NCBI RefSeq assembly: GCF_029978005.1
Contig: NZ_JARKOZ010000058.1
Coordinates: forward strand, 31,539 to 95,538
Direction: 5' to 3'
From: Solidesulfovibrio sp.
Lineage (GTDB): Bacteria; Desulfobacterota; Desulfovibrionia; Desulfovibrionales; Desulfovibrionaceae
Length of the DNA stretch: 64,000 nt
Numbering within the stretch: position 1 is the first letter of the stretch; the number at the start of each line of letters is the position of its first letter. Shown one piece after another: positions 1 through 64,000 of the stretch. Below the pieces are notes generated by a model. The model was given only the letters and a program-made list of their open reading frames with translations, made no database searches and was not told the DNA's origin. A program made the position numbers and the translations under genes.

Positions 1-51
1 TGGTGTTTGGGGGCAGCAGGCTCCGGAGACGACGCAGCAAGCGTCCGGGCG

Positions 52-642
52 TCATTCCATGAACTGCTTGACGGATTCGAGCAGGTTCATGGCCGAGCTG
101 AGGTTGCGCTTCCGCTTTTCCTTCTTGAGCGACATGACTTCCAGGGCCTTGGCCGGACAGTTCTCGACGCAGGCCGGCCCCTTGTCGCGGGAAAAGCACA
201 TGTCGCACTTGCTGGCCACGAGCTTCTCCTTGACCGCCAGCCCCTGGCCCTGGGCCTCCTGGAGGTTCTGCATGACCGCCTGGCCGTTCTTGTAGACCGG
301 CACCAGGTCGATGGCTCCGAAGGGACAGGCCATCATGCAGGTCTTGCAGCCCATGCACACGGCTTCGTCCACGACGATGGCGTCGTTTTTCTGGGTGATG
401 GCGGCCACGGGACAGACGTTGGCGCAGGGGGCGTCCTCGCAGTGGCGGCACTGGACGGGCATGGTCACCTCGGGCACGCGCACGAGGTAGAGCCGGGGCA
501 GGACGGGCGAGGCCATGGCCCCGACGGTCCGGGGTTCGGGGGTGGCGTGCACCGTGGAGCAGGCCACTTCGCAGACCTTGCAGCCGATGCATTTCTTGGG
601 GTCCGCCACAACGAAGGTGTTGAGCGAGGTGTTCATGGGCAT
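52..642 (-). CDS. 4Fe-4S dicluster ferredoxin-like electron transfer subunit (HydN/HycB-like)
   Basis: ORF with repeated CxxCxxCxxxC motifs (CIGCKVCEVAC, CRHCEDAPCANVC, CMGCKTCMMAC, CDMCFSRDKGPACVENC). Confidence 0.88.
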   Translation of the reverse strand: MPMNTSLNTFVVADPKKCIGCKVCEVACSTVHATPEPRTVGAMASPVLPRLYLVRVPEVTMPVQCRHCEDAPCANVCPVAAITQKNDAIVVDEAVCMGCKTCMMACPFGAIDLVPVYKNGQAVMQNLQEAQGQGLAVKEKLVASKCDMCFSRDKGPACVENCPAKALEVMSLKKEKRKRNLSSAMNLLESVKQFME

Positions 643-1289
643 GTCCTTTCAGCGCGGACGGCTGAGACGGGGTGTTCCGGGTTGTATGGGGCCAGCGCGG
701 CGATCGCGCCGAGTTCGGCCGGCGTATTGACGTTGGTGAAGACCCGCAGGTCGGGCGAGCAGGCGCGGACCAGGCGTTCGGAGACGTAGCGCACCCGCAG
801 CCGGGCCAGGGCCTCGGCCAGTCTGCCGCGCCCTTCCCGCAGCATGCTTTCCAGCAGCGGGAGGCACGAGGCGCGGTAGATGGCGTGCAGGGGTTCGACG
901 CGGCTGCCGTGGCGGGGGGCCACGGCGTCGTGGCCGTCGGCCATGCGGCGCATGGCCGCGATCAGCGGCGCGTCGAGGAACGGCATGTCGCAGGCGAAGA
1001 CGAAGCAGGCGGGGGCGCTTCCGGCGGCCAGGGCGGCGTGGATGCCGCCCAGGGGGCCGCGCTCGCGGTAGACGTCCACGACCACGGGCAGGTCCAAATG
1101 GCTGTAGCGGTCCGGCCTGTCGGCGACGAGCAGGGGCTTTTCGCCGAATATGGCGGCGATGCGCCCGGCCACCACTTCGATCATGGGTCGCCCCGCCAGG
1201 GGCACGAAGCTCTTGTCGCGTCCCATCCGGGCGCTCTTTCCCCCCGCGAGCAGGACAGGGGCGATGTGCTGACCGCTACAGTCCGACAT
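633..1289 (-). CDS. mobA: Molybdenum cofactor guanylyltransferase (MobA-like)
   Basis: N-terminal LLAGGKSARMGRDKSFVPLAGRPMIE nucleotidyltransferase motif. Confidence 0.88.
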   Translation of the reverse strand: MSDCSGQHIAPVLLAGGKSARMGRDKSFVPLAGRPMIEVVAGRIAAIFGEKPLLVADRPDRYSHLDLPVVVDVYRERGPLGGIHAALAAGSAPACFVFACDMPFLDAPLIAAMRRMADGHDAVAPRHGSRVEPLHAIYRASCLPLLESMLREGRGRLAEALARLRVRYVSERLVRACSPDLRVFTNVNTPAELGAIAALAPYNPEHPVSAVRAERTCP

Positions 1290-1319
1290 GGCGCGTTCCT
1301 CCCGGGGGCTTGCGAGGGA

Positions 1320-2201
1320 CTACTCGTTGACCGCGGCCTTGCGCATGCAGGCGGCGACGTTGGGCGCGCCCTTGCACTGGCGCACGTAGCTGAACCAGTA
1401 GAGGCTGGCCACGAACACGCAGCCGCCCACGGTGTTGCCGAGCGTCACCGGCACCCAATTGTTGAAGACGATGCTCGACCATGTCAGGGCGTCCACCTTG
1501 TCGGCGGCCAGGCCCGAGGCCTTGACCACGGCGTCGGAATGCTTGGCGAACCAGCCGGCGGGCAGGTAGTACATGTTGGCGATGCTGTGCTCGAAGTTGC
1601 TCATGACGAAGGTCATGACGCCGATCCAGGCGGAGACGCACTTGCTGATGACGTCGCCGGAGGCGAAGGCCAGCCAGACGGCCAGGCAGACCAGCCAGTT
1701 GCAGAAGATGCCGCGCACGAACAACTGGTCCCAGGGGGTGGTGGTCTTGGCCACGGCCATCTTCAGCTGGAACGCGCCGAGGAGGCTGTTGTTGAAGTTG
1801 GCCAGGCCGGTGCAGTAGTACAGCCAGGCGAAGAAGACCGCGCCGACCATGTTGGCCAAAAGCACCCAGCCCCAGCTGCGCAGCATGGCGGCGGTGGAGA
1901 TCTTGCGGTCCATGTAGGCGACCCAGAGCAGACAGTTGCCGGTGAAGAGCTCGGCCCCGCCGTTGATGACGATCATGAGGCCGACGGAGAAGATCGAGGC
2001 CAGCATGAACCGCTGGAAGCCGGCTCCCAGGGCGGTGAGGTCGTGGGCGACCATGACCGAGGCTTCCGCGCCGAAGGAGATGTAGAAACCCGCCGCCAGA
2101 CCGAGAACGATCATTTTGGGAACGGACAACTTCACCCTTGCTTCCTGTACGTTGCAACAGTTCTTTGCAACATCCGGTGGTGCGACGAAACTCATGAACA
2201 A
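1320..2201 (-). CDS. focA: Formate/nitrite transporter family channel (FocA-like)
   Basis: FNT-family sequence (NCLLWVAYMDRKIS, CNWLVCLAVWLA, FEHSIANMYYLPAG); good SD AAGGAGG upstream of ATG. Confidence 0.9.
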   Translation of the reverse strand: MFMSFVAPPDVAKNCCNVQEARVKLSVPKMIVLGLAAGFYISFGAEASVMVAHDLTALGAGFQRFMLASIFSVGLMIVINGGAELFTGNCLLWVAYMDRKISTAAMLRSWGWVLLANMVGAVFFAWLYYCTGLANFNNSLLGAFQLKMAVAKTTTPWDQLFVRGIFCNWLVCLAVWLAFASGDVISKCVSAWIGVMTFVMSNFEHSIANMYYLPAGWFAKHSDAVVKASGLAADKVDALTWSSIVFNNWVPVTLGNTVGGCVFVASLYWFSYVRQCKGAPNVAACMRKAAVNE

Positions 2202-2929
2202 GACCTCCTTAAGGTTGTTGAAAATGACAAATGCTTGTCGCCGTAATCACCTGAAAGCATGGTCGCATCATGGGTTTCAACCAGTTGTCGCGAAACCATT
2301 CTGCCTCATGCTTTGATCAGCCTTATTAAATTGTTTTTATTGTATTTTTTTGCTTGTCATCATGCAGTGTTCGAACACGCTCATAGCAGCTTGCATGCCA
2401 ATGCCCACGCCATGGAGCGAGGCGAACTTCATGAAATTCCCTATTTAGCCGTGATTATTGATTGAATTTACGTATGGCCGGAGACGGTCCGGCGGGAGGC
2501 GTTCGCGACCGGGATTGCGCCGCTTCACGGCGCGCAGCAGAGAGCGATGGCGGGATGAAGTGATATTTCAGTGTGTTGTGAAATCGTCTGGCGCGGGGCG
2601 CGCCACCGGTCAGGGCGCGACCGTGCAATTGCAGGATTTGCAGATGCACTTCCATTGCATGCCGACCGCCAGGGGCGGCGGGCTCTGGGGAAAGCGGCGG
2701 AAAGGTCGAGAGAGGGGCGTTGCGGAGGCGTCGGCCCCGGGGAACGGTGGCGGGCGTCGGGGCGGGAAACGGCCGCACTTGGGCGCGGCTGCCCCGCAAC
2801 GCCCGGGCACGGCGGTCGGCCCGGTCCGGCCGCGTCCGCTCCCGGCGCGGTTGGACAAGGCGGCGGGGAGCCGGTATGCCCGTGGTCCGGCCCGGCAGGG
2901 CAGGGAAACGTCATGCGCGGAGGGGAGAC

Positions 2930-3349
2930 ATGGATTTCGCAGTGCTGGCCGACCTGATCGAAAACGGGTTGCCGTTCCAGAAGATGCTCGGCATCCGGGT
3001 GGCGGCCGTGGAGGAAGGGCGGGTGCGGCTTTTCATCCCCTTTCGCGAGGACCTGATCGGCGACGCGCGCCGGCCGGCCATCCACGGCGGCGTGATCTCC
3101 ACCCTGGCCGACGTGTGCGCCGGCTTCGCCGTGTGGACCCGCTGCGAACTGGCCGACCGCATCGCCACCATCGACCTGCGCGTGGACTACCTGCGCCCGG
3201 CCGCGGCCCGCGACCTCTACGCCGAGGCGACCGTGCGCCTGCTCGGCAACCGGGTGGGCAACGCGCAGGTGGCGCTGTGGTCCGACGGCAGCCCGGACGA
3301 GCACGTGGCCGAGGGGCGCGGCGTGTACAACATCCGGCGCGGCTCCTGA
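2930..3349 (+). CDS. PaaI-family hotdog thioesterase
   Basis: HGGVISTLADVCAGFAVW, DLRVDYLRPA motifs; SD GGAGGGGAG before ATG at 2930 inside longer ORF 2720-3349. Confidence 0.82.
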   Translation: MDFAVLADLIENGLPFQKMLGIRVAAVEEGRVRLFIPFREDLIGDARRPAIHGGVISTLADVCAGFAVWTRCELADRIATIDLRVDYLRPAAARDLYAEATVRLLGNRVGNAQVALWSDGSPDEHVAEGRGVYNIRRGS

Positions 3350-3437
3350 CGGGCGAGGCTTCCGACGCGCCGCCCGGGGCGCGCCCCGGCCGGGCGGCGA
3401 GGCGGCGGCCCTCCCAGGCGCCATGACGGAAAACGAA

Positions 3438-3465
3438 ACGGGGCCGGTCGTTCGACCGGCCCCGT
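3438..3465. terminator. Bidirectional hairpin terminator between convergent genes
   Basis: Perfect 12-bp inverted repeat ACGGGGCCGGTC-gttc-GACCGGCCCCGT. Confidence 0.7.
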
Positions 3466-3494
3466 CGTGCTTGCGGAGGCTGCGGCTTGGCCGC

Positions 3495-4151
3495 CTAGTC
3501 CCGGGTCCAGGACAGCACCTGGCAGGTCTTTTCCAGCAGGGCGTGGAGTTCCCGTTCCTTGGTTTCGGGCAGGCCCTGGATGCGGATGGACACGTCGCGG
3601 CGGGCGGCGTCGGCCCGGTCGTAGGAAGAAAGGATGCTGATGATGCGGGCCTCGTGGCCGCGCAGGGCGTCGAGCACGGGCTTGAGGCTGCCTTCGTTGG
3701 TACCCAGGCGCAGGCCGATCTGGATGCCGCCCTGGTCGATGCCGGTGATGGACACGAAGAGTCTGAAGATGTCCGTGTCCGTGATGATGCCCACGACCTT
3801 GCCCGCGGCGTCCACCACCGGCAGGCAGCCGACCTTGTTGTCGCGCATGACCAGGGCCGCCCGCTCCACCGTGTCGGTCGGCCGGATGGACAGCGGGGAC
3901 TTGTTCATGATGCTTTTGAGCTTCATCTCCGAGAGCAGGTAGGTCATCTCGTACATGTCGAGCGTGGTCGCGGCCGAGGGCGAGGCGGCCTTGAGGTCGC
4001 GCTCGGACACGATGCCGACGAGCCTGCCGTCCTTGTCCACCACGGGCAGGCGGCGGATCTTGCGTTCGCGCAGCATCCGCCCGGCCTTGATCATGGACAC
4101 GTCCTCGGTCGCCGTGACCACGTTGCGCGACATCCAATCTCCGACGAGCAT
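3495..4151 (-). CDS. Tandem CBS-domain protein
   Basis: Two CBS repeats (VGDWMSRNVVTATEDVSMIKAGRMLRERKIRRLPVVD..., IMNKSPLSIRPTDTVERAALVMRDNKVGCLPVVD...). Confidence 0.88.
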   Translation of the reverse strand: MLVGDWMSRNVVTATEDVSMIKAGRMLRERKIRRLPVVDKDGRLVGIVSERDLKAASPSAATTLDMYEMTYLLSEMKLKSIMNKSPLSIRPTDTVERAALVMRDNKVGCLPVVDAAGKVVGIITDTDIFRLFVSITGIDQGGIQIGLRLGTNEGSLKPVLDALRGHEARIISILSSYDRADAARRDVSIRIQGLPETKERELHALLEKTCQVLSWTRD

Positions 4152-4297
4152 GCTGTGGCTCCTTGCGCTAGTGTTGCGTCCTGAAGCATCCGTCCGGATT
4201 TTCCAGGACAAACCAATGCCCCGAATCCATTGTCGTCCGACCGCCTGCGCGGTCCCTCCCGGCAGGACGCCCCGGGCCGGGCGGACCCGGCCCGGCG

Positions 4298-5008
4298 TCA
4301 GATGCCCAGATAGGCCGACTTGATGTGCGGGTTCTCGAGCAGCTGCCCCGCCGGCCCGGACAGGGCCACCCGGCCGTGCTCCAGCACGTAGCCCCGGTCC
4401 GAAAGCCGCAGCGAGTGGTGCACGTCCTGTTCGACGAGGAGCACCGTGGTGCCGGAGTCGGCGATCTTGCGCAGGGTGTCGAAGATGGACTTGACCAGGA
4501 TGGGCGCGAGTCCAAGCGACGGTTCGTCGAGCATGAGCAGCCCCGGCAACGCCATGAGTCCCCGGCCGATGGCCACCATCTGCTGCTCGCCGCCGGAAAG
4601 CGTCATGGCCGTCTGGGCCTGGCGTTCGAGCAGGCGCGGCAGCAGGGCGTGGACCTGGCGCAGGGTCTTGTCCCGCTCCTTGTAGGCCCTGGGCGAGTAG
4701 GCCCCGATCATCAGGTTTTCGGCCACGGTCATGAGCGAGAAGAGCCGCCTGCCCTCGGGCACGTGGACGATGCCGCGATCGACGATGCGCTCGGGCGGCA
4801 GGTTCTGGATGGGTTCGCCCTTGAAGCGGATGATGCCGGAACTCGGGGCCATGAGGCCGGAGATGGTCTTGAGCAGGGTGGACTTGCCCGCGCCGTTGCC
4901 GCCGATGATGCTCACGACCTCGCCTTCCTCCACGGTCAGCGACAGGTCGTTTATGACCTGGACGTCGCCGTAGGCCACGTCGATGTGTTCCACGCTAAGC
5001 AGCGTCAT
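4298..5008 (-). CDS. livF: Branched-chain amino acid-type ABC transporter ATPase (LivF)
   Basis: Walker A GGNGAGKST, signature LSGGEQQ, Walker B LLMLDEPSLGLAP. Confidence 0.93.
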   Translation of the reverse strand: MTLLSVEHIDVAYGDVQVINDLSLTVEEGEVVSIIGGNGAGKSTLLKTISGLMAPSSGIIRFKGEPIQNLPPERIVDRGIVHVPEGRRLFSLMTVAENLMIGAYSPRAYKERDKTLRQVHALLPRLLERQAQTAMTLSGGEQQMVAIGRGLMALPGLLMLDEPSLGLAPILVKSIFDTLRKIADSGTTVLLVEQDVHHSLRLSDRGYVLEHGRVALSGPAGQLLENPHIKSAYLGI

Positions 5009-5726
5009 AGTCCCCCCCGAGATAGGCCTTGATGACGTTCTCGTCCCTGGTCACGGCCTCGGGCGTGCCCTCGGCGATCTTCTGGCCGAAGTGGATGACC
5101 GCCACCCGGTCGGAGAGCGCCATGACGGCGCGCATGATGTGCTCGATGACGAAGACCGTGACGCCCCGGTCGCGCAGTCCCCTGATGACGGCGATCATGT
5201 CGTCCACTTCGGTGGGGCGCAGGCCGGCCATGACCTCGTCGAGGAGCAGCAGTTCGGGGTTCGTCGCCAGGGCCTTGCCGATCTCCAGGCGCTTGCGGTC
5301 GGCGATGGTGAGGCTGCCGGCCAGGCGGTCGCGCAGATGCTCCAGGCCGAGGACGGCCATGACCTCTTCGGCTTTTTCGCGGGCCTTGGCCGTGGAGTTG
5401 GTGTGCAAAAACGCCCCGACCATGACGTTGTAGAGGACGGTCTTGCTGGCGAAGGGCTTGACGATCTGGAAGGTGCGGGCCAGGCCCAGCTTGCACAGGT
5501 CCCAGGGCTTGCGGCCGTTTATGACCGCGTCCTTGAAGCGGATGGTGCCCTCGGAGGGCGGGTAGACCCCGGCCACGAGGTTGAACACCGTGGACTTGCC
5601 CGCGCCGTTGGGGCCGATCAGCGCCAGGATCTCGCCCTTTTCGATGTGCAGGTCCAGGGCGCTGACCGCGGTCAGGCCGCCGAAGTGCTTGGTCAGGGTC
5701 GTGATTTCAAGGATGTTGGCGCTCAT
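4995..5726 (-). CDS. livG: Branched-chain amino acid-type ABC transporter ATPase (LivG)
   Basis: GPNGAGKSTVFN Walker A, LLLLDEVMAGL Walker B; overlaps livF. Confidence 0.92.
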   Translation of the reverse strand: MSANILEITTLTKHFGGLTAVSALDLHIEKGEILALIGPNGAGKSTVFNLVAGVYPPSEGTIRFKDAVINGRKPWDLCKLGLARTFQIVKPFASKTVLYNVMVGAFLHTNSTAKAREKAEEVMAVLGLEHLRDRLAGSLTIADRKRLEIGKALATNPELLLLDEVMAGLRPTEVDDMIAVIRGLRDRGVTVFVIEHIMRAVMALSDRVAVIHFGQKIAEGTPEAVTRDENVIKAYLGGDYDAA

Positions 5727-6739
5727 GCGGCGACTCCCTTGGCGTTGGGTTCCCGGGTGATCTTGCGGGCCAGCTTGTCGTAGACGGCGGACAGCGGCGC
5801 GGTGAGGCCTTGCGGCTTGTAGAGCATGACCAGGATGAGGATGAGGCCGAAGATGACGAGGTGCAGGCCGGGCAGCATGTCGCTCAGGTAGATGCGGGTG
5901 AACTCGTTAAGCGGCCGCAGCACCAGCGCGCCGATGACCGGGCCGGCGATGGTGCCCCGGCCGCCGATGAGCGCGATGAAGGCGATCTCGAAGGAGAGGT
6001 CGAGGCCCATGAGGCCCTTGGGATAGAAGTAGAGCATGAGCTGGGCGTAGAAGGTGCCGGCCAGGGCCGTGAAGAAGCAGGACAGGGCCATGGACAAAAG
6101 CTTGCAGTTGGCCACGTTGACGCCCAGCGCCGCGGCCGCCTCGGGCTCCTCGCCGCCGGCGGCCAGGTAGTAGCCGATCTTGGAGCGGGAGATGAACCAT
6201 GTCAGGGTCAGGACGATGAGCAGCATGACCAGGATGATGTAGTAGTACGGCAGCTTGGACATGAACTGGTAGTGCCAGAAGGACGGGTCCTTAAGCGGTA
6301 TGAGCAGCCCCCGCGGACCGTTGACCTTCAGCGGCCCCAACGAATCGATGTTTTCCACCATGACCCGGATGCCTTCGGCGAAGGCGATGGTGCACAGGCA
6401 AAAGTAGGCCCCGCGCATGCGGAAGGTGGGAAGGCCGATGACGACGCCGACCAGGGCGGCGAGCACCCCGCCGACCAGCATGCCGATCCAGGGGGAGACG
6501 CCGTACTGGAGGGTGAGGATGGTCGAGGTGTAGGCCCCGATGCCGACGAAGACCGAGTGGCCAAGCGGCAGCACCCCGGCGAAGCCGCCGACCAGGTTCC
6601 AGGACGTGGTCAGGTACGCGTAGAAAAAGAGCAGGATGAGGATTTGCAGGTAGGTGGGCGAGGTGACCACCAGGGGCAGCCCGAAGGCGACGAGGGCGGC
6701 AACGGTCATAAGCGTTGCGTCGAGTTGTTTTCGGCTCAC
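5723..6739 (-). CDS. livM: Branched-chain amino acid-type ABC permease (LivM)
   Basis: LivM-like permease sequence; GTG start at 6739 inferred (VSRKQLDATLMTVAALV), longer ORF is out of family. Confidence 0.88.
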   Translation of the reverse strand: MSRKQLDATLMTVAALVAFGLPLVVTSPTYLQILILLFFYAYLTTSWNLVGGFAGVLPLGHSVFVGIGAYTSTILTLQYGVSPWIGMLVGGVLAALVGVVIGLPTFRMRGAYFCLCTIAFAEGIRVMVENIDSLGPLKVNGPRGLLIPLKDPSFWHYQFMSKLPYYYIILVMLLIVLTLTWFISRSKIGYYLAAGGEEPEAAAALGVNVANCKLLSMALSCFFTALAGTFYAQLMLYFYPKGLMGLDLSFEIAFIALIGGRGTIAGPVIGALVLRPLNEFTRIYLSDMLPGLHLVIFGLILILVMLYKPQGLTAPLSAVYDKLARKITREPNAKGVAA

Positions 6740-6750
6740 GGCGTCCCCTC

Positions 6751-7635
6751 CTACCAGTCCTGTTTGTTGCCGAAAAAACCCGAGGGTTTCACGAACAAGA
6801 TAATGAGAAAAATGGCGTAGATGATGGCCTCGGTCCAGGTGGAGGCCATGAACTGCGAAAAGACGGATTCGATCAGGCCGATGACCAGGCCGCCGAGGAG
6901 CGCCCCGGGAATGCTGCCAAGGCCCCCGAGGACCACGATGATGAAGGCCCGGATGTCGAAGACCACGCCCACCGACGGGTAGACGTAGTAGAAGGGAATG
7001 AGCACGCAGCCGGCGATGCCGGCGATGGCGGTGCCCAGGCCAAAGGCGATGTTGTAGACCTTGTACTGGTCGATGCCCATGAGGTTGGCCGCCTCGCGGT
7101 CGAGGCTGGTGGCCCGAAGCGCCATGCCGATCTTGGTCTTGCGCATGAAAAGGGCCAGGCCCACGGCCGTGGCCACGGCGATGACGAAGCCGGAAAATTT
7201 GGGGATGGAGACGATGAAGGAGCCGAGCGCGAAGGACTTGTTGGAAATGGCCGTGCGCACGGTGCGGTATTCGGCCCCGAAGAGCATGAGCGCCAGGTTG
7301 TCCAGGACGTACCAGACGCCGGTGGTCACGATGATGACCGTCAGCGGTTCGCGGACCTGCCGCTCGGCCCGGAACACGGGTTTTATCACCAGATCCTGGA
7401 GATAGTAGCCGAAGAAGTAGAGGATGGGAGGAACGATAAGAAGAGCCAGGTACGGGTGGATGCCCGTGAGCTTGATCAGCCAATAGGCGCTGAACATGCC
7501 GACCATGAGCAGGGAGCCGTGGGCGAAGTTGACCACCTTCATCACCCCGAAGATCAGGGTGAGACCCAGGGCGGTCAGCCCGTACATGGCGCCCATCATG
7601 ATGCCGTTGAGCGTCGCCTGAATCACCGCGGTCAT
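6751..7635 (-). CDS. livH: Branched-chain amino acid-type ABC permease (LivH)
   Basis: NGIMMGAMYGLTALGLTLIFGVMKVVNFAHGSL signature. Confidence 0.92.
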   Translation of the reverse strand: MTAVIQATLNGIMMGAMYGLTALGLTLIFGVMKVVNFAHGSLLMVGMFSAYWLIKLTGIHPYLALLIVPPILYFFGYYLQDLVIKPVFRAERQVREPLTVIIVTTGVWYVLDNLALMLFGAEYRTVRTAISNKSFALGSFIVSIPKFSGFVIAVATAVGLALFMRKTKIGMALRATSLDREAANLMGIDQYKVYNIAFGLGTAIAGIAGCVLIPFYYVYPSVGVVFDIRAFIIVVLGGLGSIPGALLGGLVIGLIESVFSQFMASTWTEAIIYAIFLIILFVKPSGFFGNKQDW

Positions 7636-7656
7636 GAGGCCTACTCCAGGACGTTT

Positions 7657-7687
7657 GCCCCGGGCGGCCAGCCAGACCGCCCGGGGC
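7657..7687 (-). terminator. Intercistronic stem-loop between livK-like and livH genes
   Basis: 11-bp perfect arms GCCCCGGGCGG / CCGCCCGGGGC. Confidence 0.5.
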
Positions 7688-7708
7688 GTTTATGGGGAAG
7701 CGTCGGGG

Positions 7709-8956
7709 CTACTTGTTGGCCGGAAAGACCGGAGTGTAACCGGCGCGGCGGGCGGCCTTGGGCCACACGGTCACGCGCTCGGGCTTGCCGTCGACCTTGG
7801 CCACCTGCACGATGACGATGCCGGCGTTCTTGTTCTGGCCGTCCTTGTCGAACTCCACGCCGTCGTAGGAGACGATCATGGCCGGGCCGGAGGTGAGATT
7901 GGTGGCGGCCAGGGCTTCGCGGATCTTGGCCGGGTCGGTGGAACCGGCGCGCTCCAGGGCGTCGGCGATGACGTACATGGCGGCGTAGGCGTCCACGGAT
8001 TCGCCGGTCAGGTCATAGCCGTACTTCTTCTTGAACTTGGCGTTGGTTTCCTTGGCGCCGGGCTTGTTGACGTCGGTGTTCCACTCGACCTCGTCGAAGA
8101 TGCCGTAGGCGGTGTCGCCGGTGTTCTCCAGGAACTTGGGATCGGCGTGGCCGCCGCCGCTGGCCAGCACGACCTTGGGCTTGACCTGCATCTCGGCCAT
8201 GGTGTTGGTCAAAAGGATGGCGTCCGCGGCGTTGGAGACGAGCATGACGACGTCGGGGTTGGCGGACTTGAGCTTGGTCACGACCGGGGTCAGGTCCGTG
8301 GCCGTGGACGGATAGGGCTCGTCGAGGACGATCTGGTAGCCGTCCTTCTTGGCCAGCTCGCGCCACTTCTCGGCGAAACCGGTGCCCCAGTCGCCGTTTT
8401 CGAACACGAAGGCGATGGTCTTGAGCTTGGTTCCGGTCTCTTCCTGCATGTCCTTCAGGAAGCGGAACTGGTCGCGCACCCACCAGGAGTCCTTGGCGGC
8501 CACGCGGAAGACGTTTTTGAAGCCGCGTTCGGTGATGGTGTCGCGCACGGCCACGGGCACCACGAAGGGGATGCCGTAGCGCTCGGCCACCTGGGTGGCC
8601 GGGTAGGTCACGGCGGAGTTCCAGCAACCGGTCATGAGGTTGACCTTTTCGGTGTTGATGAGGCGCTCGGTCTCGGTCACGCCGACGGTGGGGTCGGATT
8701 TGCTGTCGGCGTAGACGAGTTCGAGCTTGGCTCCGCCCAGGGACTTGATGCCGCCGGCGGCGTTGATCTCCTCCACGGCCATTTCCCGGGCCTGCTTGCC
8801 CTGGACGCCGACCGAGGCCGACGGGCCGGACAGCGGCTCGACGTTGCCGATTTTCACCACCTTGTCGGCGGCGCCGGCCGGCGAGGCGGCCAGGTACAGG
8901 CCCAGCGCCGCGGCCAGGCAGCAAGCCAGAAGCGATCCCTTGCCCTGCGTTTTCAT
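7709..8956 (-). CDS. livK: ABC transporter periplasmic substrate-binding protein (LivK-like)
   Basis: Signal peptide plus Peripla_BP_6-like sequence (KIGNVEPLSGPSASVGVQGKQAREMAVEEINAAGG). Confidence 0.9.
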   Translation of the reverse strand: MKTQGKGSLLACCLAAALGLYLAASPAGAADKVVKIGNVEPLSGPSASVGVQGKQAREMAVEEINAAGGIKSLGGAKLELVYADSKSDPTVGVTETERLINTEKVNLMTGCWNSAVTYPATQVAERYGIPFVVPVAVRDTITERGFKNVFRVAAKDSWWVRDQFRFLKDMQEETGTKLKTIAFVFENGDWGTGFAEKWRELAKKDGYQIVLDEPYPSTATDLTPVVTKLKSANPDVVMLVSNAADAILLTNTMAEMQVKPKVVLASGGGHADPKFLENTGDTAYGIFDEVEWNTDVNKPGAKETNAKFKKKYGYDLTGESVDAYAAMYVIADALERAGSTDPAKIREALAATNLTSGPAMIVSYDGVEFDKDGQNKNAGIVIVQVAKVDGKPERVTVWPKAARRAGYTPVFPANK

Positions 8957-8998
8957 GCCTTTCCCCTTGGTTGACGGTTGCTGTCGGTCGGGCCTTGC

Positions 8999-10324
8999 CT
9001 ATTTGCCGAGGCTCTTGGAGACCTCGCGGATGCCGCTTTCCATGATGTCCAGGCCGCGTGAAAGCTGCTCGTCGGTGATGACCAGCGGCATGAGCGCCCG
9101 GATGCAGTTGCCGAAGTTGCCGCAGGAGAGCACGAGCAGGCCGTGGTCCTGGCAGTACTTGACCACGCCCTTGGCCGCCTCGGGACACGGGGCCTTGGTC
9201 GTGCGGTCGGAGACGAACTCCAGGGCGCGCATGGCCCCAAGGCCCCTGGCGTCGCCGATGAGCGCGAACTCGTCCTTCCAGGCCTCGAAGCGGGCGGCCA
9301 GCGTGTCGCCCAGGCGCACGGCGGCGGCCAGCAGGCCCTCCTCCTCGATGGCGTCGAGCACGGCGATGCCGGCGCGGCAGGCGAGCGGGTTGCCGCCGTA
9401 GGTGCCGCCGATGCCGCCCACGTGGACGGAATCCATGATGTCGGCCTTGCCCACGACGCCGGCCAGGGGCAGGCCGCCGCCCATGCTCTTGGCCACGCTC
9501 ATGAGGTCGGGCTCCACGCCGAAGTGCTCCATGGCGAACATCTTGGAGGTGCGGCCGAATCCGGACTGGACCTCGTCGGCGACGAACACGATGCCGAACT
9601 CCTCGCAGATGGCCTTGAGCTTGACGAAGAATTCCGCCGGCGGCACCACGAAGCCGCCCTCGCCCTGGACCGGCTCGGCGATGATGCAGGCGGTCTGCTC
9701 GGCGGCGGCCGTGCCGATGAAGAATTCGCGCATCTTTTCCGCGCAGGCCACGCCGCAGTCGGGGTAGGACAGGCCCAGGGGGCAGCGGTAGCAGTAGGCG
9801 TAGTAGGGGTACTGGTAGACCTCGGCGGCCATGGGGCCGAAGGCGTACTTGTAGGGCTTGACCTTGCTGGTGAGCGACATGGCCAGAAGCGTGCGGCCGT
9901 GGAAGGCGTTCTTCATGGCGATGACGCCGGCGCGGCCGGTGTGGCAGCGGGCGATCTTGACCGTGTTCTCCACGGCCTCGGAGCCGCTGTTGACGAACAG
10001 GGCCTTTTTGGGACTTTTGCCGGCGGCGGCCTCGCACACGCGCCTGGCCAGCTCCACGTAGGGCTCGTACAGGGTGATCATGGAGCAGGTGTGGAGGTAC
10101 TTGTCGGCCTGGTCCTTGACGGCGGCCACGACTTTGGGGTGGCAGTGGCCGACGTTGAGCACGCCGATGCCGCCGACGAAGTCGATGAATTCGCGGCCTT
10201 CGACGTCTCGCAGCATGGCGCCCTGGGCGGATTCGACGAAAAAGGGCGTGGCGTTGGGATGGCCCTTGGGGACGTAACGATCGCGGAGCGCCTGGAGTTG
10301 GCTCGCTTTGCCGGAAGTGTTCAC
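8999..10324 (-). CDS. Class III PLP-dependent aminotransferase (4-aminobutyrate aminotransferase-like)
   Basis: FVNSGSEAVENTVKIAR, NAFHGRTLLAMSLTSK, ADEVQSGFGRTSKMFA, GGLPLAGVVGK motifs. Confidence 0.88.
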   Translation of the reverse strand: MNTSGKASQLQALRDRYVPKGHPNATPFFVESAQGAMLRDVEGREFIDFVGGIGVLNVGHCHPKVVAAVKDQADKYLHTCSMITLYEPYVELARRVCEAAAGKSPKKALFVNSGSEAVENTVKIARCHTGRAGVIAMKNAFHGRTLLAMSLTSKVKPYKYAFGPMAAEVYQYPYYAYCYRCPLGLSYPDCGVACAEKMREFFIGTAAAEQTACIIAEPVQGEGGFVVPPAEFFVKLKAICEEFGIVFVADEVQSGFGRTSKMFAMEHFGVEPDLMSVAKSMGGGLPLAGVVGKADIMDSVHVGGIGGTYGGNPLACRAGIAVLDAIEEEGLLAAAVRLGDTLAARFEAWKDEFALIGDARGLGAMRALEFVSDRTTKAPCPEAAKGVVKYCQDHGLLVLSCGNFGNCIRALMPLVITDEQLSRGLDIMESGIREVSKSLGK

Positions 10325-10401
10325 GGAGCATCCTCGAGGTTGGCGGTTTTGGGCGAAAGCGCCTTGTGGTCATTGGCACCGAAACGTCAGCCAGAGTTTA
10401 C

Positions 10402-10417
10402 AGCAAGAACCACGCCA
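10402..10417 (-). promoter_or_regulatory. Predicted sigma-54 (-24/-12) promoter for the aminotransferase/liv operon
   Basis: Minus strand TGGCGTG-GTTC-TTGCT; invariant GG and GC separated by 10 nt. Confidence 0.75.
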
Positions 10418-10489
10418 GAGGCTCTTTTAAAAATTATCATGTTATTTTAGTATGTTGTAAAAGTCGTCCTCCGCTTGCATCCCGGCGCT

Positions 10490-10505
10490 GATTCTCTTTT
10501 GAATC
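10490..10505. promoter_or_regulatory. Predicted UAS palindrome 1 (GATTC-N6-GAATC)
   Basis: GATTCtcttttGAATC, about 80 bp upstream of the sigma-54 promoter. Confidence 0.65.
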
Positions 10506-10547
10506 GGCAAATTTGTAAAAATCATGTTGCTGTCGATGGTTGGCGTT

Positions 10548-10563
10548 GATTCTCTGATGAATC
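10548..10563. promoter_or_regulatory. Predicted UAS palindrome 2 (GATTC-N6-GAATC)
   Basis: GATTCtctgatGAATC. Confidence 0.65.
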
Positions 10564-10729
10564 GCAAGAAGTCCGCTTCGGGTCGCCCGGGACGCTGACC
10601 GCCGGACCACGGGCGCGACGCAGCCGATGCGGTCGAAAAACAGTGAGGAAGCAAAGCCGGTTGGGGGAAAACGCCCGAGGTGGAGATCGGGAAAAAAGTC
10701 CGTCGCGGGCGCGGCGACGGATAACGTCT

Positions 10730-10743
10730 GATTCAGAAACGAA

Positions 10744-10745
<2 letters not shown>
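10730..10745. promoter_or_regulatory. Predicted UAS palindrome 3 (GATTC-N6-GAATC)
   Basis: GATTCagaaacGAATC, overlapping the 3' end of the activator gene. Confidence 0.5.
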
Positions 10746-12444
<1,699 letters not shown>

Positions 12445-12779
12445 CGAGGACTCCGCAAAAATGTCGCCGTGGGGACGCGGGGCCGTCCTTTTGCCCGCAA
12501 AGTGTCATGAAACCAAGGTTCGAGGCAACCCGCCGCGGGAACGGAAAGCCCCTTGCCGCCGGGCGGGCCGGGCGGGGCCCCCCTTGCGCGGCGCGGGCGT
12601 CCGGGCTTATAGGCCTTGACCCAATGGGTCCCGGGCCTGTTGCGCGCCGTTCCCCGGCTCCGGATTTTTACGGAGAATATTCTGTTTTTGCAAATTTCGA
12701 GCGGCGAAACGACGGCGCGCCCGTGAGGCAAGGCAATCCCGCAAGGGAATTTCGTCAACGCAAGCACAGGGGGAATCTC

Positions 12780-14234
12780 ATGTTGCAGCTTTCCAATCCG
12801 CAGCTTTTCCGCGAAGGCTGCCTTGTCGACGGCGCCTGGGTGGCGGCGGCAAGCGGCGAGACCATGGCCGTGACCAATCCCGCGGACGGGAGCCTCGTCG
12901 GGCATGTGCCCCAGCTGTCCGAAAAGGAGATCGAGGGCGTCATCGCCGCGGCCGACCGGGCCCGCAAGCCCTGGGCGGCCCTGGCCGCCTCCCAGCGCGC
13001 CGCCGTGCTGGAGAAATGGTACGACCTCATCATCGCCAACGCCGACGACCTGGCCCGCATCCTCACCACCGAGCAGGGCAAGCCGCTGGCCGAGGCCAAG
13101 GGCGAGATCCTCTACGCCGCGTCGTTTATCAAGTGGTTTTCCGAGGAGGCCCGGCGCGTCTACGGCGACGTCATTCCCGCGCCCACGGCCGACAAACGGC
13201 TCTTCGTCATCAAGCAGCCCGTGGGGGTGTGCGCGGCGATCACGCCCTGGAACTTCCCGGCGGCCATGATCACCCGCAAGGCCGGGCCGGCTCTGGCCGC
13301 CGGCTGCGCCATGATCGTGCGTCCGGCCGCCCAGACGCCCTTTTCCGCCCTGGCGCTCGGCGAGCTGGCCGTGGCCGCCGGCGTGCCGGCCGGCGTGTTC
13401 CAGGTCGTCACCGGCAAGTCCCGGGCCATCGGCGCGGTGCTGACCGGAAGCGACACGGTGCGCAAGCTGTCGTTCACCGGCTCCACCGAAGTCGGCCGCA
13501 CCCTCATGGCCCAGTGCGCCCCGACCATCAAGCGCATCTCTTTGGAGCTCGGCGGCAACGCGCCGTTCATCGTCTTCGACGACGCCGACCTCGACGCCGC
13601 CGTGACCGGGGCCATCGCCTCCAAGTACCGCAACGCCGGCCAGACCTGCGTGTGCGCCAACCGGCTCTACGTGCAGTCCGGGGTCTACGACGCCTTCGCC
13701 GCCAAGCTGGCCGCGGCCGTGGCCGCGATGCCCATCGGCCGGGGCGACGCCCCGGGCGTGCTGGTCGGCCCCATGATCGACGCCAAGGCCGTGGAGAAGG
13801 TCGAGAGCCACATCGCCGACGCCGTGGAAAAGGGCGCGAAAGTGCTGCTCGGCGGCAAGCGCCATGCCCTCGGCGGCCAGTTCTTCGAGCCCACCATCCT
13901 CACGGGCGTGACCAGCGCCATGCGCGTGGCCAGGGAAGAGACCTTCGGCCCCCTGGCCCCGCTTTTCAGCTTCGAGACCGAAGCGGAAGTGGTGGCCGCG
14001 GCCAACGACACCGAGTACGGCCTGGCCGCCTACTTCTACACCGAAAACGCCCGCCGGGCCTGGCGCGTGGCCGAGGCCCTGGAATACGGCCTCATCGGCC
14101 ACAACACCGGGCTCATCTCCAACGAGGTCGCGCCCTTCGGCGGGGTGAAGCAGTCCGGCATCGGCCGGGAAGGCTCCAAGTACGGCATGGACGAGTACCT
14201 GGAGATCAAATACATCTGCTCCCAGATCGGCTGA
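12780..14234 (+). CDS. gabD: NAD(P)-dependent aldehyde dehydrogenase (succinate-semialdehyde dehydrogenase-like)
   Basis: ALDH motifs SLELGGNAPFIVFDDADLD, NAGQTCVCANRLYVQ; start MLQLSNPQLFREGCLVDGAW. Confidence 0.88.
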   Translation: MLQLSNPQLFREGCLVDGAWVAAASGETMAVTNPADGSLVGHVPQLSEKEIEGVIAAADRARKPWAALAASQRAAVLEKWYDLIIANADDLARILTTEQGKPLAEAKGEILYAASFIKWFSEEARRVYGDVIPAPTADKRLFVIKQPVGVCAAITPWNFPAAMITRKAGPALAAGCAMIVRPAAQTPFSALALGELAVAAGVPAGVFQVVTGKSRAIGAVLTGSDTVRKLSFTGSTEVGRTLMAQCAPTIKRISLELGGNAPFIVFDDADLDAAVTGAIASKYRNAGQTCVCANRLYVQSGVYDAFAAKLAAAVAAMPIGRGDAPGVLVGPMIDAKAVEKVESHIADAVEKGAKVLLGGKRHALGGQFFEPTILTGVTSAMRVAREETFGPLAPLFSFETEAEVVAAANDTEYGLAAYFYTENARRAWRVAEALEYGLIGHNTGLISNEVAPFGGVKQSGIGREGSKYGMDEYLEIKYICSQIG

Positions 14235-14306
14235 TCGCGAAACAAGGGAAACGCTCGCGCCGGCCGGAGGGGCTCGCCCTTCCGACCGCCCGCCCTGGAA
14301 ACGCAT

Positions 14307-14353
14307 CGCGCCCCTGCATCCGGCGTCCTGGAGACGCCGGATGCAGGGGCGCG
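14307..14353. terminator. Strong hairpin terminator between convergent genes
   Basis: 21-bp perfect inverted repeat CGCGCCCCTGCATCCGGCGTC-ctgga-GACGCCGGATGCAGGGGCGCG. Confidence 0.75.
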
Positions 14354-14418
14354 TCTTCGTTTGATTTTTCCGAAAGCCCGGAGGCGTTGCGCGATCTGGC
14401 GCGATAACCGCCGCCCGG

Positions 14419-15585
14419 CTATTTCCCCTGGGGCAGGAAGTACTTGCCGTCGCGCAACGTGCCGAGCCTGCGCACCGCCTCGCCCAGGCCGCGCAGGGTG
14501 ACGTAGGCCACCTCCTTGTCCTTGGCCAGCAGGGGCAAGAGCGCCTTCCACTGTTCGTTGGTGAATTCGTCCGGGCCGTGGGAGTAGAGGCTGAGCATGC
14601 CGCCCACTTCTTTGGCCTTCTTGAGGAACGCCTCGACCTTTTCCTTGAATTCCGGGCTGGCCGGGTCCGTGCCGAAGGCGTCGCGGGGCTTGACGGCGTA
14701 GATGCGGTAGAGGTCGTAGCCGCCCGGCGCGCCCAGGGCGGCGTTGCCAGCCGTGCCCACGCGGCCGCAGTCCATGCCGAGCTCCGCCGCCGCGGCGCGC
14801 GACACGGCGTCGCTGACCAGGAACGGAAAGACCATGGACGTGGCCGGATGGTCGGGCAGGCCGGCCTTGATGTCCTCGAGCGCCCCGGCCATCTCGTAGC
14901 GGGCGCTGGCCGTCCCGTCCACGAACAGGGGCACCAGGCCGTTTTTGAAAAAGACGTCCACCTTGTCCTTGGCGGCCAGAAACCGCGAGCGGATGTTGGC
15001 GTAGTAGGGGTCGCCGAGCTCCGCCGTCACGCCGCGCACGTCGCAAAGCGCGTCCACGAGCTGCTTGAGGCTCGGGGTGCGTCCTTCCTCGGACAGGTCG
15101 AAGGCGGCCGCGGGTTCGGATTTGTCGTCCACGAAAAGCCGCAGCGTGGGCTTCTCCCCATCGATGACCAGGAAGGCGGATTTGGCCGCCGGATTGAAGT
15201 AGCGCAGCCGGATGACCGGTCCCGGGGCCACGGACACGTGGTCGCGGGTGTGGTTGGCCACTTCGTGGCCGGCGGCGATGCGCCGGGACATGAGGGCGTA
15301 ATCCTCGGGCGTGGCCTTGGCCGTGTTGAGCGCCAGGGTGGTCTTGACGCCGAAGGCGTCGGCGTCCTCGGACAGGCGCGACCAGAGGTCGAGGTTCGGC
15401 AGGTCGTCGATGACGATGGCCACGTAGGCCCGGGGGCCGGTTCCGGGCAGGGGGACGCCGCGCGTGGCCGGGGAAAGGCCCTGGGCCAAGGCGGGAACGG
15501 CCTGGGCCGCCAGGACGAGACAGGTCAAAACGAGGCCGCCGGCCAAGGCGGCGAAACGGATGCGCACGCGGACTTCTCCCTTCAT
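14419..15585 (-). CDS. Secreted polysaccharide deacetylase (NodB-like)
   Basis: Signal peptide; AIVIDD and HEVANHTRDH (HxxxH) metal-site motifs; start overlaps upstream stop (ATGA). Confidence 0.78.
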   Translation of the reverse strand: MKGEVRVRIRFAALAGGLVLTCLVLAAQAVPALAQGLSPATRGVPLPGTGPRAYVAIVIDDLPNLDLWSRLSEDADAFGVKTTLALNTAKATPEDYALMSRRIAAGHEVANHTRDHVSVAPGPVIRLRYFNPAAKSAFLVIDGEKPTLRLFVDDKSEPAAAFDLSEEGRTPSLKQLVDALCDVRGVTAELGDPYYANIRSRFLAAKDKVDVFFKNGLVPLFVDGTASARYEMAGALEDIKAGLPDHPATSMVFPFLVSDAVSRAAAAELGMDCGRVGTAGNAALGAPGGYDLYRIYAVKPRDAFGTDPASPEFKEKVEAFLKKAKEVGGMLSLYSHGPDEFTNEQWKALLPLLAKDKEVAYVTLRGLGEAVRRLGTLRDGKYFLPQGK

Positions 15586-16628
15586 TTTCTGAGGCTGGAC
15601 AGGAATTCGAAAAGCGACGGCGTGTTGCCGCCGAGACGCCAGACGGCCAGCCCGGCGAAGCCCGCCTGGCGGCCGGCCTGCCACAACGTGCCCAGGGTCT
15701 GGCCGTCGGCGTGCCAGACCTCGTGGTCCTTTCCCGTGCCGTCGCGGTAGCGGGCGACGAGGTAGCCGTCCCCGGCCGAGCGCGTCGGCGCGGCGGCCTG
15801 CTGCGCCAGAAGCGCCCGGGCCTCGGCCTCGGTCAGTTGCCTGGCGGCCTTGGGGCCGGTCCAGTCGAAGCCGCCCGTGGCCAGGGCCAGGGTCGTGGAC
15901 GAGAGCGCCCCGAGGGCGCGCAGGGCGGCGGCCTGCTCGGCCAGAAAGGCCGGCGTGGCCTTGGGGCCGGGGCCGGAATGGAAGCCGTAGAGGTTGTAGC
16001 CCATGAGCACGTATTGCGGCCCGGGCGGCAGGGGGCGCGAAAGGTAGCGGCGCTGGGGCTGAAGCAGCACGGACAGACGCAAGCCCGAGGCGTTGGCGCG
16101 TTGCCAAAGCGCGGCCACGAAGTCCAGGAAGGCCGGCCAGTCCGCCTCGGCCACGTTCTCGTAATCGATTTCCAAGCCCTGGAAGCGGCTGTCCCTGGCC
16201 AGGGACAGCAGGGCGTCCAGGTGTCGGCTTCGGGAGTCGGGTGTGGCCAGCAGCCGGGAGACGAGCCCAGGATCCTTGAGCTTGTTGCCCTTGCCCGAGG
16301 GCGTGACCACGTCGTTGACCACGGTGAGGTAAGCCGGCGTGCCGCCGAAGACGGCGGCGGCGTCGCGGCCGAGGACGCGGGCCCAGTCCGGGGACAGGGC
16401 CGGTCGGTCCTTTTCGTCGAAGCTGGCGGAAAAGACGCGCACGGAATCGAAAAGTCCCTGGTGGGCGCGCCATTCGGTCAGGCCCCGGGCCAGGTCCCAG
16501 TCGGCGATCCAGGTGGTGATCTCCGTGCCGGCCGCCGTTGCCCGGGCCGGCGCGACGAGAAACAGGGCGGCGCAGACCAGGGCCGCCGCCAGGGGGAGTC
16601 CCCGGCAGGCGGCCTGGATGATCTTCAG
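15582..16628 (-). CDS. GH18-like secreted glycoside hydrolase, apparent non-ATG start
   Basis: GLEIDYENV resembles the GH18 catalytic DxxDxDxE region; signal-peptide-like LPLAAALVCAALFLVAPARATA; no ATG/GTG/TTG in frame at the N terminus. Confidence 0.72.
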   Translation of the reverse strand: MKIIQAACRGLPLAAALVCAALFLVAPARATAAGTEITTWIADWDLARGLTEWRAHQGLFDSVRVFSASFDEKDRPALSPDWARVLGRDAAAVFGGTPAYLTVVNDVVTPSGKGNKLKDPGLVSRLLATPDSRSRHLDALLSLARDSRFQGLEIDYENVAEADWPAFLDFVAALWQRANASGLRLSVLLQPQRRYLSRPLPPGPQYVLMGYNLYGFHSGPGPKATPAFLAEQAAALRALGALSSTTLALATGGFDWTGPKAARQLTEAEARALLAQQAAAPTRSAGDGYLVARYRDGTGKDHEVWHADGQTLGTLWQAGRQAGFAGLAVWRLGGNTPSLFEFLSSLRK

Positions 16629-19600
16629 AATATGTAGCTGATGCCGGCCCATGCTTCGCTGAGGTTGTAGGTGGGGGTGCTGAAGTAGGAGTACTTGACC
16701 GAGAGCTTTAGCCGTTCCCGCATGGTGATGTCCATGCCCGCGTTGGCCCGCCAGATGTTGCGCCAGTCGTTGTTGCGGTCGCGCGACGGGCCGTAGCCGG
16801 CGCTGCCGTTGATGTTGAACCAGCGGGTCGGGGAATAGCCGAAGGAGCCGTAGGCCAGGTGGGTGGCCAGGTCCAGGGGGGCCCAGTACTGGGGCGGGTT
16901 GCGGTCGCTGTTGGCGAACTGGAAGGCGTAGCCCAGGGAGAACAGGGGAAATTCGAACAGCCGGGCCAGCAGCCGGCCGTCCACGGAGCTCGTGTTGTTG
17001 CCGTCGGTGCGCGAGATGCCGTGGAGGTTGAGGAAGAGGTCGTAGTAGTCGAATACCCGGTTGTGGGTGAAAAGGCTCAGCCGGTTGGCCATGATCTGAT
17101 CGGAGATGGCCTCCACGGTGTCGATGCGCTCGTGGGCGGCCTGCAGGTCCCAGGTCCCGTCCACGGGCAGCCCCTTGGGGGCCAGGGGGCCGTGCACGGT
17201 GGCCATGCCGTTGATCCAGGTCGACGGGCCGGAGTCGGTGTTGGTGAGCTGACCCTGGGCTTCCAGCCAGAATTCGGGGTGAAAGAACCAGCGCGCCCCC
17301 ACGGTCAGGTCCTCGCCGTCGAGGTGTCGGGTGCGCCGGGAGTGCAGCACGTCGTAGACGTCCGAGGCGGCGAGGGAGCCGTTTTCCAGGGTGTTGGAAA
17401 TGGCCTTGAGCATCTTGCCCCGGCGCTGGAAGCTGTCCAGGGACCACTGGATCCGGCCGGTCCTGGCGAAGACCAGCAAGTCGTCGCGCAGGTGGACGTC
17501 GCCGCCCAGGCCAAACCACCCGTACTGGCGGTTGTCGCTGTCCCACCAGGTGGTGGCGCTGGCCTCGACCCTGGGGCGGGTGCGCAGCTCGGCCCGGCCG
17601 AGCTGGACGTGGGTGCGCGGGGCGTCGGGGGCCTCTTCCACGGCCTTCTCCGCCCGGGCCACGGCCACCGGGTCGTCGTGCATGTAGTAGGCGTTGACCG
17701 CCCGGTGGTAGGTCAGGTCGGCCGGGTTGACCTTGAGGTCGGCGGCTTCCTTGAAATAGTTCTCGGCCTGTCCGAGCTGCTCCTGCCAGGAATAGACCTT
17801 GGCCAGCTCCAGTGACACCTGACGCATGGGGTTGGCCTGCTTCAGGTAGCGGCCGAGTCCCGCCGCGTCCAGGGACGGGGACACGGCCTTGGCCGCGATG
17901 CGCCGGGGATCGGACACGGGCGTCCAGTAGCCCTCGGGGGTGAGCTCGAAGGCCAGTGGAAAGGCCTCGGCCACGGCCTTGGCGTAGCCTTCCCGGCCGG
18001 CGGCGTCCGCGCCGAGGGCTTCTATGGGCGCATCTCCGCCGGGATAGAAAAAGACCGGCCGGGCGCTGCCGAGGATCTCGCTTCGGGGGTCCAGGGCCTT
18101 GAGCCGGGCGGTCAGACGGGCGGCCGCCGCGCCGGGGTCGGCCGCGTCCCCGGCGACCGCGCCGCCGGCGGTCCAAAGGCCCGTGGGCCGGCCGTCGGCG
18201 CTCGTCACCGTGGGCGGCCGGTGGTCGGTCAGGGCCAGGCTCCAGCGGCCCGTGCCCACGAGCCGGCGCACCTGGGCCAGGTCCGGCAGGTAGGGCGTGC
18301 CGTCGGCGAGGGATTCGCCGCCCACCACCAGCAGGGCCTTGCCGCCAACCTCGGCCAGGAGCGCGTCGATCTTGTCGAGAACCGGGCCGGCGGTGCGGTC
18401 CACCAGCAGGGCCACGCGCGGGGCCAGGTCGACGTCGCGCTTCTTGCGGGCCTCCTCGCCGGCCGGGCGCGCGGCCAGCTCGGCCACGTCGAGGAACCGT
18501 CCACCGGCCGCGGCCACGGCGCGCAGGTGCTCGGCCAGCTGGGACAGGCGCACCTTGCCGGCGGCCTCGGCGTCGCGCACGTCGGCGTAGTAAAGGCACA
18601 GGACAGGGCTGCCCGGGCCGAAGTCGCGAATTTTCTCCAGGGTCGGGAAGGCCGGCCGGTAGTCGTGGTCCGCGGCCGCGGCCACGGCGTAGTGCAGGCG
18701 CAGGGTGGCGTTGTCCGGGGCCACGGTCATGAGGTTCTGGGCGGCCTCGTAGGCCTTGGGCGCGTCGCCCGTGTACTGGTGGATGTTGAAGATGCCGCGC
18801 AGGGCCGGCAGGTAGACCGGGTTTTTCTCCAGCAGCCCCTTGTAGTGGGCCATGGCCGCCTCGTACTTCTCCTGGTCGAGCAGCGTCTGGCCGTACATGT
18901 TCTGGATGGTGACCGAGTCCGGGTCCTGTTCCAGGTAGCGCCTGGCGTAGCCCTCGCAATGGGCCGGGTCCTTGGCGAATTCGGCCGCCTCGGCGGCCTG
19001 GCGCAGGAGTTCCTTGTCGTTGGGGTTGCGGGCCAGGCCGATCTCCGCCTGGCGGATGGTTTCCTGGTACTGCCCGAGCGACAGCAGGGCCTCGCAGACC
19101 ACGCCGCCGAGCAGCGGCGAGGCGGAAGCGGCGTAGGGCGCGGACAGGGCGGCCACGGTCTCGGCGTAGCGGCTCTGGCGGTTCAGCGCCAGGCCGAGGC
19201 CGGACAGGTAGTCCAGGGAATCGGGGTTGACCGCGAGCATGGCCCGGTACAGGGCCTCGGCCCCCTTGGGGTCGCCGAGGTCCAGGCGTGCGGCGGCCGC
19301 GGCGCTGAAGACGGCCTTGTCGCCCTTGGCCGTCTTGTCCTCGAACCAGGCGTCAACCCGCCGGGCCTCGGCGAAGCGGTCGGCGGCCACGAGCAGGTTG
19401 ACCACCCGAAGCCGTAGCGTCGCGTCGGCCGGGGAGAGGTTCACGGCGGCCTGGAACCGGCTCAGGGCGGCGGCCTTATCGCCGTCGAGGAGGGCGAACT
19501 CGCCCAGGGCGTACTCGCGGTCGAAGGGCGGGGCCTTGGCCATGGCCGCGTCCAGGAGCTTTCCCGCTTCCGCGTCCTGGCCCTGCCGTTTTTTTACTAA

Positions 19601-21490
19601 AGCCAGATAGAGCATGGCCTGGGTCTGGCCGGGATCGGCCGCCAGCGCCTTTTGCAGGAACGTCGCGGCCTCGTCGAGCTTGCCCGCGTTCCAGAGCGAC
19701 CGGCCCGCGCCAGCCCAGACCGGGGCCATGGCCTTGGCCGAAACGCCTGTGGCCCAGGCCGGGGGCGTGAGGACGAAATAGGCCGCCGCGAACTGGTAGT
19801 CCACGATGGTGCGGGCCAGGCGCAGGTAGACCTCGCCGGCCAGGGCCGGGGTCAGGACGGCCCGGGTCAGGCGGCCGTCGGCGTCGAAGCCGGCCACCGG
19901 GGCCTGGCCGAGGCCGCCGGCCGGCAGGGCGGCCAGGGCGCGCAGGCGGTTGAGCGCCGCCTGGGACTTGCCGTCTTGCAGTTCGGCCATGGCCAGGAGC
20001 AGGTCGGGATAGGGGCCGGCCGGCCCCTGGGCCAGCACCTTGCCCACCAGATCCCAGCGGTTGCCGGCGGCCAGGGACCAGGCGAGCCCGAGCGGCGTCA
20101 CCTCCGGGGCGTGGGCGCGCAGCAGCGCCATGGCCTCGGCCGCGCGGCCGGTCTCGACGAGCAGCGGCACGATGCGGGCCACCAGCGGATCGCTGGCGGC
20201 CAGGCCGTCGTCCAGGGACTGCTTCCAGAAGGACAGGGCCATGTCCTGCTTGCCGGCGGCCCACAGCCGCCAGCCGATGTCGCGCAGGATGGCCGGGCGC
20301 ACGTCCAGGCCTTCGATGAGCCCCTCGATCCGGCCGATGCAGCTCGCCGGGTCGCTTTTGGGGCCGATGCGGCCGACCCAGGCGTCGGCCAGTTCGATCA
20401 GTTGGTCGCGGAAGGGGCGGCGGTTCTGGATCTGGCGGAATTCCCCGGTCGCGGCGGTCAGGTCGCCCTTGCGCCAGGCATCCATGGCCAGGCCGAAGTG
20501 CAGGCCGTCCTGGTCCGGCGCGTCGCGCAGCTTCTCCTCGAAGGCCTCGGCGGCGGGCCCCTGGCCCGAGGCCCGCAGGGCGAAGAGGTACTGGCCCTGG
20601 TAGACCGGGCTTTTCGGATTGAACTGAAGGGTCTTTTCCAGGAACTGCGCCGCCCGGACGTAGTCCTTGGAGGCCAGGCGGGCGTCGGCGATCCAGCCGG
20701 CCCAGAGCCCCACGTCCGGGGCGTTGCGCCACTGCGTTTCCCAGAGGTCCGCGGCCGCGCCGGGCTGTCCCTGGTTGTAGCGCACCCAGCCGAGCTCGCC
20801 CGTGACGGCCACCGGGTCGTAGCCGTTGGCCAGGGCCTTGTCGAGGAGCGCCTGGGCCAGGTCCAGGCGCTTGTCGGCCAGGGCTTCCTTGCCGGCGAAA
20901 AATTGCAGGGCGGCCACGACGTCCTTTCGCGCTGGAATGTCCGGGGCGTCGGCCAGGGCGCGCAGGGAGCCGGGGTCGCCGGCGGCGTAGCCGGCGGCCA
21001 GGGCCTTGACGGCCTGGCCGTCCGGCCCGGCCGGCTTCCAGGCGGCCAGGAACCGGGTCAGGTCGGCCTTGGCCTTGGGCCGGGACAGGAGGTCGATGAC
21101 GAGCGCGCCGGCCATGCCCTCGCCAAGCCCCGCCACATACTGCGAAAGGCGCGGCTGCCCGCCCTCGCCCAGGCGCAGCAGGGCCGAGAGTTCGAGCACG
21201 TTGGTTTCCAGGTCCCCTGGCTCCACCCGGATGGCCACGGCCAGGGTCTCCAGCGCGCCGGCGTAGTCCTTGGCCGCGATCTGCAGGGAGGCCTTCTGTC
21301 GCCACAGGGGCGGATAGGCCGGGTCCTGGGCCAGGGCCTGGGCGACGAGTTCCATGGCCTGGGCCGTCTGGCCCCGGGCGGCGGCCTGCTGGGACTGGCG
21401 CAAAAGCGTCACCACCGAGGCGTCGGCGGCCGAGGCGGCGGTGGGCGCGGCCAGGACGAGCGCCATGAGCAGAAGCAGTGTCTTGGTCAT
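16625..21490 (-). CDS. Giant TPR protein with deacetylase-like insert and C-terminal outer-membrane beta-barrel (PgaA-like exopolysaccharide porin)
   Basis: Signal peptide, many TPR repeats, middle segment with PVFFYPGGDAP, C-terminal barrel-like region ending in aromatic F (GISYIF). Confidence 0.78.
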   Translation of the reverse strand: MTKTLLLLMALVLAAPTAASAADASVVTLLRQSQQAAARGQTAQAMELVAQALAQDPAYPPLWRQKASLQIAAKDYAGALETLAVAIRVEPGDLETNVLELSALLRLGEGGQPRLSQYVAGLGEGMAGALVIDLLSRPKAKADLTRFLAAWKPAGPDGQAVKALAAGYAAGDPGSLRALADAPDIPARKDVVAALQFFAGKEALADKRLDLAQALLDKALANGYDPVAVTGELGWVRYNQGQPGAAADLWETQWRNAPDVGLWAGWIADARLASKDYVRAAQFLEKTLQFNPKSPVYQGQYLFALRASGQGPAAEAFEEKLRDAPDQDGLHFGLAMDAWRKGDLTAATGEFRQIQNRRPFRDQLIELADAWVGRIGPKSDPASCIGRIEGLIEGLDVRPAILRDIGWRLWAAGKQDMALSFWKQSLDDGLAASDPLVARIVPLLVETGRAAEAMALLRAHAPEVTPLGLAWSLAAGNRWDLVGKVLAQGPAGPYPDLLLAMAELQDGKSQAALNRLRALAALPAGGLGQAPVAGFDADGRLTRAVLTPALAGEVYLRLARTIVDYQFAAAYFVLTPPAWATGVSAKAMAPVWAGAGRSLWNAGKLDEAATFLQKALAADPGQTQAMLYLALVKKRQGQDAEAGKLLDAAMAKAPPFDREYALGEFALLDGDKAAALSRFQAAVNLSPADATLRLRVVNLLVAADRFAEARRVDAWFEDKTAKGDKAVFSAAAAARLDLGDPKGAEALYRAMLAVNPDSLDYLSGLGLALNRQSRYAETVAALSAPYAASASPLLGGVVCEALLSLGQYQETIRQAEIGLARNPNDKELLRQAAEAAEFAKDPAHCEGYARRYLEQDPDSVTIQNMYGQTLLDQEKYEAAMAHYKGLLEKNPVYLPALRGIFNIHQYTGDAPKAYEAAQNLMTVAPDNATLRLHYAVAAAADHDYRPAFPTLEKIRDFGPGSPVLCLYYADVRDAEAAGKVRLSQLAEHLRAVAAAGGRFLDVAELAARPAGEEARKKRDVDLAPRVALLVDRTAGPVLDKIDALLAEVGGKALLVVGGESLADGTPYLPDLAQVRRLVGTGRWSLALTDHRPPTVTSADGRPTGLWTAGGAVAGDAADPGAAAARLTARLKALDPRSEILGSARPVFFYPGGDAPIEALGADAAGREGYAKAVAEAFPLAFELTPEGYWTPVSDPRRIAAKAVSPSLDAAGLGRYLKQANPMRQVSLELAKVYSWQEQLGQAENYFKEAADLKVNPADLTYHRAVNAYYMHDDPVAVARAEKAVEEAPDAPRTHVQLGRAELRTRPRVEASATTWWDSDNRQYGWFGLGGDVHLRDDLLVFARTGRIQWSLDSFQRRGKMLKAISNTLENGSLAASDVYDVLHSRRTRHLDGEDLTVGARWFFHPEFWLEAQGQLTNTDSGPSTWINGMATVHGPLAPKGLPVDGTWDLQAAHERIDTVEAISDQIMANRLSLFTHNRVFDYYDLFLNLHGISRTDGNNTSSVDGRLLARLFEFPLFSLGYAFQFANSDRNPPQYWAPLDLATHLAYGSFGYSPTRWFNINGSAGYGPSRDRNNDWRNIWRANAGMDITMRERLKLSVKYSYFSTPTYNLSEAWAGISYIF

Positions 21491-21494
21491 GGCG

Positions 21495-23462
21495 CTACCT
21501 TTTCACCTCGTAGGAAACGGCCGTTGCCTCGGGAGGAGCGGGGAGGCGGAAGAGCATGCGCGCGCGGTCGTAGCGGTTCCGAAGCGTCGCCATGTCCGGG
21601 GCGTCCTCGGCGGGCGCGACGTCGAAGAGCAGCCAGTCCGGCGTCAGGAGCGGCCCGGCGGCCAGGCGCGCCGCTTCGGCCTGAGACAGGCGCAGGACCA
21701 CGGCGAAGCCTTTGGCCCGGAGATTCTTGATGCACGGGGAAAGGGCGGCGAGGTCCGGAAAGTTGTCCAGGGACAGCACCAAGCCGCGCAGCAGCTTGGC
21801 GAAGACCATGGCCGCCGGAGCCTTTTCCACGAAGGCGACGGTTTCCATGACCTTGGCCGCGTCGGCCTCGGGCATGTCCAGGTAGACGCCGACGCCGGCC
21901 GCGGACACGGCCACCAGGGCGGCGGCGTCGCCCACCGGGTCGGAGGCGAGGTTCGTGGCCGGCAGGATCATGCCGGTCAGGGTCCGGGCCTCGTCCAGGG
22001 CGGCGTCGCGCACGGTCGGCAACTGGACCCAGCGCGGCGCAAAGGTGGTCAGCCGCAGGTCCGTGAAGCTGGTCGGCTGTTGCTCCTTGTCGGAAAGGGC
22101 CCCCAGGGCGAAGTAGCCCCGGCTGGTGTCGGCCGTCAGGGGAATGGGATAGGGGCAGGCGCTTTTGCCGTCCACGGAAAGGAGCAGCCGGTTGGCCTTG
22201 ACGCAGCCGTCCAGGCTTACGGGGCCGTCGTGCTCCAGGGGCAGGACGTACTGGAGGATGGTGTTGAGGGAGGAACCGTTTTTTTCCTGCACCACCACCC
22301 GGTCCTGGGTGATCTGCAGGCGCACGAAAGAGCCCGGCCCGCGGTAGCGCAGGTAGACGAGGCTCGCGCCGCCCGGTTGGGGATCGACCTTGACCTGGCA
22401 CAGGAAGTCCTCGAACCCCTCGGAGCCCCGCAGCCGGGCGAAAGGGTCCACGCCGGCCGGCGCGGTCAGGGTCAGGCGCTGGCCGTCGGCCGCGACGTCT
22501 CCGGCCGCGACCTGCCACAGGCCCTGGCGCACGGAATCGGAGAAGTCCAGGTAGCGCGACCGGGGCAGGCGGGAGTCGATCTCCAGGAGCAGCCGTTCGG
22601 CGGTCCAGTCCGGGGCCACGGCCAGGCGGGTCAGGGCGTGGGGATCGTTCTCCCGGGAATTGTAGGCCTCGCCCACCCGGGTGAAGGCCACGGGAAAGGT
22701 GGCCTTGAGGTCCTTCTCGAGAGGATCGGCCAGGGCGGCGGGCAGGCTTACGCCGAGGGTGTTGGCCGGCACGAAGACGTAGCCCAGGGGCGGGACGCCG
22801 GCGGCCTCGTCGATGGACCGGTAGGCCAGGCGGAAGTCCTCGGCCGCCCGGGCTTCGAACTCCTGCTGGGTTTCGACGGACTTGCCGTCGGGGCCGGTCT
22901 GGAGCGCGGCCAGGTAATGAAAGGCGGCGGTTTTCCCGGCGGCGGCGGGATCCTCGGCATGGTAGCCCATGGAATCGACGTCCCAGAAGGGGCTGCGCGC
23001 GATCTTGCCCAGCTCGTCGGCGCGCACGAAAAACCGGTTCCAGCCCGTGAGGTGGCCGCCGAAAAGGTACAGGGAGGCGTGAAAGCCCGTTTCCTGGAGC
23101 ACGGGCTGGCTGAAGAGCACGCTGTCCTTGCGCCCGCCTTCGAACATCACATACAGGGCCTTTTCGGGCAGGGGCTTGTCGGCATTGTAGAAATCCCGCA
23201 AGTCGGCCGTGGCCACGGTGCGAAAGCCGGCCTTGGCCAGGGCCGTCAGGTGCTCGCGCAGCCGGGCCTTGGTCACCAGGGCGTTTTCGCGCTCCTCCAT
23301 GGTCAGGCCGCCGTAGGAAATGGCCACGAACCCGTCGCGCTGGCTCCAGGCGGCCCGGTCCTCGGCCGGAGGAGCGCCGCGCCGGAAGGTCGTCTGGTAG
23401 ACGGCCAAGGCGACGACGCCCAGGATGGCGTACTGGAAGGCGTAGCGCAGGAACTTTCTCAT
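21495..23462 (-). CDS. PgaB-like periplasmic/membrane-anchored polysaccharide deacetylase-fold protein, probably degenerate
   Basis: N-terminal TM; FVAISYGGLTMEE, YVMFEGGRKDSVLFSQPVLQETGFHASLYLFGG aligns to NodB fold with DDG replaced by EGG. Confidence 0.65.
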   Translation of the reverse strand: MRKFLRYAFQYAILGVVALAVYQTTFRRGAPPAEDRAAWSQRDGFVAISYGGLTMEERENALVTKARLREHLTALAKAGFRTVATADLRDFYNADKPLPEKALYVMFEGGRKDSVLFSQPVLQETGFHASLYLFGGHLTGWNRFFVRADELGKIARSPFWDVDSMGYHAEDPAAAGKTAAFHYLAALQTGPDGKSVETQQEFEARAAEDFRLAYRSIDEAAGVPPLGYVFVPANTLGVSLPAALADPLEKDLKATFPVAFTRVGEAYNSRENDPHALTRLAVAPDWTAERLLLEIDSRLPRSRYLDFSDSVRQGLWQVAAGDVAADGQRLTLTAPAGVDPFARLRGSEGFEDFLCQVKVDPQPGGASLVYLRYRGPGSFVRLQITQDRVVVQEKNGSSLNTILQYVLPLEHDGPVSLDGCVKANRLLLSVDGKSACPYPIPLTADTSRGYFALGALSDKEQQPTSFTDLRLTTFAPRWVQLPTVRDAALDEARTLTGMILPATNLASDPVGDAAALVAVSAAGVGVYLDMPEADAAKVMETVAFVEKAPAAMVFAKLLRGLVLSLDNFPDLAALSPCIKNLRAKGFAVVLRLSQAEAARLAAGPLLTPDWLLFDVAPAEDAPDMATLRNRYDRARMLFRLPAPPEATAVSYEVKR

Positions 23463-25174
23463 GATTGGTCCCCGGTGGTCTGGGTGGCCGCCCGGGGCTG
23501 GGGAGCGTCCTTGGCCGGGACCTTGGCGTCATGGCTCGAGGGCCGCGTACCCCACTCCGACTTCCAGAAGGTGAGCACGGCCCACACGATCTGCCACAGC
23601 AGCACGAAAAGGTAGAAGAAGCAGAACGGCACGCCGTAGAACCACAGGTTGGAGCGCTTGATGAAGAGATAGGACGTGCACATGAGCATGCTCATGACGA
23701 ACACGCCCGCGATGTACATGACGGGCCACACGCCGTAGACCAGGGGCATGAACACGAAGGCCCGCAGCACGATGACCGGTCCCAGAAGCGGCAGGATGAA
23801 GCCCAGGTAGAAGGAGATGGCCATGAAGGGCTCCTTCTTCCACATGAAGGCGCAGGCCCGCAGGGTCTCGCGCAGCCAGGAACGCTTCCAGCGCATCTGC
23901 TGGCTGTAGAACTTCCGGTAGGACGAGGGCACGATGGTGTGGGTCACGGCCGTGTGCTGGTACACGGCGTCGTGGCTGCCGAGCACGTAGTTGGTCAGGC
24001 TCCTGTCGTCGCCGAAGGTGGCCGGTCGGCCGAGGTAGGTCTGGTGCTCCCAGGCGTCGAGGCAGCGCATGAGCACGTCCCGGCGGTAGGCGGCCAGGGG
24101 GCCGGACAGGCAGGTCACGGCGTCGAAGACGCTCTCGGCCGCCTTGAAGATGCGAAAGCCCACATAGTAGCGCACGGCCTGCATGCGCGTGAGCGCATTG
24201 GTCCACTTGTTCTCCACCTCGCAACGTCCGGTGGATGCGCCGATGCGCGGATTTTTCAGCGGCTGCACCACCTGGAGGATGGAGATCGGCTGCAGGAAGC
24301 TGTCGGAATCCACGAACACGAGCACGTCGCCCTTGGCCAGGCGCGCGCCGGCGGCCATGGCGTGGCGCTTGCCCCGGTTGCGGGGAAACGCGTGGATGAC
24401 GAGCCGCTCGCCCACCTCGTCGTAGATCTTGGCCTTGACCGCCTCGAGGGCGGTCAAGGACCCGTCGGTGCTGCCGTCGTCCACCACGATCACTTCCAGG
24501 AGCTCCTCGGGATAGTGCTGGTTGAGGCAGCCGCGTACGGTGCGCTCGATCCATTCCTCCTCGTTGAAGCAGGGAATGACGACGCTCACGCTGGGGGTGA
24601 AGTCGGGATCCACGGGGAAGGGGCGGTACAGGGCGGCGAAGAAGAAGCGCGACAAGAGGTAGAACAGGGCGCACAGGCCGTAGAGGAAGACCGGCACGTC
24701 GAACCAGAAGTAGAAGACGCTCTCCTTCTTGAGGAACCACACGCCGATCAGGGTCAGCATGACGCCGAGCAGCGCCGTAGCCTCGAAATAGCGCCAGCGG
24801 CTGCGGCGCAGGCATTCGGTGATGGTCTTGTCGAACCGAAAGGCGGCGTTTCCGCTGGAGACGTCCAGGCGCACCACGGTGGCCGGCAGCTTGAGGTAGG
24901 ATTCGTAGCCCTCGGGCAGGGTGCCGGCGCTCAGGAAGAAGCGCAGCATGGCCTTCTGGCCCACGCGAAGCTTCTTGTCGGGCGTAAGCAGCATGCCGCC
25001 CTGGGAAAGGTTGACGACGTTTCCCGAGCAATAGCGGTACTTGCCGTCCTCGGAATAGACGTCGGCCTTGCCCTCGGAGAAATAGCGCGTGTCGTGGGCG
25101 CGTCGCGTGGTCCCCTTGGAGGGGATGTCCGGCAAAAAGCGGCGGTCGGGCTTCTCGCGGGGGAAGACTTCCAT
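23459..25174 (-). CDS. PilZ domain-GT2 glycosyltransferase (exopolysaccharide synthase)
   Basis: N-terminal PilZ (RRAHDTR..., NLSQGGM); GT2 motifs VIPCFNEEEWIE, DDGSTD, VDSDS, GDDRSLTNYV, QQMRWKRS; multiple TM. Confidence 0.85.
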   Translation of the reverse strand: MEVFPREKPDRRFLPDIPSKGTTRRAHDTRYFSEGKADVYSEDGKYRYCSGNVVNLSQGGMLLTPDKKLRVGQKAMLRFFLSAGTLPEGYESYLKLPATVVRLDVSSGNAAFRFDKTITECLRRSRWRYFEATALLGVMLTLIGVWFLKKESVFYFWFDVPVFLYGLCALFYLLSRFFFAALYRPFPVDPDFTPSVSVVIPCFNEEEWIERTVRGCLNQHYPEELLEVIVVDDGSTDGSLTALEAVKAKIYDEVGERLVIHAFPRNRGKRHAMAAGARLAKGDVLVFVDSDSFLQPISILQVVQPLKNPRIGASTGRCEVENKWTNALTRMQAVRYYVGFRIFKAAESVFDAVTCLSGPLAAYRRDVLMRCLDAWEHQTYLGRPATFGDDRSLTNYVLGSHDAVYQHTAVTHTIVPSSYRKFYSQQMRWKRSWLRETLRACAFMWKKEPFMAISFYLGFILPLLGPVIVLRAFVFMPLVYGVWPVMYIAGVFVMSMLMCTSYLFIKRSNLWFYGVPFCFFYLFVLLWQIVWAVLTFWKSEWGTRPSSHDAKVPAKDAPQPRAATQTTGDQS

Positions 25175-25384
25175 ATCCTCGTGCTCCCAGGTTGCTTGGC
25201 AGCCGGAGCGGGCCTGACACTTCCGCCCGGAATAATTTCCGACCGATTCGTTTTATATTGTTAGAATCTGCGTTTTCATTGGCCGCCTCCGCTGCGCCGC
25301 TCTTGACGAGGGGATGTTGCGGTGGTGGTATATTCAAATAAATATTTAATTTTTTCAATATGTTATCGATACAGGCCGGGCAGG

Positions 25385-26390
25385 TCACCCGGTGGGTCCC
25401 CCGGGCCTGCGCCGGGCAGCGAAAAGAAAGCAAGAGGGGTGCCAGGACGGCGAGAGCGGCGACGCCCGAGGAGAGGCCGGCATTTCCGCACGAGCGGCCG
25501 CTCCCGCGGCGGCCGGCCGGGTGAGCCCGGGCGAGCCGGGAGTCAGGGGGCTGACCTCGGTCACGTTGGCGCTGTATTTCGCGCCGGTGAGGTCCACGGG
25601 GCTTCGCGGCTGGGTCAGGCAATGGCTCAGGGTCACGCTGGCGGCGGCCGTCTCGCTCCAGACGAGGTAGTCCGCGGCGTAGCCGTTGGCCATGAGCAGG
25701 CAGTTCGTGAGCTGCACGCCGCCGGGGATGGCGGCGCCCGAGGAGCTGTAGAGCACGTCGCCGGAAAAGCCGGCCGGCAGGCAGTTGTTGAACTGCACCC
25801 GGGAGGCCGTGTGGGGCCGGACGTAGCCGAACTGCATGTCCGCGAACAGGCAGTAGTCGAACGTCACGGGCGAGGAACCGGCGTCTAGGGTGACGATCTG
25901 GCCGTCATCGGTGCCCCGGCGCGCGCCGGCGATGGTGCAGCGCGAAAAGCCCGCCCCGCCCGAGCCCACGGACAGCGGCTGCATGCCCGGGCCGAAGGTG
26001 CACTGTTCGAAAGTCGGCCCGCCGCCGCTGATCCTGACGTTGACGGTATGGGCGTCGGTGTTGGCCGGGCCGTCGAAGACGATGCACCGCCAGGTCGTGT
26101 GCGCGCCGACGAAAGCACGGGCTGCCCTTCCACGCCGCGGATGGTCACCAGGCCGTTTTTGCCGCTCGCGGCGCTGCCCGTGACGGTGACGCCGCGGTGT
26201 AGGCCTCGAGGATTTCCCCGGTGTAGGCCCCGCCGGCCACTTCCTCCGTGTCGCCCGAGCCGGCGGCGTCCACGTAGATCGTGGCCGCCAAGAGTGGGCC
26301 GGGAAGACAGGACAAAAGCGTCAGAGCAGGGAAAAGGAGGGAGCAGAGCCAACGGATGGGGCCGCGCGGGAGCAAGGGACGTGAACGCAT
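25385..26390 (-). pseudogene. Secreted right-handed beta-helix repeat protein, frameshifted
   Basis: Signal peptide ORF 26145-26390, middle segment in another frame, and C-terminal beta-helix ORF from frame of 25385-25984; at least two frame changes. Confidence 0.6.
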
Positions 26391-26548
26391 GTCGGATATC
26401 CTGATAATGGGTATCCGTAACCGGGGGAAGATGTCGAGGCAAGCGTGCAGGGCGCGAACGGACGGTGCGGAAAGGGGAAGGCATTGTCGCGCCCCACCGG
26501 GGGTCCCCTCCCGTCGGGCGCGGCGAGGAGGGAAACTGTTTTATTTCG

Positions 26549-26650
26549 TTAGTCGGCTTGTTTGGTTTTGATAACCGCGTCGGCCAGACAGGAGAGGGCG
26601 TAGCAGGATGCAACCACCATGAATACAATGACTATTTTTTCGAAGAACAT
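26549..26650 (-). CDS. 33-aa small single-TM protein
   Basis: MFFEKIVIVFMVVASCYALSCLADAVIKTKQAD with SD GGAGG 8 nt upstream of ATG. Confidence 0.5.
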   Translation of the reverse strand: MFFEKIVIVFMVVASCYALSCLADAVIKTKQAD

Positions 26651-26697
26651 AGGGATAACCTCCGCTTGCCCCATGTTCTTGCATCCCGCGTGCCAGC

Positions 26698-27951
26698 CTA
26701 TTCCCGCCGGCGCGGCAGGGGCAGCACGAGGTTGAGGAGCACCCCGGCCACGCCGGCCAGCCCGATGCCCTCCAGGCGCAGTCCGCCCAGGGAGAAGGTC
26801 ATGCGCCCCATGCCGAGCACGATGATGAGCGCCACGATGACCATGTTGCGCGGCTCCATGAGGTCCGCGCCCTCCCGCACCAGGGAGTTGAGGCCGACCA
26901 CCATGATGGCTCCGAATAAAAGCAGCATGATGCCGCCCATGACCGGGGTGGGGATGCTCTGGAGCAGCGCCCCGAGCTTGCCGACGAAGGCCAGGCACAA
27001 GGCGGTCAGCGCCGCCCAGGTCATGAGCGCCGGATTGTAGATCTTGGTCAGCGCCACCGCGCCCGTGACCTCGGCGTAGGTGGTCAGCGGCGGTCCGCCC
27101 AGGCAGCCGGCCAGGGCCGTGGCCACGCCGTCGCCGAGAAGCGACCGGTCCACGCCCGGGTCTTGCAGGTAGTCGCGGCCCGTCACCTGGCCGACGGCCA
27201 GGATGCCGCCGAAATGCTCGATGATGGGCGCGATGGCCACGGGCACGATGACCACCATGGCGTCCAGGGAAAACGACGGCGCGACGAAGTGGGGCACGGC
27301 GAACCAGGGCGCGGCGGCCACGGCGGAGAAATCCACCATGCCCAGGCACAGGGACAGCACGTAGCCCGCGCCGATGCCGCTCAATATGGGCAAAAGGCGC
27401 AGCATCCCCCGGGCGTAGATGGCCACGGTCACGGTCACGGCCAGGGAGAAGAAGGACACGAGCATGGCCGTTTGTTCGGGAAAAAGCACGGCCGCGCCGT
27501 CGCCGGTCTTGCCCATGGCCATGGCCACGCCGACAGGAGCCAGGATGAGGCCGATGACCATGATGACCGGCCCGGTGACGATGGTGGGCAAAAGCCGTTG
27601 GAGAAAGCCCACGCCGCGCGCCCGGATGACGCCGGCGGCGACGGCGTAGACCACGCCCACGGCGGCCAGGGCCCCGGTGGTGGCGGCGACGCCGTAGGTT
27701 TTGACGCTAAACATGATGGGCGCGATGAAGGCGAAGGAGGAGCCGAGGAAGATCGGGATGCGCCCCTTGGTCAGCAGCTGGTAGAGCAGGGTGCCGCAGC
27801 CGGCGCAGAAAAGGGCCACATTGGGATTGAGGCCGGTCAGGAGCGGCACCAGCACCAGCGCGCCGAAGGCCACGAAAAGCATCTGCGCGCCCACGGGAAT
27901 GTCCCGCGCCCGCAACTGGTAGTCGCTTCCCTCCCGGGGTGTCGTCGCCAT
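26698..27951 (-). CDS. uraA: Uracil/xanthine permease (NCS2 family, UraA-like)
   Basis: NCS2 motifs (LFCAGCGTLLYQLLTKGRIPIFLGSSFAFIAPI, GGPPLTTYAEVTGAVALTK). Confidence 0.9.
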   Translation of the reverse strand: MATTPREGSDYQLRARDIPVGAQMLFVAFGALVLVPLLTGLNPNVALFCAGCGTLLYQLLTKGRIPIFLGSSFAFIAPIMFSVKTYGVAATTGALAAVGVVYAVAAGVIRARGVGFLQRLLPTIVTGPVIMVIGLILAPVGVAMAMGKTGDGAAVLFPEQTAMLVSFFSLAVTVTVAIYARGMLRLLPILSGIGAGYVLSLCLGMVDFSAVAAAPWFAVPHFVAPSFSLDAMVVIVPVAIAPIIEHFGGILAVGQVTGRDYLQDPGVDRSLLGDGVATALAGCLGGPPLTTYAEVTGAVALTKIYNPALMTWAALTALCLAFVGKLGALLQSIPTPVMGGIMLLLFGAIMVVGLNSLVREGADLMEPRNMVIVALIIVLGMGRMTFSLGGLRLEGIGLAGVAGVLLNLVLPLPRRRE

Positions 27952-28263
27952 GGAACCCTCCTTTGGCGGGCCGTGACGCGGCCCCGCCGCAAGGCTCCTA
28001 CAGCAAGAACCGGCAGCCGGCCAGAGCCGCGGCGCGAGGCCGCGCCGGGGGCTGGTCCGGCGGCGCAGGGCCGCGAAAGCCCCCGGCCGTCGCGGCGGCC
28101 GCAGGAGGCGAAGGCGCGCGGCCGCACGGACAAGCCCCGGGGGGCGACGCCTAGCGAAGCCCGGACCGGGGCCCGGGGGCTTCAGGCAGCAAAAAATCGC
28201 GAATTTCCGTCTGATTGACCGAAAACGCCATATTTCAAGAAATGCTTCCCACGCGGCTCCGCT

Positions 28264-28896
28264 TCAGCGGGGCGCGCCGCCGGGCCAGGCCAGGGCCAGA
28301 CCGCCCGGGACCGGTCGCAGGCGCGCGCCCAGGGCGGCGGCCAGGGCCAGCAAGGGGTCGTCCCCGGCCAGGGCGGCCTCGCCGGCCATGCCCGAGACAC
28401 GGGCCTCGGGGCCGTCCGGGCCGGCGGCCACGGCCACGCTCACGGCCTTGCCCGCGTCCGGGGCGTCCATGGCCCGCTCCAGACACCGGGACAGCAGTTG
28501 GACCAGGGGAAAGGGCGCGGCCGGGACCACGACAGGCTCCGCCGGGGACGGGGCAAGGGACAGGCCCACCTGGCGCATGGCGGCGCGGCGCTGGAGCAGC
28601 GACACGGCCAGGCCGGCGGCCTGGGCCAAGGGCAGGGGGCGCGGCGCGGCGTCGGCGGTGTGGGCGAAGGCGCTCAGGCTCGTCAGGATGGCGTCGCCCC
28701 GGCAGACCTGCTTCTGCAGGCAGCCGGCCACGGCGGCCAGACGTTCGGGGTCGAGGGGCATGCCCCGGCCGGCCAGGCAGGCCAGATCCTCAAGGAGTCC
28801 GCCCTGCTCGTTGATCACGGCCAGGACGTTTTTGAGTTCGTGGGACAGGGCGGCGCACACGTCGCCGAAAAAAGGCAGGGCGTCCGATGCGGGCAT
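28264..28896 (-). CDS. Histidine kinase-like / HPt-like phosphotransfer protein with degenerate ATPase domain
   Basis: SHELKNVLAVINEQGGLLEDL H-box; no clear N or G boxes. Confidence 0.6.
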   Translation of the reverse strand: MPASDALPFFGDVCAALSHELKNVLAVINEQGGLLEDLACLAGRGMPLDPERLAAVAGCLQKQVCRGDAILTSLSAFAHTADAAPRPLPLAQAAGLAVSLLQRRAAMRQVGLSLAPSPAEPVVVPAAPFPLVQLLSRCLERAMDAPDAGKAVSVAVAAGPDGPEARVSGMAGEAALAGDDPLLALAAALGARLRPVPGGLALAWPGGAPR

Positions 28897-28974
28897 GGCG
28901 GCCTCCTTGCTGGGCACGGCGGCCCTCGAAAGCATTGCGCCGGGGGCGCGCATATGCGGATTCCGTGGAACGGG

Positions 28975-29340
28975 TCAGCTCCGTCCGGCGGCCAGGGCGG
29001 CCTCGACCGCGGCCAGGAGCGCCTCGATGCGCACGGGTTTGACCAGATAGCCGGCGGCCTCGGCCGAGCCGGCCCGGAAGTCTTCCTCCGAGCCGTGTCC
29101 GGTCATGAAGATGAAGCGCATGCCCGGGCGCAGACGCTGGAGCTTTTTTTTCAGGTCCAGGCCGCTTAAGCCCGGCATCTTCATGTCGAGCACGGCCAGG
29201 TCGTAGGCATTGGCCCGGACCTTGTCCGCGGCCGCGTCCCCGTCCGTCGCGTAGTCGGCCTCGATGCCGCGCAGGTTCAGGCGCTCGGCCAGGGCCGAGA
29301 CGAGTTCCGCTTCGTCATCCACGAGCAGCAGGCGCACCAT
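28975..29340 (-). CDS. Single-domain response regulator
   Basis: LLVDDEAEL, AVLDMKMPGLSG, TGHGS, KPV receiver motifs. Confidence 0.9.
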   Translation of the reverse strand: MVRLLLVDDEAELVSALAERLNLRGIEADYATDGDAAADKVRANAYDLAVLDMKMPGLSGLDLKKKLQRLRPGMRFIFMTGHGSEEDFRAGSAEAAGYLVKPVRIEALLAAVEAALAAGRS

Positions 29341-31051
29341 CGTCTCCTTTGGCCAGGGGGAAGGTCACGGTGAAGGTGGAGCCGTGGCCGAGCTCGCTGT
29401 CCACGGCCAGCGTGCCGCCGAGCTCCTGGACCAGTCCGTAGGTGATGGACAGGCCCAGCCCCGTGCCCCCTTTCTTTTTTTTGGTGGAAAAAAACGGCTC
29501 GAAAATGCGTTTGACGTCCGCGGCCGGGATGCCGCAGCCGTTGTCGGCCACGGCCACGGCCACGCTCTCCGGATCGGGCCTGAACACGCGCAGGCGCAGG
29601 CTGCCGCCGTCGTCCATGGCCTGGAAGGCGTTGTTGACGAGGTTCAAGAGGATCTGCTGGATCTTGCCCCGGTCGGACTCGATGTCCGGCACGGCCGGGT
29701 CGGCCGCCACATCCACGGAAATGCGGCGGTATTCCGCCTCCTTGGTCAGGAAGCTCAGGACCTCCTCGGCCACCTTGCGCAGGTTCACGGCCTCGATGTG
29801 CACTTCCAGGTGCCTGGCGAAGGAGAGCAGGCGCTTGGTGATGGCTCCGGCCCGCTCCACCGAGGCCAGAATGGAGTCCACCAGGCCCGACACGCGCTCG
29901 GGTGGGGGCGGCTCCTTGGAAAAGCGGATGAGGTCCTGCATGAGCCCGGCCTTCTCGTTGATGATAGCCAGGGGGTTGTTGATCTCGTGGGCCACGCCGG
30001 CGGCCAGGCGGCCGATGGAGGCCATGCGGTTGGTGTGCTCCATCTGCTCCATGGTCTTGGCCCGGGTCTGATCGGCGTGGAAGATCTTTTCCACCATGTA
30101 GGTGGCCACGCCCAGGATCACCACGAGGATGACCAGGATGCTCGCGCCGAGAAAGCCGACGAGGTTGAAGCGCATGGCGTACCAGGGCCGCATGAGCTCG
30201 GTTTGGCGCTTGACCACCATGAGCACCAGCGGCGTGCGCTCGATGGAGGCGTAGCCGATGATGAGCCCGCCGTCGTCGGGGATCTCGTGGACCTCGGTGC
30301 GGTCGGGATTGTCGGGGACCGGGATGTTCAGGCGCTCGAAGACCGAACCGTGGGAGCGCGAGACGGTCTGCAGCACGCCGTCGCGGTTGATGAGGAAGGC
30401 GTCGCCGCCGCCCGAGAGGTCGATGCCGGCCAGGATGTCGTTGATGCGCTGGGTGTCCACCGAGGCGCGCAGCACGAAGGCGGCCCCGCCCGGGGTCTCG
30501 GCGCGCACGGCGATGATCATGTGGGGCACGTTGCGAAAGCCCAGGAACACGTCGCTGATGTAGGAGCCCGAGGCCATGGTCCTGGTGAACCATTCCTGGG
30601 TGGAATAGTCGATGCCGAGGAGGTCGTAGGGGCCGACGTAGGCGATCTGGCGGCCCGAGGCGTCGATGAGGCCGAGGTCCATGAAGCCGCCGAAGGCGGC
30701 CTTGAGGTCGGCGAGCACCGCGGCCAGACGCTCCTGGGAGGCGAGCGCGCGGGAGGACTCGGCCCTGGCGGCGAAATTGAGGGCGGCCAGGCGTTCGTCG
30801 AGGAAGTAGGACAGGGTGCGCCGGGTGTTGGAGGTGGTGATGGTGGTGCGGTGGAGGTTTTCCTGGGTGACGGCCTGCTTGGTGACGTTGAAGTCGATGA
30901 CCGTCATGATGCAAAGCGGGGTCAGCGTCACGGCGGCCAGGAGCAGCACGGACAGCCGCCACACGCGCCTGTAGTTGAACAGGCTGCGGTACGGCCCGCC
31001 GTCGGCGGCGCCGTTCCAGAATTCCGGGCGCAGGCGATGGAAGATCCCCAT
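29315..31051 (-). CDS. dCache-type membrane sensor histidine kinase
   Basis: Two TM, Cache-like extracellular region, GVAHEINNPLAIINEKAGL H-box, NNAFQAMDDGG N-box, GTGLGLSITYG. Confidence 0.88.
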   Translation of the reverse strand: MGIFHRLRPEFWNGAADGGPYRSLFNYRRVWRLSVLLLAAVTLTPLCIMTVIDFNVTKQAVTQENLHRTTITTSNTRRTLSYFLDERLAALNFAARAESSRALASQERLAAVLADLKAAFGGFMDLGLIDASGRQIAYVGPYDLLGIDYSTQEWFTRTMASGSYISDVFLGFRNVPHMIIAVRAETPGGAAFVLRASVDTQRINDILAGIDLSGGGDAFLINRDGVLQTVSRSHGSVFERLNIPVPDNPDRTEVHEIPDDGGLIIGYASIERTPLVLMVVKRQTELMRPWYAMRFNLVGFLGASILVILVVILGVATYMVEKIFHADQTRAKTMEQMEHTNRMASIGRLAAGVAHEINNPLAIINEKAGLMQDLIRFSKEPPPPERVSGLVDSILASVERAGAITKRLLSFARHLEVHIEAVNLRKVAEEVLSFLTKEAEYRRISVDVAADPAVPDIESDRGKIQQILLNLVNNAFQAMDDGGSLRLRVFRPDPESVAVAVADNGCGIPAADVKRIFEPFFSTKKKKGGTGLGLSITYGLVQELGGTLAVDSELGHGSTFTVTFPLAKGDDGAPAARG

Positions 31052-31118
31052 GGCGGCTGTCCTTGCGGCGGTGGCGGCGTCGTCCGCCGGAAGCGCACTC
31101 CCGGCGGACGGCCCCATG

Positions 31119-32345
31119 TCAGGCCCCGGCCTTCCTCGCCTGGACCTTCTCGTTGGCCCGCTTGAGGGTGTCGCTCAAAAGCTCGATGTCCACGGGCTTT
31201 TGCAGGTAGGCGAAGGCCCCCAGGCGCATGCACTCCTCGCGGTCGGCCTCGGAGCCGTGGCCGGTGAGGATGATGACCTCGACGTCGGGCCGTTCGGCCT
31301 TGGTGCGCTTGAGGACCTCCAGGCCGTCGATGCCCGGCATCTTGAGGTCGAGCACCATGACCTCGGGCTCGTCGTCGGCCATCATGCGCAGGGCCGACTC
31401 GCCGTCGAACACGGCGTGGGAGCCGACCTCGCGCATGGACAGGCGCTCCGAGAGCGTCTGCACGAATTCGCGCTCGTCGTCCACCAGCAGGACCTTGGTC
31501 GGCATCTCGAAGTCGGCCCGGCGGTAGATATCGGTCTGGTAGTAGCCCTTGCCGACCTTGGTGACCACGTCCGAGACGCCCTCGAGCTTGCCGACGATGG
31601 CGCGCAGCTCGTTTTCCAGGCGGTCGAGGAGCAGCACCTTCTTGTTGATGGTGAGGATGACCACGCCGTCCTTGGCGGAAACGCCCACGTCGTGGCCCTT
31701 GCCCGTGACCACGGTCTCCACCCGGGCGGCCAGGAGGAAGTCGCGGGCGCAGGCGCGGGAGGCCTCGGTGACGCGCACGGCCGGGTCGGCCAGGTGCTTG
31801 GCGACGAGCACGGCGGCCTCGTCCACGCCGGTCTTGTCCATGGGCACGACCATGTCGTAGAGGGCCGGCGCCCAGGGGTCCTTGACGTCGGCGACCAGGG
31901 CCGACCACATGGCGCAGTCCTCGTCGGCGCGCTCCAGGGCCCGCTGGCCGTCCCGGTCGGACAGGCCGGCCTCGCCGGCGGCCACGGCCCGGCGGAAGGC
32001 GGCGTCGGCGATGAGGCACACCCGCAGCACGTGGGCGATGTCGCGCGGGGGGAGCAGGGCGCAGAAGCCGGACACGAGCAGGCGGTCCTGCTCGGCCAGC
32101 TTCGTGGCCAGGGCCAGGCGCAGCCAGGCCACGGCGCGCTGCTTCTCGTGGGTGAACTTGTTGAAGACCGAGGTCTTGGCCGTGAAGGCCTTCTCGATCT
32201 TGTCCGCGCCGAGGCCCGAGAGCTTGCCGGCCAGGGCGGTCAGGTCGGCGTCGCGGACCACGGGCAGGCCGGTGGTGGTTTCCAGGGCCGCGACGACGGA
32301 GGCATCCTTGCAGAAAGCGCCGCTGAAAAGGGAGATGACGGACAT
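31119..32345 (-). CDS. Cytidylate kinase-like domain fused to C-terminal receiver domain
   Basis: N-terminal region resembling AAK/cytidylate kinase-like (Cmk2) proteins; central BON-like segment; C-terminal VLLVDDEREF...VLDLKMPGIDG...TGHGS...KPV. Confidence 0.72.
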   Translation of the reverse strand: MSVISLFSGAFCKDASVVAALETTTGLPVVRDADLTALAGKLSGLGADKIEKAFTAKTSVFNKFTHEKQRAVAWLRLALATKLAEQDRLLVSGFCALLPPRDIAHVLRVCLIADAAFRRAVAAGEAGLSDRDGQRALERADEDCAMWSALVADVKDPWAPALYDMVVPMDKTGVDEAAVLVAKHLADPAVRVTEASRACARDFLLAARVETVVTGKGHDVGVSAKDGVVILTINKKVLLLDRLENELRAIVGKLEGVSDVVTKVGKGYYQTDIYRRADFEMPTKVLLVDDEREFVQTLSERLSMREVGSHAVFDGESALRMMADDEPEVMVLDLKMPGIDGLEVLKRTKAERPDVEVIILTGHGSEADREECMRLGAFAYLQKPVDIELLSDTLKRANEKVQARKAGA

Positions 32346-32367
32346 GGATCGCTCCTTGTGATCGTGC

Positions 32368-34503
32368 TTACGCGCCGGGCAGGCGACAGACGCTGGTCAG
32401 GGGGCAGCTTTCCCCCGGGGCATGCCAGGAGTCCTGGTGCACGGCGCAAAGGGCCTGGCCGAGATCGGGATAGAGGTGGTCCTCGCCGATATGTTCGATA
32501 AGGTGGGTCCGCTTCATGACGTCCATGACGGATTCCTTCACGCCGCAAAGGGAGATGTCAAGGCCGGCGCTGCGCACGCGGTCCACGAGCAGGGACAGGG
32601 CTTCCTCGCCCGAGGCGTCCATGTCGTTCACGCCATCGGCGGCCAGGATGATGTGCTTGAGCGATTTGCTGGATTGCATGCGCTCGGTGATCTGGTCTTC
32701 CAGGAAGCTGGCGTTGGCGAAGAAAAGCGTGCCGTCGAAGCGCACCACGGCCACGTAGGGGCACTCGGCCAGCTTGAACACCGAGGCGTCGCGGTAGGCG
32801 CTGTCTTCGGTCAGCGACAGCGAAGCCACGCGCGGGCGCATGCTCTTGTAGAGGAAGACCAGAAGCGACAGCGTCACGCCGATCATGATGCCCTTGTCCA
32901 GGTGCGGCGCGAAGGCCAGGGTGGCCACGAAGGTGATGATGGAGATGGCTCCGTCGTACCACTGGGCCTTCCAGGCGTGGATGAAGCCCGTGGCGTTGAG
33001 CAGCCCGATGACCGCCATCATGATGACCGCGGCCAGCACGCTTTGCGGCAGGTGGTAGAGCAGCGGGGTGAAGAAGAAGAGGGCCACGACCACCGTGGCG
33101 CTGGTGAACACCGAGGAGAACCCGGTCACCGCGCCGGCCTGCAGGTTGACGGCCGAACGGGAGAACGAGCCCGAGGCCGGGTAGCTCTTGCCCACCGCGC
33201 CCAGGATGTTGGCCAGGCCCTGGCCGATGAGCTCCTGGTTGGGGTCCAGGCGCTGGCCGGTCTTGGCGGCCATGGCCTTGGCGATGGAGATGGCTTCCAT
33301 GAAGCCCAGCAGCGAGATGATGGCGGCGAAGGGGAGCAGCCGCAGCATGGCCCGAACGTCCAGGGCGGGCACGGTGAAGGACGGCAGGCCCGAGGGCACC
33401 ACGCCCACCACCTGGCCGCCGCCGATGAGGGGGAGCTTGTCGGTCTTGAGCGCCGAGTTGCCCACGCGCAGGATCCAGGTGCGGCCGTCGGTCCTGGCTC
33501 CGGCCGGGACCGCGCCCTTCTCGTAGAAGGCGAGGCTCCCGTCCGCGCCGGCGACCCCGGCGAGGAGGTAGCCGCGAAGCCGGGCCCGGTAGGCGGCGGC
33601 CTCCTTCTTGGCCCGCTCCTTGTCGAGGTCGAGCAGGGCGATCTCGTGGTCCACGTCCAGAATGGCGGCCGGGTCGCCCGAGGCCTTGGCCGCGTCCTCG
33701 CGCGGGGTGATCTCGGCGCGCTTGGCGGCGATGGCCGGCAGGGCCGCGGCGGCCTTGTTGAAGGCCTCGACGTCGGCGACCACCTGGGGCGAGCGGATGG
33801 CGGCGAGGTTCACCGTGGCGTTGTGCTCGTAGCCCATGGCCCAGGAGGCCAGGGTGGTGAGGACCACGGCCACCAGCACGTTGGGGATGCGCGGGTTGAG
33901 CTTCTTGAGCCCGAACATGATGGCGAAGGCCGCCGCGCCCATGACGAAGGTCGTCCAGTCGGTGTGGTGCCAGGCCGCGGCGAAGACGCGGCCGATGGTC
34001 TCGTAGTAGTGCTCGGCGTCGTCCACGGACACGCCGAACATCTTGGACAGTTGGGAGGAGGCGATGATGAGCGCGCCGGCGTTGGTGAAGCCGTTGACCA
34101 CCGGGTGGGACAGGAAGTTGACCACGAGCCCGAGGCGCAGCACGCCCAGCAGGAACTGGAAGACGCCCACGAGCAGGGCCAGCAGGATGGCGTAGGCGAT
34201 GTAGCCCTCGGAACCGGCCGTGGCCAGGGGGGCCAGGGAGGCCGAGGTCATGAGCGAGACCACGGCCACCGGGCCGGTGGCCAGCTGGCGGCTGGAGCCG
34301 AACAGGGCGGCGATCAGCGGCGGCAGAAACGAGGCGTACAGGCCGTAGTAGGGCGGCATGCCGGCCAGCTGGGCGTAGGCCATGGATTGGGGGATGAGCA
34401 CCAGGGCCACGGTCAGGCCGGCGATGGCGTCGGCGCGCAGCTTGGCCGTGTCGTAGCCCGAGAACCAGCCGAGGAAGGGAAAGATTCGCAGCAGCATCAG
34501 CAA
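32368..34503 (-). CDS. SulP family anion permease with STAS domain
   Basis: SulP motifs (LIPQSMAYAQLAGMPPYYGLYASFLPPLIAALFGSS), C-terminal STAS (DGTLFFANASFLEDQI). Confidence 0.92.
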   Translation of the reverse strand: MLMLLRIFPFLGWFSGYDTAKLRADAIAGLTVALVLIPQSMAYAQLAGMPPYYGLYASFLPPLIAALFGSSRQLATGPVAVVSLMTSASLAPLATAGSEGYIAYAILLALLVGVFQFLLGVLRLGLVVNFLSHPVVNGFTNAGALIIASSQLSKMFGVSVDDAEHYYETIGRVFAAAWHHTDWTTFVMGAAAFAIMFGLKKLNPRIPNVLVAVVLTTLASWAMGYEHNATVNLAAIRSPQVVADVEAFNKAAAALPAIAAKRAEITPREDAAKASGDPAAILDVDHEIALLDLDKERAKKEAAAYRARLRGYLLAGVAGADGSLAFYEKGAVPAGARTDGRTWILRVGNSALKTDKLPLIGGGQVVGVVPSGLPSFTVPALDVRAMLRLLPFAAIISLLGFMEAISIAKAMAAKTGQRLDPNQELIGQGLANILGAVGKSYPASGSFSRSAVNLQAGAVTGFSSVFTSATVVVALFFFTPLLYHLPQSVLAAVIMMAVIGLLNATGFIHAWKAQWYDGAISIITFVATLAFAPHLDKGIMIGVTLSLLVFLYKSMRPRVASLSLTEDSAYRDASVFKLAECPYVAVVRFDGTLFFANASFLEDQITERMQSSKSLKHIILAADGVNDMDASGEEALSLLVDRVRSAGLDISLCGVKESVMDVMKRTHLIEHIGEDHLYPDLGQALCAVHQDSWHAPGESCPLTSVCRLPGA

Positions 34504-35093
34504 CTCCCGTCACATGGTTTAGCCAGCATCCTGCGGCAGGATGCGATCAGCTCGTCGTAGAGCGCCCCGGCGTCGTAGAGGTTGCAGGTCTTGAGACGCA
34601 GCAGGCCGTCCACCATGGCGAACAGGATCATGGCCGTCTCCCGGGGCGGAAACGCGCCCATGGATCCGTCGGCCTGGCCGGCCCGGACCACCCGCTCGAA
34701 GATGTCGGTCAGGCAGCTGTAGATGGCGGCCAGGTGGGACCGGCACTCGGGGTTCTCCTCGGCCAGCTGGTGGGGGAACTGGCGCTGGAGCAGGGTGAAC
34801 TCGTGCTCCATGACGCCGGCCAGGCGGAAGTAGTGGGCCACCGCCTCCTCCATCATCTCCAGTCCCGAGGCGAAGTCGCGGCCGGTGAAGGCGGCCTCGT
34901 ATTCGCTTAATATCTGGGTCTTGGCGTGCTCGAGGATGGCCATGAGCAGGCCTTCCTTGCTTTTGAAATGATAGAAGATCGTGCCCTCGGCCGTTCCGGT
35001 GACCTTGCAGATGTCCTGCATGGTGGTCTCCTGGAACCCCTTGTGGGCAAACAGTACCGTGGCGGCGTAGCGTATGGCTTCTTTTCGCGTCAT
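34497..35093 (-). CDS. TetR/AcrR family regulator
   Basis: N-terminal HTH: AATVLFAHKGFQETTMQDICKVTGTAEGTIFYHFKSKEGLL. Confidence 0.92.
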   Translation of the reverse strand: MTRKEAIRYAATVLFAHKGFQETTMQDICKVTGTAEGTIFYHFKSKEGLLMAILEHAKTQILSEYEAAFTGRDFASGLEMMEEAVAHYFRLAGVMEHEFTLLQRQFPHQLAEENPECRSHLAAIYSCLTDIFERVVRAGQADGSMGAFPPRETAMILFAMVDGLLRLKTCNLYDAGALYDELIASCRRMLAKPCDGSC

Positions 35094-35112
35094 GTGAAGT
35101 CCGGCACAATTT

Positions 35113-35128
35113 GACTGAGTGCTCAGTC
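35113..35128. promoter_or_regulatory. Predicted TetR-type operator
   Basis: Perfect inverted repeat GACTGAG-TG-CTCAGTC 20 bp upstream of the tetR start. Confidence 0.65.
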
Positions 35129-35421
35129 GGTTTTTCTTTAGGCCCAGGGGCCGGCCCTGTCAAGAATCCCGGACCCCATTGTGACGCAGCGGTAATGCTT
35201 GATTGCAGCAGGACTGTTTTTTATTGATAAATTATTCGAATTTTCCTGCCCGACAGCCGGAAGCCGGCCGGACGGCGATCCCCGGGCCGCCCCGGCCCGG
35301 CGGAGGTCTTTGGCCACGGCCGCGTTGACGGCGGCATCCGATTTTTCTACCATCCTTGTATGAATGCCGGTCCCGCGCGCCGGCAGTCCGTCGCACGCCC
35401 GCCAGTCAGGAGGCACCGGCC

Positions 35422-35865
35422 ATGAAGCTCACCACCCGCAGCCGCTACGGAACCCGGATGATCCTCGACATGGCCCTGCACGGCGGCGACGGCCCCGTGC
35501 GCATCAAGGACATCGCCGAACGCCAGGGCGTGTCCGTCAAATACCTGGAAAAACTCGTGCGCGAGCTCAAGCAGGCCGGGTTCGTGCGCAGCCGGCGGGG
35601 GCCGCGCGGCGGCCACGAGCTGGCCATGCCCCTGGAGACGATTTCCGTAGGCGACATCGTGCGCACCCTGGAGGGCGAGCTCTCCCTGGTCGAGTGCGAA
35701 TCCGACCCGGGCCGGCCCTGCCCGCGCCTGGCCGACTGTCTCACCCGCGAGGTCTGGGTCGAGGCCTCGAAGGCCATGCACCAGGCGCTGGACGCCATCA
35801 CCCTGGCCGACCTGGTGGCCCGGGCCGGCCAGTCCGCCGGGAAGGGCGGCCGGAAGCATTCGTGA
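35422..35865 (+). CDS. Rrf2 family transcriptional regulator (probable Fe-S sensor)
   Basis: MKLTTRSRYGTRMILDMA..., GLVRSRRGPRGGHELA-like wing, three-Cys segment CESDPGRPCPRLADC. Confidence 0.9.
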   Translation: MKLTTRSRYGTRMILDMALHGGDGPVRIKDIAERQGVSVKYLEKLVRELKQAGFVRSRRGPRGGHELAMPLETISVGDIVRTLEGELSLVECESDPGRPCPRLADCLTREVWVEASKAMHQALDAITLADLVARAGQSAGKGGRKHS

Positions 35866-35942
35866 ATAATGCTTGAACGCCGCCCGCATTTTGCCCTATT
35901 GTAAGGGAAGTTGGCGATGACAAGCGCTGGCGGGCGGATGCA

Positions 35943-38342
35943 ATGGCCGAAGGGGAGAGCAAAGGGGAACGCAAACGCGTTCTGATCGCCGAGGACGACC
36001 TGACCTCGGCCGATCTCCTGCGCCGCCTGCTCTCCCATCTGGGCTACGAGGGCCTGGGGCCGGCGGCGGACGCCCCGGCGGCCATGGACCTGGCCGCGCG
36101 GCGCGCCCCGGACATCGCCCTCGTGGACATCCTGCTCCCCGATGCCGCCGCCGGCGTGGCCCTGGGCAAGGCCCTGGGCGCGCGCGGCATCCCCGTGGTC
36201 TTCATGACCGCCCACCGCGACCAGGACGTGCTGTCGCAAATTTCCGACGCCAAGCCGTACGGGCTGCTGCTCAAGCCCCTGGACCGGTTCCAACTGGCCG
36301 TGGCCCTGGAGGGGGCCCTGCGCCTGCGGGCCGAGGATCTGCTCGCCCGGCGCTGCCAGGAGCTGACCGAAAGCGAGCGCCGCTTCCGGGCCGTGTTCGA
36401 GCAGGCCGGGGTCGGGGTCAACCGCCAGACCCCCGACGGCCGCTTCCTGGAGGTCAACGACCGCTTCGCCCGCATGGTGGGCCGCACGCCCATGGAGCTC
36501 GTGGGCCGTACCTTCATGGACATCACCCACCCCGACGAGCTGGACCCGCGCGACAACGCCCGCGAGGAGCTGCTGGCGGGCCGGCGTCAGGCCGTGGTGC
36601 GCGAGAAGCGCTACCTGCGCCCGGACGGCACGATCATCTGGTGCCGCGTCACCCTCACCGCCGTGCGCGACGCGGCCGGCCGCCCCGAATGCGTGCTGGC
36701 CGTGGCCGAAGACATCACCGACCGCCGCCGGGCCGAGACCGAGCTCCACAACCAGCTCTCCTTCCAGCACAGCCTCATGGACGCGGCCGTCAACCCCATC
36801 TACGTCCAGGACACCGAGGGCCACTACGTGACCCTCAACCGGGCCTTCGAGACCCTGCTCGGCGTGTCCGTGGAGAGCGCCCTGGGGCTCACGGCCCGGG
36901 ACATCTTCTCCGAGGAGACCGGGGAGCTTCTGGCCGACAAGGACCGGGAGATCCTGCAAAAGGGCGGCGTGCAGCGCTTCGAGGTCAGTCTCGACGACGC
37001 CTCGGGCCGGGAGCGCCACCTGGTCTTCCACCGGGCCCGGTTCGACGACGCCGAGGGCCGGCCGCAGGGCATCGTCGGCGTGGCCACGGACGTGACCGAG
37101 AGCAAGCTGGTGGAAAAGGCCCTGCGCGACGAGCAGGAAGTGCTGCGCCGCATCCTCACGGGCATCAAGGCCGGCATCTTCGTCATCGACCCCAAGACCA
37201 TGGTCATCGAGGACGTCAACCCCGTAGCCGAGGAACTCTGCGCCCGGCCCCGGGAGGAGATCGTCGGCCGCGCCTGCCAGGACATCGGCTGGCGCTACCC
37301 CGACGGCCGGGCCTTCGCCGAGTGCGTCCTGGCCGAGCGCAACCTGGTCAACGAGGAGATGCGCCTGTACCGTCCCGACGGGCGCATCGTGCCCATCGTC
37401 AAGACCGTGGTCTCGGCCAAGCGGCGCGGCGAGCTGCGCCTTTTCGAGATCGTCTTCGACGTGAGCGAGCGCAAGGCCCTGGAACGCCAGCTGGCCGTGG
37501 CCCAGAAGCTCGAGTCCGTGGGCGAGCTGGCCGCCGGCATCGCCCACGAGATCAACACGCCCACCCAGTACATCGGGGACAACCTGCATTTCCTGTCCAC
37601 GGCCTTCGAGGCCCTGGGCCAGGCCCTGTCCGGGGTGGAGGCCGTGGCCAGGCGGCTGGCCGAGGCGGCCGGGGACGCGCAGGCCCTGGCCGACATCGAG
37701 GCGGCCCGCAAGTCCGCGGACGCGGACTTCCTCCTGGAGGAGGCCCCCCGGGCCCTGGAGCAGTCCGTGGAAGGCGTGGCCCGGGTCACGGCCATCGTCT
37801 CGGCCATGAAGAAGTTCTCCCATCCCGGCGGCGAGGAGAAGACCGCCGTGGACGTCAACGCCGCCGTGGAGAACACCGTCACCGTGGCCAAAAACGAATG
37901 GAAGTACGTGGCCGACGTGGTCCTCGAGCTCGACCGGAGCCTGCCGCCGGTCCTGTGCCTGCCCGGCGACTTCAACCAGGTCATCCTCAACGTCCTGATC
38001 AACGCCGCCCACGCCGTGGCCGAAAAGGTCAAGGGCACGGCGGAGAAGGGCCGCATCACCGTCCGCACCGAGGCCGACGGCGAATTCCTCAAGTTGTCCG
38101 TGTCCGACACCGGCACGGGCATAAGCGAAGAAAACCGCCCCAAGATCTTCGACCCCTTCTTCACCACCAAGGAGGTGGGCAAAGGCACCGGCCAGGGCCT
38201 GGCCATCACCCACAACATCATCGTGGCCAAGCACGGCGGCTCCATCGACTTCGAGAGCGAACCGGGCCTGGGGACCACCTTCATCGTGCGCGTGCCCTTC
38301 GACGGCGGCAAGGCGACGGCGCATCCCGGAGCGACGCCGTGA
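35943..38342 (+). CDS. Receiver-multi-PAS hybrid sensor histidine kinase
   Basis: N-terminal receiver, PAS repeats, GIAHEINTPTQYIGDNLHFL H-box, GTGQGLAITHNI. Confidence 0.9.
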   Translation: MAEGESKGERKRVLIAEDDLTSADLLRRLLSHLGYEGLGPAADAPAAMDLAARRAPDIALVDILLPDAAAGVALGKALGARGIPVVFMTAHRDQDVLSQISDAKPYGLLLKPLDRFQLAVALEGALRLRAEDLLARRCQELTESERRFRAVFEQAGVGVNRQTPDGRFLEVNDRFARMVGRTPMELVGRTFMDITHPDELDPRDNAREELLAGRRQAVVREKRYLRPDGTIIWCRVTLTAVRDAAGRPECVLAVAEDITDRRRAETELHNQLSFQHSLMDAAVNPIYVQDTEGHYVTLNRAFETLLGVSVESALGLTARDIFSEETGELLADKDREILQKGGVQRFEVSLDDASGRERHLVFHRARFDDAEGRPQGIVGVATDVTESKLVEKALRDEQEVLRRILTGIKAGIFVIDPKTMVIEDVNPVAEELCARPREEIVGRACQDIGWRYPDGRAFAECVLAERNLVNEEMRLYRPDGRIVPIVKTVVSAKRRGELRLFEIVFDVSERKALERQLAVAQKLESVGELAAGIAHEINTPTQYIGDNLHFLSTAFEALGQALSGVEAVARRLAEAAGDAQALADIEAARKSADADFLLEEAPRALEQSVEGVARVTAIVSAMKKFSHPGGEEKTAVDVNAAVENTVTVAKNEWKYVADVVLELDRSLPPVLCLPGDFNQVILNVLINAAHAVAEKVKGTAEKGRITVRTEADGEFLKLSVSDTGTGISEENRPKIFDPFFTTKEVGKGTGQGLAITHNIIVAKHGGSIDFESEPGLGTTFIVRVPFDGGKATAHPGATP

Positions 38343-39556
38343 AGACCCGCATCCTGTTCGTCGACGACGAACCCAACGTGCTCTCGGCCCTGCGGCGCAT
38401 GTTCCACGACATGCGCGGCGAGTGGGAGATGGCCTTCGCCACGGACGGCCCTTCCGGGCTGGCCATGATCGCCGAACAGCCCTTCGACGTGGTGGTGGCC
38501 GACATGCGCATGCCGGGCATGGACGGGGCCATGTTTTTGCGCGAGGCCCAGATCGCCAACCCCGGGGCCATCCGCATCGTGCTTTCCGGGCATTCCGACC
38601 GGGACATGATCCTGCAGACCGTGCGTCCGGCCCACCAGTTCCTGCCCAAGCCCTGCCAGCCGGCCGAGCTCAAGGCCGTCATCGCCCGGGGCCTGTCGTT
38701 GCGCGAGGTCTTCCTGGACGACCGGGTCAAAAACGTGGTGGCCAAGCTCGACCGGCTGCCCACGGTGCCGCGGCTCTACGCGGCGCTGCTCGACGCCCTG
38801 TCCCGGGAGGAGCCGTCCATGCGCGAGGTGTCCGGGCTCATCGCCCAGGACGTGGGCATGTCCGCCGGCATATTGAAGCTCGTCAATTCGGCCTTCTTCG
38901 GCCTGCGTACCCACGTGGCCAGCCCGGCCCACGCCGTCAACCTGCTCGGGCTCGAGATCGTCAAGGCGTTGGTGCTGGGCATCGGGCTCTTCGACCGCTT
39001 CGACAAGGAAGCCTTCAAGGACTTCGACCTGGAAAAGCTGTGGGGACACAGCTTCGGCACGGGCCGCCTGGCCCGGGAGATCGCCGAGCAGGAGGGCGCC
39101 TCGGCCGCCGACCGGGAATGCTGCTACATCGCCGGGCTCCTGCACGACGTCGGCAAGCTGGTCATGGCCACCAACTTTCCCAAGGCCTACCGGGAGGTCA
39201 TCGCCGCCTGTCAGGCCGGGCAGGGCACCATCCTCGAGATGGAGCAGCGCGTCTTCGGCGCGTCCCACGCCGAGGTCGGGGCCTATCTGCTCGGGCTTTG
39301 GGGCGTGGAGGACGCCGTGGTGCGCGCGGTCTACCTGCACCACGAGCCGGCCCGCGACCGCCGGGCCGGTTTTTCGCCGCTTCTGGCCGTGCACGTGGCC
39401 AACCGGCTGGAGCACGAACTGGTGGTCATCCATCGGGGCTACGCCATCAATCCCCTGGACGAACTCTACCTGGCCGCGTCGGGCCTTTCCCATCGGCTGC
39501 CGGCCTGGCGGGCGGGCTGCGAGGCGGTCCTGGCCCGCGAGCCCGACGAGCAGTGA
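38339..39556 (+). CDS. Response regulator with HDOD domain
   Basis: ILFVDDEPNVLSALRR..., HDOD region (LPTVPRLYAALLDAL...LVNSAFFGL...HDVGKLVMA); GTG start overlapping upstream stop. Confidence 0.88.
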   Translation: MKTRILFVDDEPNVLSALRRMFHDMRGEWEMAFATDGPSGLAMIAEQPFDVVVADMRMPGMDGAMFLREAQIANPGAIRIVLSGHSDRDMILQTVRPAHQFLPKPCQPAELKAVIARGLSLREVFLDDRVKNVVAKLDRLPTVPRLYAALLDALSREEPSMREVSGLIAQDVGMSAGILKLVNSAFFGLRTHVASPAHAVNLLGLEIVKALVLGIGLFDRFDKEAFKDFDLEKLWGHSFGTGRLAREIAEQEGASAADRECCYIAGLLHDVGKLVMATNFPKAYREVIAACQAGQGTILEMEQRVFGASHAEVGAYLLGLWGVEDAVVRAVYLHHEPARDRRAGFSPLLAVHVANRLEHELVVIHRGYAINPLDELYLAASGLSHRLPAWRAGCEAVLAREPDEQ

Positions 39557-39601
39557 CGCTCACGCCGCCCGCCGCCTTGCGTTACGGGCGAAACCCGCGA
39601 G

Positions 39602-39952
39602 GTGCCCATGGAACTGTCGGCGACCCTTGAAGGCGCGTGCCTGATCGTGACGGTGCTCGTCCCGGAAGTGGACCACACCGTGAGCGAGGCGTTCAAGGAC
39701 GCGGTGATTCTGCGCTACGAAAGCGCCAAGGCCCGCGAACTGCTGCTCGACCTCGGCCGGGTGACGTTTCTGGACAGCAAGGCCATCGGCGCCATGGTGA
39801 CCATGCGCAAGGCCGCCGCCGCCCGGGGAGGGCGGCTTGGCGTGTGCAACCTGCACCCCCATGTGGAGAAGATCATCCGGGTGGTGACGCTCGGGACCAT
39901 CTTCGAGACCTATCCCGACCGGGAAACGGCCCTGGAGCGCCTTTGCGGCTGA
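39602..39952 (+). CDS. STAS-domain anti-sigma factor antagonist
   Basis: VTFLDSKAIGAMVTMRKAAAARGGRLGVCNLHPHVEKIIRV. Confidence 0.88.
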   Translation: MPMELSATLEGACLIVTVLVPEVDHTVSEAFKDAVILRYESAKARELLLDLGRVTFLDSKAIGAMVTMRKAAAARGGRLGVCNLHPHVEKIIRVVTLGTIFETYPDRETALERLCG

Positions 39953-39961
39953 AACCGCCGC

Positions 39962-41080
39962 TTACAGCCGGCGCAGGGCGAGCATGGCCAGGTCGTCCTG
40001 GAGCGTGCCTTTGCAAAAGGGCAGGGCCTCTTCGATGATCTCGCCGATGAGGTCCCGGGGCGGGCGGTGGGGCCGCAGCAAGGCGCGCAGCCGGTCGTCG
40101 CCGAAGAACTCCCCCTCGGGCGAGCGCAGTTCGGTCAGACCGTCGGTGTAGAAAAAAAGCGTGTCCCCGGGGCGCAAGGACGCCACCCGCCCCGTCCACT
40201 CGAAGTCCGGGATGATGCCGAGCGCCGGGCCGGTGGAACCGATCTCCACGAGCCCTCCCTGTCCCAGCACGAAGGCCGGCACGTGGCCGGCGGACACGAC
40301 CTCGAGCACCGGCGCGGCCCTGTCCATGCGGCAAAGGACCATGGTCACGAACATGTCCAGGTCGCCGCCGTCGAGGAGCTCGCACAGCAGGCGGTTGAGC
40401 CGCCCCATGATCCCGGCCGGCGAGAGGCGCGCCGCGCGCAGGGACAGGAACAGCCCCTTGCACACGGCCATGAGCATGGCCGCCGAGGCCCCGTGGCCGG
40501 AAATGTCGGCCATGAGCGCGTACACCCCGTCCCCGTCGTCCCAGGCCTCGTAGAAATCCCCGCCCACCTGCTCCTGGGCCTGGTACACGGCGGCCGCCTC
40601 GAAGCCGGCGAAGTCCAGGTCCCGGGGCAGGAGCTGGCGCTGGACGCAGCCGGCCAGGTAGCGTTCCCGGGAGAACAGGGCGTTTTGATCGCGCAGCTCC
40701 CGACCCAGACGGGAGAGCTTCATGTGCAGCGACAGCCGCGCCGCCAGTTCCTGGTGGTGGTAGGGCTTGGACACGAAGTCGTTGGCCCCGGCCGCCAGGG
40801 CCTCGGCCCATTTGCCCCGGTCGGTCTCGGCCGAGAGCAGCACGATGGGCACGTCGGCCAGCCCCGGCAGGGCCCGCAGGCGGCGGGTGGCCTCGATGCC
40901 GTCGGCGCGGGGCATCATGAGGTCGAGCAGGATCAGGTCCGGCCGCAGCCCCGGGGCGAGCGCCACGGCCTCCTCGCCGTCCTGGGCCTCGGTCACCTCG
41001 CAGCCGAACAGTCCCTCCACGTGGCGCTTGAGCACCTCGCGGAAAAAGGGGTTGTCGTCGGCGATGAGGACGCAGGGCAT
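39962..41080 (-). CDS. Response regulator with SpoIIE/PP2C phosphatase domain
   Basis: Receiver (VLIADDNPFF..LLDLMMPRADG), PP2C (VGGDFYEAWDDGDGVYALMADISGHGASAAM). Confidence 0.9.
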   Translation of the reverse strand: MPCVLIADDNPFFREVLKRHVEGLFGCEVTEAQDGEEAVALAPGLRPDLILLDLMMPRADGIEATRRLRALPGLADVPIVLLSAETDRGKWAEALAAGANDFVSKPYHHQELAARLSLHMKLSRLGRELRDQNALFSRERYLAGCVQRQLLPRDLDFAGFEAAAVYQAQEQVGGDFYEAWDDGDGVYALMADISGHGASAAMLMAVCKGLFLSLRAARLSPAGIMGRLNRLLCELLDGGDLDMFVTMVLCRMDRAAPVLEVVSAGHVPAFVLGQGGLVEIGSTGPALGIIPDFEWTGRVASLRPGDTLFFYTDGLTELRSPEGEFFGDDRLRALLRPHRPPRDLIGEIIEEALPFCKGTLQDDLAMLALRRL

Positions 41081-41103
41081 GGAGAGCCTCGGGCCGGCGG
41101 GCC

Positions 41104-42252
41104 CTAGCGGAGCATGAGGATGTACGCCTTGGCCGTGCCCTTCATGAGTCCGGCCTGGTGGGCGGCCTTGTCCCCCGGCCCCAGGTAGAGGTCGAAATGG
41201 TTGCCGCGCATGCAGCCCGTGTCCTGGGCCATGACGAAGCCGGTGAAGCGCTCCGGGGCCGGGCCGGGAAAGCCCGGCAGGTCGCCGTCCACGGCCAGCA
41301 GCGTGCCGTAGGGCACGAACCCCGGGTCCACGGCCACGCTGGCGTGGGGAGTGACCGGCGTGCCCATGGCCCCCACGGGCGGAATCTGCGACTCCTTGAA
41401 AAAGATGTAGCTCGGGTTGGCGGTCAGGTACTCCCGTATCTGGGCCGGATTCTCCTCGAGGAAGCGGCGGATGCGCTGCATGCTCATCTCCTCCTCGGGA
41501 AAGCAGCCCCGGTTGACCATGACCCGGCCCACGCCCACGTAGCGGTGGCCGTTGTTGCCGGCGAAAAGCGCGTATTCGGTCGAGCCGTCCTCCACGAAGC
41601 GCAGCTTGCCCGAACCCTGGACGTGCAGGAAGAAGACCGCGATGGGATCCTTGGCGTAGCCGATCTCGAGCCCCTTGCCGCGAAGCGCCCCCTGGTAGTC
41701 GATGGCCTCGCGGCTGTGCCTTTTGGCCCCGGGGCCGGGGTTGCGGTAGATGGGCCAGACGTAGGGGCCGCGGGCCGTGCGCGAGACCTCGATCTCGGGC
41801 TCGTAGTAGCCGGTGAGCAGCGTGTCGGAATCGAGGGGAACCCACTTGAAGTACTTGGACAGGGCCGACGGGTCGCGGTCGAGCTCGGGCAGGGCGCGGC
41901 GGAAGGCGAGGAGCGTCTGGTGGAGCTGGCCCCAGGTCAGGGTCGCGCCGGGGCGGTCCACGGCCAGGGTTCCGGCCGGCTTTCTGGACACGTAGGCGAT
42001 GGAGCGGTCCACGGCCGGGGCCAGGGAGGCGAAGCTCGGAATCTGCTGGCTGGCGGGGCTGACGCGCGTCTCCCAGGGCGTGGTCGGCGCGGCGGTCGGC
42101 AACGCGGGCGCGACCGGGGCGGGATTGGCCTTGGCGGGCGCGGCCGCGGCCGGTGGCGACTGCGCCACTTCGGCGCAGCCGTACGGGACGAGCAGCAGGC
42201 AGAAGAGACAAAGGGCCGCGAGACGCGCGAGGACCGGCTGGCAGGCGTTCAT
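41104..42252 (-). CDS. mltA: Membrane-bound lytic murein transglycosylase A (MltA)
   Basis: Lipoprotein-like N terminus; LLTGYYEPEIEVSRT, FVMAQDTGCMRGNHFDLYLG. Confidence 0.88.
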   Translation of the reverse strand: MNACQPVLARLAALCLFCLLLVPYGCAEVAQSPPAAAAPAKANPAPVAPALPTAAPTTPWETRVSPASQQIPSFASLAPAVDRSIAYVSRKPAGTLAVDRPGATLTWGQLHQTLLAFRRALPELDRDPSALSKYFKWVPLDSDTLLTGYYEPEIEVSRTARGPYVWPIYRNPGPGAKRHSREAIDYQGALRGKGLEIGYAKDPIAVFFLHVQGSGKLRFVEDGSTEYALFAGNNGHRYVGVGRVMVNRGCFPEEEMSMQRIRRFLEENPAQIREYLTANPSYIFFKESQIPPVGAMGTPVTPHASVAVDPGFVPYGTLLAVDGDLPGFPGPAPERFTGFVMAQDTGCMRGNHFDLYLGPGDKAAHQAGLMKGTAKAYILMLR

Positions 42253-42314
42253 TTCCAGCCTATAGCGCGGGGCGGCGGCAATGGCAACGCGGCCCCGCGC
42301 CGCGGCCCGGGCGA

Positions 42315-42635
42315 TCAGTAGGACAGGATTTTATCGGCCAGGCGCATCTGGTCGTAGAGGAACTGCATGTTGGAAAGGGCCGCCGGTGCGTTGGCTTCCA
42401 CGCCGTGGATGCCCAGGCACTTGCCTCAGGCGGCGAGCTTGCCTTCGCTCAGGCCGAAGAGCTTGGCCTCGGTCGCGATGGGAAAGGCCTCGCCGTCGCC
42501 GTCGAGCAGGTCCACGGCCGGGCCGTTGAGGAAGATGGTGACCTCCTCGCCCTTGTTGAGCAGGAAGTTGCCCAGGCGCACGGCGTTCCATTTGATTTCC
42601 GGGTCTCGGCTGGAAAGGACGATGAGTATTTGCAT
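42315..42635 (-). CDS. DsrE-family selenoprotein (in-frame TGA at 42426-42428 read as Sec)
   Basis: MQILIVLSSRDPEIKWNAVRLGNFLLNKGEEVTIFLNGPAVDLL...KLAA-U-GKCLGIHGVEANAPAALSNMQFLYDQMRLADKILSY; homology continues in the same frame after TGA; SD GGAGG. Confidence 0.82.
42393..42413 (-). promoter_or_regulatory. Candidate bacterial SECIS hairpin
   Basis: GGC-A-UCCAC-GGC-GUGGA-A-GCC; apical loop begins 21 nt after UGA with G first. Confidence 0.6.
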
Positions 42636-42691
42636 TGTCTATGCCTCCTGCGACAAGCGATAGAAAAAATCTATGGCATAGGCAAGAGGCC

Positions 42692-42717
42692 ACCCGGCGG
42701 AGGAGGCTCCGCCGGGT
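42692..42717 (-). terminator. Hairpin between the 42755 gene and the DsrE gene
   Basis: 11-bp perfect arms ACCCGGCGGAG-gagg-CTCCGCCGGGT. Confidence 0.5.
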
Positions 42718-42754
42718 CGATCGAAAGCGCGCGGCGTGGCGGGAAAGACGCGGC

Positions 42755-43126
42755 TTACGGCAGCGGATGGGTCCTGGCGTACTCCAGCAGGTCCTCGTAG
42801 ATGCGCTGGCAGGTGGCCACGGGCACGTCCGGGGCGCGCATGACCGTGGGGCCGTCCTTGGCGAAAAGCGACGCCCAGGGCTTGTCGGAAAGCTCCTCCC
42901 AGGCCCCGTGGCGGCCGTAGCTGATGACGCCGCTGACGGTCTGCAGGCGCAGCTCGAAGGATTCGTAGCCCATGGGACCCTGCAGCGTCCGGGGGCGGCT
43001 CTCGTGGAACGGCCCGGCCTGGGCCGAGAAATAGAACCAGCCGCCGATCTGGATGTCCCCGAACCAGCGGTCCCCGTCTTCCAGACGGTCCGATTCCATG
43101 AGCAGCGTCCTGAAATCCTCGGCCAT
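42755..43126 (-). CDS. Conserved-looking hypothetical protein, 123 aa
   Basis: MAEDFRTLLMESDRLEDGDRWFGDIQIGGW... with SD AAGGAGG upstream. Confidence 0.7.
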   Translation of the reverse strand: MAEDFRTLLMESDRLEDGDRWFGDIQIGGWFYFSAQAGPFHESRPRTLQGPMGYESFELRLQTVSGVISYGRHGAWEELSDKPWASLFAKDGPTVMRAPDVPVATCQRIYEDLLEYARTHPLP

Positions 43127-43287
43127 GCCCGGCCTCCTTGGCGCTAGTGTTGCGTCCCCTGAAAAATACGACAGTATTTTTAAGGAAAAGATAACCATTC
43201 AAATGTGTTGCCCTCGAAAAAAGAGCGCATTTTTCGAGAACGCGACACGAGGTGTCCGGGGCTTGTAGCCCGGCGGCGCGGCCGCGG

Positions 43288-44355
43288 TCAACGCCCGGCC
43301 GTGTTGGACAAGGCCAGCAGGAACTTGAAGACCGCCGACACGTAGCGGCCGGAGACCACGTCGGGCAGGGGGAAGCGCGGCAGGGCCGCGCCGCCGAGGC
43401 TGCCGGCCAGGGCCAGGAAGACCTGCCCGGACAGGCGGGACAGCCCCGGTTCGAGGGTCGTCTCCCACAGGTCCGCCTCGACCGCCGGGTCCAGGCCCGA
43501 AAGCAGGCAGGCCACGGGGCGGTGGGCGAAGACGAGGCAGACCCCTTCCCGGGACAGGGGGCACAGCCGGGCCCAGGCCGACAGGCAGTGGTCGCTGTCC
43601 GCCCCGTAGCGCCGGGCGAGGTCCGCCATCTCGCGCGAGGCCGCGGCCGCCGCCTCGATGACGGCCAGGCGCGTCTCGCTCGAAAGTCCCACGTTCACGC
43701 GGTTGCCCAGGTGCACGGCCTCGATCAGGGACAGGGAAAGGGGCCGGCGGCAGCAACGGTCGTGGTCGCGGCCGCAGCGCGGCAGCCCCTTGGCCGCCAG
43801 CCGGGCGGCGGCCACGAGGCCGGCGTAGTCGGCCAGAAACGGCCGCAGGTCCACCAGGTGGCCGCACTCCAGGCGCGGTTCGCGGATGGTGAGCTTGCCC
43901 GCCGCCTTGCCGTAGCGGCGGATGGTCCACCACTGGTCGAAGTTGGTCGGCTTGGAACGCAGGGGCCTCAGCACCCGGGCGGCCAGCTTGTGGCCGAGGC
44001 CCCGGCGCAGCAGGTAGGCGTTGAGCACGGTGCCCGTGCGGCCGATGCCGTGGCGGCAGTGGATGAGCACCTTCTTGCCGAGGTAGACGGCCTCGTCCAG
44101 CCAGGCCAGGGCGGCTTCCAGGGCGGCGAGGTCCGGGGCCTGCTCGTCTTCCACGGGCAGGTAGCGCACCTCGAAGCCGGCGGCGGCCTCGATGTCGTGG
44201 AGGTCGCAGAATTCGGCGCACAGGTTGAGGATGGCCGTTATGCCCTGTTCCTTCAGCGAATCGAGCTGCTCGTGGGACATGGGCGCGCCGCCCACGGCCA
44301 GATGGTCCGTGACCCAGGTGATCGGATAGGCGTGGTCCGTGGACTTGGGCGGCAT
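43288..44355 (-). CDS. Dual-specificity phosphatase-like protein with C-terminal Cys-rich domain
   Basis: HCRHGIGRTG P-loop; C-terminal CGRDHDRCC...HCLSAWARLCPLSREGVCLVFAHRPVAC. Confidence 0.8.
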   Translation of the reverse strand: MPPKSTDHAYPITWVTDHLAVGGAPMSHEQLDSLKEQGITAILNLCAEFCDLHDIEAAAGFEVRYLPVEDEQAPDLAALEAALAWLDEAVYLGKKVLIHCRHGIGRTGTVLNAYLLRRGLGHKLAARVLRPLRSKPTNFDQWWTIRRYGKAAGKLTIREPRLECGHLVDLRPFLADYAGLVAAARLAAKGLPRCGRDHDRCCRRPLSLSLIEAVHLGNRVNVGLSSETRLAVIEAAAAASREMADLARRYGADSDHCLSAWARLCPLSREGVCLVFAHRPVACLLSGLDPAVEADLWETTLEPGLSRLSGQVFLALAGSLGGAALPRFPLPDVVSGRYVSAVFKFLLALSNTAGR

Positions 44356-44361
44356 GGCTTC

Positions 44362-46821
44362 TCAGCGGTCGGTGCGGGCCACGAAGTCCCGCACCCAGCC
44401 GTCGGCCTCGTCCTCGCCGGCCAGACGGATGTCGAGCAGGCGCGTGGCCGCCAGCAGGCAGCCGAGCATGGCCAGGCGTTTTTGGACCACGTGCTCGGGA
44501 ATGCGCGCGAGCGAAGCGTCCAGGAGGTCGCCCGAAACCCGGACCTCGAAGCCGAAATGGGCCAGCACCCGGCGCACGCAGGAGAGCCGCAGCGTCCGGC
44601 GGGCCAGGTCGGCCCCGCCGCCCTTGAAGCGGAAATGGACGAAGTTCTGGTTCTCCTTGGGGCCGCACAGGGCGTCCACCACGGTGAAGTGGTAGCCGAA
44701 GCGCAGCATGACGTGGGCGTAGACGTCGGAGATGACGGCGTAGCTGGCCAGGTGGCGATCCTCGCCGAGGAAGATCCCGGCGCTCGTGCGGTCGAGCGCC
44801 GCGTCGTCGGCGATGGGCGGCCCGTCGGGCCAGGGCGCGTCGTCGGCCCCGAGCCCGGCCCACAGCGCCCACATGGGGGCGCTCTTGATCTGGTCCGGGC
44901 GCACCTCCTTGTCGGCGGCGGCCGATTCGAACACCCCGCCGCCCAGGTCCAGGATGTACATGGACATGGGCAGGGCGCTTTTGACCTTGCGGGCCGAGGC
45001 CATGCCCCGGGCGTCGTCGCCGACCAGGGAGAACATCTCGGTCACGGCCTTTTCGTGGGCGAAGCGCACCACGTCGTGGAGCGACTTGACCTTGGCCGGG
45101 GCGAAATCCGGCGAGGACGGGTCGGTCAGGGTCAGCGAGGCCAGAAGCGGCACCAGCCTGGCCAGGCGGGCGGCCACGGGCGAGCCTGCGTCCCTCCGGG
45201 CCTGGCGCGGCCGGGCCAGCAGGCCCGCGACCCGTCCGGCATGGACCGTGCCGGCGTCGGCGTCCACGGTGACGACCGTGCCTTCGGTGAGGACCTCGAA
45301 GGCGTCGGCCGCGCCGGTGACGACGGGCAGGCCGAATTCCCGGGCCACGGAGGCGAAATGCCCGGCCCGGCTGCCGGCGACCGCCACCACGGCGGCCAGG
45401 CGGTCCACGGCCCGGGCCAGGGCCGTCGGCAGGGTGGGGGTGACGAGCACCGTGCCCGGGGCGATGGCGTCCACGTCGAGGACCGTGGCGGCGAAGAGCA
45501 CCGTGCCGGCGGCCGCGCCGCCCGAGGCCCGCTGGCCGCCGGCGAGCAGCGCCCGGCCGGCCGGCCGGGCCGGGGGCGGAGCCTCGGCCGCCTCGGGCGA
45601 CGCCTCCACGGCCATGGGCCGGGACTGGACCACGAACAGCTCCCGCCCCGGGGTGAGCACCCATTCCACGTCCTGGGGCGCGCCGAAGGCCTTTTCCAGC
45701 ACGAGCCCCTGGCCGGCCAGCTTGGCGGCGGCGGCGTCGGGCAGCACCGGCCCGTCGAGATGCATCCGATCGAGGAGGAAATGCGGCGGATCGTGGGAAA
45801 GGACCAGCCGCTCGGGGCTGGCCGCACCCTCGACCAGGCCGCCGCCGAGGCCGGGCACGGCGTAGACGGCCATGGGCGCTTCCGGGTCGCCGCTGTCGCG
45901 GGTGTAGAGCACGCCCGAGGCGGCGGCCGGCACCATGGGCAGGTAGAGCACGGCCATGGGCGTCTCCTCGTCGGCGTAGCCGGTGAGGGTCCGGTAGGTG
46001 ATGGCCTTGGCCGCGTACTTGCCGGCCACGACGCGCTGGTAGGCCTTGACGGCGTCGTCCGGCGCGACGTCGAGGAGGCTTTCGTACTGGCCGGCGAAGG
46101 AGGCCCGGCCGTCCTCGGCCACGGCCGAACTGCGCGCGGCCAGGCGGGCGGGCGCGCCGCCGGGCACGGCGGCCAGGGCCCAGGCCGCCTCGCTTAAGGG
46201 GACGGCGATCTCCTCGGGCAGGCTCGCCGCCAGCACGAGCTCCCGGATGGCCCCGGCCGCCTCGGCCACCTCGGCCGGCCGGGACAGGTCCACCCGGCGC
46301 AGCTGGCGGTTGATCTTGGGGCGCAGCTCGCAGGCTTCCAGGAAGTAGCGGAAGGCGCTGGTCGTGACCACGAAGCCCGGGGGCACGGGCACGCCGGCGG
46401 CGGCCGCCCGGGACAGGTTGGCGGCCTTGCCGCCGCCGGCGGCCGCGTCGCCGCCGAGCGCGGCCAGGGAGCGGATAAACGGCGCGCCCATGTCCCCGAC
46501 CGGCACGTCCAGGGCCATCTGGACGTAGAAATCCACCTTCTTGGCGTACTCGGCCAGATCCAGGTGCTTGCTCGGCGACAGGCGCGACAGGCGCTCGACC
46601 ATCTCCGAGACGGACAGGCGAAGCCGCCTGGTCAGGTGCGCCACCCGGGCCCAGTCGGCGGCCACCGCCCCGTAATGCACGTCCTCGACCGCGGCGATGA
46701 GCTCCAGGCACAGGTCGTCGAAGCGCAACAGTTCGCGGAAGGCGTTGTACTTCTCCCGCAAGAGCACGCCCGGGGCGAAGACCTGATAGGTCCAGCGGCG
46801 GAAGAGTTCCTTGGAAAACAC
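44362..46821 (-). CDS. PEP synthase / pyruvate phosphate dikinase-like protein
   Basis: GGDAAAGGGKAANLSRAAAAGVPVPPGFVVTTSAF, RSSAVAEDGRASFAGQYES, VEWVLTPGRELFVVQSRPM, GHFASVAREFGLPVVTGA. Confidence 0.8.
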   Translation of the reverse strand: MFSKELFRRWTYQVFAPGVLLREKYNAFRELLRFDDLCLELIAAVEDVHYGAVAADWARVAHLTRRLRLSVSEMVERLSRLSPSKHLDLAEYAKKVDFYVQMALDVPVGDMGAPFIRSLAALGGDAAAGGGKAANLSRAAAAGVPVPPGFVVTTSAFRYFLEACELRPKINRQLRRVDLSRPAEVAEAAGAIRELVLAASLPEEIAVPLSEAAWALAAVPGGAPARLAARSSAVAEDGRASFAGQYESLLDVAPDDAVKAYQRVVAGKYAAKAITYRTLTGYADEETPMAVLYLPMVPAAASGVLYTRDSGDPEAPMAVYAVPGLGGGLVEGAASPERLVLSHDPPHFLLDRMHLDGPVLPDAAAAKLAGQGLVLEKAFGAPQDVEWVLTPGRELFVVQSRPMAVEASPEAAEAPPPARPAGRALLAGGQRASGGAAAGTVLFAATVLDVDAIAPGTVLVTPTLPTALARAVDRLAAVVAVAGSRAGHFASVAREFGLPVVTGAADAFEVLTEGTVVTVDADAGTVHAGRVAGLLARPRQARRDAGSPVAARLARLVPLLASLTLTDPSSPDFAPAKVKSLHDVVRFAHEKAVTEMFSLVGDDARGMASARKVKSALPMSMYILDLGGGVFESAAADKEVRPDQIKSAPMWALWAGLGADDAPWPDGPPIADDAALDRTSAGIFLGEDRHLASYAVISDVYAHVMLRFGYHFTVVDALCGPKENQNFVHFRFKGGGADLARRTLRLSCVRRVLAHFGFEVRVSGDLLDASLARIPEHVVQKRLAMLGCLLAATRLLDIRLAGEDEADGWVRDFVARTDR

Positions 46822-46834
46822 GGCTCCGCTCCGC

Positions 46835-47206
46835 TCAGCCGCTCTGGGAGGAGGCCAGGGCCTCTTCCACCTTGCGTTCGAGCTCTTCCTTGTCGATGGG
46901 CTTGACGCAGTATTCGCAGGCCCCCAGGCGCACGGACTCCCGGGCCGTCTCCAGGGTGGGATAGCCCGTGAGCATGATGACCCGGGTTTCGGGGGAGCGT
47001 TTCTTTATCTCCTCGAGCACCTCCACGCCGCTCATCTTCTTGAGCTTCATGTCGAGGATGGCCAGGTCGGGCTTTTTTTTCGCCACGTGGGCCAGGGCCT
47101 CCTCCTCTTCGGTGAAGACGCCGACAGCGTGGCCCTTGCGTTCGAGGATGCGCTTGATGACCACGCCGGCGTCGATGACGTCGTCGAGAACGATGATGTC
47201 GGCCAT
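46835..47206 (-). CDS. Single-domain response regulator
   Basis: IIVLDDVIDAG, LAILDMKLKKMSG, LTGYP, KPI receiver pattern. Confidence 0.88.
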   Translation of the reverse strand: MADIIVLDDVIDAGVVIKRILERKGHAVGVFTEEEEALAHVAKKKPDLAILDMKLKKMSGVEVLEEIKKRSPETRVIMLTGYPTLETARESVRLGACEYCVKPIDKEELERKVEEALASSQSG

Positions 47207-47210
47207 GGGA

Positions 47211-49264
<2,054 letters not shown>

Positions 49265-49268
<4 letters not shown>

Positions 49269-50200
49269 TCCTCGTCCTCCGCGGCGTCGATGTCGAGCTT
49301 TTCGGCCAGTTCGCGCACCGGGGCGTAGTCGGCGTCGGTAGCGGCGATGATGCCGCGCATGCCGGCGGTCTGGAGGATGACGGCGTCGTCGGGGCGCTCC
49401 ATGGACAGGGCGAACATGGCCCGGGAGACCCGTTCGACGATGTCCGGGGAAAGCCCGGCCCGGGCGGCGTAGACCCAGCCGGGATAGGCCTTGCTCTCGG
49501 CCAGGACGCGGATCTGGCCGATGTCGATCTTGCCGCGCAGGATGTCCAGGGAGCCGTCGCGGATGGAGCCCACGTCGCAGGTGCCGGCAAAGACGGCCAG
49601 CACCACCTTCTCCTGCTTGCCGCCAGGGCCGGGGGCGAAGGTGATCTCGGCGAAGTCCCGGCGGCGCAGGCCGTGGTCGAGGAATTCGCCCAGGGCGTAG
49701 AGGTAGCCGCCGGCCGAGGACGGGTCCACGGCCATCCAGCGCTTGCCCCGGCAGTCCTCTATCGTCTTGAGGACCTGGTTGTCGCGGCGGCAGATGATCT
49801 GGCTGCGGAAATCCGGCTTGCCCGAGGGCTCGATGATCCGCGCGAAGGCCCGGGCCCCGGAGCGGGCCATGCGGATGTAGGCGAAGGGGTTGGAGTAGGA
49901 GAGGTCGATCTCGCCGCGCTCCACCATGCGCACGTGCTCCTCGAAGGTGTCGGGGAAGATCTGGCGCAGGGTGAGGCCGGTGGCCCGGCCGAGGTAGTCC
50001 AGCAGCAGGCGGTGGCGCTCGTAGGAGACGGTGTGGGCGTACTGGGGCAGGTAGGCGTAGGTCACGGCGCGGGGCGGCAGGCGCAGGGTCGGCTCTTCGC
50101 GGCGCGACAGGTCCACGCGCACGGCGTCCTCGTCGTCGCCGCAGCCGGCCAGCAGCGCGGGCAGGGCCAGGCATGCCCGCAGGACGTCGCGTCGGCGCAT
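49265..50200 (-). CDS. PhnD-like phosphate/phosphonate-type substrate-binding lipoprotein
   Basis: Lipoprotein signal (LALPALLAGCGDD), PhnD-like YLPQYAHTVSYERHRLLLDYLGRATGL..., DLSYSNPFAYIRM. Confidence 0.82.
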
Positions 50201-50267
50201 GGTTCCTCCTCCCGATGATCGAGACAGGATACGCCGTTTCGCGGCGGCTGGAAAGATGGGCCGGCGC

Positions 50268-50831
50268 TCAGTCCCGGGGCCTGGCCAGATCGGTCCAGGA
50301 ACGCAGCTTGGCCCGCCGCCCGGCCGATTCCCGCCGGGCCTTCTCCACGCGGCCGAACAGGGGCAGCTTTTGCCAAAGGGGCCACATGGCCAGGCGGACC
50401 AGGATGTAAAGGCCCAGGAACACGGCGTTGTAGCGCAGGGGATGGCCCGGGAGAAAGGGCACGTCCACGCCCTCGAAGCGGCCCGACAGCCAGGCCAGGG
50501 CGAAGGGCACGGGCCACACGGACACGGAGAAAAGGGCGGCCCCGGCGAAGAAGGACTTGCCGAAGGCCTCGTTGGCCTCCTTGTTGGCGGCCTTGTAGGC
50601 GGTCTTGTCCCCGGCCTCGATGGCGGCCACGGACAGGTTGTGCATGCGGGCCATCTCCTTTTCCTCGCGGGCGTAGTGGCCGCGATTGAAAAGCCAGACG
50701 GCGTCGTAGGTGAGCCGGCCAAGCAGCAGGGAGCCCACGGCCAGGCAGAGCGTGCCCAGGTAGAAGCCGGCCGCGGCCGAGCCGGGCAGGCGGAAGGGGG
50801 CGATGAGCAGACCGTCGAGGAGTTCCAGCAC
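50268..50831 (-). CDS. Hypothetical membrane protein, 187 aa
   Basis: Several hydrophobic segments; codon bias consistent with coding. Confidence 0.65.
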   Translation of the reverse strand: MLELLDGLLIAPFRLPGSAAAGFYLGTLCLAVGSLLLGRLTYDAVWLFNRGHYAREEKEMARMHNLSVAAIEAGDKTAYKAANKEANEAFGKSFFAGAALFSVSVWPVPFALAWLSGRFEGVDVPFLPGHPLRYNAVFLGLYILVRLAMWPLWQKLPLFGRVEKARRESAGRRAKLRSWTDLARPRD

Positions 50832-50996
50832 GCGAGGCCTCGTTGCTTAAGGGTAGGACGGCCTGTCGCGGCCGCCGGGCGCGGGGGAGTTCTTGAGCCG
50901 CTTCAGCCCGTCGCCGGCGGAAAGTCCCGGCGCGTTTTTCGCGGACGCGGCACGATACACCAGCCCGCCCGGAAAGCGAAGCCGGCCGGCGGCCGC

Positions 50997-51027
50997 AAAA
51001 AAGGCCCCGGGCGCGAGGCCCGGGGCC
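50997..51027 (-). terminator. Rho-independent terminator of the TSUP gene
   Basis: Minus strand GGCCCCGGGC-loop-GCCCGGGGCC followed by TTTTTT. Confidence 0.8.
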
Positions 51028-51052
51028 GCCGTATGGGAGAGGCGTCCGATGG

Positions 51053-52204
51053 TTAACCGAACATCTTGAGGTTGAAGAAGCCGCGCAGCACGTAGTCGAT
51101 GCCGACGTACAGGGCCAGGACGATGAACAGGCGCTTGAGCCAGATGTCCGGGATGTACTTGGAGGTGCGCGGGCCGATGATGGAGCCGACCACGACGCCG
51201 ACCAGCTCGATGCCGATCATGTGCCAGTGCAGGGGCACGCCGCCGGACATGAAGGTGGCGATGGAGGTGATCATGCTGACGAGCACGGCCAGGGCCGAGG
51301 TGCCGGCGGCCAGGTACATGGGCAGCTGGGCCACGCTGGTCAGGAAGGGCACGAGCAGGAAGCCGCCGCCGACGCCCAGGAACGCGGCCAGGGCGGAGAT
51401 GACGATGCCGCCGAGGAAGGGGATCAGCGGATTGAAGCCGAAGTCCACGCCGTAGAAGGTGAAGGTGATGCGGGTGAGGCTCAGGGAGGTCACCTTGACG
51501 CCCAGGGCCTTGGTGTCGATCTGCTCGCCGCTTTTCTGGCGCTTGACGGTGTCTTCGAAAGCCTTGGCCGCGGCCTTGGCCTTCTTCTTGCTCGCCTGGC
51601 CGGCCGGGGTGGTTTCCCAGAAGAGGTAGCAGCCGAGCAGCAGCACGAACAGGCCGAAGTAGCCCTGGTAGGAGGAGAAGGACACCTTGCCGGCGGTGAG
51701 CGTCACGGACAGCCAGCTGCCGACGATGGACCCGAGGCCAAGGGCGGCGGCCAAGGGCAGCACCAGGCGGCCCATCTTCCAGTAGTTGAAGGAGGAGATC
51801 AGCGCCGAAAGGCCGACCAGCCACTGGTTGGAGGTGCGGATGGAGTCGGTGACGAGCTTGTTGAGCTCGGGCGCGGTCTGCTTGAAGGTCTTGGCGTAGG
51901 CGCCGTAGCCGTAGACCGAGATGTGGCCCACGCCGGCCATGACGCCGCCGAAGGCGCCCACCGTGGAGAATATCCAGCCCACCCACACGGCCCAGCCGAA
52001 GGCCAGGCCCAGGCTCACTTCGGGCGCGCCGGGGATGCCGAGGAAGCCCTTGGCCGCGGCCGGATCGATCTGGCCGGGGCCGGCCCCGGCCGGGGCCTTG
52101 GCGATGGCGTCGGAAAGCTTGTCGGCCAGGGCCGGTTCGATCCACAGGGCCAGCACCGCGAGGGCGGCGAGGCCCACGGGCAGGGTCAGTTTCCAGTTCT
52201 TCAC
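51053..52204 (-). CDS. TSUP family (TauE/SafE-like) permease
   Basis: GVGGGFLLVPFLTSVAQLPMYLAAGTSALAVLVSMITS; GTG start with SD AGGAGA. Confidence 0.85.
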   Translation of the reverse strand: MKNWKLTLPVGLAALAVLALWIEPALADKLSDAIAKAPAGAGPGQIDPAAAKGFLGIPGAPEVSLGLAFGWAVWVGWIFSTVGAFGGVMAGVGHISVYGYGAYAKTFKQTAPELNKLVTDSIRTSNQWLVGLSALISSFNYWKMGRLVLPLAAALGLGSIVGSWLSVTLTAGKVSFSSYQGYFGLFVLLLGCYLFWETTPAGQASKKKAKAAAKAFEDTVKRQKSGEQIDTKALGVKVTSLSLTRITFTFYGVDFGFNPLIPFLGGIVISALAAFLGVGGGFLLVPFLTSVAQLPMYLAAGTSALAVLVSMITSIATFMSGGVPLHWHMIGIELVGVVVGSIIGPRTSKYIPDIWLKRLFIVLALYVGIDYVLRGFFNLKMFG

Positions 52205-52575
52205 GGTGGTCTCCTTTTTTGGCGGCGAAATCGTCCATTGCGCGATGGGACGCGACCGGGCGTGCGTTTCCCGGGCGCGCATCCCCGGGCCAGTAGCGGG
52301 GCGACATCATGCCTGCCGCCGCAACACCTCGCATCGGCGCGGGAATCGGATCGCTACATCGCATCCGTGCAGGGCCTTGCCGCGTTTTTCCCCTCCGCGA
52401 GCCCTGTCCGCGCCAGTGCATCACCATGCGTCTTCCGTCCGTGACGGCGTGACGACAGCTTTGCGCCAGCATAGAGCATTCCGGCTTGCGATTGTCAAGG
52501 AAACCTTGCAATCGTTCTGTTTTTCGCAATACGACGGGGCGAGGAAGGAGAAAGGGCCGGGAAAGGGGGCTTGGT

Positions 52576-52595
52576 ATTGTGATTTTTTTCACAAT
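52576..52595. promoter_or_regulatory. CRP/FNR-superfamily-type palindrome (HcpR/CRP-like)
   Basis: ATTGTGA-TTTTTT-TCACAAT perfect 7-bp arms, 6-bp spacer. Confidence 0.65.
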
Positions 52596-52610
52596 CTCAG
52601 GCCATAAAGA

Positions 52611-52638
52611 AGGGCCTCGCCGTCCCCGGCGAAGCCCT
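52611..52638. terminator. Hairpin terminator-like structure
   Basis: AGGGC-C-TCGCCG-tccc-CGGCGA-A-GCCCT. Confidence 0.5.
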
Positions 52639-52880
52639 CGTTGCCGGCCCTGCGGCCGGACGGCTTTCCTTTGTCACAAGGGGAAGCGGATGGCAAGCCC
52701 CGGCGAACCACCTTGATAAATTGAAATGTTCCGGGGGCGACAGGAAGGCGGTTTCGGGCCGGTCGCCGGGCACAAGGAGCAGCCCGGGCGGGATTTCCCT
52801 TTGACCGCCGGGAGGTTGCGCGTTATACCACGCCCGCCCCGGACCCGGTCCGGGCAGCCCGTCCCGTGGAGACCCTGCCG

Positions 52881-53438
52881 ATGCTCCCCTTTTTTCGCGC
52901 CAAAACCCAGAAAGACTTCAGCGACAAGCTCTACGGCAAGCCGCGCAAGTACCGCCTGAGCCGCAACGGCGCGGCCGTGTCCCTCTCCGGCCGCCTGCTC
53001 GCCCACTACCGCCGCGACGTCCTGCCCGACGGGCTTATGCCCCCGGCGGCCGGCCGGGTGGAGCTGCTCGGCGTGCTGCTCTCGGCCGCCGGGCGTTTCG
53101 TGATTTATTACGCCGTGTCCTATCCCGAGAGCGAGGACATCGCCGACCGCCACGAGTACGTCCACGCCTGCCCCAGCCTGGAGGCGGTGCGCGAGTTCCT
53201 GGCGGCCATGCACTATCCGGACAAGGGCGAGTTCGTGGACGCGGTGCTGGTCCGCGCGGCCAGGATCCTGGCCGCCAATCCCCAGACCGCGCCCCTGGCC
53301 GGGGACATGCCGCCGCAAGCGCCCGAAGCGGCCCCGGAGCCCGCCGCCGACGGGGCGGCGGACGCGACGCCGGCCGACCCGGTCGACGTCCCCGAGCCGC
53401 CCGCCCCCGCGCCCGAAGCCGCCGCCAAACCCTCCTGA
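52881..53438 (+). CDS. Hypothetical protein with Pro/Ala-rich C terminus
   Basis: MLPFFRAKTQKDFSDKLYGKPRKYRLSRNGAAVSL...; alternative start 52866. Confidence 0.65.
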   Translation: MLPFFRAKTQKDFSDKLYGKPRKYRLSRNGAAVSLSGRLLAHYRRDVLPDGLMPPAAGRVELLGVLLSAAGRFVIYYAVSYPESEDIADRHEYVHACPSLEAVREFLAAMHYPDKGEFVDAVLVRAARILAANPQTAPLAGDMPPQAPEAAPEPAADGAADATPADPVDVPEPPAPAPEAAAKPS

Positions 53439-53584
53439 CGCGAAAAGCCCTGCGATCCGCCGCACGGACCACAGGGCTTCCCTCTCTCCACTTCTCCCCT
53501 ATCGGGGGGGACCGGGGGGGATCATCCCCCCCGGCCGCCGGAGGCATCTTTTCTCTCTTCTTTGCTTCCCTTCTCCCCCTCATC

Positions 53585-54091
53585 CTACATCTGTCGCAAC
53601 AGCAGGCGTTTGCCGTAGGCGTCGCGTTCGTCCACGTTCTGCTTGCCGGGCCGCAGGAAGCGCAGGGCGTGGGCGGTGCAGCCCGTGACGCAGGCCGGGT
53701 CGAGGCCTGCGTCGATGCGGTCGCGGCAGTAGTCGCACTTGACCACCTTGCCCGTGGCCTCGTTCCATTGCGGGATGCGCCAGGGGCAGGCCTGGATGCA
53801 GGCCTTGCAGCCCACGCACAGCTCCTCCCGCACGTAGACCACGCCGTCCTCCTCGCGCCGGGTCATGGCCCCGGTGGGGCAGGCCGGCACGCACCAGGGG
53901 CGCTCGCAGTGGAAGCAGGACATGTAGAGGTTGAGCAGCCGAGGCTTGGCCTTGACCATGTCCGGACCGACCGTGACGAGCTTGCCCGGCTTGGCCGAAG
54001 GCGGCACGGCGTTTTTGACCTGGCAGTGCACCTCGCAGGCGTGGCAGGAAATGCAGCGCTTCTTGTCCAGCTGAATCATGTACTTGCTCAT
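53585..54091 (-). CDS. 4Fe-4S ferredoxin-type electron transfer subunit (PsrB/PhsB-like)
   Basis: CISCHACEVHC, CFHCERPWCVPACP, CVGCKACIQACP, CDYCRDRIDAGLDPACVTGC. Confidence 0.88.
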   Translation of the reverse strand: MSKYMIQLDKKRCISCHACEVHCQVKNAVPPSAKPGKLVTVGPDMVKAKPRLLNLYMSCFHCERPWCVPACPTGAMTRREEDGVVYVREELCVGCKACIQACPWRIPQWNEATGKVVKCDYCRDRIDAGLDPACVTGCTAHALRFLRPGKQNVDERDAYGKRLLLRQM

Positions 54092-54681
54092 GCGGGCTCC
54101 TTGGCGTCGGTGTCGACGACGGGGGCGTTGACGGCGGCGGGCGCTTGCCACGCCTGCTCGCGGAGGCGGGCCAGAAGGTCCAGGCGGAAATCCGCCCGGG
54201 AGCTTCCGACGTAATAGACGTGGCGTGAAAACCGCAGCGAATCCACGGGGCAGGCCCTGGCGCACTGGCCGCACAGGCTGCACAGGGAATAGTCGAGGAC
54301 GAACGCCCCGGGCGTCTTGCAGCCTTTTTGCGGGGCCGGGGCCATGGCCTCGGAGCGGGGGATGAGCTCCCCGGCCAGCTCCTCGGCCTCGCGGCCGGCG
54401 GGGCCGCCGCCGCCCGCGCCGACCAGGCAGCCGACGGACAGGCACGACGACGGGCAGGCCCGCACGCAGGCCCCGCAGGCGATGCAGCGCGGCACGGACG
54501 GGTCGTCCTCCTTGCCCACGAGCTCCACATGGCCCCGGTAGGTGTCGAGGTTGTCCACCTCGCCCATCGGGTAGAGCACCGTGACGGCGGGCCTTGTCAG
54601 GGCCTTGCCGGTGACGCCGAGCCCGACGAGCAGGCTTTTGAGGCCCGTGGCGGCCTCGGCCAGGAGACTGGTCACGGTCAC
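54088..54681 (-). CDS. 4Fe-4S ferredoxin (NuoI-like)
   Basis: CIACGACVRACP and CSLCGQCARACP; GTG start with SD GGAGG; overlaps next gene. Confidence 0.82.
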   Translation of the reverse strand: MTVTSLLAEAATGLKSLLVGLGVTGKALTRPAVTVLYPMGEVDNLDTYRGHVELVGKEDDPSVPRCIACGACVRACPSSCLSVGCLVGAGGGGPAGREAEELAGELIPRSEAMAPAPQKGCKTPGAFVLDYSLCSLCGQCARACPVDSLRFSRHVYYVGSSRADFRLDLLARLREQAWQAPAAVNAPVVDTDAKEPA

Positions 54682-54941
54682 GGTGTTCCCTCCTTCGACG
54701 TTTGGCCGTCCGGGCACGGAAGGCCGCAAGCCAGCTTAGACGTCTTTTTCCGCGTTGTGTCAACGAACGGGTCGAAAGTTCCCGCCTTCACAAACATCCG
54801 AAAAATATATCGTGATTGTGTAGTTTGCACGTTCCTCATTTCACGACGCTTTTCCCTTGCACTCGGTCACGAATCCTTGCTAATGCGTGAGACGATCGAA
54901 ACGCCTCGGCAAACGCAACGCCGCCTCGATGGGAGCGAGTC

Positions 54942-57029
54942 ATGAAACACAAGCAAGTCTACAGCGTCTGCGGCATGTGCACGGTACGCTGCCCCATGAT
55001 GGCCACGGTCTCCGGCAACAGGGTCGTGCATCTGCAGGGCAACCCCCACGCTTCGGGCATCAAGGGGGCGCTGTGCGCCAGGGGCGCGGCCGGCGCGGCG
55101 CTCGTCGCGGACGACGAGCGGCCCCAGTTCCCCATGATCCGGGCCGGCGAGCGCGGCGAGGGCAAATGGCGCAAGGCCTCCTGGGACGAGGCCCTGGCCC
55201 ATGTCGCCGGGGAGCTTGCCCGCATCAGGGAGACCCACGGCGGCCGCTCCATCCTGCTCTCCGACCGGGGCGGCCCGTTTCGCGACATGCACCGGGCCTT
55301 TTTGAAGGCCCTGGGCAGCCCAAACTACTGCAACCACGATTCCGCCTGCGCCCGCAACGTCCAGCACGCCGCCCTGTCGCTGTTCGGCTTCGGCCGCAAG
55401 GACGTGGCCTACGACTACAAGAACAGCCGGCACGTGGTGCTCCAGACGCGCAACATCTTCGAGGCCATAAACGTCAAGGAGGTCAACGACCTCCTCGATG
55501 CCAAGGAAGCCGGGTGCAAGATCACCTGCATCGACGTGCGGACCACGGTGACGGCGGCCAAGGCCGACACCTTCCTCATGGTGCGCCCGGGCACGGACTA
55601 CGCCCTGAATCTGGCCGTCCTCCACGAACTGCTCTCCCGCGACCTCTACGACAAGGACTTCGCCACGGCCTGGATCAAGGACCTGGAGGCGCTCAAGGCC
55701 TTCGTCGCGCCCTACGACGCGCATTTCGCCGCCCGGGAGACGGGCGTTCCCGCCTCGCGCATCGCCGCCCTGGCCGATGCCCTCGCCGCCGCCGCGCCGG
55801 CCGTCATCTGGCACCCCGGCTGGATGACCGCCCGCTACGGCGATTCCTTCAACGTCTGCCGCTCGGCCTACATGATAAACGCCCTGCTCGGGTCCATCGG
55901 GGCCAAGGGGGGGCTGCCCCTGGTCAACGGCCCGGGGCACGTGGGCAAAAAGGGGCTCAAGAACCTCGTGGACCTCTTTCCCAAGCCCGGGGACAAGCGC
56001 GCGGACGGCGTGGGCTGGATGGAGGGCCGCACCCACTTCGAGGCCGGCCCGGGCCTGGTCAACCTGGCCTACGAGGCCATCGAGACGGGAGAGCCGTACC
56101 CCATCCGGGCCTACATCGCCCACCGCCACGATCCGCTCATGGCCTTTCCGGACACGGCCGACCTCAAGCGGCGCTGGAAGAACCTGGAGCTGCTCGTGTC
56201 CGTCACCTTCTCCTGGTCGGACACGGCCTGGTTTTCCGACGTGATCCTGCCCATGTCGCCGTACCTGGAGCGCGAGTCCATGATCGCCTGCAAGAAGGGC
56301 GTGTCGCCGTCGTTTTTCGTGCGCCGCCGGGCGCTTACGCCACGCTTCGACACCCGGGCCGACTGGGAGATCTACCGCGACCTGGCCCGGGCCATGGGCA
56401 TCAAGGAGCTGGATTTCGCCGGCATCGAGGACATCTGGGCCTACCAGCTTGCGGACACCGGCCTTTCCATGGCCGACTTCGAGGCCAAGGGCATGGTCGG
56501 CCTTGGCGGGCCGCTCTACCGGCCCGTGGACGAAAAGACCTTCAAGACGGCCTCGGGCAGGATCGAGATCGTGAGCCCCAAGCTCGAGGCCGACGGCCTG
56601 GCCTCGCTTGCGCCCTACGTCCCGCCCGCCGCGCCGCCCGAGGGGGCCTTCCGGGTGAGCTTCGGCCGGGTGGGACTGCACACCCAGGGCCATACGGTCA
56701 ACAATCCCCTGCTCTTCGCCCAGATGCCGGAGAATGAGCTGTGGATCAACGCCGCCGAGGCGGGCAAACGAGGCATCGCCGACGGAGCCCTGGTGGAGGT
56801 GCGAAACGGCTCCTTCTCCGGCCGGATCAAAGCGAAGGTCACCGAGGGCATCCATCCCGAGACGGTCTTCATGGTCCACGGCTTCGGCCACACGCTGCCC
56901 GTGGAGAGCCGGGCCCGGGGCCGGGGCGTGGCCGACAACGAACTCATGCCCGGCGGCATCGCCAGTTGGGACAAGGGCGGCGGCGGCGTGTGCATGCAGG
57001 AGCACTTCGTGACCGTGGCCCCGGCCTGA
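54942..57029 (+). CDS. Molybdopterin-dependent oxidoreductase (CISM family, thiosulfate/polysulfide reductase-like), no Tat signal
   Basis: VCGMCTVRCPM Fe-S motif, DSACARN putative Cys ligand region, HTQGHTVNNPLLFAQMPENELWIN C-terminal domain. Confidence 0.9.
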   Translation: MKHKQVYSVCGMCTVRCPMMATVSGNRVVHLQGNPHASGIKGALCARGAAGAALVADDERPQFPMIRAGERGEGKWRKASWDEALAHVAGELARIRETHGGRSILLSDRGGPFRDMHRAFLKALGSPNYCNHDSACARNVQHAALSLFGFGRKDVAYDYKNSRHVVLQTRNIFEAINVKEVNDLLDAKEAGCKITCIDVRTTVTAAKADTFLMVRPGTDYALNLAVLHELLSRDLYDKDFATAWIKDLEALKAFVAPYDAHFAARETGVPASRIAALADALAAAAPAVIWHPGWMTARYGDSFNVCRSAYMINALLGSIGAKGGLPLVNGPGHVGKKGLKNLVDLFPKPGDKRADGVGWMEGRTHFEAGPGLVNLAYEAIETGEPYPIRAYIAHRHDPLMAFPDTADLKRRWKNLELLVSVTFSWSDTAWFSDVILPMSPYLERESMIACKKGVSPSFFVRRRALTPRFDTRADWEIYRDLARAMGIKELDFAGIEDIWAYQLADTGLSMADFEAKGMVGLGGPLYRPVDEKTFKTASGRIEIVSPKLEADGLASLAPYVPPAAPPEGAFRVSFGRVGLHTQGHTVNNPLLFAQMPENELWINAAEAGKRGIADGALVEVRNGSFSGRIKAKVTEGIHPETVFMVHGFGHTLPVESRARGRGVADNELMPGGIASWDKGGGGVCMQEHFVTVAPA

Positions 57030-57168
57030 CCGGGCCGGGGCAGGGGGACAAACGCCCGCGGGACAGGGCCTCGCGGGCGTTTCGCTTCTTGATTCGCCGG
57101 GTTACGGATCGTGTCAGCAGGGTCACGGAAATTCCAAAACGCCGTTGACCCATTGCTCTATGGTTGTT

Positions 57169-57648
57169 ATGAACATAATCCTCATGGACGACAACCTGCC
57201 CACCTCCGAGGACCTGCGTCCCTTTCCCCTGCGCCAATCGCTGGGCTTTCTGCTGACGCGCACGGCGCTGAAGCTCCGTCTGCTCGGCAACGTCATCCTC
57301 CAGGAGGCCGGCGAGGACATCACCGTGGACCAGTGGGGCATCCTGAACCTCCTGTGGGAGGCCGACGGGCAAACGCCCGTGGAGCTGGCCCGCCGGGCCG
57401 ACAAGGACAAGCCCAACGTCACCCGGCTTCTCAAGATCCTCGAAGACAAGGACCTCGTGGCCCGGGTGCCCGATCCCAAGGACCGCCGCAGCCACCACAT
57501 CGTGCTCACCGACGCCGGCCGGGCGCTCAAGGACAAGCTCCTGGGCCTCGGCGTCGTCTGTTTCGAGCGCGCCTGCCAGGGCCTTTCCCGGCAGGAAGTC
57601 GAGACCCTCAAAAGCCTGCTCAACCGCGTCTACGCCAACGTTTCGTAG
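57169..57648 (+). CDS. MarR family transcriptional regulator
   Basis: ITVDQWGILNLLWEADGQTPVELARRADKDKPNVTRLLKILEDKDLVARVPDPKDRRSHHIVLT. Confidence 0.88.
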   Translation: MNIILMDDNLPTSEDLRPFPLRQSLGFLLTRTALKLRLLGNVILQEAGEDITVDQWGILNLLWEADGQTPVELARRADKDKPNVTRLLKILEDKDLVARVPDPKDRRSHHIVLTDAGRALKDKLLGLGVVCFERACQGLSRQEVETLKSLLNRVYANVS

Positions 57649-57696
57649 TATCGCACGTCCGCGCCCCGAAGCCGTGGGCGCGATCCAGGGGTTGGT

Positions 57697-59340
57697 ATGT
57701 CAAATGTGACTGAACTGGTGGCGGCAGACAGCGCCATCGGTCCGTATTCCTTCGAGGAGTTTCTGGACGTCGCCGCGGCCTTCCACGGCAATCCCGCACC
57801 GGGGCTGATCATCGGCGGCTTCATGGTGGACGCGGCCCGGGCCTTTCTGCCCGAGGGCACGCTGTTCGACGCCGTGGTGGAAACCAAGAAGTGCCTGCCC
57901 GACGCGGTGCAGATCCTCACCCCGCCAAGCTACGGCAACGGCTGGATGCGGGTGCTCAACCTCGGCCGCTACGCCCTTTCGCTCTACGACAAGCACACCG
58001 GCGAGGGCTGGCGCGTCTGGCTCGATCCCGAGCATTTGCGGGCCTGGCCGGAGATCCACGCCTGGTACCTCAAGACCAAGCCCAAGAAGGAACAGGACCG
58101 GGCGCGGCTGTTCGCCGAGATCAAGGCCGGCGGCCGGACCCTTTGCCGGGTGGCCAGGGTCAGGCTGCGCCCGGATTTCGTGGCCAAGCCCCACATGGGG
58201 GCCATCGGCGTGTGCCCGGTGTGCGGCGAAGGCTATCCCAAGGCCGACGGGGCCATCTGCCGGGGCTGCGCCGGCGAGGCCCCCTACCGGCGCGAGGGCG
58301 ATTCGCCCAGGCTTCGGGCCATGCCCGTGGGCGAGGCGGCCGGCCGCCGGGCCCTGCACGACATGACCCGCATCGTGCCCGGCGTGTCCAAGGGCGTGGC
58401 CGTGGCCGCCGGCGCGGACATCACCGCCGGCGACGTCTGCCGGCTCCAGACCATGGGAAAAAACAGCGTCTACGTGGAGGATCTGTCCGAACCCGACGAT
58501 TCGTTCGTCCACGAAAACGAGGCCGCCCTGGCCTTTGCCGAGGCCATGCGCGGGCCCGGGCTCGTCACTTCCGGCCCGCCCCGCGAGGGCAAGGTGGAAC
58601 TTCTCGCCGCCGCCAACGGATTTTTCACCGTGGACAAGGAGCGGCTCACGACCTTCAACATGGTCGAGGGCGTCATGTGCGCCTGCCGCCAGAACCACCT
58701 CGTGGTCGAGGCCGGCAAGCCCGTGGCCGGCTGCCGGGCCATTCCGCTCTACCTGCCGCGCCGGGTCTTCGAGGCGGCCATGCACGTCCTGGCCGAGGGC
58801 CCGCTTTTCGTGGTGCGGCCCATGCGCAAACCCAGGACGGGCGTGCTGGTCACGGGCACGGAGATCCATTCGGGGCTTATCGAGGACAAGTTCGAGCCCG
58901 TGGTGCGCGGCAAGGTCGAGGCGCTCGGCGGCTCGGTGGTGGCCGCGGTCACCGTCCCGGACGACCGGGCCGCCGTGGCCGAGGGCGTGCGCAGGCTCCT
59001 GGCTGCCGGCGTGGACCTCATCGTGACCACGGCCGGGCTGTCCGTGGACCCCGACGACGTGACCCGGGCCGGGCTCGACGACGCCGGCCTGGCCGACGCC
59101 GTGCACGGCATGCCCATCCTGCCCGGAGCCATGGCCATCGTGGGCCACATCGGCGACGTGGACGTCATCGGCGTGCCGGCCTGCGCGCTGTTTCACCGCA
59201 CCACGAGCTTCGACCTGCTCCTGCCCCGGGTGCTGGCCGGCGTTCCCCTCACGCGCCGGGAGGTGGCCGGGCTGGCCGAGGGTTCCATGTGCCTGTCCTG
59301 CCGGGCCTGCACCTATCCCAAATGCCCCTTCGGCAAATGA
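57697..59340 (+). CDS. FmdE-family protein with zinc finger fused to MoCF (MoeA/MogA-like) molybdopterin-binding domain
   Basis: FmdE-like N-terminus (AAAFHGNPAPGLIIGGFMVDAA), CPVCGEGYPKADGAICRGC zinc finger, C-terminal GVLVTGTEIHSGLIEDKFEPVV...TTAGLSVDPDD. Confidence 0.82.
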   Translation: MSNVTELVAADSAIGPYSFEEFLDVAAAFHGNPAPGLIIGGFMVDAARAFLPEGTLFDAVVETKKCLPDAVQILTPPSYGNGWMRVLNLGRYALSLYDKHTGEGWRVWLDPEHLRAWPEIHAWYLKTKPKKEQDRARLFAEIKAGGRTLCRVARVRLRPDFVAKPHMGAIGVCPVCGEGYPKADGAICRGCAGEAPYRREGDSPRLRAMPVGEAAGRRALHDMTRIVPGVSKGVAVAAGADITAGDVCRLQTMGKNSVYVEDLSEPDDSFVHENEAALAFAEAMRGPGLVTSGPPREGKVELLAAANGFFTVDKERLTTFNMVEGVMCACRQNHLVVEAGKPVAGCRAIPLYLPRRVFEAAMHVLAEGPLFVVRPMRKPRTGVLVTGTEIHSGLIEDKFEPVVRGKVEALGGSVVAAVTVPDDRAAVAEGVRRLLAAGVDLIVTTAGLSVDPDDVTRAGLDDAGLADAVHGMPILPGAMAIVGHIGDVDVIGVPACALFHRTTSFDLLLPRVLAGVPLTRREVAGLAEGSMCLSCRACTYPKCPFGK

Positions 59341-59388
59341 CGGCCCCTTGACCGACCGCCCCGGCCGTCCTATGGGAGGATAGCCAAC

Positions 59389-60201
59389 TTGGCTGGAGGC
59401 AAGATGCTCTGTCGACTGACGACGGCCCTGCTCCTTGGCGGGGCCGTTTCCCTTTTCCCGCTGGCGGCCCGGGCGTATACGCTTTACGGCTACGAGGACG
59501 ACTACGGCCTCGTGCACCTGAGCGAAGAGCCCCTGTCCGACAAGTACGTCCTGATTTTCGAAGGCCCCAAGGACCCCAGGATGGGGTTCGCGGCGATCAA
59601 AAAGCGCATCCACGACTTGGGCGCGGTGTCGCAGGACCGCAAGGACGGCTGGATCCTCGAGGCCACCCGGTCCTACGTGCGCATGGGCACGGCGCCGCTC
59701 GGCCCGGGCGGCTATCCGGAAGTGATCGAGTCGGGTCCGCTGGTGGACCTCGTGCGCGACAAGAGCCGGGCCTGCGGCCTGGAGCCGGAGCTGCTCTACG
59801 CCGTCATCGAGCAGGAATCGCGCTTCCAGGCCCAGGCCGTCTCGCCCAAGGGCGCGGCCGGACTCATGCAGCTCATGCCCGCGACGCAGGCCACCTACGG
59901 CGTGGCCAACCCCTTCGACCCCGAACGCAACGTGGCCACCGGGGCCAAGTTTCTCCAATCGCTCCTCGGCCGTTTCGGCAACCTGTCGCTCGCCCTGGCC
60001 GCCTACAACGCGGGCCCCGAGACCGTGGCCCGCTACGGCGGCATCCCCGACATCCCCGAGACGCGCAACTACGTCTCGCGCATCCTGGCCCGCTACGCCA
60101 TGCTCAAGGAAAGCCACCCGGGCCTTGGCGCGAGCAAGAACATCGCCGCGGCCAAGGCCAAGGGAAAAAAAGCCGGGCCGACGCGCGCGACGTCCCAATA
60201 A
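59389..60201 (+). CDS. Lytic transglycosylase (SLT family)
   Basis: AVIEQESRFQAQAVSPKGAAGLMQLMPATQ...LALAAYNAGPETVARYGGIP; TTG 59389 or ATG 59404 start. Confidence 0.9.
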   Translation: MAGGKMLCRLTTALLLGGAVSLFPLAARAYTLYGYEDDYGLVHLSEEPLSDKYVLIFEGPKDPRMGFAAIKKRIHDLGAVSQDRKDGWILEATRSYVRMGTAPLGPGGYPEVIESGPLVDLVRDKSRACGLEPELLYAVIEQESRFQAQAVSPKGAAGLMQLMPATQATYGVANPFDPERNVATGAKFLQSLLGRFGNLSLALAAYNAGPETVARYGGIPDIPETRNYVSRILARYAMLKESHPGLGASKNIAAAKAKGKKAGPTRATSQ

Positions 60202-60284
60202 CGAGGCAGCGTTTTTGAATAATAGGACGGCTGCGGGCTGTTGCCCAAGGAATGCGCCGGCGCGCGCGTTTCGCGGGCGCCAGG

Positions 60285-60731
60285 CTAGTCCGTCCTGCGC
60301 CACAGCCGGAATTGGATCCAGACGCCGATGGCGGCGGTCATGAGGCACAAAAGCGGGAAGACGACGAACCCGAAGGCGTTGCCTTCCATGGGCGCGAAAC
60401 ACAGGGGCAGCGTCACCGGCAGGCACAAGAGGGCCGGCTTGTGGGCCAGGCGGAAACGGTCCCAGGCGTCTTCCCCGTCGTCGCCGCGAAACCTGCGGCG
60501 CAGACGCCGCCACAGCCGGTAGCGCGCCCAGAGCAGCAGGGCCAGGATGGCCGCCAGGACCGGAAAGACCGGCATGGTGACGTTGGTCTCCATGGGGACG
60601 GTGCCGTAGGGCACGGCCAAGTCGAGGAAATAGGCGAAAAGGAACGCCGGCGGGTAGCCCGCGCCGGCGGCCAGGACCAGGAAGACCCGGATCCGGCGGG
60701 GAAGGGGAAGACGCGGCGGCGGCTTGGCCAT
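60285..60731 (-). CDS. Hypothetical membrane protein, 148 aa
   Basis: Multiple hydrophobic segments. Confidence 0.65.
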   Translation of the reverse strand: MAKPPPRLPLPRRIRVFLVLAAGAGYPPAFLFAYFLDLAVPYGTVPMETNVTMPVFPVLAAILALLLWARYRLWRRLRRRFRGDDGEDAWDRFRLAHKPALLCLPVTLPLCFAPMEGNAFGFVVFPLLCLMTAAIGVWIQFRLWRRTD

Positions 60732-60900
60732 GGCTGCTCCCGGCCTGAAGAGGACGTCGCCCCGAGACCCTGCGTCGCGGGGATGCGGGAGCGGAGTTTC
60801 CGGGGGCCGGGAACTCCGTTCCCATAGGAAAATTGTCCCAGGCGCGGCCGGCAAGTCAACGGAATTTCGCCAACCCCGTCGTCCTTCCCGAGGAGGTCCC

Positions 60901-61305
60901 ATGCGCGTGCCGTCGTCCGTCCTATTGGCGGCGTTCCTGTTCGTTTCGGCCGGGCCGGCCCTGGCCCAGTCCCAGGCCGAACTCAATGCCGCGGCCTGCG
61001 GCGCGGCCAAGAAGGCCGACGCCGAGCTCAACGCCGTGTATGGCGCGATCCTCAAGAAAAATGCCGGCGACAAGCGCTTCATCGACAAGCTCAAGGCCGC
61101 CCAGCGGGCCTGGCTGGCCTTTCGCGACGCCGAGATGGCCGCGCGCTATCCGGCCGAGGACAAATCCGAGTACGGCACCATCTTCAACCTGTGCTGGTGC
61201 AACGCTCTGGCTTCCCTGACCGAGGCGCGCGCGGCGCAACTGAGGCCCTGGCGCGACGGCGTCCCCGAGGGCGACGCCTGCCTGGGCAGCTATCCGGTGC
61301 GTTGA
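60901..61305 (+). CDS. LprI-like (DUF1311) secreted protein
   Basis: Signal peptide; LNAVYGAILKKNAGDKRFIDKLKAAQRAWLAFRDAEMA. Confidence 0.82.
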   Translation: MRVPSSVLLAAFLFVSAGPALAQSQAELNAAACGAAKKADAELNAVYGAILKKNAGDKRFIDKLKAAQRAWLAFRDAEMAARYPAEDKSEYGTIFNLCWCNALASLTEARAAQLRPWRDGVPEGDACLGSYPVR

Positions 61306-61479
61306 ACCGCGGATGTCCACGATTCTCGTCCGGGGCGTGGGGAAGCGTTTGATCGCCGGATGGCCGGAACGCGGCCGGCAGCCTGGCCCGGACTCGCGGG
61401 GCATCCGGCCGGTCTCTGGACAATCGGCTGGCGGGTGAAAAAATACGGGCAGCCGGGGCTTGCCAGGCCGGCTGGAAAG

Positions 61480-61499
61480 AATTATATTTTTATATAATT
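61480..61499. promoter_or_regulatory. Predicted MazE/MazEF operator
   Basis: AATTATAT-TTTT-ATATAATT palindrome 12 bp upstream of antitoxin ATG. Confidence 0.6.
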
Positions 61500-61511
61500 T
61501 GGAGGCGGGCC

Positions 61512-61769
61512 ATGTATACGACCAATCTGCGGAAAGTGGGCGGTTCGATCATGCTGGCCGTGCCGCCGGCGATTCTCGATCTGCTGCGGCTGGAGGCCGG
61601 GGCCAGCGTCGATCTGGCCGTCGACGGCGGGCGGCTTGTGGTCGCGCCGGTGCGGCGTCCGCGCTATACCCTGGACGAACTGCTCGCGAAGTGCGACGCC
61701 TCGGCCGCGATCAGCCGGGAGGATCGCGGCTGGCTGGACGACAAGCCCGTCGGCGACGAGTTGCTGTGA
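61512..61769 (+). CDS. mazE: MazE/AbrB-type antitoxin
   Basis: MYTTNLRKVGGSIMLAVPPAILDLLRLEAGASVDLAVDGGRLVVAP. Confidence 0.88.
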   Translation: MYTTNLRKVGGSIMLAVPPAILDLLRLEAGASVDLAVDGGRLVVAPVRRPRYTLDELLAKCDASAAISREDRGWLDDKPVGDELL

Positions 61770-62101
61770 TGGAGCGGGGCGATATCTATCTGGTATCTCT
61801 CGATCCGACCTCGGGCCACGAGCAGCAGGGAACGCGGCCCGTGCTGGTGGTTTCTCCGACGGCGTTCAACCGCCTCACCCGGACCCCCATCGTGCTGCCG
61901 ATCACCACGGGCGGCAATTTCGCCCGCACGGCCGGCTTTGCCGTGTCCCTCGAGGGGGCGGGCACGAAGACCGTGGGCGTCGTGCGTTGCGACCAGCCGC
62001 GCGCCCTCGACCTGGCCTCGCGTAGCGCCCGCAGGCTCGAGTCCGTGCCGCCGGCCGTCATGGATGACGTTCTGGCTCGGTTGGCCGTGCTTTTCGCATA
62101 A
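61769..62101 (+). CDS. mazF: MazF/PemK family endoribonuclease toxin
   Basis: MERGDIYLVSLDPTSGHEQQGTRPVLVVSPTAFNRLT...; start overlaps antitoxin stop (TGATG). Confidence 0.9.
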   Translation: MERGDIYLVSLDPTSGHEQQGTRPVLVVSPTAFNRLTRTPIVLPITTGGNFARTAGFAVSLEGAGTKTVGVVRCDQPRALDLASRSARRLESVPPAVMDDVLARLAVLFA

Positions 62102-62128
62102 CTCCCGGCATCGGCATGTCCGGGTCGC

Positions 62129-62151
62129 GCGGTCCCACGGTCGTGGACCGC
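62129..62151. terminator. Hairpin between convergent mazF and dedA
   Basis: GCGGTC(C)CAC-ggtc-GTGGACCGC. Confidence 0.45.
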
Positions 62152-62174
62152 ATTCCCGCTCGCCGCGCGGCGGG

Positions 62175-62825
62175 CTACTGGGCCTTGGCTTCGGCCCGGC
62201 GGTGGCGCAGGTATTCGATCACCCCGGGCAGGACCGAGATGATGATGATGGCCACGATGACCACGCTGAAATTGCGCTTGATAAACGGCATGTTGCCGAA
62301 GAAGTAGCCGGCGTAGACGAAGATGCCCACCCAGACCACCGCGCCGGTGACGCTGTAGGCCAGGAACTTGGCGTAGGTCATGCGGGCGATGCCGGCCACG
62401 AAGGGCGAAAACGTGCGCACGATGGGCACGAACCGGGCGATGATCACGGTCTTGCCGCCGTGGCGCTCGTAGAAGGCGTGGGCGCGAAGCAGGTATTCCT
62501 TCTTGAAGAAGCGCGTCTTCTCGCGCTCGAAGACCGCCGGCCCGATCCGCCGGCCGATCCAGTAGTTGAGGTTGTCGCCGATAAACGCCGCGGCCACCAG
62601 CAGGATGAAGATGAGGTTGGGGTCGAGCACGCCGCCGCCGCACAGCGCGCCCGTGGCGAAGAGCAGCGAGTCGCCGGGCAGAAACGGCGTGACCACCAGT
62701 CCCGTCTCGCAGAAGATGATCATGAACAATATGAAGTAGGTCCATGCGCCGTAATCGGCGGCGATGGCATTGAGGTATTTGTCCACGTGCAGCACGATGT
62801 CGATCAGGTGCGCGAGAAAATCCAT
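62175..62825 (-). CDS. DedA family membrane protein
   Basis: FLPGDSLLFATGALCGGG, ARFVPIVRTFSPFVAGIARMTYAKF. Confidence 0.9.
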   Translation of the reverse strand: MDFLAHLIDIVLHVDKYLNAIAADYGAWTYFILFMIIFCETGLVVTPFLPGDSLLFATGALCGGGVLDPNLIFILLVAAAFIGDNLNYWIGRRIGPAVFEREKTRFFKKEYLLRAHAFYERHGGKTVIIARFVPIVRTFSPFVAGIARMTYAKFLAYSVTGAVVWVGIFVYAGYFFGNMPFIKRNFSVVIVAIIIISVLPGVIEYLRHRRAEAKAQ

Positions 62826-62942
62826 GCGGGCTCCTTTGGGCGTGTTCAGCGGACCTTGCATAGGCGGCGGCCGGGACTTTTGCAAGGGGCGAGGCGGCCG
62901 GCGGGGCTTTTCAACGTCGCCTTGCCGCTGTAGGCTTGCCCC

Positions 62943-64000
62943 ATGCCGCTTTCACCCGACGCCGGCGACCCCGCCGCGCCCGCTACGCCTGCCGCGCCTG
63001 TCGTGACGGGCGGACGCTCCTTCCGCCTCGTCTGCGCCCCAAAGGACCGGCCGCGCGTGGAGGCGCTGCTCGCCGCCACGGGCCACGCCTTCTGTCCGGA
63101 GCCTTTTTCCCCCTGGTGCCGCCGGGTTACCGTGGAGCCCATGCCGCTGGGTTCCTCCCTGGCCGCCCGGTTCGGCTACATCCACATCCAGGACCGCTCC
63201 TCCATGCTGCCGCCGCTGCTGCTCGATCCGCCGGCCGGGGCGCGGGTGCTGGACATGTGCGCCGCGCCCGGCGGCAAGACGGGCTTTCTGGCCCAGCTCG
63301 TGGGCCCGGCCGGCTTCGTGCTCGGCAACGAGCCCTCGCCGGACAGGCTGGCCACCCTGCGCCAGACGCTTTTCCGGGAAAGCCTGGTCAACGCCGCCAC
63401 CTGCGCCCAGACCGACCTGGATCCGTTTTTCCCGGACGGCTTTTTCAGCCACATCCTCCTCGACCCGCCGTGCAGCGGCTGGGGCACCCTGGACAAGAAC
63501 CCCCAGGCCGCGCGCATCTGGTCCGGGGAGAAGGTCGCGCCGCTTGTCGCGCTGCAGCGCAAGCTCCTGGCCACGGCGGCGCGGCTGCTCGCCCCGGGCG
63601 GGCGGCTCCTTTTCTCCACCTGCACCACCAACGTGGCCGAAAACGAGGACCAGACACGCTTCGCCCTGGACCATCTGCCCCTTGCCGCCGTGCCCCTGGC
63701 CCCGCCGGCCGGGTTCGTGTTCGAGGCCCCGGCCCGGGCGGACGTCTCGGGCGTGCTGCGCGTGGACGGCAAGGCTTCGGCCGCCCAGGGCTTCTACATG
63801 GCCCTTTTCGAGAAGGCCGGCGGCGGCGCGCCGCCCGCGCCTCGCCCGGACTTTCCCCGCGCGCCCCGGCCCGGGCGGGCGCGCGCCGCCCCCCGCTGCG
63901 GCCCGGCCGGGTTGCCGCCGGGCGAGGCCCGGGTGTTCGGGGAGAAGGTCTTCTTCAGCCACGAACAGGCCGCAGGCCTGCCCGAGGGGCTGCGCTTCCA
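62943..64000 (+). CDS. NOL1/NOP2/Sun-family RNA m5C methyltransferase, truncated by window end
   Basis: LDMCAAPGGKTGFLAQL, LLDPPCSGWGTLDKNP, LFSTCTTNVAENED. Confidence 0.85.
   Translation, partial: MPLSPDAGDPAAPATPAAPVVTGGRSFRLVCAPKDRPRVEALLAATGHAFCPEPFSPWCRRVTVEPMPLGSSLAARFGYIHIQDRSSMLPPLLLDPPAGARVLDMCAAPGGKTGFLAQLVGPAGFVLGNEPSPDRLATLRQTLFRESLVNAATCAQTDLDPFFPDGFFSHILLDPPCSGWGTLDKNPQAARIWSGEKVAPLVALQRKLLATAARLLAPGGRLLFSTCTTNVAENEDQTRFALDHLPLAAVPLAPPAGFVFEAPARADVSGVLRVDGKASAAQGFYMALFEKAGGGAPPAPRPDFPRAPRPGRARAAPRCGPAGLPPGEARVFGEKVFFSHEQAAGLPEGLRF

Follow-up and report, generated by a model that had tools for sequence, protein, structure and literature searches.

Organization and conservation of the locus

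The window, a stretch of 64,000 nucleotides from Solidesulfovibrio sp., contains five minus-strand genes packed into positions 14419-25174, neighbours overlapping or lying no more than a few bases apart. The first (23459-25174) encodes a PilZ-GT2 synthase of 571 aa. Its stop overlaps the start of the gene for a membrane-anchored PgaB-like protein (655 aa, 21495-23462) by 4 nt (23459/23462), and a gap of 4 nt (21495/21490) separates the latter from the gene of a 1621-aa protein (16625-21490), which combines TPRs, a degenerate deacetylase-like domain, further TPRs and a 16-strand outer-membrane barrel. The ATG of the fourth gene, coding for a predicted secreted GH18-type hydrolase (15582-16652), is located at 16652 inside the end of the TPR gene (16625), and the start (15585) of the last gene, coding for a predicted secreted NodB-like deacetylase (14419-15585), overlaps the GH18 stop (15582). 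All five ORFs and their overlapping or abutting boundaries were recovered as originally predicted, hydrolase and deacetylase are indeed distinct genes, and the five domain assignments (PilZ plus GT2, PgaB N-domain, TPR, GH18-type, NodB/Polysacc_deac_1) were upheld by family searches.

Searching for synteny of the five-gene set gave identical order and strand in 13/13 other Solidesulfovibrio genomes at 57-86% protein identity; the operon is therefore not a chance arrangement. Four further genomes of the family carry the five-gene order, whole or partial. Upstream of the synthase, the window holds the broken remnant of a sixth gene (25517-26411, minus strand), which the original prediction did not mention. 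A frameshift interrupts this remnant, which has also lost its NodB half; in several congeners an intact beta-helix and NodB fusion gene (740-811 aa) precedes the synthase.

The PilZ-GT2 synthase

The synthase consists of a cytosolic PilZ domain (residues ~24-125), two TM segments, the GT2 core and three TM segments. Pfam placed PilZ at residues 29-124 (2.4e-5) ahead of the GT2 match (5e-30), which confirms the predicted N-terminal position, unlike that in BcsA; PilZ and GT2 were the only domains in this search, and no MshEN domain was found on the GT2. The core motifs read DDGS, DSD, GDD and QQMRW. Orthologues are present in 13/13 congeners and in 77 aligned loci, across which the processive GT2 motifs (DXD, GDD/TED, QxxRW) occur. 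Among curated relatives, NodC scores 200 bits and PgaC 120 bits, and the best solved-structure relatives are hyaluronan synthases.

The PilZ motifs in the window are RRxxxxR and NLSQGG; the spacing RRxxxxR, instead of RRxxxR, was absent from the original prediction. The second motif, (D/N)xSxxG, is retained in 77/77 aligned loci. The first motif is a canonical RxxxR in loci L126, L139 and L143 and has a longer loop elsewhere; the arginine spacing deviates by one residue in Desulfovibrionaceae and by as many as some 40 in Firmicutes.

Deacetylase-fold, exporter and hydrolase proteins

In the PgaB-like protein, a TM segment (residues 2-26) is followed by a deacetylase fold (~40-300), a CBM66-like beta-sandwich (~315-480) and a C-terminal alpha/beta domain. 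The PgaB N-domain was matched in NCBIfam (5e-10) and in PDB entry 3vus (2e-6); a fused hydrolase domain was not recognised. An AF2 model (pLDDT 86) shows the TM helix at the N terminus, a deacetylase fold of the PgaB type (Foldseek TMt 0.78 to 3vus), the sandwich (TMt 0.75 to CBM66) and the C-terminal domain. The predicted fold thus stands, but a working deacetylase does not, judged by motif: the metal site is gone in 46/46 aligned sequences. TFDDG is replaced by FE[G/D]G; the genus has FEGG throughout (FEGGRKD in the window), and sequences from other phyla have FEDG or FEEG. The His motif is lost as well, with mostly W-E-x-G-[ST]-N-G-Y in its place. Glu108, Trp160, Gly166, Glu197, Arg205 and Arg279 are invariant in all 46 sequences, and Arg111, Asp113, Asn234 and Arg262 nearly so. 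Because these residues persist, the pocket appears to have been remodelled and not to be degenerating; with the metal site lost in every aligned sequence, the protein is, on motif evidence, a repurposed deacetylase fold that also has a CBM66-like domain.

The TPR match of the 1621-aa protein (6e-29) and the AF2 model of residues 961-1621 (pLDDT 83) substantiate its prediction as a TPR/beta-barrel protein. The model comprises a deacetylase-like domain, then TPRs, then a 16-strand barrel like that of PgaA, and the top Foldseek matches are PgaA 4y25 (TMt 0.76), BcsC and PelBC. Of the five proteins originally proposed for structure prediction, two were modelled (the PgaB-like protein and this part of the TPR/barrel protein). 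The degenerate deacetylase-like domain (~961-1202), located ahead of the barrel, had been missed before. Foldseek relates it to PplD, PgaB and IcaB, and a distant relative (G358) retains TFDD and His residues in the corresponding domain.

The GH18 assignment has a Pfam E-value of 0.0015, below the Pfam cut-off, and a match to PDB chitinase 5jh8 at 8e-11; YaaH was matched as well. The active site is of the DxxDxDxE type. In the window protein, Gln replaces its first Asp; the catalytic DYE (IDYEN) is invariant in the genus, and D-Y/F-E is retained across aligned relatives.

The last gene's product (NodB/Polysacc_deac_1, 3e-5) contains a metal triad (VIDD, HTRDH) and the motif-5 His (SHG), plus a large internal insertion. 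DD, HxxxH and the motif-5 His are invariant in 14 orthologues; the Arg of the canonical R-P motif 3 is not evident. Among the operon's deacetylase-fold proteins, only this one retains the metal triad.

Comparison with known systems

With pgaABCD the operon shares a GT2 synthase, the PgaB-type fold, TPRs with a 16-strand outer-membrane barrel (4y25) and c-di-GMP logic. It differs in that the synthase has an N-terminal PilZ domain in place of PgaD, the PgaB-like protein is without a metal site and has a CBM66-like domain, GH18 and NodB are separate proteins, and the TPR protein holds a degenerate deacetylase domain. A divergent PNAG operon, making poly-beta-1,6-GlcNAc via a PgaC homologue and processing it by PgaB, would account for the PgaB N-domain fold, the PgaA-like barrel and the PgaC similarity. 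We consider this very unlikely: the synthase reaches 120 bits against a PgaC equivalog cut-off of 422 and is closer to NodC, the PgaB metal site is lost with no fused hydrolase domain recognised, PilZ is N-terminal, and PgaD (PF13994), expected to be missing from the operon, was not found genome-wide and was recovered from the E. coli control. A true pgaABCD-like set is present elsewhere in the phylum (L092).

The E. coli NfrBA-YbcH system for the phage N4 receptor polysaccharide also has a locally c-di-GMP-controlled GT2 and a TPR-porin in one operon (PMC8669469). The Nfr GT2 bears a C-terminal MshEN domain, hydrolase or deacetylase-fold partners are not described and UDP-ManNAc is the proposed substrate (PMC8669469); the PilZ domain of the window GT2 and its lack of MshEN in Pfam argue against an assignment to Nfr. 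Cellulose bcs and clostridial ccs operons likewise fuse PilZ to GT2, with BcsC as TPR/barrel exporter in diderms, but in BcsA the PilZ domain is at the C terminus, BcsB is the partner and the hydrolase is of GH8 or GH5 type (PMC7710045). Cellulose was rejected on the N-terminal PilZ and a CelA score of 41 bits versus 699. NodC and class I hyaluronan synthases, the closest GT2 catalytic relatives, are without PilZ, PgaB-like partner or exporter, unlike the window system. Listeria Pss is also a Firmicute polysaccharide operon controlled by c-di-GMP; its receptor PssE is a GGDEF-type I-site protein separate from the synthase, not a fused PilZ (PMC4125290), for which reason Pss was rejected too.

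The processive GT2 motifs, and in diderms the TPR and 16-strand barrel exporter (PgaA/BcsC/PelBC), place the operon in the general synthase-dependent kind. No described close homologue of the whole operon had been expected, and no description of this gene combination was found in the open-access literature. The system is a real and conserved variant of synthase-dependent exopolysaccharide secretion; since subscription journals are largely outside this coverage, it is termed undescribed only provisionally.

Distribution of the core cassette

The first idea, from relatives of the PgaB-like protein, was a system restricted to the genus. It was rejected after profile searches and a genome scan found the core cassette elsewhere. 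The synthase alignment was scanned against 84,980 species genomes, which yielded 367 relatives; the best 80 were retained, and the following counts refer to these. Nearly all have a full-length PilZ-GT2, then a PgaB-like gene, then GH18, and this core spans several phyla, among them Firmicutes, Synergistota and Desulfobacterota. The PgaB-like gene lies downstream of the synthase wherever the contig extends far enough; in four loci the distance filter alone made it seem missing, as the gene there abuts or overlaps the synthase end. GH18 is present in monoderm Firmicutes (37/38), Negativicutes (20/20) and Desulfobacterota (6/6). An outer-membrane barrel gene was found in 24/24 diderm loci (Negativicutes 15/15, others 9/9) and in 0/35 monoderm Firmicute loci; the loci are mutually related, so these fractions are not independent trials, and at least two gains underlie the barrel result.

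Two unrelated barrel types were distinguished, one in Negativicutes and one window-like (P0003) in 9/9 other diderm loci. The Negativicutes proteins inspected have strands resembling those of a barrel and end in an aromatic residue, with TPRs in Sporomusa. A test for homology to the window TPR protein gave only weak similarity at the TPR level (BLASTP E 0.04), and two separate recruitments are therefore preferred. In a tree built by a quick method, the synthases follow phyla, with Negativicutes nested among Clostridia.

Some parts of the cassette recall spore enzymes: GH18 is nearest to YaaH/YdhD, with PDB matches to spore enzymes, and the deacetylase is PdaB-like, the PdaB family score of L105 being above the cut-off. 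The Firmicute cassette might then be a spore or wall glycan system and the Desulfovibrio version a transferred wall system. The occurrence in Selenomonas, Dialister, Megamonas and Gram-negative phyla, the barrel in every diderm locus observed and a synthase tree that follows phyla make this highly improbable. As an exopolysaccharide system, the cassette is distributed more widely than originally supposed: it is not specific to this organism, its core being found in several phyla. Also at variance with the original prediction, one of the two supposed deacetylases is, by its motifs, without a catalytic site.

Control by c-di-GMP

The genome of the window has 32 GGDEF matches. As evidence separate from the PilZ domain, each of the eight Sporomusaceae-type loci scanned has a c-di-GMP-I riboswitch (59-80 bits, cut-off 35), which precedes the operon by 74-192 nt. 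Scans of the window and of Selenomonadaceae-type, Clostridia, other Firmicute and Gram-negative operons gave no such match; locus L117 has one, located elsewhere in the locus and not at the operon. The riboswitches on related operons strengthen the case for the proposed c-di-GMP control, against which their absence from the window counts.

Alternatively, the operon may make a chitosan/chitin-like or hyaluronan-like capsule with a merely structural PilZ domain, c-di-GMP being irrelevant. NodC/HAS similarity, GH18 and NodB would fit, as would the RRxxxxR spacing and the precedent of RiGT2, a canonical-looking PilZ synthase without c-di-GMP binding (PMC10374906). The (D/N)xSxxG motif at all aligned loci, the canonical RxxxR at three of them and the riboswitches on eight related operons render this unlikely, and control by c-di-GMP is preferred.

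Polymer and sugar precursor

The combination of NodC/HAS-type GT2, GH18 and NodB indicates that the polymer is probably HexNAc-based, and possibly a HexNAc-uronate. Among the best 80 of 367 relatives, a TviB-type nucleotide-sugar dehydrogenase is near the cassette in monoderm Firmicutes (33/35) and Negativicutes (15/15), with scores of 428-451 bits, under the curated cut-off of 592. This suggests that the Firmicute copies add a candidate TviB-type UDP-HexNAc dehydrogenase. The gene is near the cassette in 0/9 other (non-Firmicute) diderm loci, so the window polymer may differ from that of Firmicutes. A TviB-like dehydrogenase with 50% identity is encoded in the window's genome on contig C113, which is not the operon's contig, so that the two could not be linked. 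Locus L139 has a pectate-lyase/hyaluronate-lyase-like gene as neighbour. Together with the Firmicute TviB-type gene, this lyase-like gene hints at uronate in the polymer of some lineages. The pga/pel-type product originally proposed is too specific, since the Firmicute relatives point toward a uronate-containing polymer.

Proposed function

The operon likely encodes a synthase-dependent system for exopolysaccharide secretion that c-di-GMP turns on: its five gene products would together synthesise a sugar polymer, trim it and secrete it in response to this messenger. Binding of c-di-GMP to the N-terminal PilZ domain would open the NodC/hyaluronan-synthase-like GT2, which would polymerise a HexNAc-based chain and thread it across the inner membrane. 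The PgaB-like protein may receive and guide the chain in the periplasm, from where the TPR/16-strand barrel protein would export it. GH18 may cut the chain, either for length control or to clear stuck chains, and the NodB-like enzyme would strip acetyl groups.

The reading that we favour is a distinct family of synthase-dependent exopolysaccharide systems, controlled by c-di-GMP, with a HexNAc (possibly HexNAc-uronate) product. We give even chances to the broader view of a separate ancient class beside cellulose, PNAG, Pel, alginate and Nfr. Such a class would span monoderm and diderm phyla, have recruited its exporter at least twice, make an N-acetylhexosamine/N-acetylhexosaminuronate polymer, be under double control by PilZ and, in some lineages, a riboswitch, and use a conserved dead deacetylase as periplasmic guide.

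If true, a c-di-GMP-controlled matrix polysaccharide common to many environmental and gut bacteria has been overlooked, shared by Paenibacillus, Brevibacillus, Clostridium, Sporomusa, Selenomonas, Pelosinus and Solidesulfovibrio among others. The system would also be a testable case of a monoderm secretion core gaining an outer-membrane exporter, because the barrel that accompanies this core in diderm Firmicutes is unrelated to that in Desulfobacterota, and a case for why an enzyme fold persists across phyla after active-site loss. Sulfate-reducer biofilms are regarded as polysaccharide-poor in passages of a review in which no such operon is named (PMC8586430); the present operon would provide a concrete polysaccharide gene set for them.

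Riboswitches and genes near the cassette

Eight Negativicutes loci of the Sporomusaceae type were scanned, and every one has a c-di-GMP-I riboswitch immediately 5' of the operon (L110, 2309-2391; L123, 4195-4280; L131, 4043-4130; L141, 2238-2323; L153, 4163-4248; L160, 4194-4280; L163, 2306-2391; L168, 4443-4528). One was also seen 3' of a Paenibacillaceae cassette, on the strand opposite to it (L117, 17464-17556, minus strand).

In the window, the broken remnant of a beta-helix and NodB gene was found at 25517-26411 (minus strand), and several other Solidesulfovibrio genomes carry an intact copy immediately 5' of the synthase. A uracil permease-like gene lies upstream of the operon (26698-27951, minus strand), its position being conserved in the genus (L033, L037, L044), and is preceded by a upp-like gene in L037 and L044; this arrangement may reflect chance synteny or UTP supply.

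The TviB-like UDP-HexNAc dehydrogenase of the window's own genome is unlinked to the operon (contig C113, 1781-3082; loci L175 / L177) and is 50% identical to that of the Brevibacillus operon. Close to the Thermodesulfovibrionales cassette in L139, a pectate-lyase/hyaluronate-lyase-like beta-helix protein is encoded (18655-20367), with another GH18 gene and a deacetylase-like gene nearby. A useful contrast is the canonical-looking pgaABCD-type operon in a different genome of the same phylum (L092, 6022-12680).

NodB-type proteins of Firmicute operons

Four Firmicute operons encode a protein with at least two NodB-type stretches (L105, 7156-8601; L142, 14814-16481; L109, 7786-9924; L110, 7239-9899). 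The first copy in the L105 and L142 proteins has TFNG or TFGG in place of TFDD, and pseudo-deacetylases may thus be recurrent across the family.
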